DNA from: Bacteriovorax sp.
Lineage (GTDB): Bacteria > Bdellovibrionota > Bacteriovoracia > Bacteriovoracales > Bacteriovoracaceae
DNA length: 37,227 nt
Direction: 5' to 3'
NCBI GenBank assembly: GCA_014378525.1
Contig: JACMNL010000030.1
Coordinates: 1-37,227 of the forward strand
Part shown: one piece after another, positions 1 to 37,227 of the stretch
Layout: each line of letters starts with the position of its first letter
How positions within the stretch are numbered: position 1 is the stretch's first letter
Position numbers and translations under genes: made by a program
The notes under the pieces: generated by a model
The model's input: only the letters and a program-made list of their open reading frames with translations
Databases searched by the model: none
Told to the model about the DNA's origin: nothing

Positions 1-113
1 CCAGGACGATCTTTTGGAGGATTATATTTGAAAAGATAAAAGACAGAAGCGCTCCCGAGTAAAATAACAATCAGGGAGTATAATGAAGATTTATAATTTA
101 TCTGGAGCTTCAA
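1..113 (-). CDS. Partial 5' end of a membrane protein, probably a sensor histidine kinase
   Basis: The minus strand reads open from a TTG at 113-111 to the window edge. It gives about 37 residues: a short polar start (MKLQINYKSS), one hydrophobic segment (LYSLIVILLGSASVFYLF) and then a polar stretch. This looks like the first transmembrane helix of a sensor kinase. The TTG overlaps the TGA stop of the response regulator gene (TTGA), the usual arrangement for a translationally coupled regulator and kinase pair. No strong Shine-Dalgarno is visible, which fits coupling. The kinase identity is inferred from position and the N-terminal helix only, since no catalytic domain lies inside the window. 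Another membrane protein is possible. Confidence 0.5.
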   Translation of the reverse strand, partial: MKLQINYKSSLYSLIVILLGSASVFYLFKYNPPKDRP

Positions 114-1693
114 TTGAGCTGTTGAACAAAACCTTTTTTCTTCATCTTCTCAATCAACGTCGTTCTGTTCATTGATAAAAGCTTCGAGGCCTGGTTCTTA
201 TTCCCACCAGTCACTTCCAGCGCCTGGTTGATAAGCGAGTCTTCGATGTCTGATAGTAATTGCTTCAAGTCCACCCCTTCATCAGGAAGTGCAATGATGC
301 TCTTATATGAATCAAGATTTTGCGGAGCTGCTTTTAAGAATTTAGCAGGAAGATCAGAAATCTTAATCTGGTTTCCACCTTTAAGAATAACTAATCTCTC
401 GATTAAGTTTTCAAGTTCACGAACGTTCCCCGGCCACTCATAAGTGATAAGCAGTTCAAGAGTCTCGTCATCGAACTCAATATTATTTCTGCCGTCAGCA
501 GAGACAAATTTAGATAAGAAATAAGAAATCATTAACGGGATGTCTTCGCGTCTTTCACAAAGAGCAGGGATCTTTATAGGAATAACATTCAGGCGGTAAT
601 ATAAATCTTCGCGGAAGTTTCCTTCAGAAACTGATTCTTCTAAATTTCTGTGTGTCGCTGTAATGATACGAACATCAATGTCCGTCACTTCATTGCTTCC
701 CACTCTTTCAATCACGCGGCTTTGAAGAACACGTAAAAGTTTTACTTGAAGTAAGAGCGGCATATCCCCGATTTCATCCAGGAAGATCGTTCCTCTGTGG
801 GCCATTTCGAAGCGGCCTTTTCTAGAAGAGATCGCACCAGTGAAGGCACCTTTCTCATGACCGAATAATTCTGATTCTAAAAGTTCACTCGGTATCGCAC
901 CACAGTTTACTGATACCATGTTGTGAGCTTTTCTTGGTGATAAATTGTGAAGAGCATTGGCGACCAGCTCTTTCCCTGTACCCGACGGACCTGAAATGAA
1001 AACAGTCGAATCACTCGCTGCTACTTTTCTTATGCGTTCGAAAACCTGTTTCATCGATTTAGATCGTCCTACCATGCCGCAAAAAATATCATCTGCAGTC
1101 GGAGCTTCGATTTTAAATTTAGATTGAAATAAGTGTTGCGCAGGAGTTTGTGAAAGCGGTTGATTCACTTTCCCTTGAAGAAGATCGTTGTTCGTAAAAA
1201 CTGAAGTCGGAACATTGAGTTTTTTTGTAAACGCCTTAGTGACAAGGTCACTTAAAATATCCAGCTCAAATGGTTTTGTTAAATAATGGAAGACACCCTT
1301 TTTAGTCGCATTGATGGCCGTTTCAATTGAAGCGAAGCCTGTCATGACGATCGACACGAAATGGTGTCCACGCTCTTTTAAAAGATCGATAAGCAGAAGT
1401 CCGTCTGATCCACCAGCTTCGAAGCTGATATCAGTGATAAGGCAGAATGGAGTTTGGTTGACGACAGTTTCTGTTTTGATTTTTTTATCGAGTTCTAAAA
1501 GGCATTCTGTAGGTGTGAAGTATAAATGGACAGTGAGGTTTAATCTTTTCTCGAGATACTTTTTGATGGTCGTGCCCAGCACGCGGTCATCTTCTACCAG
1601 ATAAATATCCGGGAGTTTAATTGAGTTCGTGATTCCACTCTTCGCTGAGTCTGTTTGCTCATATGAAGTATGGAGAAATTGAAAATCATTCAC
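110..1693 (-). CDS. Sigma54-dependent response regulator (NtrC/FlrC type)
   Basis: A 527-residue transcription activator with the full NtrC-family layout. The receiver domain spans about residues 28-150, with acidic residues E34/D35/D36, phospho-acceptor D88, T118 and K140. The AAA+ domain spans about 205-440, with Walker A GPSGTGKE at 235-242, the sigma54-contacting GAFTGA loop at 282-287 and Walker B IFLDE at 303-307. A Fis-type helix-turn-helix lies at about 490-520 and ends NRTTLIEKMKKKG, a tail common in FlrC/FleR-like regulators. The start is a GTG with AAGGA upstream. Family knowledge says phosphorylation drives ATP-dependent opening of sigma54 promoters. The partner kinase probably follows at 113. 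The target genes cannot be read from the window, and a flagellar role is only a hint. Confidence 0.95.
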   Translation of the reverse strand: MNDFQFLHTSYEQTDSAKSGITNSIKLPDIYLVEDDRVLGTTIKKYLEKRLNLTVHLYFTPTECLLELDKKIKTETVVNQTPFCLITDISFEAGGSDGLLLIDLLKERGHHFVSIVMTGFASIETAINATKKGVFHYLTKPFELDILSDLVTKAFTKKLNVPTSVFTNNDLLQGKVNQPLSQTPAQHLFQSKFKIEAPTADDIFCGMVGRSKSMKQVFERIRKVAASDSTVFISGPSGTGKELVANALHNLSPRKAHNMVSVNCGAIPSELLESELFGHEKGAFTGAISSRKGRFEMAHRGTIFLDEIGDMPLLLQVKLLRVLQSRVIERVGSNEVTDIDVRIITATHRNLEESVSEGNFREDLYYRLNVIPIKIPALCERREDIPLMISYFLSKFVSADGRNNIEFDDETLELLITYEWPGNVRELENLIERLVILKGGNQIKISDLPAKFLKAAPQNLDSYKSIIALPDEGVDLKQLLSDIEDSLINQALEVTGGNKNQASKLLSMNRTTLIEKMKKKGFVQQLN

Positions 1694-1766
1694 TCTTCGT
1701 ATCCTTGAAAGTTATTTGAAAACATTGTTTCTAAAAAACAGGTTATTCCATTAAGCCCGTTGAAAA

Positions 1767-1796
1767 ATGCTACCAATCATCTGGGGTCAGTGTCAA
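1767..1796 (-). promoter_or_regulatory. Candidate sigma70 promoter for the response regulator gene
   Basis: On the minus strand a perfect TTGACA (1796-1791) is followed after 18 bases by TAGCAT (1772-1767), about 75 bases upstream of the GTG start. The rest of the 1694-1857 gap shows no gene and no clear hairpin. Confidence 0.45.
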
Positions 1797-1857
1797 TTTC
1801 TCAACATCCGAGATTAAGGTGGCAACAATTTCCGATTGAATGTGTATGGTACTGTAA

Positions 1858-2088
1858 CTAGCTAAAAGCTTGAGTTAAATTCTTGACTATTCCGTTTGGG
1901 CCGCCCATTACGAAATATAGAGCAACAGCTGTAAGACAAAATAAGGTTATTCCTACCCAAAAATAGGCGATGTCCCGATAATCCTTCAACCAAAATGTGT
2001 AGGCGAAGTGCAGACTGATGAGTCCGAATGGTACTGCCCAAAATGGAATGTATTTAGCTATGAAAAGAGTGACGTCGAAAAAATTCAT
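1858..2088 (-). CDS. Small inner-membrane protein of unknown function
   Basis: A 76-residue protein with two hydrophobic segments at about residues 15-32 and 40-61, separated by a short polar loop (WLKDYRD), so probably a two-helix membrane protein. The ATG overlaps the stop of the upstream exported protein gene in a TAATG junction, so the two are very likely translated together. The family is not recognised. Function may relate to its secreted partner at 2088-2501, but nothing in the sequence shows this. Confidence 0.7.
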   Translation of the reverse strand: MNFFDVTLFIAKYIPFWAVPFGLISLHFAYTFWLKDYRDIAYFWVGITLFCLTAVALYFVMGGPNGIVKNLTQAFS

Positions 2089-2501
2089 TATTTGGTTACA
2101 GCAGTTGGAGTAACTGATGGTTGAGTAACAGGTTGTTGATCGCGGGAATCAAACTTTGCTTTTCTTTTTCCATCATAGTTTTTATCAATAACTGCACCCG
2201 GAGTTTTTGTTGTTACTGCATTCATGTTGTTATTGCAGGCAACAGCTTCCAGACTTTTTAATTCATCCATGTCCTCTTCATTGGCAGAGTACATGCATTT
2301 TTTAACGGCCTTACATTGATCTTTTAAGATGTCAGCAACTGCACGGTCAGTCACTACTTCCTTCCCGTTCACAACTGTTGTCACAGTCGTTGGCACGTCA
2401 GTGTTGCAGGTTCCATCAAGCACTGCCGGAGAACGCGAATTCTCTGCGTGAGCTGAAATTGAGATAATGAATGTAAGTAGTAAAATATTTTTCATCTTCA
2501 T
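2088..2501 (-). CDS. Small exported Cys-containing protein of unknown function
   Basis: 137 residues beginning with a clear Sec signal peptide (MKMKNILLLTFIISISAHA, cleavage predicted before ENS). The mature part is polar. It has four cysteines in the middle (CNT, DQCKAVKKC, ACNNN), which could form two disulfides in the periplasm, and a Pro/Thr-rich C-terminal tail. Two in-frame ATGs (2501 and 2495) are possible starts and neither has a strong Shine-Dalgarno. It lies downstream of the ABC importer genes on the same strand and is coupled to the small membrane protein after it. No family is recognised. Confidence 0.75.
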   Translation of the reverse strand: MKMKNILLLTFIISISAHAENSRSPAVLDGTCNTDVPTTVTTVVNGKEVVTDRAVADILKDQCKAVKKCMYSANEEDMDELKSLEAVACNNNMNAVTTKTPGAVIDKNYDGKRKAKFDSRDQQPVTQPSVTPTAVTK

Positions 2502-2570
2502 AAAATGGTGCCATGACTACCCTCTTGGGGCAAGTAGGAAAGCATTGGCCTTTTTTGGAATTCTGGAGGT

Positions 2571-3365
2571 TTAGTCGCCGGTAATACCCATGTGAGCTTT
2601 TTCAAAACGCAATTGCTCTGACATAACAAGTTCCGATAACTCTGCTTTTAGCGCGTTGAACTCAGGGCCTGTCGGATCTCTCAGCCGAGGCATCTTTACA
2701 GTGATATCTTTTTTTACTGTTCCAGGTCTATACGACATAACAACAATTCTATCTGATAAATATATAGCTTCTTCGATAGAGTGAGTAACAAAGATAATTG
2801 TTTTTTTATACTCGAACCAGACTTTCAATAATTCATCCTGCAGACTTCTTCTCGTTAGCGCATCAAGAGCGCCAAAAGGTTCATCCATCAGCATGATTGG
2901 CGAATCGAGAGCAAGGACACGCGCGATCGCTACACGTTGTCTCATACCACCAGAAAGATCTTTCGGATAACGGTCTCTGAATTCTGTAAGCTTCAACATT
3001 GTTAAAAGTTCTTCTAACTTTGCTTCGATTTTTTTCGGATCTTCTTTTTTAATTCTTAGTCCGAACGTGATGTTATCAGCAACACTCATCCATGGAAAAA
3101 GTGCGTACTCCTGAAAAACCATTCCGCGGTCAGGGCCTGGTTCGCGAACTTCTTTTCCATTCACAACTATATTTCCTGTTGTAGGAAGAGAAAATCCTGC
3201 GATGGCATTTAACAGCGTACTCTTTCCACATCCTGAAGGTCCAAGCAGACAAACAAATTGTCCTTCATGAATTTCAAGATCGATTCCTTTAAGTGCAACA
3301 ACATCTCCACCGGAACCTTTAAAAACTTTATGTACATTATTAATTTTTATTTGTAGTGCAGTCAT
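2571..3365 (-). CDS. ABC importer ATPase, SsuB/TauB/NrtD type
   Basis: A 264-residue nucleotide-binding subunit of a nitrate/sulfonate/taurine-type importer. It shows Walker A LLGPSGCGKST near residue 40, a Q-loop (VFQEYALFPW), signature LSGGMRQRVAIARVLA, Walker B IMLMDEP and the H-loop FVTHSIEEA. The length is typical for the SsuB/TauB family. The start ATG overlaps the permease stop as TAATG, so it is the last gene of the importer operon. Its job is to hydrolyse ATP at the inner membrane to drive uptake through the permease at 3365-4180. The substrate cannot be assigned from the ATPase. Confidence 0.95.
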   Translation of the reverse strand: MTALQIKINNVHKVFKGSGGDVVALKGIDLEIHEGQFVCLLGPSGCGKSTLLNAIAGFSLPTTGNIVVNGKEVREPGPDRGMVFQEYALFPWMSVADNITFGLRIKKEDPKKIEAKLEELLTMLKLTEFRDRYPKDLSGGMRQRVAIARVLALDSPIMLMDEPFGALDALTRRSLQDELLKVWFEYKKTIIFVTHSIEEAIYLSDRIVVMSYRPGTVKKDITVKMPRLRDPTGPEFNALKAELSELVMSEQLRFEKAHMGITGD

Positions 3366-4180
3366 TACTCTAGTCCTCTATGCCATCTTAAAAGATAACT
3401 GTTCAAACGATCTACTACCATATCGATAGCAAGCCCCAGAAGACCAATCGAAAACATCCCGGCGATAATTTTATCAGACCAGAAGTACTCGCGTGCTTCT
3501 AGAATGCGGTAACCAAGGCCCGAGTTTACTGCGATCATTTCTGCAACGATCATACAAATAAATCCCGTTCCGATTCCGATTCTGATACCACTCAAGATGT
3601 ATGGTGTAGCTGCAGGTAAAATCACCTGTGTGAACATAACAAAAGGATTCGCGCCCATATTTCTTGCAGCACGAATATAAATACTATCAACTGCGCGGAC
3701 ACCTACGATCGTATTCATCAACACCGGAAAAAAAGCACCAAGCGCAATTAAAAATACTGCCGGAGCATTTCCTAAACCAAACCATAAAATTGAAAGTGGA
3801 ATGTAGGCAATTGGTGGAATGGGTCTTAAAACCTGAATCAATGGATTGAAATAATCGTAAACTTTTGTACTCGCACCCATCACTAAACCCAGTGGTAAAG
3901 CTAAAGCTGTTCCGATCAAACAACCGATAAATACACGATAGAAACTCGCCCACATGTCACCGAAAAATTCTCCGGAGAACATCCACTTCACGTAGCTCAT
4001 AGTCTTTGGATCATGAACTTCAGCTGGAATGACATAGTGGTACCAGCGTACTAAAACAGCAGAAGGCGCAGGCAGGATTTGAGGATTTACTTTTCCTGAA
4101 CGGACTAAGAGCTCCCAGATAATCACAGCTATCAGTGGAACCCAAATTCCTTTTATTCTTGAAAAAAAATCCTTAACCAT
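3365..4180 (-). CDS. ABC importer permease, SsuC/TauC type
   Basis: A 271-residue inner-membrane permease of the BPD_transp_1 family. An N-terminal helix (IWVPLIAVIIWELLVRSGK) is followed by several hydrophobic segments. The EAA-type cytoplasmic loop that contacts the ATPase is seen around AARNMGANPFVMFTQVILPAATPYI. The pattern GLGYRILEAREYF and the length fit SsuC/TauC/NrtB proteins. It sits between the binding-protein gene (34 bases upstream) and the ATPase gene (1-base overlap). It would form the channel of a sulfonate, taurine, nitrate or related importer. Confidence 0.95.
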   Translation of the reverse strand: MVKDFFSRIKGIWVPLIAVIIWELLVRSGKVNPQILPAPSAVLVRWYHYVIPAEVHDPKTMSYVKWMFSGEFFGDMWASFYRVFIGCLIGTALALPLGLVMGASTKVYDYFNPLIQVLRPIPPIAYIPLSILWFGLGNAPAVFLIALGAFFPVLMNTIVGVRAVDSIYIRAARNMGANPFVMFTQVILPAATPYILSGIRIGIGTGFICMIVAEMIAVNSGLGYRILEAREYFWSDKIIAGMFSIGLLGLAIDMVVDRLNSYLLRWHRGLE

Positions 4181-4214
4181 GTCTGCGCTTCCTATAGTTC
4201 TCTAACTTAAAAAA

Positions 4215-5174
4215 TTATTTAACACCTAAAGCTTTTTTTGCTGCAGTCAGAAGATCTAGTTTTACCCAGTCTGTTGCTTTTGGTGGTGTCGTCATTTTAC
4301 CTACACCATATTTTTGCATAAAATCTGTCGTGATCTGAACGTGCTTAGCTGTGATGTCGTATGTGAACTCAGCGTTCCCCATAGCATCTTTGTAATCTTC
4401 AGCAGTGATTTGTCCTTTGAACATTTTTTCTACTACGTATTTTTGTGCAATTTCCGGTTTATCTAAAAAGTATTTTGTTGTTTCAACGAAACATTTCATG
4501 AATCTTTCAGCAAGAGCTTTGTTCCCATACATTTTTTCTGTCATTACAAGTGCACGAACCGGCTCACCCATTTCTGTATCGTATGGCTTCATTAGTTCAA
4601 CACCCCAGCCTTTATTGATGGCCTGTGATGATTGAGGCTCTGATTGTGACATACCGTCGATTTGTTTTGCTGAGATGGCCTGGTTTAAATCAGCGAATGG
4701 AAGGTAAACGATTTGTACGTCTTTACCCGGCTTATCTGACCACGTTAATTTAAATTTTGAAAGTTCAGCAAGAAGTAAAAGTTCCTGTGCTCCACCGCGA
4801 GCTACACCGATTTTTTTTCCTTTCATATCTGCAATTGTTTTAATCCCTGCATCAGGACGAACAACGATACGTGCTCCACCTTGAGAGAATCCTGCAACAG
4901 CATAAATTTTTGTTCCACCTGCACGACCTGCGATAGCAGCATCAGCAGCAGAAGCTGCTACATCGATTTCTCCAGCAACGATTGCAGGCATGATATCGAT
5001 ACCTTTTGGGAAAACTCTTTCCTGAACATCAAGATCGTACTTGCCACAATTTTCAGACATGTAACTAACAGCACCGTAGTGAGCGAATTTTAAATTTCCA
5101 AGACGAATAACATCTTTTGCCTGCGCTTGTGAGGCCACTGTAAGAACAGCAATTATAGATAAAGTTTTTAACAT
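4215..5174 (-). CDS. ABC importer periplasmic substrate-binding protein (NMT1/SsuA-like)
   Basis: 319 residues from the chosen ATG at 5174. A Sec signal peptide (MLKTLSIIAVLTVASQAQA) is followed by an NMT1/SsuA-type binding fold. Typical elements are AIVAGEIDVAASAADAAIAG, ADMKGKKIGVARGGAQELLL and the late region EPVRALVMTEK. An in-frame ATG 12 bases upstream (5186) overlaps the Shine-Dalgarno GGAGG, so the downstream ATG is preferred. It captures the substrate in the periplasm for the permease and ATPase encoded after it. Related proteins bind sulfonates, taurine, nitrate or thiamine precursors. No residue pattern lets me choose among these. Confidence 0.92.
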   Translation of the reverse strand: MLKTLSIIAVLTVASQAQAKDVIRLGNLKFAHYGAVSYMSENCGKYDLDVQERVFPKGIDIMPAIVAGEIDVAASAADAAIAGRAGGTKIYAVAGFSQGGARIVVRPDAGIKTIADMKGKKIGVARGGAQELLLLAELSKFKLTWSDKPGKDVQIVYLPFADLNQAISAKQIDGMSQSEPQSSQAINKGWGVELMKPYDTEMGEPVRALVMTEKMYGNKALAERFMKCFVETTKYFLDKPEIAQKYVVEKMFKGQITAEDYKDAMGNAEFTYDITAKHVQITTDFMQKYGVGKMTTPPKATDWVKLDLLTAAKKALGVK

Positions 5175-5202
5175 AATATCCTCCATGAATAAGATTGATA
5201 AA

Positions 5203-5231
5203 ATGCTAACGAGTTAGGAATGGATGAGCAA
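5203..5231 (-). promoter_or_regulatory. Candidate promoter of the ABC importer operon
   Basis: The minus strand has TTGCTC (5231-5226), a 17-base spacer and TAGCAT (5208-5203). It lies about 30 bases upstream of the binding-protein ATG and just downstream of the metK terminator. The -10 TAGCAT is the same as the one proposed for the response regulator gene. Confidence 0.4.
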
Positions 5232-5254
5232 GGTAGTGGGCGTGAAATTGAGGT

Positions 5255-5280
5255 AAAAAAAAGGCCTTCCGAAGAAGGCC
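5255..5280 (-). terminator. Intrinsic terminator of metK
   Basis: The minus strand reads GGCCTTC-TTCG-GAAGGCC followed by eight T. This is a 7-bp stem closed by a stable C(UUCG)G tetraloop with a U-tract, a few bases after the metK stop codon. It separates metK from the ABC importer operon on the same strand. Confidence 0.93.
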
Positions 5281-5287
5281 ATTTAAA

Positions 5288-6442
5288 TTAGAAATGTGAT
5301 TTAAGTTCTTCAAGACGATCTAATTTTTCCCATGGGAAAATGTCGCGACCAAAGTGCCCGTAAGCAGCAGTCTGCGAGTAAATTGGCTTAAGAAGATCTA
5401 AACGTTCAATGATAGCTCTTGGCTTCATATCAAACATTTGGTTGATAACTTGAGTTAACTTTTTAATTTCAACTTTTTCTGTTCCGTAAGTTTCAACAAG
5501 GAAAGAAACTGGTTGAGCTACACCGATTGCATAAGCAACCTGCACTAGTGCTTTTTCAGCAAGACCAGCAGCAACGATGTGCTTAGCAACGTGACGAGCA
5601 GCGTATGCAGCAGATCTATCAACTTTCGATGGATCCTTTCCAGAGAAAGCTCCACCACCGTGAGCACCGTGACCACCGTATGTATCTACGATGATTTTTC
5701 TTCCTGTAAGACCACAGTCTCCCATTGGTCCACCGATAACGAATCTTCCAGTTGGGTTGATGTAGATTTTAGTTTTGTTGTCGATTAAGTGAGCAGGTAC
5801 AACTTTGTTGATAACTTCAGCTCTGATTCCTTCTTCGATTTGTTTTAACGTCATTTCTTCTGCGTGTTGAGTAGAAAGAACGATTGCATCCAGACGAGTA
5901 ATTTTTCCGTCAACGTATTGAGCAGAAACTTGAGTCTTACCATCAGCGCGAAGTAATGGAAGAGGACCGTTTTTTCTAACTTCAGAAAGTTTTTTTGCAA
6001 GTTGGTGAGAAAGATCGATTGTTAATGGCATGAAGTTAGCTGATTCGTTACAAGCGTAACCGAACATTAACCCCTGGTCACCAGCACCTTGTTCAGTGAA
6101 AGTTCCTTTTCCTTCGTCAACACCTTGAGCGATATCCGGAGATTGTTTTCCAAGCACAACTGAAACACCACATGTAGTAGCGTCGAAGCCTTTATCTGAA
6201 TGATCGTATCCGATTTTTTTAATTGTATTTCTAACGATGGCCTGGAAATCTACGTTTGCATTTGTCGTGATTTCTCCCGCAAGAACAACGAGACCAGTTG
6301 TGATTAAAGTTTCGCAAGCTACACGAGACTTTGGGTCTTGAGCTAGCATAGCGTCCAATACTGCATCTGAAATCTGGTCTGCCATTTTATCAGGGTGACC
6401 TTCAGTTACTGATTCCGATGTAAAGATATAGTCTTTCAACAT
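5288..6442 (-). CDS. metK: S-adenosylmethionine synthetase (methionine adenosyltransferase)
   Basis: 384 residues from ATG at 6442, which has GGAG six bases upstream. A TTG 12 bases earlier also lies in frame but is not needed. MetK joins methionine and ATP to make S-adenosylmethionine, the cell's methyl donor, in the cytoplasm. Family signatures are present: [13 protein letters not shown] at the N terminus, the [12 protein letters not shown] hexapeptide region, and [16 protein letters not shown] carrying the phosphate-binding residues. The length is normal for bacterial MetK. It is a single-gene unit with its own terminator at 5255-5280 and its own upstream control region at 6461-6539. Confidence 0.98.
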
Positions 6443-6460
6443 AAATTTCTCCAAAAATAC

Positions 6461-6483
6461 TTAGGTAAATAAATTTTACCTAA
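6461..6483. repeat. Inverted repeat in the metK leader
   Basis: Two 9-bp arms, TTAGGTAAA (6461-6469) and TTTACCTAA (6475-6483), are separated by 5 bases. They lie just upstream of the metK Shine-Dalgarno and downstream of the predicted start of transcription. The repeat could be a hairpin in the mRNA leader or a DNA operator. No U-tract follows, so it is not a normal terminator. Confidence 0.6.
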
Positions 6484-6497
6484 ACAAATAATACTCT

Positions 6498-6539
6498 AGT
6501 GTATCCAGCGAATATACACTCGGGATTTTCAAAGATCAA
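6498..6539 (-). promoter_or_regulatory. Candidate metK promoter with overlapping operator-like repeat
   Basis: The minus strand carries TTGATC (6539-6534), a 17-base spacer and TATATT (6516-6511), a good sigma70-type match. An inverted repeat with 7-bp arms, AGTGTAT (6498-6504) and ATACACT (6514-6520), is separated by 9 bases and covers the -10 element. A repressor bound there would block metK. No matching regulator is identified in the window. Confidence 0.5.
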
Positions 6540-6551
6540 TAAGAGGATTAA

Positions 6552-8243
6552 CTATTTTACAGGGGCAAAATAACGAAAATAATGGGGGTTCCGGTAATAA
6601 TAAACAAGCCTGGGATTGTTATAGTCAACAACATAGGTTTTACCCTGCATTTCCACAGACAAATAGGTCTTTTTCTTCTCAGGAACTTCGAAGTCATAAA
6701 GGAACTTATAGCGGTCCTGCTTGAATAACTTGGCCAGTTTTTTCAGGTTTCTGACCGGTTTTCCGGGGACTTCGCCCAGAGGTCTGAAGTCATCCCAAAG
6801 TGTATCCATATCAATGCGCCCGTACATACTCACTCTTGAATAATAGCGCAGGGCCGGAAAATCTTTACGGGGTTTGTTCAAAAGTTCGAGTGCAATGCGA
6901 ACATTTTCACGCCTTAAAAACTGTCCGACTTTCGTCATGTCCGGGCAATAGATATGCTGATTGCCTGGCATATAAAAATATGTGAATGAAAACTCACCTT
7001 CTTTAAATAAAACGTTCAGCCATTTGCTGTTTGCGAGAACTAGATCTTTTGGAAGGTATTCCATGAGCGCATCATCTTTTCCCATCATCGAATAATAAGG
7101 ATCAGTGTAGCGGTTGATGACAACCTGAGAGACATCCCTGCGCTCAAGAGCATCAGGCGCGTCTGATCTTCCGACTTCAGAATATAGAATTGTTTCCATC
7201 GCAAAAAGATATTGAAACAGATCTGATTTTTTTGCCCAGAAGCTATAGGCTTCGGCTTCTTTTTTTAATACAAATTCTTTCAGGTTTGCCAGTGAACGAG
7301 CACGGTCTTCCAGAATTGTATTGGCATCAGTGGCAATGGCAGTATCACTCGTTTTAATTTTTTTCCCGTCAGCAAGATCCTGATAAAAACTTAAACTTCT
7401 TTCTGCTCTCTTCGCCCATTCATCATAACGATTGATGAGTGTCTGCTGGCCAAGATCAATCAGGTTTTTAAAATTTGTTATGACATATTTAAAATCCGAT
7501 CTTTCATTTTCTGTTAAAAATATACGGTCTTTTTCTTTATTGAGTGAAAGGTAGAGTGTATCGAAAGAAGCACGGATTACAGAATCATTGCGCGAAAGAT
7601 TTTCATCGTAAGATCCGTCCTGCACGATCCTTCTGTAGAGATAAATTGCATTAGCTTTTGCTCTCGGCTCTTTCAGGTTTACGTTTTTATATTTTTCATA
7701 CTCGGCACGAAGTGCAAGGTGATTTAAAGGAAATTTAAAACTCAACAGGTATGGAGCTTCGTTCTTGAACGTTTCAACTTCTTTCATCATCTGAAGAAAT
7801 TGTTTTTTAGCACGGTCTTCAATGTCAGCTTTCTGCTCTTTGGTTTTTGCAAAAAAATAATCTTTTTTGGCTTCCTGTAGAACGATCACTTCATTTTCAA
7901 TGCGCTTTAATGTCTGCTGGACATCCTCAAAATTTTTTACGCTTTTAATAGCGTCTGCTTCAGCTTTGATCCACGTAATTTTTTCTTTGATTAAAGGAAG
8001 AATTGTTTTAACAGTTTTCTGGTCGACTTTCTGGTCTAGTAAAACAGGAATGTAGTTACCGTCACCACGGTATTTCACATCCAGATCTTTCTGGGTTTGT
8101 TCGACACCAAGACCGCAAGAAGTTTCCGAATATTCTTTCTGAATCTTTAAGTATTCAGTCAGAACTTTTTGATCGAGTTGACTCTTACTCCACGCTGGAA
8201 GCGAAACAAAAATAAAAGCAGCAAGGGTAATTAATTTGTGCAT
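6552..8243 (-). CDS. Large exported protein of unknown function
   Basis: 563 residues with a Sec signal peptide (MHKLITLAAFIFVSLPAWS, then KSQ). The mature protein is rich in Lys, Glu and Asp. A long, apparently helical N-terminal half (about 75-340) has heptad-like Leu/Ile spacing, and an aromatic C-terminal part ends LVYYYRNPHYFRYFAPVK. Only two cysteines are seen in the mature part (SETSCGL and HIYCPD). No family is recognised. The gene begins 3 bases after the mpl stop with only a weak Shine-Dalgarno, so it is probably co-translated with mpl. That suggests, but does not show, a cell-wall-related periplasmic role. Confidence 0.8.
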   Translation of the reverse strand: MHKLITLAAFIFVSLPAWSKSQLDQKVLTEYLKIQKEYSETSCGLGVEQTQKDLDVKYRGDGNYIPVLLDQKVDQKTVKTILPLIKEKITWIKAEADAIKSVKNFEDVQQTLKRIENEVIVLQEAKKDYFFAKTKEQKADIEDRAKKQFLQMMKEVETFKNEAPYLLSFKFPLNHLALRAEYEKYKNVNLKEPRAKANAIYLYRRIVQDGSYDENLSRNDSVIRASFDTLYLSLNKEKDRIFLTENERSDFKYVITNFKNLIDLGQQTLINRYDEWAKRAERSLSFYQDLADGKKIKTSDTAIATDANTILEDRARSLANLKEFVLKKEAEAYSFWAKKSDLFQYLFAMETILYSEVGRSDAPDALERRDVSQVVINRYTDPYYSMMGKDDALMEYLPKDLVLANSKWLNVLFKEGEFSFTYFYMPGNQHIYCPDMTKVGQFLRRENVRIALELLNKPRKDFPALRYYSRVSMYGRIDMDTLWDDFRPLGEVPGKPVRNLKKLAKLFKQDRYKFLYDFEVPEKKKTYLSVEMQGKTYVVDYNNPRLVYYYRNPHYFRYFAPVK

Positions 8244-8246
8244 TCT

Positions 8247-9695
8247 CTACTTTGAAAGATTTTTTACGAAGTCAGATTCCCAAAGCCCGAGACAAGTTCC
8301 GTTGCTCAAAATAAGCACGACACTTTCCGGCCCGGTAATTTTTTCAATCTCTGTCATAAGTTCCGGCAGAGTTCCGACAACACTTCCCGGCCTTCCCGAT
8401 TTTTTTACACCTTCAACAATCTTGTAGATATCAAGATCGCCGACATCTTTAACACTTGTCGGTCTCGTTGGTTTTGTAAAAATAACAGAGGCAGCTCGAG
8501 TTAGTGACTCTTCAAATTCTTTCTGGAAAATCGCACTTCTGGCAGTCGCCGAATTTGGCTCCATGATGACGTTGATTTTTTTTCCTGGATATTTTGTAAT
8601 GATCCCGTCTAGTGTTAACTCGACAGCACGAGGGTGGTGAGCAAAGTCGTCGATGACAAGAGCACCTTTGTAAATTCCGCGAACTTCCTGACGGCGTTTC
8701 ACCATCTGAAGATCTTTAATCGCAGCTGCGATCTGGTCTCTTGTAAATCCTTCCGATAGTGCGTAGATAATAACGGCAGCAAGGTTTGCGACGTTGTGTC
8801 TTCCGATAAGATTCGTTTCGAAAGTATAAGTTTCTTTATTTAAATTTAACTGAAAGCTGGTTCCTTTTGGTGACGATTCTAAAATTTTCGGACCTACGTC
8901 TGATTTTTCTCCGTACTTGATCCACTTATTTTTATCACCGTCTGAAAACTCAGCGAACAATTCATTAGCGGCCACATAATCTGAACAGAAAATGAATTTT
9001 TTATCGATGTGAGGAATTGCAGCTCTGAACTGATCTTTGATTGCTTCAACAGAAGCAAAAATATCAGCGTGGTCATATTCAAGCGACGTTAAAATAAGAT
9101 TGTCGATTGAGTATGACCGGAACTTAGAAATTTTTTCAAAGTAAGCAGAATCGTATTCATCTGATTCGATGAAAAAATATTTTCCGCTTCCAAGTTTTGA
9201 AGAAGGACGGTTTTCCATAACTCCACCGATTAAATAACCAGGAAGAGCATTTAGATTTTCGAAAACCTGAGTTGCTAAATATGTCGTTGTTGTTTTACCG
9301 TGAGTTCCGGCGATACCGATAACATTTACTTCGCTTAAAACCAGCGCTCCGATTGATGTCGGGAATGAAGCGAACTTTACCCCTGACTCTTCGATAATTT
9401 TTGCATCAGGGCCACCGTTTGGAATAACGTTACCGACAACTATAAGGTCAAACTTGCTTAGAAATGCCTGATCAACTTTGTCGAGTTTATGCAATGGAAT
9501 GCCTGTCGACTCTAAATATGTACTCATCGGAGGATAATAATTTGTATCTCCACCTTCTACATCAAAACCTTTTTCTTTTAACAAACAGGCAGCAGCTCCC
9601 ATCCCGGTTCCGCATACTCTGTAAAAAAACACTCGTTTAATATCTTTTTGAAGCTTCTTCAGACCGCTGTAGTCAAGTTTGTTTGCTAAATTCAT
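8247..9695 (-). CDS. mpl: UDP-MurNAc:murein tripeptide ligase Mpl (Mur ligase family)
   Basis: A 482-residue Mur ligase. The N-terminal UDP-binding part shows VCGTGMGAAACLL and the Mpl-like TNYYPPMSTYLESTGI. The ATP-binding P-loop is GTHGKTTT at 130-137, followed by FIESDEYDSAYFEK, and the C-terminal domain has VIDDFAHHPRAVELTL. Mpl re-attaches the recycled tripeptide L-Ala-D-Glu-mDAP to UDP-MurNAc in the cytoplasm, so old or foreign wall peptides feed new peptidoglycan. MurC is the main alternative. The YPPMS motif and the acidic EYDSAYFEK region favour Mpl. The ATG has AGGA 7 bases upstream. The exported protein at 6552-8243 follows after 3 bases. Confidence 0.9.
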   Translation of the reverse strand: MNLANKLDYSGLKKLQKDIKRVFFYRVCGTGMGAAACLLKEKGFDVEGGDTNYYPPMSTYLESTGIPLHKLDKVDQAFLSKFDLIVVGNVIPNGGPDAKIIEESGVKFASFPTSIGALVLSEVNVIGIAGTHGKTTTTYLATQVFENLNALPGYLIGGVMENRPSSKLGSGKYFFIESDEYDSAYFEKISKFRSYSIDNLILTSLEYDHADIFASVEAIKDQFRAAIPHIDKKFIFCSDYVAANELFAEFSDGDKNKWIKYGEKSDVGPKILESSPKGTSFQLNLNKETYTFETNLIGRHNVANLAAVIIYALSEGFTRDQIAAAIKDLQMVKRRQEVRGIYKGALVIDDFAHHPRAVELTLDGIITKYPGKKINVIMEPNSATARSAIFQKEFEESLTRAASVIFTKPTRPTSVKDVGDLDIYKIVEGVKKSGRPGSVVGTLPELMTEIEKITGPESVVLILSNGTCLGLWESDFVKNLSK

Positions 9696-9800
9696 GATTG
9701 TTCCTGTCAGGTAATAGAGTAGCGTTTCTAAATCTTAACATATTTATAGCTAAAACATAAGCGCAAAGTTGCCGATGATACTGGGAGAAGGAGTGAGTTT

Positions 9801-11399
9801 GTGAAAAATTTAGTTCAATTTTTATGCATTGGTTTGATGTTAATTTTTAACAGTTGTTCAACTGTTATTGAAAGAACACCTGCAGAAGTTGATAACAAAA
9901 TTTTTAATCAGGCATTCTCTTTTTCTGCAATTGAAACTTCTGATTACAATTTTGAGGAAGAAGTTAAAAAGTATACCAGCCTCTATACAGGCGGTAACGA
10001 AGGAAACATCAGAAGAGTTGAACAAATTAAAGTTAAAACACTTCCAGACGGCGCCATCTTCAAAGTCGAATTAGGTTATGAAGAAAAAACAGGTGCCATG
10101 CTTTATAAAATTTATTCAACACCTAAAGCATACAAAGACATTGCAGCTTCAAGCGGAGTCATGAACTTTGTAATTAATCTTTTACAGGGACAGCTTAAAC
10201 ATGCCTCTTCAGGGTTCGAGTTGTATTACAATGCCCAGGCCGGTGATCCGATTGCACTTGAAAATGTTTTAAAACTCAGAGGACTTCCTCCGGTGCAGCC
10301 ACTTTCGCAAATGCCAGTCTACAATGACAATCCTCTTTATAAAGAAGGACAAAAAGAAGTTAAAGTAGCTAGAGACGAATTAAAAGATGAAATCACTGTA
10401 TTTAAGAAAAAACGTGCTGCTGATAAAGTTAAAAGAAAAGCTCCACTGGATGCTCTCGATAAAGTTCCCGAAGGAAAACAATTCAGGGCCCTGGTTGCAA
10501 AAAACGACCGCAAGGGAGCAGCTGCAATTTTAAAAAAATATCTTCCATGGGAAGAGATGCCTCCGTTTGAAAAACAATTCTGGGAAAATTATCTCGACAT
10601 CATGGTAAATCCCGTTCCTCTTGATCAACGGGTTTTAATTTACAGAGGTCTGAACGATGACTATATCAATCGCGGAATCGTAGGCGGAAAAGAGCTTTCA
10701 GAAAAAGAGGCCATTCTAAAAGACCGTGCCTTTATTATGTCGTCAGGTATGGTAAAAAATCAGGGATCGTGGAACAGACGCCTGCGCACACTTGAGGCCA
10801 TGTATGAAAAATTTATTGCGACAATCGGTGGCAGTGATGAATATTCACAATCTGCGCGAATTACTACAATGTTTGGCCAGCACGCTGCTGATCCAAAAGG
10901 AAGCCCCTTCATTTCACTGACTCCACAAATTGGTGTTGCAGAAAGTTTCGGGCAAAAACGCACATCTTCATATCTGATTGATCCAAGATTATTGAGTTTT
11001 AATTATGCTTCTTCATTTGCTAATGAAGTTGAATATCTAATTCCGATTACAACTTTTCCGGATGAATTGATAGCCATCGCAGATGTGGATCTGATGCATG
11101 AAATGGATCCCGCAATGGATAATAGAAAATATCTGGAGAAAAAACTCGAAGAACACATTACGGATGCCTATGGCAAAGGTGAAAAAGACGCCGTCATCAC
11201 CCGAATAAGGAAAAACACATTTCAATTTTTCAGGATGAAAGACAATCTTGCAACGGATGTAAAAGGCCCGGCTGCAGGTCCGGGTAATTTAAAATTTTAT
11301 AAAAACTTTTTAACTAAAGATGATCCCAAGCCAGCTCTATCACCAAAAGGTGAATTGAACTGCAAGGATCTGATAGAACTTTTCTGGATGGCCAAGTAA
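9801..11399 (+). CDS. Lipoprotein with an ADP-ribosyltransferase-like C-terminal domain
   Basis: 532 residues. A lipoprotein signal ends IFNSC, with C19 as the lipidated residue (an imperfect lipobox). Residues 20-270 form an unrecognised region with a Lys-rich helical part near 185-215. From about 275 to 425 the protein carries an R-S-E-type ADP-ribosyltransferase pattern: LIYRGL with R282, then FISLTPQIGVAESFG with S372-L-T374 in place of the STS motif, then NEVEYLIP with E409-V-E411 as the ExE motif. In that family R and S bind NAD+ and the second Glu is catalytic. The start is GTG with GGAGAAGGAG upstream. The stop overlaps the next lipoprotein gene (TAATG). The fold is inferred from the motifs, and activity and target are unknown. 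Confidence 0.8.
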   Translation: MKNLVQFLCIGLMLIFNSCSTVIERTPAEVDNKIFNQAFSFSAIETSDYNFEEEVKKYTSLYTGGNEGNIRRVEQIKVKTLPDGAIFKVELGYEEKTGAMLYKIYSTPKAYKDIAASSGVMNFVINLLQGQLKHASSGFELYYNAQAGDPIALENVLKLRGLPPVQPLSQMPVYNDNPLYKEGQKEVKVARDELKDEITVFKKKRAADKVKRKAPLDALDKVPEGKQFRALVAKNDRKGAAAILKKYLPWEEMPPFEKQFWENYLDIMVNPVPLDQRVLIYRGLNDDYINRGIVGGKELSEKEAILKDRAFIMSSGMVKNQGSWNRRLRTLEAMYEKFIATIGGSDEYSQSARITTMFGQHAADPKGSPFISLTPQIGVAESFGQKRTSSYLIDPRLLSFNYASSFANEVEYLIPITTFPDELIAIADVDLMHEMDPAMDNRKYLEKKLEEHITDAYGKGEKDAVITRIRKNTFQFFRMKDNLATDVKGPAAGPGNLKFYKNFLTKDDPKPALSPKGELNCKDLIELFWMAK

Positions 11400-13879
11400 T
11401 GAAACTATTAAGTTTATCACTTATTCTCTCTCTATTTATTTCAAGTTGTTCGAACTTACAGTTCGTTCGACCTGGAGTTGCTACTGCACCTCAAAGTACA
11501 ATGCGTCTTCCTGCTTCGAACGTTGATGAAATCACTTATTACTTATCCGTAGATAAATTTAAATATTACTTGAATGAATACTCTGTAGCTCAGGAAGGAA
11601 AAATCCCCCAGGAGATCGTCGATCATTTAAGAGATATGAGTGTCGAGAAGATCATGAAACTGGAACTGGATCATGACCAGCTTCTGGACGCGAACAATTA
11701 CGATAAAATGATTGTCCAGATTTTAAAGGACGAAGATCTTTTAAAAGGTGTAACTCAGACCCAGCTAAAATGGAATTATAACTTCTTCAAAAATAAATTG
11801 AATGAAGCGTTCGCTCTTGCACCAAGCAAGCTCGACATTAATTTGAGTATGCCAAGCACTGCAAGTGACATCGATACCGGAATTACAATTAATCCGACCG
11901 AACTTGCGCCTGAAGATATGACTCTCGATTCAGGCCACTATATTTCCAATCGTACAACGCGGGCAATTTTTTGGGAAGCAAACGAAAACAACCGTCCCAT
12001 AGAGTTTCATCTTGGTGACAGCCGTGAATTCTTAAAAGAGTTAAAAGATAAAAACGGAGAAATACTTTTCGAAGTAAAACCATTTGCAAAAAACTATAAC
12101 AAAATTTACATTATTCAGTACCCTGGAGAAAAGACTTACCGTTACGCCATCACCAATATTGGTGGCAAGGACCGTCTCGACCATTTAACTCACCAGATTT
12201 CACTTTCAAATATCACGAACGGAAAACTTAAAAGCAAAGTCATCGTTAAGGGTGACATAAAAAGATTCCATGCTGCTAAAACAGAAGAGCATGAACTACA
12301 GCTTCGACTCCTTCCACATGCAGACAGAGTTATCATAGGCCAAAAGGAATCTATAGACGGAAAATTCAACCTTTTCTGGAAAAGAGAAGCACTAAAAAAT
12401 CTTTATGCCGACAATCAGATTTATTTCCAGAAAACGCTGGAGGGAATGCCTGAAAAAGACAGGACAAAATATTTCCAGATGATGAACTCAAATAACTACG
12501 AAGCCATGTTCAAGGACAAAAAAATTCTTGAAGATGCTTTCCTTTTATTCGAAGATTTTTTCACAAAAAATCCGGATAAACTCCCCGCGAAATTTAAAAC
12601 TTATAACTATGACAACTTCACGGTTGAAATGTGCGACTACGTTTTTTCTGACAACGGAAAAGATGTCAGATGGCGTGTCGTTTCCAATGTATGGGGTGAC
12701 GAAGTTATTCCTATTGCACAGGCCTTAAAAAATACCGGCAATACAAATGTAACTTACATGGGAACAGCTGGTGCCTTCGCAGACAAGGGATATAAAGTTG
12801 GTGACCTCGTTGTACCAAACGCTATCCGCGACGGGGCCGGAACAGAAAAAATGTTTTCGCAGACAATGAAAATTGAAGGCGCACGTTACGGCGGAACTGT
12901 AGAGCATGTAGGTTCTCCTTTCGAAGAAGACAATGCCTGGCTTGCAAAGGCGCGCGCACAATCTGATTTTGTTGAAGTTGAAACATCATATCTGAGAAGA
13001 ATTTTCAACGGACCAAAAGATAACATCGAATTTTATCTTCTGGTTTCTGATATTTTAGGAAGTGATACTGAAACTCTTGCTCACGCGACAAGCGGAAAAA
13101 GAAAAAATGCCCAGAACAAACTTCTTGCGGAGTTATTTAAGAGAGACGCGAAATCTGCTCCATTCCCTGTGAAGGTAGCACCTTCAAATGCCGTCGAGAG
13201 AGCAAAAAATCTGGTACTGAAAGTGCTGGAGAAAAAGACACCTGCTTTCCGTTATTATGTTTTCTCTCATTTAAAAAACACTCCGAATTTAACTGAAAAA
13301 GATATTCTTGCATTCGCGGAAAAGAAACCGGCCTTCACGGATACCTATCTGGTGGACCGTCTGGTTAAAATCAGTGAAGTCATTCATGAACTTAGAAAGA
13401 GTTATCCAGAGGCCGGTAATTTCGATATTGCCTTCTCAAAATCGCTCATCCTTGGAACGTGGAACCCGAAAGAAGATAAATTGAACATTACGATCAAAGC
13501 AAAAAACACGCAGGCGCAGAAAGAGATTGAAGCGGCCTTCAAAGACAATCAAAAATTCCTGGACTCAATAAAATCTTTTGCAATTTTTGACACAAGAATG
13601 GCAATCGATGATCCGAATATGGTTTGGATGAAGGTCCCTGAAAAAACCGACCCAGATCTGCTCGTGAAACTCTATGCACACGCAGGTTTTCAAAATGCCG
13701 GACTTTATAAAAACGTTACATACAACGGAAACATCACGCTGGACTTTTTACCAACGGCTAGAGCTGAAAATCCTCTTGAAGCCTACTATCAGGGTAAAGG
13801 GATTGTTCCAGCTGCGAACCTAAAAGAAGTTGGTGGGACGTGTATGGAAGCGATGAGAAGGTTAATGCAGATTATATAG
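11399..13879 (+). CDS. Large lipoprotein with a nucleoside-phosphorylase-like domain
   Basis: 826 residues. The lipoprotein signal ends FISSC (C17). Residues 40-400 are unrecognised. About 405-600 resembles the nucleoside phosphorylase/nucleosidase (PNP/MTAN) superfamily: GTAGAF at 455-460, VGDLVVP at 467-473, VEVETSYL at 525-532 in the position of the Glu-containing substrate motif, and LLVSD at 547-551 in the position of the usual SD catalytic motif. Such enzymes cleave the glycosidic bond of nucleosides. The remaining 220 residues are unassigned. It is translationally coupled to the ADP-ribosyltransferase-like lipoprotein gene by a 1-base overlap. I see the motif order clearly, but activity, substrate and cellular role are inference. 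Confidence 0.8.
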   Translation: MKLLSLSLILSLFISSCSNLQFVRPGVATAPQSTMRLPASNVDEITYYLSVDKFKYYLNEYSVAQEGKIPQEIVDHLRDMSVEKIMKLELDHDQLLDANNYDKMIVQILKDEDLLKGVTQTQLKWNYNFFKNKLNEAFALAPSKLDINLSMPSTASDIDTGITINPTELAPEDMTLDSGHYISNRTTRAIFWEANENNRPIEFHLGDSREFLKELKDKNGEILFEVKPFAKNYNKIYIIQYPGEKTYRYAITNIGGKDRLDHLTHQISLSNITNGKLKSKVIVKGDIKRFHAAKTEEHELQLRLLPHADRVIIGQKESIDGKFNLFWKREALKNLYADNQIYFQKTLEGMPEKDRTKYFQMMNSNNYEAMFKDKKILEDAFLLFEDFFTKNPDKLPAKFKTYNYDNFTVEMCDYVFSDNGKDVRWRVVSNVWGDEVIPIAQALKNTGNTNVTYMGTAGAFADKGYKVGDLVVPNAIRDGAGTEKMFSQTMKIEGARYGGTVEHVGSPFEEDNAWLAKARAQSDFVEVETSYLRRIFNGPKDNIEFYLLVSDILGSDTETLAHATSGKRKNAQNKLLAELFKRDAKSAPFPVKVAPSNAVERAKNLVLKVLEKKTPAFRYYVFSHLKNTPNLTEKDILAFAEKKPAFTDTYLVDRLVKISEVIHELRKSYPEAGNFDIAFSKSLILGTWNPKEDKLNITIKAKNTQAQKEIEAAFKDNQKFLDSIKSFAIFDTRMAIDDPNMVWMKVPEKTDPDLLVKLYAHAGFQNAGLYKNVTYNGNITLDFLPTARAENPLEAYYQGKGIVPAANLKEVGGTCMEAMRRLMQII

Positions 13880-13904
13880 ATCTGGATATCGGAGAATTTT
13901 TTTG

Positions 13905-14549
13905 ATGAAACGTTTTGGGGTGTACGCCCTGGCCTTAACATTAACGGTGATATTTTGTAGTTGTGACAGCAATGTGACGATTTTTACAAATTCTAAATCA
14001 TCGTCATACAATCCACGACTGCATTTAAGTGCTGTCGGTGAGAATGAAAAACTACCGAACGGAGTCAGGGAACTTCTTAATCAAAACAGCGATAAAAAAA
14101 AGTCCATTGCTAAATTCCCTCTTTCTTATTATCTGATCCAGGAAGAAGACACTACATTTCTTCGTACAAAAAAATTCGATACAGAGATTGTTGATCAGCT
14201 TGATTCGAGTGTAAGCGGCGACAGATATTTTAAACTCTTCGTTCATCCGGACTCTGATGCCGTATATGCTTTTTTAAAACATGCCTACAGGTATATCGGA
14301 CCTGATGAAACCGAGTTCGTCGCCTCTTCTATACCTGGAAATAAAACAGTCGTTGTCTGGACAAAAAAGAACCTGAAGAAAACTCCTTTCATCGTAAAGA
14401 CAGTCCTCGATCAGGCCAGCATGCAGGAGATAAGTTCCAGATTTCCTGCGACTGCACCAGAGATGGCAACCCTGATTTTCAAGCGAAAAATAAAAGGTAC
14501 TAATGAGAAAATCGAAGGTCAGCAGATCACACCTGTTCCTCAGTTTTAG
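13905..14549 (+). CDS. Lipoprotein of unknown function, third gene of the operon
   Basis: 214 residues from ATG at 13905. A TTG directly before it (13902) is also possible, and GGAG at 13891 serves either. The signal peptide ends IFCSC, giving a lipidated Cys at residue 20 of this start followed by DSN. An Asp at +2 would favour retention in the inner membrane by the E. coli rule, unlike the Ser at +2 in the two preceding lipoproteins; whether that rule holds here is unknown. The mature part is a mixed-charge globular region with a Pro/Gln tail and no recognised family. It starts 25 bases after the 826-residue lipoprotein gene, so one transcript is likely. Confidence 0.78.
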   Translation: MKRFGVYALALTLTVIFCSCDSNVTIFTNSKSSSYNPRLHLSAVGENEKLPNGVRELLNQNSDKKKSIAKFPLSYYLIQEEDTTFLRTKKFDTEIVDQLDSSVSGDRYFKLFVHPDSDAVYAFLKHAYRYIGPDETEFVASSIPGNKTVVVWTKKNLKKTPFIVKTVLDQASMQEISSRFPATAPEMATLIFKRKIKGTNEKIEGQQITPVPQF

Positions 14550-14612
14550 TCTACTTATCCTGTAATTTTTACGGCCCTGTTCATTTTTTCAACACACATT
14601 TTTTAATCCTCC

Positions 14613-14618
14613 TATAAT
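14613..14618 (+). promoter_or_regulatory. Perfect -10 box for the gene at 14651
   Basis: TATAAT lies 32 bases upstream of the ATG. The only -35 candidate (TTCAAC at 14588) has a poor 19-base spacing, so the full promoter is uncertain. The strong Shine-Dalgarno AGGAG follows 5 bases before the start. The 14550-14650 gap shows no clear terminator for the lipoprotein operon. Confidence 0.4.
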
Positions 14619-14650
14619 CCGACAACAACAAATTCTAGTGAGGAGTTAAT

Positions 14651-15205
14651 ATGAAAGCATTACTTTTAGGACTTTTAGTTCTTACCATTTCAGCAAACGT
14701 ACATGCTGCTGCAGAAACTCGTGAATACAAAAAAGACAGCGGTGTTCAGGCCACTGTTACAATCCATACTGAAGAAACAGATGGAACTCAGGCAGCTGCA
14801 TACGTAGATGCTCAGGAAAACAAAAAATTTATTGAAGATCTTTTAGCAGACGCTACTTCTCCACTTGCAAAACTTAAAGCAGAAATCGAAAAAGAAAGCT
14901 GTGATGCGAACAGCACTCCTGAAAATCCATGGATTGATGGTTGCGGTGAAGTGACAATTACTGAAGCAGTTAGAACTTCTTTCGGAAGAGGCGGATGGAT
15001 GTCAGGTGGTGCAGGTTATACTTTCTTCGTTGGATTTACATCTGACGGATCTGGGAGATTTTTTGATGTTACCCACATGGTAACAATTTCTGAATCTGCA
15101 GAAGCTCAAGTAACTCCTGATACATTTGATTATAACGGAATCGTGATCAAGACTTTAACTCTTGATGAAATCAAAAAATTAGAAAAAAAAGAAATTGAAC
15201 GTTAA
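14651..15205 (+). CDS. Exported protein of unknown function
   Basis: 184 residues with a Sec signal peptide (MKALLLGLLVLTISANVHA, then AAE). The mature protein is acidic, Thr/Glu-rich and probably beta-rich. It has two cysteines (KESCDAN and DGCGEV) that could form a disulfide, a glycine patch (GRGGWMSGGAGY), and a charged helical C terminus (DEIKKLEKKEIER). It has its own -10 box, a strong ribosome binding site (AGGAG) and a strong terminator at 15213-15238, so it is a single-gene unit that may be well expressed. No family is recognised. Confidence 0.82.
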   Translation: MKALLLGLLVLTISANVHAAAETREYKKDSGVQATVTIHTEETDGTQAAAYVDAQENKKFIEDLLADATSPLAKLKAEIEKESCDANSTPENPWIDGCGEVTITEAVRTSFGRGGWMSGGAGYTFFVGFTSDGSGRFFDVTHMVTISESAEAQVTPDTFDYNGIVIKTLTLDEIKKLEKKEIER

Positions 15206-15212
15206 ATAAAAA

Positions 15213-15238
15213 GGGGAGCTGAAAAGCTCCCCTTTTTT
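15213..15238. terminator. Bidirectional intrinsic terminator
   Basis: An 8-bp stem GGGGAGCT-GAAA-AGCTCCCC with a GAAA loop is followed by six T on the plus strand and preceded by a run of A that gives a U-tract on the minus strand. It lies between the convergent exported-protein gene (ending 15205) and serine hydrolase gene (ending 15242), so it can serve both. Confidence 0.95.
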
Positions 15239-15241
15239 ATT

Positions 15242-16159
15242 CTACAAACGCCAGATAGCAGCGCCTAATGTTTTTCTCAAAGTCGTAAGTCCCGATCTTT
15301 CATACCAATAAGTTTGAGTCGCATTCGTTAAAATCACAGCACCCTTTTGTTGTTCGGGATCTATCCAGAACGATGTCCCGGTAAACCCCAGGTGGCCGAA
15401 AGTTTTTATCGTTGCTCCCTTTCCTGCCAGCGTATTTTCCGGATCCATCACGTGATCAAAACCCATAATAAATCGATCTTCATTCTTATGCGTTTTAAAT
15501 CCGATATTGAGCTGATCAATCATTGAAGCTTGTTTATTTAAATTTATAAGCGACCTGCAAAGACCACCGACAGTTGCAAACAAACCTGCGTGAGATATAA
15601 ACTCACCGATGTTATAACAATTATTATCGTGAACTTCACCACTGATAACATGCTTATTCCTGATTCCGTACTCAGGCGAAAAAGCATTTACTGGAATAGT
15701 CGTCCAATGAGTCATTTCCGGATCAAAGTAATACGAACACAAATCTTTTAATTTTTTGCCGGATTTTTTTTCAATCTCCAGCATGCATCTTAGAGATGAA
15801 TAATCTGAATATAAATTTGGGGATAATTTAATATCATATTCCAGCAAAAACTCTCTCCATCCTTTTTTCGAAAGTAGTCCACCGCTAGGAAGTCCAGCAA
15901 TATGATTTAAAAGAAGATTTGATTTTTCATCAAACAATTCAGGCTGCTTTAATTTCACAGCAGAATTTGTTAGTGCTTTCGTAAGACTGGCGAGATCAAA
16001 GTATAAGTATGGTCTTTCCGAAACAACGTTTGTCGCAGAAATCTCAAACGAGTCAAACGATGAATTCTTAAAATCAATTACACCGACTGCCAGAGAATCA
16101 AAATGCTGTCTTGAAAGTAGATCCAGTCCTAATTCTATAAGTTCTTTTTTCATAACCAT
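15242..16159 (-). CDS. Beta-lactamase-family serine hydrolase (YbbE/EstB-like)
   Basis: 305 residues from the ATG at 16159. A TTG at 16189 extends the frame without support, and ATG 16153 is also possible. The class C-like fold is shown by SLTK (S58, K61), YSD near residue 117 standing in for the YxN motif, LLNHIAGLPSG, the VHDNN...SHAGLF segment, and FGHLGFTG (H256-L-G) in place of the KTG motif. The VHD...HAGLF segment is common in YbbE-type hydrolases, which in Bacillus lie in a muropeptide-recovery operon. No signal peptide is seen, so it is probably cytoplasmic. The likely role is esterase or peptidoglycan-fragment hydrolysis rather than antibiotic resistance. It diverges from the FMN reductase gene. 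Confidence 0.85.
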   Translation of the reverse strand: MVMKKELIELGLDLLSRQHFDSLAVGVIDFKNSSFDSFEISATNVVSERPYLYFDLASLTKALTNSAVKLKQPELFDEKSNLLLNHIAGLPSGGLLSKKGWREFLLEYDIKLSPNLYSDYSSLRCMLEIEKKSGKKLKDLCSYYFDPEMTHWTTIPVNAFSPEYGIRNKHVISGEVHDNNCYNIGEFISHAGLFATVGGLCRSLINLNKQASMIDQLNIGFKTHKNEDRFIMGFDHVMDPENTLAGKGATIKTFGHLGFTGTSFWIDPEQQKGAVILTNATQTYWYERSGLTTLRKTLGAAIWRL

Positions 16160-16214
16160 AAGCTTAACCGTTTTTTTTATTTGAAGCAATTTAGCTTTGG
16201 GTTAACATGACTAT

Positions 16215-16691
16215 ATGAAAAAAATATTGGCGATTTCAGGCTCCCTTCGTTCCGGCTCAAAAAATACACTCATCCTTCATGCAATCAACAATCATTTTGC
16301 TGGAAGAGTGAAGATGGAACTGTTTGATGGCCTTGCCGATCTCCCGCATTTTAATCCCGATATAGAAATGGACAACATTGAAAGCGTTAAGCAATACCGT
16401 AATAGTTTAAAACATGCGGACTACGTTCTCATCTCCACTCCCGAGTACGCACATGGAATTCCCGGCAGTTTGAAAAATGCACTGGACTGGGTTGTTGGTA
16501 GCGGAGAATTAATTGATAAGAAAGTAGGACTTCTTTTTTCATCGAGTTCGGAAGCATTGTTTGTGCAGGAGCAGTTGATTGAAGTGATTCGTACGATGTC
16601 GGCAAAAATAGACAGGAGTGTGTGCTTGAAAATTTCAGGTGCGGAACTCACACCTGAAATTATATCTCTAATTGAAACTCTTATTTCATAA
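16215..16691 (+). CDS. NADPH-dependent FMN reductase (flavodoxin-like)
   Basis: 158 residues, typical length for the NADPH_dep_FMN_red family. The N-terminal loop ISGSLRSGSKNT binds the FMN phosphate. TPEYAHGIPGSLKNALDWV is the second family signature. These cytoplasmic proteins reduce FMN, quinones, chromate or azo dyes with NAD(P)H. The exact substrate cannot be read here. The gene is divergent from the serine hydrolase gene and its 3' end overlaps the convergent VOC gene by 11 bases. No good Shine-Dalgarno is visible. Confidence 0.92.
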   Translation: MKKILAISGSLRSGSKNTLILHAINNHFAGRVKMELFDGLADLPHFNPDIEMDNIESVKQYRNSLKHADYVLISTPEYAHGIPGSLKNALDWVVGSGELIDKKVGLLFSSSSEALFVQEQLIEVIRTMSAKIDRSVCLKISGAELTPEIISLIETLIS

Positions 16692-17046
16692 GTTTTAAAA
16701 CATTTCCATCAAGGTCTTCGAAAACCAGCATGTGTCCCCACGGCTGATTGGCTTCACCAAGAATTTTCCCACCGGCCGTAATGATACGTGCACGGTCTTC
16801 GGTGATATCAGTTGAACTAAATGTTACTGTCCCGCCATTTTCCTGTCCGTGTGCATTTCTTACAGTTGTTGGAATCGCCACACCTTCAGATCCGTGAAGA
16901 CCTAAGGTAAGGTTACCTACTCTCATGCTCGTCCAGTATTTATCACTCTCGCCTTCAACCATCATTTGCAATGCTTGTTTATAAAACTTAACTGCGCGGT
17001 CCATGTCACTCACATTGTAATAAAAATCTTTATATCCTGTGATCAT
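16681..17046 (-). CDS. VOC (glyoxalase/bleomycin resistance-like) family protein
   Basis: 121 residues forming the paired beta-alpha-beta-beta-beta modules of the VOC superfamily. YNVSDMDRAVKFYKQALQM starts the first module, and GGTVTFSSTDITEDRARIITAGGKILGE with the closing GHMLVFEDLDGNVLKLM forms the second. Family members bind a metal and act as lyases, dioxygenases or drug-binding proteins; which one applies is unknown. It starts one base after the end of the secretin N-like gene, with which it probably shares a transcript. Confidence 0.9.
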   Translation of the reverse strand: MITGYKDFYYNVSDMDRAVKFYKQALQMMVEGESDKYWTSMRVGNLTLGLHGSEGVAIPTTVRNAHGQENGGTVTFSSTDITEDRARIITAGGKILGEANQPWGHMLVFEDLDGNVLKLMK

Positions 17047-17047
17047 A

Positions 17048-17584
17048 TTAATTATCCGCCTTCATCACTTCTTTGATGATTTTAGTTGCAGCTTCTACAG
17101 TGTCCGAAACAGCAATGATTTTCGACTGAGAAAATTCGACAATATTATTTAATGATTTTTTAGATTTTTTACTCATGCTTGCTCTCGCCTTTGCAGTGAC
17201 AACTTTTTTAGTGTCATGTTGAGCGTGGTAGATGAATGTCACTTTGCCTTCTTTCGTAAACATGCGCGGAATATTTCCTTCGCTTACAACGTAAATCGGA
17301 GCAGAAAGATATTCACCATGTCTAAGCGACATAACCAATCCTTTCGGCTGAAGCGCCACGACGTTTTTATTTAAAAAAAGTGTGAACTCAGTTTTCGCAT
17401 TGGCAGATGTCAGGTTGGCACTTGTTGAGGCCATCGACATTTCATCTGAAATATCTTTATCGATAGTTAATTTTTCGCCGGTTAATTTTGTATAGAGGTC
17501 GGCACAGGCATTGAAGCCTTCGCATGTTTCAGCGAAAGAGTTGAAAGAAAATATTAGTGATGCAAAAAGAAAAAATTTTAACAT
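17048..17584 (-). CDS. Exported orphan protein resembling secretin N0/N1 domains
   Basis: 178 residues from ATG at 17584, preceded by GGAGG at 5-base spacing. An in-frame ATG 12 bases earlier overlaps that Shine-Dalgarno. The signal peptide is MLKFFLFASLIFSFNSFA. The first mature part (LYTKLTGEKLTIDKDIS, then a short linker and LFLNKNVVALQPKG) resembles the secretin N0 fold. The end (VEFSQSKIIAVSDTVEAATKIIKEV) resembles an N1 module. No pore domain follows, so it cannot form a secretin channel alone. It may be a periplasmic partner of a secretion or pilus machine. The match is by pattern only. Confidence 0.72.
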   Translation of the reverse strand: MLKFFLFASLIFSFNSFAETCEGFNACADLYTKLTGEKLTIDKDISDEMSMASTSANLTSANAKTEFTLFLNKNVVALQPKGLVMSLRHGEYLSAPIYVVSEGNIPRMFTKEGKVTFIYHAQHDTKKVVTAKARASMSKKSKKSLNNIVEFSQSKIIAVSDTVEAATKIIKEVMKADN

Positions 17585-17599
17585 CGTATCCTCCATGAG

Positions 17600-17635
17600 A
17601 AAAAATGCCAGCCCCTATTCATTAAGGCCTGGCAT
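17600..17635 (-). terminator. Probable terminator of ppdK
   Basis: On the minus strand, just after the ppdK stop, ATGCCAG (17635-17629) pairs with CTGGCAT (17611-17605) and is followed by a run of T. The 7-bp stem can extend past one mismatch. The hairpin ends just before the Shine-Dalgarno of the next gene. Confidence 0.75.
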
Positions 17636-17641
17636 CTGTAA

Positions 17642-20308
17642 TTATTTTGTGTTTCTGATTGCCGCTTGAGCAGCTGCCAGTCTTGCGATTGGCACACGGT
17701 ATGGCGAGCAGGAAACGTAATCAAGACCAATTTTGTGACAGAATTCGATTGATTTAGGTTCACCACCGTGTTCTCCACAAATACCAAAGTGCATATTAGG
17801 GTTTGTTTTTCTTCCTTCAGTTACAGCGTGTTTCATTAAGAAACCAACACCATCCTGATCGATCGAAACGAACGGGTCACCCGGCATTAAACCTTTCGTT
17901 ACGTACTCTGGTAAAAATTTACCGGCGTCGTCACGTGAAAGACCAAATGTCGTTTGAGTTAAATCGTTTGTACCAAAAGAGAAGAACTCAGCGTGCTTCG
18001 CAATTGATCCACCCATGATAGCTGCGCGAGGAAGCTCGATCATAGTTCCGATTTTATACTTTATTGTTTTTCCTTTTTCTTTAAACACTCTGTTGATTTC
18101 AGCAATCGCCTGGTCTTTAAGAACTGTAAGTTCTCCTTCAACTGCAACAAGTGGAATCATGATTTCCGGAAGAACTGTAATTCCTTTATCAGCACAAATT
18201 AAGGCCGCTTCAATGATGGCCTTCACTTGCATAGTATAAATTTCCGGGAACGTTACACCAAGTCGACAACCTCTATGTCCAAGCATCGGATTGAACTCGT
18301 GAAGTTGTTCTCCGCGGTTTTCAATTGCTTTCATATCAAGACCTAGACTATCGCCAAGTTCTTTTTTATCTTCCGCAGAATGAGGAAGGAACTCGTGAAG
18401 AGGTGGATCTAATAATCGAATGTTCACTGGTAGATTATTTAATACAGTAAAAATTCCAACGAAGTCTTCTCTCTGGAAAGGAAGAATTTTCGCCAGTGCT
18501 TTTTCTCTATCTTTTACAGTGTTAGCAAAAATCATTTCACGAACGGCAAGGATTCTATCTTTTTCGAAGAACATATGTTCTGTACGAGTCAGACCAATAC
18601 CTTCAGCACCAAACATAACCGCGACTTTAGCATCTTCAGGAGTATCAGCATTTGTACGCACTCCTAATTTTCTGAATTCGTCTGACCATTTCATGAATGT
18701 TGCGAAGTCATCAGTGATCGCTGCATCGATTGTTGGAACGAACCCTTCGATAACTTCTCCGGTTGCTCCATCTATTGTTAACGAGTCACCTTCTTTAAAA
18801 CGTTTTCCATCAACAGTTAAAGTTCCTGCTGCATAATCAATCATAAGAGCAGAACAACCTGCTACACATGGTTTCCCCATTCCTCGGGCAACAACCGCCG
18901 CGTGAGAAGTCATTCCTCCACGAGCTGTTAAAATCCCTTGAGAAGCAACCATCCCGCCAATATCTTCCGGAGAAGTTTCCTGACGAACTAATAAAACTTT
19001 TTTCCCTTCTTCGTTTAACTGGTGAGCACGCTCACTTGAGAAAACGATGATCCCTGCAGCTGCACCTGGAGAAGCAGGAAGACCTTTTGCAATCATTTTC
19101 TTGACTGCTTTAGGGTCCAGTCTCGGGTGAAGTAACTGGTTTAAATCTTCAGGGCCAACTCTTAAGAGAGCTTCCTGTTTTGTAAGAATTCCTTCAGAAA
19201 CGAGGTCAACGGCAATTTTAATTCCAGCTGCTGCTGTTCTTTTTCCGTTTCTCGTTTGAAGAATATAAAGTTTTTTATTTTCAATCGTGAACTCAATGTC
19301 CTGCATGTCTTTGTAGTGACCTTCAAGTTTTTTATAAACTGCTGTCAATTCATCGAAAGCTGCCGGCATTGCTTCCTGAAGAGTTTTGAAATTTCTATTT
19401 GAATCGTTTTTAGAAAAATCGTTAATTGGTTGTGGTGTTCTGATACCAGCAACAACGTCTTCACCCTGAGCATTGATTAAATACTCACCGAAGAATTTTC
19501 TCTCACCAGTTGACGGGTCACGTGTGAAACATACACCAGTTGCGCAGTCGTCACCCATGTTTCCGAAAACCATTGATTGAACGTTTACTGCCGTTCCCCA
19601 CGAATGAGGGATATCGTAAATCTCTCTATACTTCACTGCTCTTGGATTTCCCCATGAGTTGAATACAGCAGAAACTGCTAACCATAACTGCTCCATCGGG
19701 TCAGTCGGGAATGATTCACCTGATTCTTCAAGGATGATTTTTTTGAAAACCGTTACCAGTTCTTTTAAATCACCTGCAGATAATTTTGTATCTTCATGAA
19801 CACCTCGGGCCTCTTTCAAATCTTCAAGTGTTGCTTCAAGAAGTGAAACATTGAAATCCATTACAACGTTCGCGTACATCTGAATGAAACGTCTGTATGA
19901 GTCCCATGCAAATCTTTCGTTGTTAGTTAATTTTGCCAGACCTAAAACTGATTGATCGTTAAGACCAAGGTTTAATACTGTATCCATCATCCCCGGCATT
20001 GAAGCACGGGCACCTGATCTGACAGAGAATAAAAGTGGATTGGCATTGTCACCAAACTTTTTCCCCGTCATTCTTTCAACTTCTGCAATCGATTTTAAAA
20101 CTTGCGCCTTAACATCAGCATTGATTGATTTTGAATTTTTTTCGTAATCAAGACACGCTTCAGTCGTTACTGTGAATCCCGGAGGAACAGCAAGTTTAAG
20201 CGAACACATCTCGGCAAGGTTGGCACCTTTTCCACCAAGAAGGTCTTTCATGTCTTTGTTTCCTTCAGTCTTTTCTGCGCTGAAGAGATACACCCATTGT
20301 TTCGTCAT
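17642..20308 (-). CDS. ppdK: Pyruvate, phosphate dikinase
   Basis: 888 residues, typical full length. PPDK interconverts pyruvate + ATP + Pi and phosphoenolpyruvate + AMP + PPi in the cytoplasm. The N-terminal ATP-grasp domain shows LLGGKGANLAEM and SVRSGARASMPGMMDTVLNLG. The swivelling domain has the phospho-carrier His in GGMTSHAAVVARG (H469), with the regulatory Thr two residues before. The C-terminal TIM barrel has GTNDLTQTTFG and a catalytic Cys in FGICGEHGGEP. The gene lies 29 bases downstream of glyS, probably in one operon, and has GAGG upstream of the ATG. It would allow PEP formation from pyruvate, useful when growing on amino acids. Confidence 0.98.
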   Translation of the reverse strand: MTKQWVYLFSAEKTEGNKDMKDLLGGKGANLAEMCSLKLAVPPGFTVTTEACLDYEKNSKSINADVKAQVLKSIAEVERMTGKKFGDNANPLLFSVRSGARASMPGMMDTVLNLGLNDQSVLGLAKLTNNERFAWDSYRRFIQMYANVVMDFNVSLLEATLEDLKEARGVHEDTKLSAGDLKELVTVFKKIILEESGESFPTDPMEQLWLAVSAVFNSWGNPRAVKYREIYDIPHSWGTAVNVQSMVFGNMGDDCATGVCFTRDPSTGERKFFGEYLINAQGEDVVAGIRTPQPINDFSKNDSNRNFKTLQEAMPAAFDELTAVYKKLEGHYKDMQDIEFTIENKKLYILQTRNGKRTAAAGIKIAVDLVSEGILTKQEALLRVGPEDLNQLLHPRLDPKAVKKMIAKGLPASPGAAAGIIVFSSERAHQLNEEGKKVLLVRQETSPEDIGGMVASQGILTARGGMTSHAAVVARGMGKPCVAGCSALMIDYAAGTLTVDGKRFKEGDSLTIDGATGEVIEGFVPTIDAAITDDFATFMKWSDEFRKLGVRTNADTPEDAKVAVMFGAEGIGLTRTEHMFFEKDRILAVREMIFANTVKDREKALAKILPFQREDFVGIFTVLNNLPVNIRLLDPPLHEFLPHSAEDKKELGDSLGLDMKAIENRGEQLHEFNPMLGHRGCRLGVTFPEIYTMQVKAIIEAALICADKGITVLPEIMIPLVAVEGELTVLKDQAIAEINRVFKEKGKTIKYKIGTMIELPRAAIMGGSIAKHAEFFSFGTNDLTQTTFGLSRDDAGKFLPEYVTKGLMPGDPFVSIDQDGVGFLMKHAVTEGRKTNPNMHFGICGEHGGEPKSIEFCHKIGLDYVSCSPYRVPIARLAAAQAAIRNTK

Positions 20309-20337
20309 AGTTCATTACCTCGGAAAATTTTGGCCTA

Positions 20338-21672
20338 TTAAAATTTAAATTTATCTTTCAAATAATTTTGTACGTTAGCGATGTTGATTCTTTCCTGAGT
20401 CATTGTATCGCGGCTTCTAATTGTTACGGCCTGATCGTTTAATGTATCGAAGTCTACAGTGATACAGTAAGGAGTTCCGATCTCATCCTGACGTCTGTAA
20501 CGTTTTCCGATTGAACCGGCTACATCGTATTCTGATTTATAGTTAGCTGATACATCGTCAAATAATTTATTTGAAACTTCTTCCAGTTCTGATTTTTTTG
20601 AAAGCGGCATGATCGCAGTTTTGATCGGAGCAAGTGCAGGGTGAAATTTCATCACTGATCTTTCTTTATCGGCGTCGCCTGCATTTTCTAATCTGTAAGC
20701 ATCACACATGATAGCGAGTAAACATCTGTCAGCACCAACCGACGTTTCGATAACGTATGGAAGATATTTTTCATTGTTGACCTGGTCAACATAGTTCATG
20801 TTTTTGCCGGAAAATTCCTGGTGTTGTTTTAAATCGAAATCTGTACGAGAGTGAATCCCTTCCATCTCTCCCCATCCCATCGGGAATTCGTATTCGATGT
20901 CTGTAGCAGCGTCAGCGTAATGAGCTAAGCTGTCAGGACCGTGTGGTGCCCATTTAATCCTGTCAGCGCGCAGACCGTTTTCAAGATGCCATTTCCATCT
21001 TGTTTCTTTCCATTGCTCCATCGACTCTTTTTGAGTTCCTGGTTTCACGAAATATTGCATTTCCATTTGTTCGAACTCGCGGGTTCTGAAAATAAAATTT
21101 CCAGGCGTGATTTCGTTTCTGAATGCTTTACCGATTTGAGCGATACCGAATGGTAATTTTTTTCTCATCGTCGTTTGAACGTTCAAGAAGTTTACGAAAA
21201 TCCCCTGAGCTGTCTCAGGTCTTAAGTAAACCATCGAAGAAGTATCTTCCATCGCACCCATTTGAGTTTTAAACATTAAGTTGAACTGACGGATGTCTGT
21301 GTATGAATCTTTTGATCCACACTTCGGACATGGTTTAGTCATATCGATATTGTCAGCTCTGTATCTCTCTTTACAAACTTTACAGTCCACCATCGGATCA
21401 GAAAATCCATCGACGTGTCCTGAAGCTTTCCAGACTGTAGGGTGCATAAGAATTGAAGCATCAATACCAACAACATCTTGTCTAAGAGTCATTGATTTCC
21501 ACCAGCGGGCCTTTAAATTATTTTTTAACTCAACTCCGTAAGGACCCATGTCCCAGCAAGAATTCAGTCCACCATAAATTTCTGACGATTGAAAAATAAA
21601 TCCGCGCTGTTTACACAGGGCCACCAGATCACTCATTGATTTTAAATTACTCTCATTAGACATATTGGACAC
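20338..21672 (-). CDS. glyS: Glycyl-tRNA synthetase, dimeric (alpha2) type
   Basis: 444 residues of a class II aminoacyl-tRNA synthetase of the eukaryote/archaea-like homodimeric type, sometimes named GlyQS. It charges tRNA-Gly in the cytoplasm. Seen: the N-terminal [21 protein letters not shown], a zinc-type insert with two Cys-x2-Cys pairs ([13 protein letters not shown]), motif 2 AFRNEI with [14 protein letters not shown], and motif 3 [14 protein letters not shown], followed by the anticodon-binding domain. The start is GTG at 21672 with GGAG 7 bases upstream, better than the internal ATG three codons later. It is followed by ppdK. Confidence 0.97.
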
Positions 21673-21741
21673 GCGAATTCTCCAGGCTGGTAAAATTGAA
21701 ATTTGACTCCAGAAAGATTACTTTTTAAGCGCTTAATTGTA

Positions 21742-21771
21742 ATTAAATTTTTTATGAGATTTCATTGGCAA
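21742..21771 (-). promoter_or_regulatory. Candidate promoter of glyS-ppdK
   Basis: On the minus strand TTGCCA (21771-21766) and TTTAAT (21747-21742) are separated by 18 bases, about 70 bases before the glyS GTG. A perfect 12-bp palindrome TTAAGCGCTTAA (21725-21736) lies just downstream and could be an operator. The -35 falls inside the hairpin at 21764-21803. Confidence 0.4.
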
Positions 21772-21803
21772 GACGCACTCATTTCTGCAGCGCGCTCACC
21801 AAT
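21764..21803. repeat. Inverted repeat between msbA-like gene and glyS
   Basis: ATTGGCAAG (21764-21772) pairs with CTCACCAAT (21795-21803), 9 bp including two G-T pairs, directly after the transporter stop. The stem can extend past a bulge through GCG/CGC bases. No U-tract follows, so it is a weak terminator candidate. Confidence 0.4.
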
Positions 21804-23521
21804 TAAGATTTTAGTGAAAGTTCGTAAAGTTTTTTATATTCATTTGCATTACTCATAAGCTCGGCATGCGTACCTTCCTCAATGAGAATTCCGTCTTTTA
21901 AAACGAAAATGCGGTCGTAATCCTGAACTGTAGACAATCTATGGGCAACAGCAATAACCGTTTTATTTCCGGCAATGGCCTCCAGGGCACGCTGTACAAC
22001 TTTTTCTGACTCGTTATCTAACGCGCTTGTCGCTTCATCGAACAGGAGAATATCGGTATTTTGCAGGAAGGCACGGGCTATGGTCAGACGCTGCTGCTGT
22101 CCGCCTGAAAGTTTGGCCCCTCTGTCACCGATGATTGTTTCAAGACCCAGAGGTAGTTTATCAACGAATTCTGAAGCGTAAGAAACCTCCAGCGCTTTTC
22201 TGATTTCCTCATCAGTGAAATTTCCACCGATGGTTAAATTAGATCTGATCGTATCGTGAAATAAAAAAACATCCTGTGAAACCAGTCCAAATAATTTTCT
22301 GAGAGATTTTAATTTAATATCAGAAAGCGGACGACCATCAATTTTAATTGAGCCTTCAGAAAGCGGATAAAGCCCCAGGAGTAAATTAATCAGTGTCGAC
22401 TTACCTGATCCCGACAATCCCACCAGTGCAATCTTCTGCCCTTTTTTAACCTGTAGATTAAAATTTTTAAGCACAGGACTTTCGTTGTAACCAAAAGTAA
22501 TATTCGAAACCACAATATCTTTTTCAAGATTTTTAATTTCAAAATTACTACGATCCACTTCTTCATCTAGATCCAGAATCTGATTGATACGATCAGCGGC
22601 CGCGAGCCCCTGTCCCAGCTTAACATTGGCCTGAGAGTATTTTCTGATCGGATCCATCAATAGTGCAAGGGCCACGGCAAACTGGATAAATCCACCGGTC
22701 GTAAGAGCACCACTTTTGATTCTGTAGTAAGCAAAAACTATAATCAAAGAAAATGCGACACCACCAATGACTTCAACCAGCGGGTGAGCAAGCTCTTCAA
22801 CTTTGGAAGTTTTCATCGTGAAGTGAAAATAATAATCCTGAGCTTTTTTAAAACGATTCATGACAAAATCCTGAAGGTTAAAAGCTTTCGTCACCTTGTG
22901 ACCAGCTAAACCTTCAGTAAGGTTGTGAGTAAATTCTGCACGCCCTTCCTGAACCTGTGATTGATTCGCTTTAATTTTTTTACCGCTGATCTGGAAAATC
23001 ATAACGAACAAAGGTCCGACTAATACAATAACCAGAGTTAATTGCCAGTCAGTAAAAAAAGCAACACCTAAATAAACCAGACCTTCAAGTGGCTCTCTTA
23101 TGACATCAATCGATGCTTTAAAAGATTGAGCAAATATTTCAGCGTCGTTTAAGATCGTGGATAAAAGCCGGCCTTGTTTATTCTGATTATAAAATGAAGT
23201 TGGCAGTCTTTGAAGTTTGGCAAAAATACCGGAACGCAAATCCGCGTTCATTTTTTCACCAACAAATCTCATTCCGTAAAAATGAAAAAATCTGATCGGG
23301 AAATTGAGAATACTGATTAAAAGAATCCCGCCGGCAAGCATGTAAACTTCTCTCGGGCTGGACTGGCCGCTTAGGCCGTGGTCAAAAATAGGTTTGATTA
23401 ATTTAAGTCTTGCTCCTTCAACTGCAGCAAGAACAAATGAAAGTAAAAAAGCAGGAATAGCTACTTTTTTATATGGCCTGACATAAGGCCAGAGTTGTTT
23501 TGTAAGTGATTTTTTTAGCAT
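21803..23521 (-). CDS. MsbA-like ABC exporter (lipid flippase type)
   Basis: A 572-residue half-transporter with an N-terminal six-helix membrane domain (about residues 15-310) fused to an ATPase domain (about 335-570). The ATPase shows Walker A GLSGSGKST, signature LSGGQQQRL, Walker B ILLFDEATSALD and the H-loop VAHRLST. The length and sequence feel (FYNQNKQGRLLSTILNDAE; early GARLKLIKPIFDHGL) match MsbA, which flips lipid A-core across the inner membrane. A multidrug exporter is the alternative. The gene follows recO after 23 bases on the same strand. Confidence 0.92.
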   Translation of the reverse strand: MLKKSLTKQLWPYVRPYKKVAIPAFLLSFVLAAVEGARLKLIKPIFDHGLSGQSSPREVYMLAGGILLISILNFPIRFFHFYGMRFVGEKMNADLRSGIFAKLQRLPTSFYNQNKQGRLLSTILNDAEIFAQSFKASIDVIREPLEGLVYLGVAFFTDWQLTLVIVLVGPLFVMIFQISGKKIKANQSQVQEGRAEFTHNLTEGLAGHKVTKAFNLQDFVMNRFKKAQDYYFHFTMKTSKVEELAHPLVEVIGGVAFSLIIVFAYYRIKSGALTTGGFIQFAVALALLMDPIRKYSQANVKLGQGLAAADRINQILDLDEEVDRSNFEIKNLEKDIVVSNITFGYNESPVLKNFNLQVKKGQKIALVGLSGSGKSTLINLLLGLYPLSEGSIKIDGRPLSDIKLKSLRKLFGLVSQDVFLFHDTIRSNLTIGGNFTDEEIRKALEVSYASEFVDKLPLGLETIIGDRGAKLSGGQQQRLTIARAFLQNTDILLFDEATSALDNESEKVVQRALEAIAGNKTVIAVAHRLSTVQDYDRIFVLKDGILIEEGTHAELMSNANEYKKLYELSLKS

Positions 23522-23544
23522 GCCCTAGATTAGCTGATACGAGT

Positions 23545-24336
23545 CTAAAATACCATAGGTGCGGTTCTAAAATCTTTCTCTTCAAAGTGAAATTGAAAAC
23601 AAAAATAATGGAAAAGCATTTTCGGAAGTGATTTGTACTCAAGTTTTAGCCCGCCGAGCTCCGAATACTTCGTGTGCGCGATGTGACCAACAATTTCCCA
23701 CAATTCACGCCCCGACTGCATCGTAAATTTGGCGCGTGCATTCATGCACGGTGGACAGGCGAATCCACCTTCTTCCGCAATGAGATACATATCGTTAAAC
23801 TGCTGAAGGTCTTCTCCACACAATGTACAATGCTCGCGCTCCGGAAATACTCCGAGGTGAAGTAATGTTTTGGTAAGAAATATTACGGCGTGTGAATGAA
23901 TATAAAATTCTTTTTCTTTTAAAGATTTTTCCATGTGAACCAGGGCATTGCTTAAAGAAGTAAAGAGCCCGACCATCTCGACGTTTTCATCATGAACTTC
24001 GTGTAAATTTTCTGTCGGAGCAACTCTGGTTATGATTTCCAGAAAAAAGCACATCAAATAAAAAGCAGTATGGTTTAAACGGATATGATCGTGATTCCAG
24101 ATCAGGTTCCACTCTTTCGCATGATAGATATCGCTGTTGGTTTTGGCGTGGGCCAGTTCTACTGATAACATGAATCCCAGTTCGATGATTGAAGACTTTT
24201 GTTTTTTGCCGCCGCCACGACCTCCGTAAAAAACTACAGAAACTTTTCTTCCTGAACGCAATAAGAGATTGGCGATGATATGTCTTTCATCGTAGGGGAC
24301 TTTCGATAATACGAGGCCTTCTATTTTATTTTGCAT
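23545..24336 (-). CDS. recO: DNA repair protein RecO
   Basis: 263 residues. The N-terminal OB fold begins KIEGLVLSKVPYDERHIIANLL and continues with the family's Gly/Lys-rich loop YGGRGGGKKQKS. An all-helical middle follows, and then a zinc-binding pair CTLC...CPPC near residues 185-210. RecO loads RecA on SSB-coated single-stranded DNA and anneals strands in the RecFOR pathway. The ATG overlaps the antitoxin stop (TAATG), and no Shine-Dalgarno is visible, so translation probably depends on termination of the antitoxin gene. Confidence 0.93.
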   Translation of the reverse strand: MQNKIEGLVLSKVPYDERHIIANLLLRSGRKVSVVFYGGRGGGKKQKSSIIELGFMLSVELAHAKTNSDIYHAKEWNLIWNHDHIRLNHTAFYLMCFFLEIITRVAPTENLHEVHDENVEMVGLFTSLSNALVHMEKSLKEKEFYIHSHAVIFLTKTLLHLGVFPEREHCTLCGEDLQQFNDMYLIAEEGGFACPPCMNARAKFTMQSGRELWEIVGHIAHTKYSELGGLKLEYKSLPKMLFHYFCFQFHFEEKDFRTAPMVF

Positions 24337-24638
24337 TAAGCAGCTTTTTTCAATCTTTTCATGATTAATTCAGAGAGAGCTTCTCTTATTAATTTTTGAT
24401 AGTCAGTTTTTTCTTTGTCAGCGATTTTTTTTAAATTCTCCAACATCGTTTCAGGCATTCTTAAAGTGATAGTTTTGTTTTTTGGTTGAAATTCAAATAA
24501 ATCGCTTAACTTCATCCATTGTCCAGGTCCAAAATCAACATCTGAAAAATCTTGATCTAATGGATCATCACCACTTAAATCAAGAGGTCGTAATTTTTTC
24601 TTAACCGTAGATTTCTTTTTTGTTTTTAATTTCTTCAT
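24336..24638 (-). CDS. brnA: BrnA-like antitoxin, ribbon-helix-helix/CopG type
   Basis: 100 residues. The N terminus is very basic (KKLKTKKKSTVKKK) and acidic in the middle. The C terminus carries the ribbon-helix-helix-like part KTITLRMPETMLENLKKIADKEKTDYQKLIREAL. Such antitoxins block their toxin through the N-terminal part and bind operator DNA through the RHH dimer. The gene overlaps the toxin gene by 38 bases and has AAGGA 6 bases before its ATG. Its stop overlaps the recO start, unusual for a toxin-antitoxin module. Confidence 0.85.
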   Translation of the reverse strand: MKKLKTKKKSTVKKKLRPLDLSGDDPLDQDFSDVDFGPGQWMKLSDLFEFQPKNKTITLRMPETMLENLKKIADKEKTDYQKLIREALSELIMKRLKKAA

Positions 24639-24915
24639 AAAGTTTCCTTATTTCTTTTTTTCTAACATATCTTGCAGAAATTACGCGGACTTTAAAAATG
24701 CCAGCAATAATTCTAAATGTAAAAACGATGAACAAGTTTCTTTCTTTATATAAACCAATTGCTATAAACCTAAATTCAGTTGAGCTATGTTTTAAGTCAT
24801 TCAAGTACACTGGATCTGAATTCACAATAAAATCTTCAATTTCTTCAATTGGTACTTTATGCTTTTTCAGCTTTTTTAGATTTCCATCATCCCAGTCAAA
24901 ACTCGTTATCTTCAT
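24601..24915 (-). CDS. brnT: BrnT-like ribonuclease toxin
   Basis: 104 residues of the BrnT family, whose members are RelE-fold RNases that cleave mRNA and stop growth. The pattern is clear: FDWDDGNLKKLKKHKVPIEEIEDFI at the start, then TEFRFIAIGLYKERNLFIVFTFR, then KVRVISARYVRKKEIRKLYEE. The toxin gene precedes the antitoxin, the known BrnTA order. The ATG has GAGG at a long 10-base spacing, and a possible promoter at 24920-24948 would start the mRNA almost at the ATG. Confidence 0.88.
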   Translation of the reverse strand: MKITSFDWDDGNLKKLKKHKVPIEEIEDFIVNSDPVYLNDLKHSSTEFRFIAIGLYKERNLFIVFTFRIIAGIFKVRVISARYVRKKEIRKLYEEIKNKKEIYG

Positions 24916-24919
24916 TGCT

Positions 24920-24948
24920 AAAATACCTCAAATCAAAAAACTTGTAAA
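24920..24948 (-). promoter_or_regulatory. Candidate brnTA promoter
   Basis: On the minus strand TTTACA (24948-24943) and TATTTT (24925-24920) are separated by 17 bases. The -10 ends only 4 bases before the toxin ATG, so the transcript would be leaderless or nearly so. The -35 is part of the palindrome at 24943-24965. Confidence 0.45.
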
Positions 24949-24965
24949 TACATAATGTATTTACA
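24943..24965. promoter_or_regulatory. Palindromic operator candidate for brnTA
   Basis: Two perfect 11-bp arms, TGTAAATACAT (24943-24953) and ATGTATTTACA (24955-24965), are separated by one base. It overlaps the proposed -35 and the last codons of the helicase gene. A ribbon-helix-helix antitoxin binding here would give the usual autorepression. Confidence 0.65.
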
Positions 24966-25986
24966 TCTCCAATCCTATAAAATCCGCCAGCAATATCTTC
25001 ACTTTACCGATTAACCTGCTTTTTTTATCAATATCAAACGAATCATAGGTATAAACCTGATACTCACTTCCCTGCCTGCCCCCTCTTCCAATCATCTGCA
25101 ACCAGAAATCATAATTTTTAATTTCGTAATCAATAAAAACTTTTTTTATCTCCGGAAGATTCACTCCATGACTAAGTGTTGTCGTCGAAAAAATGCAATC
25201 AATCTTCCCTTCGCTTTCTTTCACATTCGATAAAAACTGATCGACTTCTCCACCTACACAACCTATCGCCCGAAAACCAAGCCTGTTACATCGGGCCACC
25301 AGCTCATCCACCTGACTTCGATAAGCACAAAAATAAAGAAAGATATCTTCATCTTTTTTTACACGAAGTTCTCGCCAGAATGCTTTTTGAATGTACTGCG
25401 GTTTTAAGCCGTGAAAGCTCACCATGTTCTGCGGCTTCCTGTGAAGTTCATGATTCCCGTAATCCAGATGAATCCAGAAATCCTGATAGAACGCTAAATC
25501 TTTTTTCATAAGCGACATCACCGATTCATCCATCGTTGCGGTAATCGCTAAAATCGGAAAATAAAAATTGAGAATTGCCAGAAACTTTTCATGAAGCACC
25601 GGCCGGAATGTTTCACCCCAGTAATAAAAAAGATGAAATTCATCGATGACAAAAAGAACTTTCTCTTCAAGATTGAATAACTCTTCAATAAACTCTTCAC
25701 TCAAAAGTTCAGCCGTTGTAACCAGAAAACTTTTTCTCGCTTTCAGAAAGCCTTCCAGGCAGTCCTGAAGCGGAACTTCACCGCCGGCAAGAAAAACATT
25801 CTTCTCCTGATTTTTTTGTAAATTGAAATGAACTTCGTTGGCGAGAGCGCGAAGTGGAGAAAGATAAATGATTTTGAAATCATGCTCGCGGTAAAATTCG
25901 ACGACCATGCGGGTTTTACCCGAGGCCACCGGAGCTGTGAGGAGTGTAAAGCATGAGGGGAAAAATAAATCGGGAATAAGTTTCAT
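24961..25986 (-). CDS. Compact superfamily 2 helicase
   Basis: A 341-residue SF2 helicase core with all major motifs: I APVASGKT (18-25), Ia SPLRALANE (43-51), Ib TTAELL (90-95), II DEFH (115-118), III TAT (149-151), V SHGVNLP (272-278) and VI QMIGRGGRQG (297-306). Motifs V and VI resemble Ski2/Hel308-type enzymes. The protein has only the two RecA lobes and no accessory domain, which is small for this class. It would use ATP to unwind or remodel nucleic acid in the cytoplasm. It is the first gene of a minus-strand run leading into brnTA and recO, so a DNA repair link is possible but unproven. Confidence 0.9.
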   Translation of the reverse strand: MKLIPDLFFPSCFTLLTAPVASGKTRMVVEFYREHDFKIIYLSPLRALANEVHFNLQKNQEKNVFLAGGEVPLQDCLEGFLKARKSFLVTTAELLSEEFIEELFNLEEKVLFVIDEFHLFYYWGETFRPVLHEKFLAILNFYFPILAITATMDESVMSLMKKDLAFYQDFWIHLDYGNHELHRKPQNMVSFHGLKPQYIQKAFWRELRVKKDEDIFLYFCAYRSQVDELVARCNRLGFRAIGCVGGEVDQFLSNVKESEGKIDCIFSTTTLSHGVNLPEIKKVFIDYEIKNYDFWLQMIGRGGRQGSEYQVYTYDSFDIDKKSRLIGKVKILLADFIGLEM

Positions 25987-26064
25987 GAGTAGCAGTATGC
26001 AGTGCTGCCCACTTAACCTATTCCCTATCTAGGGAGAATATAACGAGATTACATTCCCGGGAAA

Positions 26065-26343
26065 TTATTCTTTATGTTTGTTTTTTAAATTTTTAAAACG
26101 CTCATCCATAGAATCGCGGAATTCTTTATTTTTCTTTTTTAATACGTTTTCTTTAAAATCTTCTGCATCTCGATCTTCAGCTTTGTTGAAGGCCTCTTGT
26201 TTAATCTTAACTTGCTCTAAAATGACAGCTCTTCCGGCCTTATCACCTGGCCTTAGTGTTTTCCAAAGCTCGCTAATTTCTTTATTGTTCGCAAGTTTTT
26301 TGTCATAGACGTCGTTAATTTGTTTAACGTACAGCTCGCGCAT
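26065..26343 (-). CDS. Small highly charged helical protein, hypothetical
   Basis: 92 residues, almost entirely Lys, Glu, Asp, Arg and Asn with scattered hydrophobics (RELYVKQINDVYDKKL, FRDSMDERFKNLKNKHKE), so probably a single long helix or coiled coil. It lacks a signal peptide and cysteines. No clear Shine-Dalgarno precedes the ATG. Its start lies only 9 bases from the divergent start at 26353, leaving no room for separate promoters between the genes. It could be real or a chance frame; composition favours real. Confidence 0.5.
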   Translation of the reverse strand: MRELYVKQINDVYDKKLANNKEISELWKTLRPGDKAGRAVILEQVKIKQEAFNKAEDRDAEDFKENVLKKKNKEFRDSMDERFKNLKNKHKE

Positions 26344-26352
26344 TTTTTGAAT

Positions 26353-26580
26353 ATGACCCGTCCTAAAGTTTTCTCTAAATGGATCACTTGGGTGATCTCA
26401 GGATGTGCGACAGCTTCAGTTTTGACTATCGCCATCTCAACTTACAATGCTCAGCCTCGACACGCTTTTAACCATAAAGAATATATCGACTCTATGCTTG
26501 AGCTTCAGGACACTGTGAATGACAACATTTCAGACGATAATATGAACAACTTGACTGTTGTGCATTCTGATGAGATCTAG
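26353..26580 (+). CDS. Small membrane-anchored protein, hypothetical
   Basis: 75 residues from the ATG at 26353 (an upstream in-frame ATG at 26320 would overlap the divergent gene). A positive N terminus (MTRPKVFSK) precedes one transmembrane segment (WITWVISGCATASVLTIAIS). An acidic, Asn/Asp-rich tail follows that would face the periplasm. It ends 5 bases before rsmE and probably shares its transcript. No family is recognised and no Shine-Dalgarno is seen. Confidence 0.6.
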   Translation: MTRPKVFSKWITWVISGCATASVLTIAISTYNAQPRHAFNHKEYIDSMLELQDTVNDNISDDNMNNLTVVHSDEI

Positions 26581-26585
26581 TCCCA

Positions 26586-27287
26586 ATGAATTCTCTAATC
26601 CTGAAAAACTCTGACGGTATAATTACCGATCCAAAAATCATTTCACATTTGCATGAAACTTTAAAAGCGCAAAATGGCGATAATTTCAAATGCACTATTT
26701 TAAATCAGGGTCTGTCTATTGGATCAATCTCTTCTCTAACCGATAAAGAATGTCGCTTAAATCTTTCCCCATTGACTCCTTATGAACCTCAATGGTTCAA
26801 TCTTATCGTTGGCGTCTCACGCCCGCAAACAAGCAAAAAAGTTCTCGAGCATTCGACAACTTTTGGTGCAAAAAATATTCACTTTTTTAAAGCAACTCTT
26901 TCTGAAAAAAGTTATCTCGATTCAAAAGTTTTTGAAGATTGTGAAGAATACCTTCTGGCCGGTCTCTCTCAATCTGCCATTTATGGCGAAATTCCTTCAG
27001 TAAAAGTAGATAAATATAATCCTGCTGACAGCTACAAAGATCACCCGCAAAAGTTCATTCTAGACCTGAACGGTAAGGAAAACTTCCTTCAGATGTCGTC
27101 AGGTATAAACTTTGATACTCCAGTGACGTTAGCGATCGGCCCTGAGCGCGGCTTTATTTCAGAGGACATAGAGCGTTTTCACCAGGCTGGCTTCAAAAGT
27201 GTCAAGATTTCGTCTAGCATTCTTAGAGTGGAACATGCTATATATTCAGCTGTTTCTCAGTTAGAATTGATAAGAGGAAGATACTAA
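26586..27287 (+). CDS. rsmE: RsmE-like 16S rRNA (uracil-N3) methyltransferase, divergent
   Basis: 233 residues. RsmE methylates N3 of U1498 in 16S rRNA using S-adenosylmethionine and has a C-terminal knotted SPOUT fold. The knot region is recognisable: VTLAIGPERGFISEDIERFHQAGFKSVKI followed by SSILRVEHAIYSAVSQLE. The usual GPEGG reads GPERG and the usual LRTETA reads LRVEHA, so the signature is diverged. The PUA-like N terminus is short and weakly conserved. The order rsmE then a NifU-like gene, one base apart, suggests one operon. Confidence 0.82.
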   Translation: MNSLILKNSDGIITDPKIISHLHETLKAQNGDNFKCTILNQGLSIGSISSLTDKECRLNLSPLTPYEPQWFNLIVGVSRPQTSKKVLEHSTTFGAKNIHFFKATLSEKSYLDSKVFEDCEEYLLAGLSQSAIYGEIPSVKVDKYNPADSYKDHPQKFILDLNGKENFLQMSSGINFDTPVTLAIGPERGFISEDIERFHQAGFKSVKISSSILRVEHAIYSAVSQLELIRGRY

Positions 27288-27288
27288 T

Positions 27289-27543
27289 ATGCTTAGAAAA
27301 TTAGAGTTATTATTTGATGAACAAGTTCGCCCGGCACTAGCTGCTCACGGTGGAAACGTTGAAATTGTCGACATCGATAACAACCAGGTTTTTCTTCGCC
27401 TTCAAGGTGGATGTCAGGGCTGCTCAAGCTCGAACGCAACCTTGAAAGAAGGTATTCAAACTCTCATCAAACAAAATTTTCCAGAGATTACAGACGTGAT
27501 CGATGTGACTGAACATGAGGCCGGAGAAAATCCTTACATGTAG
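27289..27543 (+). CDS. NifU-like C-terminal-domain Fe-S carrier (Nfu)
   Basis: 84 residues, a stand-alone Nfu domain. It has RPALAAHGGNVEIVDID near the start and the cluster-binding pair GGCQGCSSS (Cys-x2-Cys), followed by TLKEGIQTLIKQNFPEI. Such proteins bind a [4Fe-4S] cluster at a dimer interface and pass it to target enzymes. It begins 1 base after rsmE. Its 3' end overlaps the convergent glycosyltransferase gene by 10 bases. Confidence 0.95.
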   Translation: MLRKLELLFDEQVRPALAAHGGNVEIVDIDNNQVFLRLQGGCQGCSSSNATLKEGIQTLIKQNFPEITDVIDVTEHEAGENPYM

Positions 27544-28613
27544 TCGAAAGACTTTTTGTAGACCTTGATTGTTTCACTTGCGCACTTTTCCCAACTCCAT
27601 TCACTCTTCCATGAATCAAGGTTTACTTTTTTCAAGTTCCCTTTATCCATGATAATTTCCACACTGCAGGCAATGTCTGAAGGATCTTTTGGATTGCACT
27701 GATAACAATATTCTTTGCCAATTTCATCAAGCGCACTTCCGCGAGAAATAATAATGTTGGTGTTTGTTGAAAGTGCTTCAAGAAGAGGAAAACCAAATCC
27801 CTCGTACCAGCTGGCAAACATAAGACACGCTGTATTTTCCATGGCGTAATCTTTATCCGCTTCACTTAAATAACCTGTGACATAGATATCATTCTTAAAT
27901 TTTGAGTAAGAGATGTACTCGGCAATTTCTTTGTAATTAAAACCTTCTCTTCCTGAAAGAATAAAAATTAAATCTTTATGCCTCTCTTTCATGATCTCAA
28001 AGGCCTTCATCTGATTGATCAGATTTTTTCTTTCTTCAAGGTTTCCGATGAAAAATAAAAACGGTCTTCCTTTCGCAATATTTTTTATGACATTGTTTTC
28101 ATCTTTTGCAGCAACAGGTCTGTTGTTAAAATTATGCCCATGATAAACTACGTCGATCTTGTTAATCGTTTCCGGAAAGTATTTTATGATTTCTTGTTTC
28201 GTAAATTGCGAAATCGCGATAATTCTTTGAACATCACTTTTGAAAACATGAGTCATGATCTCTACGCGCTTTTTTGCAAAAACAGGATCGAGCCATTTGC
28301 CTGTGAAAGGCTGCATGTCATGTATCGTTACTACCTTCGGCCCGCGCGCGCGCGTATTCAATTTGTGATCAGTTCCGTGATAGACAATTTCTTTATTAAA
28401 TAAAAATGGCGGTAATGCTCTAACTTTTGCACTCAGGTGCTCTTCAACAATATTTGCTTTTTTTATCCTGCTCCACTTAAGAACAGGCAAAACATCATCA
28501 TGAAGTTCATTTTTTAGACTTGCGAATAAATTTTTATTATAAACCCCGATTCCTGAGACCTGAGTATTTGTCAAAGGGGAGCAGTCTAAATATACTTTCA
28601 AGGTATAATCCAT
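27534..28613 (-). CDS. Glycosyltransferase, GT4/GT-B type
   Basis: 359 residues with a GT-B fold. The N-terminal sugar-acceptor domain has SGIGVYNKNLF. The linker and donor domain show GRPFLFFIGNLEERKNLINQMKAF, and EGFGFPLLEALSTNTNIIISRGSALDEI carries the E-x7-E motif for nucleotide-sugar binding. The protein would add a sugar to LPS core, O-antigen or another envelope glycan at the cytoplasmic face. The ATG (28613) follows AGGA directly, too close for a ribosome site; an in-frame TTG at 28601 with GGA 7 bases upstream is a credible alternative start. Confidence 0.92.
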   Translation of the reverse strand: MDYTLKVYLDCSPLTNTQVSGIGVYNKNLFASLKNELHDDVLPVLKWSRIKKANIVEEHLSAKVRALPPFLFNKEIVYHGTDHKLNTRARGPKVVTIHDMQPFTGKWLDPVFAKKRVEIMTHVFKSDVQRIIAISQFTKQEIIKYFPETINKIDVVYHGHNFNNRPVAAKDENNVIKNIAKGRPFLFFIGNLEERKNLINQMKAFEIMKERHKDLIFILSGREGFNYKEIAEYISYSKFKNDIYVTGYLSEADKDYAMENTACLMFASWYEGFGFPLLEALSTNTNIIISRGSALDEIGKEYCYQCNPKDPSDIACSVEIIMDKGNLKKVNLDSWKSEWSWEKCASETIKVYKKSFDYM

Positions 28614-28630
28614 TCCTATAAGAGACGAAT

Positions 28631-29392
28631 TTGATAAAAATAACAGTGGCCATCATAACGTACAACGAAGAAAACAACATTGGTCGTTGCATCAGCTCTG
28701 TTTTACCAATTGCTGACGAAGTCCTGGTTGTGGATTCATTTTCAAAAGACAAAACAGAAAAAATTGCAAGATCATTAGGTGCCCGTTTTATGGCCAATCC
28801 TTTTGAAGGCCATATTGAGCAAAAGAATTTTGCTTTACACCACTCTACTCATGAATATGTCCTGTCTCTGGATGCCGATGAGGCCCTTTCACCTGAGTTG
28901 CTGGAAGAAATAAAAAAAATAAAAAATAATTTTCAATGCGACGGTTACAGGTTTAACCGCCTGACGAATTACAACGGTCATTGGGTTCGTCATTCAGGAT
29001 GGTACCCTGATACAAAATTAAGACTCGTAAAAAAAGATAGGGCTCACTGGGGCGGAGAAAATCCGCACGACATCCTTCAGATGAGAAACAATGAGAAGAC
29101 CGGATTTTTAAAGGGTGACTTACTTCATTACAGTTATGAATCCATCGCAGCTCACGTGGCACAGACAGATAAATTTACAACCATCGCTGCCCACGCTGCT
29201 TACAAACAGGGAAAAAAATCGAGTGTCTTTAAAATCGTAACCCGTCCGATGTTTAAATTTTTCAGAGACTACTTTTTAAAAAGAGGTTTTCTCGACGGCC
29301 GTTATGGTTTTGTCATTTGTTCTATCAATGCACTTTACGCTCTTTTAAAATATTCAAAACTTCATGAACTACAGATTGGTAAAAAAATATGA
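28631..29392 (+). CDS. Glycosyltransferase family 2, WaaE/KdtX-like
   Basis: 253 residues of a GT-A enzyme. It has TVAIITYNEENNIGRCISSV at the start, VVDSFSKDKTEKIARSLGA, and the metal-binding DAD in LSLDADEALSPEL. This layout is close to WaaE/KdtX-type enzymes that add a sugar to the inner core of LPS. The start is TTG, and the gene diverges from the GT4 gene with only 17 bases between starts. The stop overlaps the next glycosyltransferase by 4 bases (ATGA), so the two are co-translated. Confidence 0.92.
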   Translation: MIKITVAIITYNEENNIGRCISSVLPIADEVLVVDSFSKDKTEKIARSLGARFMANPFEGHIEQKNFALHHSTHEYVLSLDADEALSPELLEEIKKIKNNFQCDGYRFNRLTNYNGHWVRHSGWYPDTKLRLVKKDRAHWGGENPHDILQMRNNEKTGFLKGDLLHYSYESIAAHVAQTDKFTTIAAHAAYKQGKKSSVFKIVTRPMFKFFRDYFLKRGFLDGRYGFVICSINALYALLKYSKLHELQIGKKI

Positions 29393-30366
29393 AAATTGTT
29401 TTTTCACATGAAGGCGTTCTTCCTGTTATCGGATACGGCGGAATTGAAAGAATTTTATTCTGGCATATGGCCGAACTGGCACGTCTGGGACATAAAGTTG
29501 TTCTGATTGGAAACCCGGAATCTAAAATTAAAGAATACGGAATTGAGCTCATCACGGTTCCAGGGCACTTCACTTCACAGTGGATTAATTATATTCCAGC
29601 TGATGCTGACATTATTCACTTGAGCTACAACTATAAAGTGCCGGGAAATATTCCTACAATTATTACAGTTCACGGCAACGGACAGATCGGGGAAATCTTT
29701 GAAAAGAACTCTGTGTTCGTTTCTAAAAAACATGCCGAAATCCACGGTTCAGATCAGTTCATTCACAATGCTATCGATTTAAAAGAGTACCCTTACGAAC
29801 CAAAAGTAAAACGAGAGTGGAATAATTTTTTATTCCTGGCAAAAGCTTCCTGGAGTGTAAAAAATTTAAAAGGTGCAGTTTCGGCCGCGAGAAAAAATCA
29901 TAAGCACCTTCATGTCGCAGGTGGAAAATGGTTTGGACTTTCACGCTTTGTTCACAATCATGGGATTGTCGGCGGTGTTGAGAAAATGAAAATCATCCGT
30001 TCGTGTGACTTCATGACTTTTCCAGTGAGATGGCATGAGCCATTTGGAATCGCAGTTATTGAGGCCATGTCTCAGGGCCTGCCAGTCATTGGTTCTCCCT
30101 ATGGAAGTTTGCCCGAACTCATTTCAAAAGAATCCGGCTTCATCGCCAACAATCAGAATGAACTTAATAAGCTGGTTGGAACAGATTATTCAAAACAATT
30201 TAATCCTGACGTCATAAGAAAATATGTTGAAGATAATTTCAGTGTCACTCAACATGCAGAAAAATACCTGGCGCTTTATGAAAAAGTTATCGCAGGCACT
30301 ACTCTCAATTCAATTAATCCAACATATAAGTTTTCAGAGCGACCTGAAGCACTTTTGCCTTTCTAA
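29389..30366 (+). CDS. Glycosyltransferase, GT4/GT-B type
   Basis: 325 residues, shorter than many GT4 enzymes. The N terminus KIVFSHEGVLPVIGYGGIERILFWHMAELARLGHKV is the usual acceptor-domain start with a Gly-rich loop. EPFGIAVIEAMSQGLPVIGSPYGSLPELI is the donor-site E-x7-E motif. It overlaps the family 2 gene by 4 bases, so the two enzymes probably act in one pathway, likely LPS or capsule sugar assembly. Confidence 0.92.
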   Translation: MKIVFSHEGVLPVIGYGGIERILFWHMAELARLGHKVVLIGNPESKIKEYGIELITVPGHFTSQWINYIPADADIIHLSYNYKVPGNIPTIITVHGNGQIGEIFEKNSVFVSKKHAEIHGSDQFIHNAIDLKEYPYEPKVKREWNNFLFLAKASWSVKNLKGAVSAARKNHKHLHVAGGKWFGLSRFVHNHGIVGGVEKMKIIRSCDFMTFPVRWHEPFGIAVIEAMSQGLPVIGSPYGSLPELISKESGFIANNQNELNKLVGTDYSKQFNPDVIRKYVEDNFSVTQHAEKYLALYEKVIAGTTLNSINPTYKFSERPEALLPF

Positions 30367-30379
30367 TTAGAGAATTAAT

Positions 30380-30883
30380 ATGAGCAAATTTGTATCGGTA
30401 GAAACACTCGACTGGACACCTTATAAAACGGGTATACCGGGAAAAATCCGTCCGATGAATACACCGGAAGGTTTAGGCGACCGAATCAGAGTCGCTGCTT
30501 TTGCCGAACGACAGGCTTACTACGCTTTCACTCAGGCAGCGAAAATATTTGCAGATGAAGTTCCTGAAGATTTAATCAAGGCCTGGAATCAGATTGCACT
30601 TGAAGAGGCCAAACATGAGAAGTGGCTCTTAAAAAGACTGGAAGAACTTAATATCGATGTTGCAGAAGTGCCGGTCAGTCTCGGTCTCTACAAATCTTTT
30701 ACCGGCTGCCAGTCAGCGCGAGACTTTACTCATTACATTTCAGACTCGGAAGAAAAAGGCCGTATCGCCGGCGTGAAGTTTGCTGAGTTTTTAAAGGTCA
30801 CAGATCCCGTGACTTCCAAAATCTTTACAGACATCGCCGACGAAGAGGTCTTTCACATCTCACTTGCTAAAAAATATTTTTAG
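30380..30883 (+). CDS. Ferritin-like (DUF455-type) diiron protein
   Basis: 167 residues, mostly helical. Likely metal ligands follow a four-helix ferritin-like pattern: E43 in helix A, E76 with H79 (EEAKHEKW) in helix B, E124/E125 in helix C, and E155/E156 with H159 (DEEVFH) in helix D. DUF455 and related proteins are diiron oxidases or oxygenases of mostly unknown substrate. It starts 13 bases after the glycosyltransferase gene, so it may modify the same envelope product or simply share the transcript. The last 4 bases overlap the convergent exported-protein gene. Confidence 0.8.
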   Translation: MSKFVSVETLDWTPYKTGIPGKIRPMNTPEGLGDRIRVAAFAERQAYYAFTQAAKIFADEVPEDLIKAWNQIALEEAKHEKWLLKRLEELNIDVAEVPVSLGLYKSFTGCQSARDFTHYISDSEEKGRIAGVKFAEFLKVTDPVTSKIFTDIADEEVFHISLAKKYF

Positions 30884-31392
30884 AAGTGGCATGCAGTTGA
30901 GGGTAATGGTTCTAATGTAGCAGTCGTACGGCTATGGTTAAATTTAACTCCAGCAACTACTGTATTTAATTTTTCTGTTAATGATCTCTGGCAAACCAGG
31001 TCAGTTTCATTTCCTGCTTCAGCGGTAACCATTGTTCTAGTTTCAATCAATTCACGGTTTACAACGATTTTTTCTGTGCGTGGATTATTTTTGATAATAT
31101 CTCCGATGCTGAAACCATCATTTCTGCCACCAAAACTGCAAGCTCCGGCCGTCATACATGGTAGTCCTCTTTCATCACCAAATCTTGAGTTGCTGTGATC
31201 GAGAATAGTCCATCCATCAAGTCCCTTGATATTGATTTTTAATTCGGCCAGTCCATAACCTTTTGCCGAACAAAGAACAGTTTCGTTATTGATTTCAGCA
31301 TCCATTGCCTTGCTGTCTTTAAGAATTGTTCTGCTTCCGTCTGCCCATACATTTGTAGTTACAAGTAATGTTAATAGTAAAAGTTTTTTCAT
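30880..31392 (-). CDS. Exported Cys-containing protein of unknown function
   Basis: 170 residues with a Sec signal peptide (MKKLLLLTLLVTTNVWA, then DGS). The mature part has five cysteines (VLCSAK, GLPCMTAGACSFGG, LVCQRS and the terminal ACHF), consistent with disulfides in the periplasm. A strong Shine-Dalgarno AGGGGG precedes the ATG. It diverges from the LysR gene. The 31393-31478 gap is AT-rich with no feature I can name. No family is recognised. Confidence 0.82.
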   Translation of the reverse strand: MKKLLLLTLLVTTNVWADGSRTILKDSKAMDAEINNETVLCSAKGYGLAELKINIKGLDGWTILDHSNSRFGDERGLPCMTAGACSFGGRNDGFSIGDIIKNNPRTEKIVVNRELIETRTMVTAEAGNETDLVCQRSLTEKLNTVVAGVKFNHSRTTATLEPLPSTACHF

Positions 31393-31478
31393 AGATCCCC
31401 CTTTGGTGAGGATAGTTATAATGTGCTTTATGATATAAATATATTGAATACATTTTATATCTATGATTCAATTTATGA

Positions 31479-32312
31479 ATGATAAATGCTAACGACTTAA
31501 AATCATTCCTCACGACTGCAAGAACCCTGCACTTAACCAAAGCGGCCAAAGAACTTGGTATGTCCCAGCCGGCCCTCAGCCATTGTATAAAGAGGCTTGA
31601 AGCCGAGGTTGGCGAAGAAGTTTTTCTTAGAAGAAAAGACGGTCTCATACTCACTAAAACCGGCCAGTTTCTCGTTACCCGCGGCCAGAAAATTATCGAT
31701 GAACTTTTATCAATCTCAACTTATCTTGAAACGGGAAAAGCTGAAGATAAAAAAACATTATCACTAGGTCTGCATGCTTCAGTCGGAACATACACTCTTC
31801 CCTATATTATGAAAGAGCTCAGCGACTTCAGTTTAAATTTAAATTTTGGACTTTCACGCGAAGTAACTGCAATGGTTCAGGATGGAAAAATTGACTGCGC
31901 TATTGCAATTAACCCTTACCCGCACAGCAATCTTGTAATAAGCACGTTAGGTGAAGATGAATTCCAGTTATGGTGCCATAAAAAAAACTTCGATAATTCA
32001 TTTTTATTTTTTGATCCACAACTTCATCAGACTCATTTTATCCTGAGACAGCTGGAGAAAAAGGGAATCAAGTTCGCTCATCATGTAGAAATCTCCAACC
32101 TGGAATTAATTGCGAAGTTAGTCTATGAAGGAAACGGCGTAGGTATCATGCCTTCAAGAGTTGTAAAAAATTATTATCCGAAAGAAACTGTCGTCTATTC
32201 AAAGGAAATAAAACCATTCCTTGACCGGATTTGCTTTGTCTACTCGCTGGAAAATAAGTATAACGTTCATATAAAAGAATTTAAGAATAAGCTTCAATCT
32301 CTTTTTAATTAA
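31479..32312 (+). CDS. LysR-type transcriptional regulator
   Basis: 277 residues. The N-terminal winged helix-turn-helix is plain: LKSFLTTARTLHLTKAAKELGMSQPALSHCIKRLEAEVGEEVFLRR. A linker helix and the periplasmic-binding-protein-like effector domain follow. LysR proteins usually control an adjacent gene in response to a small molecule. The membrane transporter gene starts 2 bases after this stop, so here regulator and probable target share a transcript. It could also act on the divergent exported-protein gene. There is no clear Shine-Dalgarno. Confidence 0.95.
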   Translation: MINANDLKSFLTTARTLHLTKAAKELGMSQPALSHCIKRLEAEVGEEVFLRRKDGLILTKTGQFLVTRGQKIIDELLSISTYLETGKAEDKKTLSLGLHASVGTYTLPYIMKELSDFSLNLNFGLSREVTAMVQDGKIDCAIAINPYPHSNLVISTLGEDEFQLWCHKKNFDNSFLFFDPQLHQTHFILRQLEKKGIKFAHHVEISNLELIAKLVYEGNGVGIMPSRVVKNYYPKETVVYSKEIKPFLDRICFVYSLENKYNVHIKEFKNKLQSLFN

Positions 32313-32314
32313 AA

Positions 32315-33358
32315 ATGGCATTCAAAGAACACGTAGAAAAAACTCTTCGTATTAGTCCAGAGCCTACTCCGCTCTTCAAGATGATATTATCAGCTATCGG
32401 AGTTACTACTCCGCTTATCATTGGATATTTCACTCATCATCTTTTTGTCTCAATGTTCGGCTCTCTGATGGGACTGCTATATTACCTCAACGATCCATTC
32501 GGTCCTCTGATAAACAGATCCAAACATCTTCTTGTCACTTATCTATTACTGATGCTTGCCCTTGCTGTCGGTTCAGTATGTGTCGGCAATGAATATTTTA
32601 TTGTCGGAATTTTATTTGTTCTAAGTTACATGGTTGGAAAATCAAAAAACTTCGGCCTTGAACTCGAAAGAATGATGTTGTTTATCACTCTCCAGTTTAT
32701 TACAGCCTCGTCAGAAGTCGTGATGAAACTACGGCTTAACGATTTACTTCTTTATTCGCTAATTGCTTTCATAAACTACATTGTATGGGCCGCTATTTTA
32801 TTCAAGGCCACCCGCCATGAAGTTCTTCCAATGGTAAGTAAAAGAGAAAGTGTTAAAAAAATTATTTCCAATGACAAACCCTCATGGTTTCCGCTGACAT
32901 GTGCAGTGTTTTCATGCCTGGGTTATGCTTCAGCAAAAATGTTTGAGTTTTCCCATGCTAACTGGATAGTAGGTACAACATTAATTGTTATGCTACCTGA
33001 CAGCTATCAAAGTATTTATAAAAGCTCGCAGCGTGTGATCGGAACAACTATGGGAGTACTTCTCTCTGTGGCCGTGATGACTTATGTTCACGACCCGAAA
33101 CTTCTTATTCTTTTTGTCTTCATCCTTTCTTTTCTTATGCCACACGGGATTTCAAAAAATTATTGGGTGGCCAATATTTATATCGCAGCCATGATCATTT
33201 TTTTCCTAGAAATCGCGGCCCCTCAATCCATCGCTTCCCACCATCTTGCCTACTGGAGAATCGTCGATATATTTATCGGTTGTTTAATTGGTGTGTTAGC
33301 TGCCTTACTACTTAGACCTGATATCCTGAAGAGAGAGACTAAAAAAGTCGGTCATTAA
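32315..33358 (+). CDS. FUSC-family inner-membrane transporter
   Basis: 347 residues with two clusters of transmembrane segments (about residues 25-155 and 195-340) separated by a polar stretch. The second cluster has the FUSC pattern: NWIVGTTLIVMLPDSYQSIYKSSQRVIGTTMGVLL, then WRIVDIFIGCLIGVLAALLL. The family includes fusaric acid, aromatic acid and other efflux proteins. It is smaller than AaeB-type pumps and lacks a visible periplasmic adaptor gene nearby. The LysR gene directly upstream suggests inducible efflux of a small acid, which is inference. Confidence 0.82.
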   Translation: MAFKEHVEKTLRISPEPTPLFKMILSAIGVTTPLIIGYFTHHLFVSMFGSLMGLLYYLNDPFGPLINRSKHLLVTYLLLMLALAVGSVCVGNEYFIVGILFVLSYMVGKSKNFGLELERMMLFITLQFITASSEVVMKLRLNDLLLYSLIAFINYIVWAAILFKATRHEVLPMVSKRESVKKIISNDKPSWFPLTCAVFSCLGYASAKMFEFSHANWIVGTTLIVMLPDSYQSIYKSSQRVIGTTMGVLLSVAVMTYVHDPKLLILFVFILSFLMPHGISKNYWVANIYIAAMIIFFLEIAAPQSIASHHLAYWRIVDIFIGCLIGVLAALLLRPDILKRETKKVGH

Positions 33359-33409
33359 TTTTTATTCATTTTGCTTAATTACCGATAAGTACCCTAATTG
33401 GGGGTTCTC

Positions 33410-35284
33410 GTGAAAGTCATTTTGATTTTATCCTTTTTTATTTCATTTCATTCAACATCATTTGCTCAAACTGAAACAGCTATGGGTATGGGTTATCCAT
33501 CGGGCTTTGGTGGTTTTGGATCGGGAATGGGTTTTCCGGGTACATACAGTGGATCTGCCCCAAAAACTTTTGACGTCTCTGGCAGTCCTGATATCTCCAT
33601 CCAGATTGGTGATAATAAAAAATCTATTTCTTGTTCGCTGGATGCAGCTACAAAAATTTATGTATGCCCTAATTCAGGTGACACAATTTTAGTCAAACCT
33701 TCTACATATGGTTTTTCTGCTCTGGGAAGAGACGAGAAAAAAGCAGCAACTCTTCTAAACCTCAGTCACATAGAAGCTGCAGGTAAAATAGTTTACGACA
33801 TTCCACCTATGCCGCCAGGTTTTGGAATGGGAATGGGCGGTGGGTATGGAGGTTATGGTGATGGTTCAGTTAAGCCTAACTTAACTAAAGATCTCAACCT
33901 TGATTTTAGAACGCGTGTTTCAAACATAGATGAATTTTTTGGAACAGGTTCTCCATTAAGAGATGAAAGAAGGAAAAAAGGTTCAGCTGATTATGAAAAA
34001 GTTGTTCAGTCCTTCATGGACGAAAAACAAAATATTCAGGATGTAATCAAAAAAATTTTTAACGAAAAAAATTATTCAGTTGAACTGGATGACGGCCAGA
34101 AAGTTAACTGTGAGCGCAGCTCAATGCGCGAGTTAAATGAACAGCAAAAATATTATCGTGACCACATGAGTGTAAATTTCAAGTGCGGAGCTTTCAAATG
34201 TGATCCGATTAAAGTAGATGGCAAAGAATACCAGGTCACTATGCTCTATGATTCGACACCGGGATCTTTCGCCTCTGGATCTATTCACCTTATGGATAAT
34301 GATGGCATCGGCCCTGAAAAATCTATTAAGAAAATTTTTGCTTCTCAGTCTGCAACTCCGCTGCTGGATAATTCTTATTACCTGGAAAATGCGAATAAAT
34401 CTTTTAACAGTAATTACATATCGAACATGCTTCCTGCCAGCTTAAAACAAGACCGCGATAAAATTTCCAAGTACAAAGATCCGAGTTTTGAGCAGCTGAT
34501 CGCTTACAATAAATCTATTTGCGATGACAGTGACAAGGCCCTGGACAATTTACTCGAAGGAAAAAAGAAACTCGTCTCAAAACTTGCCAATCTTGAAATG
34601 GCACAATTCATCCAGGTATTGGGCGGTGGAAGTCTTGTTGGTCAGTATGTAGACCCAACATTAGCTCCGCAGCTCGGATGTCTTTACCAGGGCGTTTACT
34701 TAAACGAAGAAGCCGCTAGAAACCTTGATCGTTTAAAAAAGAATATTCATCCTGATGATCATGTTGAGCAAACCATTTCACTTGAACGTGCAACTGAACT
34801 TTTCAACCAGGCGGCCGGGATGAAAGACATTGCCTGGAAGTATAAACCCGACGGATGTTATGCCCGAGCGCACTTGATGGCGAGACGTTTTGAAGCACAA
34901 GGTGTTCGTGTTGATAAAGTCTGGATCAAAGGAGATTTGTATGTTCCCGGAACAGGAATTGAATGGAATTTCCACGTCGCCCCTATTGTTTATGTAGAGG
35001 ATGATAAAGGAAACGTACAAAAAATGGTGATAGATCCATCTTTATTTGAAAAACCTGTTACAGTAGAAGAATGGGATCACAAGATGGCGAAGAAAACTGC
35101 AAAAGGTTCTGTCGTTGCGGCCTTTCCATTTCCTGAAAATTCAGCATTCATGGAAAGATCAACTCTTTCATTCTCAAGTTCAGATCCATATCTTCCTAGA
35201 GATAATATCAATATGTCTGAAGCAGACAAGATGGAGCAAGCTAACGATACGATGTCGATGTATAAAGCAGTGGAGCCTAAATAA
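33410..35284 (+). CDS. Secreted protein with a protein-glutaminase-like domain
   Basis: 624 residues from GTG at 33410, with GGGGG 5 bases upstream (an upstream TTG at 33398 is less likely). The signal peptide is MKVILILSFFISFHSTSFA. Two Gly/Met-rich stretches occur near residues 26-48 and 132-152. The C-terminal part matches the protein-glutaminase pattern: DGCYARAHLM (C483), WNFHVAPIVYV (H522) and MVIDPSLF (D542) followed by PVTVEEW. In Chryseobacterium protein-glutaminase a Cys-His-Asp triad in the same contexts turns protein-bound Gln into Glu. The 480 residues before it could be a pro-region or a binding part. A terminal low-complexity tail follows. Its stop overlaps the next small gene (TAATG). 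Confidence 0.85.
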   Translation: MKVILILSFFISFHSTSFAQTETAMGMGYPSGFGGFGSGMGFPGTYSGSAPKTFDVSGSPDISIQIGDNKKSISCSLDAATKIYVCPNSGDTILVKPSTYGFSALGRDEKKAATLLNLSHIEAAGKIVYDIPPMPPGFGMGMGGGYGGYGDGSVKPNLTKDLNLDFRTRVSNIDEFFGTGSPLRDERRKKGSADYEKVVQSFMDEKQNIQDVIKKIFNEKNYSVELDDGQKVNCERSSMRELNEQQKYYRDHMSVNFKCGAFKCDPIKVDGKEYQVTMLYDSTPGSFASGSIHLMDNDGIGPEKSIKKIFASQSATPLLDNSYYLENANKSFNSNYISNMLPASLKQDRDKISKYKDPSFEQLIAYNKSICDDSDKALDNLLEGKKKLVSKLANLEMAQFIQVLGGGSLVGQYVDPTLAPQLGCLYQGVYLNEEAARNLDRLKKNIHPDDHVEQTISLERATELFNQAAGMKDIAWKYKPDGCYARAHLMARRFEAQGVRVDKVWIKGDLYVPGTGIEWNFHVAPIVYVEDDKGNVQKMVIDPSLFEKPVTVEEWDHKMAKKTAKGSVVAAFPFPENSAFMERSTLSFSSSDPYLPRDNINMSEADKMEQANDTMSMYKAVEPK

Positions 35285-35547
35285 TGAAAACATTAATTGC
35301 ACTTATTTTAATTTTCTCAACGACGACAGCATTTGCTGAAAAATCTCTGGAAATAAAAACTCACGTCGTAAAAATGGCGATGGATGGAAATAACATGTAC
35401 CGTCTTGAATTACGCGAGTTCGCTGCCGTCTATCACGCTGATGAAAAGTTTGCTCCCTGCCTGCAAACTTCCATTAAAGAAAAGAAGCAAGCTATGTTAA
35501 AAGTAACTGCACAGTCTCTGGTTGTTCTTGAATGTAAGGTAAACTAA
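35284..35547 (+). CDS. Small exported protein, first of a tandem paralogous pair
   Basis: 87 residues with a signal peptide (MKTLIALILIFSTTTAFA, then EKS). The mature 69 residues carry AVYHADEKFAPCLQTSI and end LVVLECKVN, with two cysteines likely to form a disulfide. The same pattern recurs in the next gene. The ATG overlaps the stop of the protein-glutaminase-like gene, so the two are translationally coupled. No family is recognised. It may be a partner or inhibitor of the upstream enzyme, but this rests on position only. Confidence 0.8.
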   Translation: MKTLIALILIFSTTTAFAEKSLEIKTHVVKMAMDGNNMYRLELREFAAVYHADEKFAPCLQTSIKEKKQAMLKVTAQSLVVLECKVN

Positions 35548-35550
35548 AAA

Positions 35551-35829
35551 ATGAAATTTCTAATTTTCTCTATGATTGCTGTCCTTGTCTCTTTGCCTGT
35601 ATTTTCGAAAGAGCCGGTAAAAAAGAATATAATGGTCACTGGTCACGTCAGTAAATTAAAGCCTTCCAAGGGCCATTATTACTGGTTCAGTATGCATGAA
35701 TCCTCTACAGCTTATTATGCAGACGAAAAGTTTGTACCATGCCTGGAAAAATCTATGACTGACAACAAAGTCGTCAATCTGACATTGAATCCAACATTAG
35801 TCGTTTTAAAATGTGGTATTTCTAAATAA
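35551..35829 (+). CDS. Small exported protein, second of a tandem paralogous pair
   Basis: 92 residues with a signal peptide (MKFLIFSMIAVLVSLPVFS, then KEP). It shares with the preceding protein the order Tyr, ADEKF-x-PCL, Ser, Lys, Leu, LVVL-x-C (here AYYADEKFVPCLEKSM and LVVLKCGISK), so the two came from a duplication. It starts 3 bases after the first paralogue. Both cysteines are conserved between the pair. Convergent to the nitrilase-family gene after 4 bases. Confidence 0.8.
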   Translation: MKFLIFSMIAVLVSLPVFSKEPVKKNIMVTGHVSKLKPSKGHYYWFSMHESSTAYYADEKFVPCLEKSMTDNKVVNLTLNPTLVVLKCGISK

Positions 35830-35833
35830 GAGT

Positions 35834-36610
35834 TTAGCGGCTCATGATGACTGATTTTCTAATCAGTTCAATCTTTGGAAAATCCAGTTCAACCACGCCA
35901 ACTTTTACACCTTCTTCCAGGTCTAAAATAATATCGCCCCATGGATCTATCACTACTGAGTGTCCGTAAGTTTGAATCTTATCGTTGTGGTGTCCCCATT
36001 GCGCAGCTGCGACAACGAAACACTGGTTTTCAATGGCACGCGCACGAAGAAGTGTATGCCAGTGAGCTTTACCGGTAGGAACTGTAAAGGCCGCAGGGAA
36101 AGTTAAAATTTCCGCACCATTCATTCTATACTGGTGGGCCATTTCAGAAAAACGCATATCGAAGCAAATCCCCAAACCAATTTTTGTCGATCCAAGTGAA
36201 ATCATTTTATAGTCTGATCCGGCAGTATAGTTATTGCCTTCATTGATTTTTTTATTCGGAAGATCGCATGAAAAAAGATTGATCTTGTCGTAGTGGCCAA
36301 GATCTTTTCCATTTTTATCAAAGTTATAAGCGCGGTTCACAATTTTACCATTCAATAACGTTGCAGCTGAACCACCAATCTGCGCCATTCCGAAATCAAT
36401 CGATAACTTCTGTATATTTTTATAATGCTCATTTCCTTCTTCAACTAAAAAAGTTGTCGGTGTCACTCCATCACTCATCGAATAAAAAACTTCCGGCATG
36501 AAAAAAGCTTCTGCGCCTTTAGCTTTTGCTTCTGTCAGTTGGGCCCTGATGATTTCAAAGTTTGCTTTATAATCGAGAACTGAAGTTAACTGGATGACTG
36601 CTATTTTCAT
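35834..36610 (-). CDS. Nitrilase-superfamily amidase (Nit1/omega-amidase type)
   Basis: 258 residues with the Glu-Lys-Cys triad of the carbon-nitrogen hydrolase family: E40 in FFMPEVF, K109 in HYDKINLF, C149 in GLGICFDMRF. The size and the YDKINLFSCDLP region suggest the Nit1-like branch, whose members hydrolyse deaminated glutathione or omega-amides, clearing damaged metabolites in the cytoplasm. The ATG overlaps the dehydrogenase stop by 4 bases (ATGA). Exact substrate is uncertain. Confidence 0.9.
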   Translation of the reverse strand: MKIAVIQLTSVLDYKANFEIIRAQLTEAKAKGAEAFFMPEVFYSMSDGVTPTTFLVEEGNEHYKNIQKLSIDFGMAQIGGSAATLLNGKIVNRAYNFDKNGKDLGHYDKINLFSCDLPNKKINEGNNYTAGSDYKMISLGSTKIGLGICFDMRFSEMAHQYRMNGAEILTFPAAFTVPTGKAHWHTLLRARAIENQCFVVAAAQWGHHNDKIQTYGHSVVIDPWGDIILDLEEGVKVGVVELDFPKIELIRKSVIMSR

Positions 36611-37227
36611 TTAATGAATTTCCCAATGGCAAAATAAGTAAATCCTTCTGCCTGAACTTTTTTAGTGTCGTATAAATTTCTTCCGTCAAAAATAACGGGT
36701 TTATTTAATCTCTTTTTGATTTCGCTGAAATCCGGAGTCGTGAATTCTCTCCACTCAGTAACGGTGATAAGAGCATCTGTTCCGTTAAGCGCATCGTATT
36801 TATTTTCGAAGGCCTTAATCTTCCCTTCGCACTCTTTAAACTCGCCCATCATATGCAGGTAGTTTTCAGTTGCAACCGGATCAAAAACATTGATGGTTGC
36901 ACCGGCACCGATAAGTTTTCTCGCCATAGCTATTGCTGCAGTTTCGCGAACGTCATCTGTATTAGCTTTAAAAGCGACTCCCCAGAAAGCAAACGATTTG
37001 CCTTTAAGGTCAGCTCCGTAGTGTTTTACAATTTTAGAAAACACGTAAGATTTTTGTTCATCATTTACTTCTTCAGTTGCGTTGATGATTTTTAAATCCA
37101 TTCCAACGTCTTCAGCCGTTGCGATCAGGGCCTTAACATCTTTTGGAAAACAAGATCCACCGTAACCAGGACCTGGGTATAAAAAGTGGCCGCCGATTCT
37201 CTTGTCGGAAGATATTCCTTTTCTCAC
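36607..37227 (-). CDS. UDP-glucose/GDP-mannose 6-dehydrogenase, C-terminal part only
   Basis: 206 residues visible; the 5' part lies beyond the window, and the Met at the edge is not a real start. The catalytic Cys sits in PGPGYGGSCFPKD, followed by the dimerisation helix and the C-terminal UDP-binding domain (FWGVAFKANTDDVRETAA and ITVTEWREF). The enzyme oxidises a nucleotide sugar to its uronic acid with two NAD+, for polysaccharide or LPS synthesis. UDP-glucose is the more likely substrate, but this cannot be settled from the part present. It is coupled to the nitrilase-family gene. Confidence 0.93.
   Translation of the reverse strand: MRKGISSDKRIGGHFLYPGPGYGGSCFPKDVKALIATAEDVGMDLKIINATEEVNDEQKSYVFSKIVKHYGADLKGKSFAFWGVAFKANTDDVRETAAIAMARKLIGAGATINVFDPVATENYLHMMGEFKECEGKIKAFENKYDALNGTDALITVTEWREFTTPDFSEIKKRLNKPVIFDGRNLYDTKKVQAEGFTYFAIGKFIK

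Follow-up and report, generated by a model that had tools for sequence, protein, structure and literature searches.

The closest described systems to the locus studied here are the ADP-ribosyltransferases (ARTs) of family PF01129, with their GPI-anchored ecto-ARTs and bacterial relatives, and the ART domains of polymorphic toxins. An ExE motif with two glutamates is typical of transferases rather than of pure NADases. To our knowledge, the modifying enzymes employed in prey takeover by predators of the Bdellovibrio and Bacteriovorax type are still largely an open question. ART1 is listed as a GPI-anchored ectoenzyme (PMC7955679), and the R-S-E clade of ARTs is defined by the Arg of the RG motif in strand 1, the Ser of the S-x-S/T motif in strand 2, and the Glu of an (E/Q)xE motif (PMC3482391, PMC7955679). 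Among the openly licensed papers listed for Bdellovibrio, Bacteriovorax, or predatory bacteria in connection with ADP-ribosylation, secreted lipoproteins, sorting signals, IucA, NAD effectors, and nucleoside phosphorylases, no title or abstract opening mentions the protein family or the C-terminal tail reported below.

Here we describe a lipoprotein of Bacteriovorax sp. (Bdellovibrionota, Bacteriovoracaceae), designated P0001. On the basis of sequence comparisons we consider it likely that P0001 is an exported lipid-anchored mono-ADP-ribosyltransferase of the R-S-E type. It would belong to a clade that is not covered by Pfam and has so far been found in Bdellovibrionota, and it would act with a partner, probably on prey.

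The locus and its predicted lipoproteins

The window, i.e., the whole stretch of DNA that was analyzed, is 37,227 nucleotides long. The following features are discussed in this text.

9801..11399, + strand: ORF of the ART-like lipoprotein P0001, 532 aa, GTG start, with the ART-like domain in the C-terminal half
9801..9857, + strand: predicted signal peptide and lipobox of P0001 (LIFNSC, lipidated Cys19), assigned by the lipobox rule
9888..10445, + strand: N-terminal region of P0001, about residues 30-215; E140 and N144 are kept in 30 of 30 aligned sequences
10449..11129, + strand: ART-like domain of P0001, residues 217-443
10644..10646, + strand: R282 in the YRG motif of P0001, identified by conservation and alignment to ARTs
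10674..10883, + strand: family-specific stretch, P0001 residues 292-361, with KNQGSWNRRLRTL and H361, absent from the compared PF01129 ARTs
10914..10922, + strand: S372-L-T374 of P0001, counterpart of the S-x-S/T motif
11025..11033, + strand: E409-V-E411 of P0001, the ExE motif, with E411 as the predicted catalytic Glu
11361..11396, + strand: C-terminal tail of P0001 with Cys521, from the tail comparison across relatives
11399..13879, + strand: ORF of the lipoprotein P0002 with a PNP-like core, 826 aa, one-base overlap with the P0001 ORF
12722..13078, + strand: PNP-like core of P0002, residues about 442-560, with VEVE at 525-528 and SD at 550-551
13841..13876, + strand: C-terminal tail of P0002 with Cys815, from the tail comparison
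13902..14549, + strand: third operon gene, a lipoprotein ORF of 215 aa; in a family of about 560 aa it matches the N-terminal part alone

A first-pass annotation, made from the letters alone, had proposed an ART-like R-S-E signature in a lipid-anchored protein. Translation of 9801-11399 agrees with its ORF and with its placement of R282, S372, T374, E409, and E411. The motifs LIYRGL, FISLTP, and NEVEYLIP begin at residues 279, 370, and 408, and the codons of the five residues begin at 10644, 10914, 10920, 11025, and 11031, respectively. The proposed lipid anchor is likewise supported by the lipobox with its Cys19. In the whole family a crude search found a lipobox in 44 of 86 ORFs; others, judged by eye, appear to have plain signal peptides. 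The N-terminal region of P0001 is the counterpart of the region between the PNP-like and ART-like parts in relatives where the two are fused.

Conservation of the domain and its profile kinship to ADP-ribosyltransferases

The ART-like domain has no convincing match in Pfam, PHROGs, NCBIfam, PADLOC, or the PDB sequences. In particular, the PF01129 model does not match P0001 and gives 0 matches in its genome; since the curated cut-off is not reached, the protein is not filed as a member of PF01129. PF03496 has 0 matches in this genome, but the control genomes (n = 14) are likewise silent, so this zero carries no weight. Matches to spore_V_T and 2w1t within residues 236-307 are far below the cut-off or have E-values above 0.7, and we discarded them as chance. 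A search of viral contigs found no relatives.

A search with the P0001 protein gave matches in 13 of 57 genomes, including its own, and a 30-sequence profile of the domain matched 53 of the 368 phylum genomes. In genus g71 the profile matches 14 of 24 genomes and the other 10 are without a match, and 4 of 14 genomes of the window's own genus have no match to P0001. The genome studied here carries three copies of the ART-like gene. A relative with 80% identity is found on a MAG contig of Bacteriovorax sp. isolate LF-bin-6. One region of another genome (L032; G003, contig C1, 1808371-1816434) includes five tandem genes of ART-like lipoproteins and a 218-aa ORF that matches the N-terminal region only.

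Conservation was assessed in 86 domain-bearing ORFs, the window's ORF included. They come from the fetched regions and represent a part of all profile matches; as they were gathered with the family's own profile, the set is biased toward members that keep the motifs. In this set R282 is kept in 85 of 86 ORFs, S372 in 86, E409 in 85, and E411 in 86. By inspection, the two exceptions are L094, with S at R282, and L126, with Q at E409. Five more positions (R237, G283, H361, S368, and P420) are invariant in 86 of 86 ORFs each, and T374 varies. An ordered R...S...ExE in one sequence alone would mean little. Since R282, S372, E409, and E411 are nearly invariant in the 86 ORFs, their order is more than chance.

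The same counts bear on the possibility that the protein has an ART fold without catalysis and binds a nucleotide or a protein as a structural component of the envelope. Its nature as an envelope lipoprotein, the tandem paralogues (five consecutive ones in G003), and the absence of a known substrate would fit such a role. On the other hand, R, S, and the two glutamates persist even though identity to the window's domain drops to 28% within the first 30 relatives, which argues for catalysis. We regard a non-catalytic role as distinctly unlikely.

As a yardstick for ARTs we used PF01129 matches from the same phylum, which were obtained in 15 of 97 and 33 of 290 genomes. The yardstick includes 27 sequences. 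It excludes L140, L150, and L163, of which L150 and L163 contain stops, as well as matches that had no locus. The family itself was represented by 79 sequences below 90% identity. In the hhalign comparison of the two sets the score is 36.9, with an E-value of 7.2e-5 and a probability of 62.8% over 50 columns. This match is moderate and spans only the S-to-E part, with S aligned to S and ExE to ExE. With a smaller set of seven ART sequences the probability is 55.2% for the 30-sequence profile and 76.3% for the profile of 79; for the latter profile, the larger ART set gives the lower value.

When residues 292-361 are left out, the result rises to 91.5% with an E-value of 8.5e-7, and R282 of the YRG motif falls on the RG of ARTs; the stretch was chosen by the analyst, and this alignment is one of 127 columns printed at mact 0. 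We also moved a 70-residue cut along the domain (n = 23). The three best cuts start just behind R282: 288-357 (44.8), 296-365 (47.6), and 304-373 (42.9). Nine earlier cuts, all of which remove R282, score 38.7-39.2, which is not below the uncut score, and eleven later cuts bring the scores down to 19.6-29.1. The best of 200 profiles that were both shuffled and shortened scores 20.0. Cut 304-373 takes out S372 yet keeps the score given above; the match therefore depends on the entire segment that begins at S372 and extends past ExE. As the cuts that remove R282 keep the score, the support for the alignment of R282 comes from the cut of 292-361, from the higher scores of the cuts that spare R282, and from its conservation. 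Residues 292-361 may be an insert specific to the clade.

These comparisons also help to assess whether the domain could be unrelated to ARTs and have acquired R, S, and ExE by convergence. The lack of any match in HMM libraries or PDB sequences would agree with that, and structure prediction does not help: an AlphaFold model of P0001 residues 216-532, computed together with L031 (two sequences), has a mean pLDDT of 37.7 and has no bearing on whether R282, S372, and E411 share a cleft. The controls speak against it. The best of 50 decoy families scores 21.9 against the ART set, the family profile scores at most 24.8 against 50 decoys, the best of 200 column shuffles reaches 18.8, and the reversed profile 14.8, so that none of the 50 decoy families and none of the 200 shuffles attains the score of the ART match. 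This result is independent of the way in which the 86 ORFs were gathered. Moreover, R, S, and E come into register jointly once 292-361 is left out. Convergence therefore appears very unlikely, and kinship to ARTs is the reading that we adopt.

In a sequence search of the PDB, a seven-sequence subset of the PF01129 yardstick finds solved ARTs, e.g., 4xzj and 1gxy. The chain of sequence matches that leads from the family via PF01129 to ARTs of solved structure is thereby complete, albeit indirect. Speaking against kinship, a two-sequence set of phage T4 ModA and ModB gave no significant match (0.45% and 2.3%). Each of the three residues that define the R-S-E clade has a counterpart in P0001: the Arg of the strand 1 RG motif, the Ser of the strand 2 S-x-S/T motif, and the Glu of (E/Q)xE. 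The sequences around E411 (ExE-x-L-x-P...F) and S372 (S-x-T...VA..F) also resemble those of R-S-E clade ARTs. We read the domain as a probable R-S-E-type ART clade that is missed by Pfam, NCBIfam, PHROGs, and PDB sequence searches. The signature suggested in the first-pass annotation is thus supported by the conservation in 86 ORFs and by the profile-profile comparison with its controls. If roles are presumed to be the same as in known ARTs, R282 would hold NAD+, S372 would support the nicotinamide-ribose pocket, E411 would be the catalytic glutamate, and E409 would favor arginine as the acceptor.

The PNP-like partner and the operon

The first-pass annotation did not cover the PNP-like partner, its fusion to the ART-like protein, the third gene of the operon, or the common C-terminal tail. 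The start of P0002 coincides with the last base of the P0001 stop codon (11399). P0002 matches PNP_UDP_1 (PF01048) with an E-value of 0.0033 and 17.3 bits, below the cut-off of 25.1. Among 13 aligned members of the P0002 family nine match PF01048 at E-values up to 1, the best being 6.9e-5. Residues E526, E528, and S550-D551, which may correspond to active-site residues of PNPs, are invariant in 44 of 44 proteins of the family. The hhalign comparison of the family with 30 canonical PNP sequences is weak (21.9% over 47 columns), and a PDB sequence search with the family found no match. Because of the Pfam score below the cut-off and the weak comparison with canonical PNPs we call P0002 only PNP-like. 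PNP-type ATP nucleosidases of phage defence were considered as a model for P0002 and set aside; PADLOC gave no match.

A PNP-like protein is part of the same chain in 21 of the 86 ART-like ORFs and is encoded adjacently in 28; the other 37 show neither arrangement. We regarded separate genes as adjacent if they lie on the same strand at most 300 bases from a PNP-like or fused gene; ORF starts in this analysis are the earliest possible ones. The 37 include L041 and L042, which lie farther upstream in such clusters, several members of tandem arrays, and some ORFs near contig ends. The fused chains are 1,261-1,323 aa long, with the exception of L130 (1,039 aa). The order of adjacent genes is ART-PNP in the window's family (13 of 28) and PNP-ART in the other 15; in 12 g71 pairs of the latter order the ORFs overlap by 22 bases. 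In the fused proteins L033, L034, and L036 a conserved EExxH-like stretch (e.g., LEEIAHLYQI) lies between the PNP and ART parts; P0001 does not have it.

Beside the window's genes there is an Mpl-like gene (8247-9695; TIGR01081, 279.9 bits, below the model cut-off of 388.7). Its relatives also adjoin the fused gene in L033, L034, L035, and L036, among 12 of the 21 fused members shown, and L033 (G010) is a fused form from the window's own genus. The separate PNP-like protein retains the C-terminal tail which, in the fused form, comes after the ART part. The simplest reading is that the split locus arose when a fused gene located beside a separate ART paralogue lost its ART part. In a quick tree, with SH-aLRT support only and with long branches that make the deep order unsure, the window's family contributes 36 rows of separate ART proteins (support 96), which stand apart from a group of 14 fused proteins and one separate protein (support 99). 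The latter is L129, near a contig start. The fused label changes at least four times on the tree, and two of these changes are forced by starred branches.

The third operon gene encodes in relatives a lipoprotein of about 560 aa, and three scanned members pass the IucA_IucC cut-off of 25 with 28.8, 31.3, and 37.5 bits. The ORFs of the window, L031 (L031_10052), and L047 (L047_4374) match its N-terminal part alone; the window's ORF (13902-14549), truncated with respect to this family, has no Pfam match.

The partner suggests another role for an enzyme with an ART fold: it could be chiefly an NAD+ glycohydrolase which, together with the PNP-like protein, scavenges NAD+ and nucleosides of lysed prey for salvage. 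The PNP-like nature of the partner with its invariant E526, E528, S550, and D551 is consistent with this, the 21 fusions among 86 ORFs suggest coupled chemistry, and a lipoprotein would be suitably located. However, the near invariance of both glutamates of ExE is typical of transferases rather than of pure NADases; PNPs take nucleosides, so a phosphatase step is missing; and the kinship of P0002 itself to PNPs is weak, with a score below the cut-off. We consider scavenging unlikely and retain a transferase as the preferred reading.

Cysteine tails, proposed role and comparison with known systems

A Cys lies within the last 28 residues of 83 of the 86 ART-like proteins (all but L092, L110, and L112) and within the last 12 residues of 76 of them. 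The tail Cys is also present in 25 of 25 separate PNP-like ORFs, although one of them, L130_12_581, is a fragment where the tail occurs by chance. In g71 the tail is approximately C-x-x-[VIL]-F, and the ART paralogues end with CSKVF.

Similar tails occur in non-homologous exported proteins. Exported proteins of about 440 aa encoded beside g71 ART paralogues have tails CSKVF, CSMVF, or CSQVF; two of them (L103:6840-8186 and L104:5742-7067, with a CSQVF/CSKVF tail) were scanned without a Pfam match, and by eye the protein looks glycosyltransferase-like. A 693-aa exported protein of g71 (L275:1806-3884, - strand) includes an ABC1/UbiB-type atypical kinase domain with an E-value of 7.9e-29. Matches to the ABC1-type kinase were found in 24 of 24 genomes, but G155, G164, and G176 have only a shorter, about 30% identical relative. 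The tail is present in 11 of the 12 kinase loci fetched (L297-L308), e.g., as RCEAVLL, RCEMVFQ, or SCSQVFN, and the preceding stretch varies. In the twelfth locus, L303, the open frame apparently runs to the end of the locus, so that its tail is out of view. The ending RCEAVLL is shared with the PNP-like proteins L085 and L090.

A lipoprotein of 1,029 aa (L128:16-3105) ends in a C-terminal Cys tail and carries an amidoligase-like domain (PF12224, with a score over the cut-off). Its gene lies directly upstream of a fused PNP-ART gene, and 32 of 116 genomes contain relatives.

There is no sign of a general C-terminal Cys tag in two genomes. Within 400 kb of G003 the loose tail pattern is no more frequent among secreted-like ORFs (3 of 79) than among cytosol-like ones (4 of 114); the corresponding counts for 400 kb of G167 are 3 of 90 and 2 of 122. 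All three secreted-like matches of G003 belong to the ART operon itself. When a stricter pattern was applied to 800 kb of G167, it matched three ORFs, one among 179 secreted-like and two among 503 others; an ART paralogue and its neighbour account for two of the three. At the DNA level, a scan of three genomes gave 63 matches with the tail pattern and 34 with the control. In 30 of the scan loci three distinct ORFs of at least 100 aa end in the pattern, namely two ART paralogues and one neighbour, and ten further regions yielded one such ORF, an ABC1-type kinase. A narrower pattern gave 56 matches in 24 genomes against 10 for the control, and 11 of the 56 are located, by position, at the ends of kinase genes.

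We tentatively suggest that the ART-like, PNP-like, IucA/IucC-like ligase, and ABC1-type kinase proteins, perhaps with the glycosyltransferase-like protein and the amidoligase, form an exported cohort of enzymes that would all need cytosolic cofactors and all carry a short Cys tail at the end. This tail would then be an undescribed tag for sorting or coupling, by which Bdellovibrionota send out or tether enzymes that modify prey. A tail common to non-homologous exported enzymes, seen at the level of sequence, is the boldest point of our proposal.

Enzymes of these types normally use cytosolic substrates (NAD+, nucleosides, ATP). Because of this, the prey cell or its contents would be the most likely site of action of the exported proteins. 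The ART-like protein, whose gene is accompanied by that of an exported PNP-like protein and in relatives also by that of an IucA/IucC-like lipoprotein, may act in the prey cell or in its released contents, where it would move ADP-ribose onto a prey protein or destroy NAD+. A phylum-wide exported ART-like family joined to a PNP-like partner offers named residues and genes for a direct test. If prey proteins are indeed modified in an NAD-dependent way, this would add a new layer to predation, and if the Cys tail is a sorting tag, such enzymes could be listed from genomes.

MYXO-CTERM-type tags likewise have a conserved Cys near the C-terminus of exported proteins. In such tags the Cys is followed by a TM helix and a basic cluster, whereas the tails of the ART-like, PNP-like, and kinase proteins mostly have 4-11 residues after the Cys with, by eye, no TM helix or basic cluster. 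P0002 resembles the PNP/UDP phosphorylase superfamily (PF01048) in the stretches GTAGA...GD, VEVE, and SD, but, unlike its members, is exported and about 800 aa long, with a large unclassified N-terminal part. The R-S-E ART domains of polymorphic toxins have the same type of active site in an exported bacterial protein (PMC3482391); in contrast to their swapped C-terminal cassettes, the P0001 family is conserved across the phylum. Pfam and NCBIfam scans of P0001 and its neighbours, in which only known immunity families are recognizable, detected no toxin-delivery domain and no immunity gene. In PF01129 ARTs the YRG, S-x-S/T, and ExExLxP motifs follow in the same order as in P0001, and the distance from S to the catalytic E, measured by eye, is 39 residues in P0001 (S372-E411) and 38 in L137, a PF01129 member. 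Unlike these ARTs, P0001 has some 70 additional residues between R and S, which include KNQG/RRLRSL and an invariant His, and it is a lipoprotein with its own N-terminal region and a PNP-like partner.
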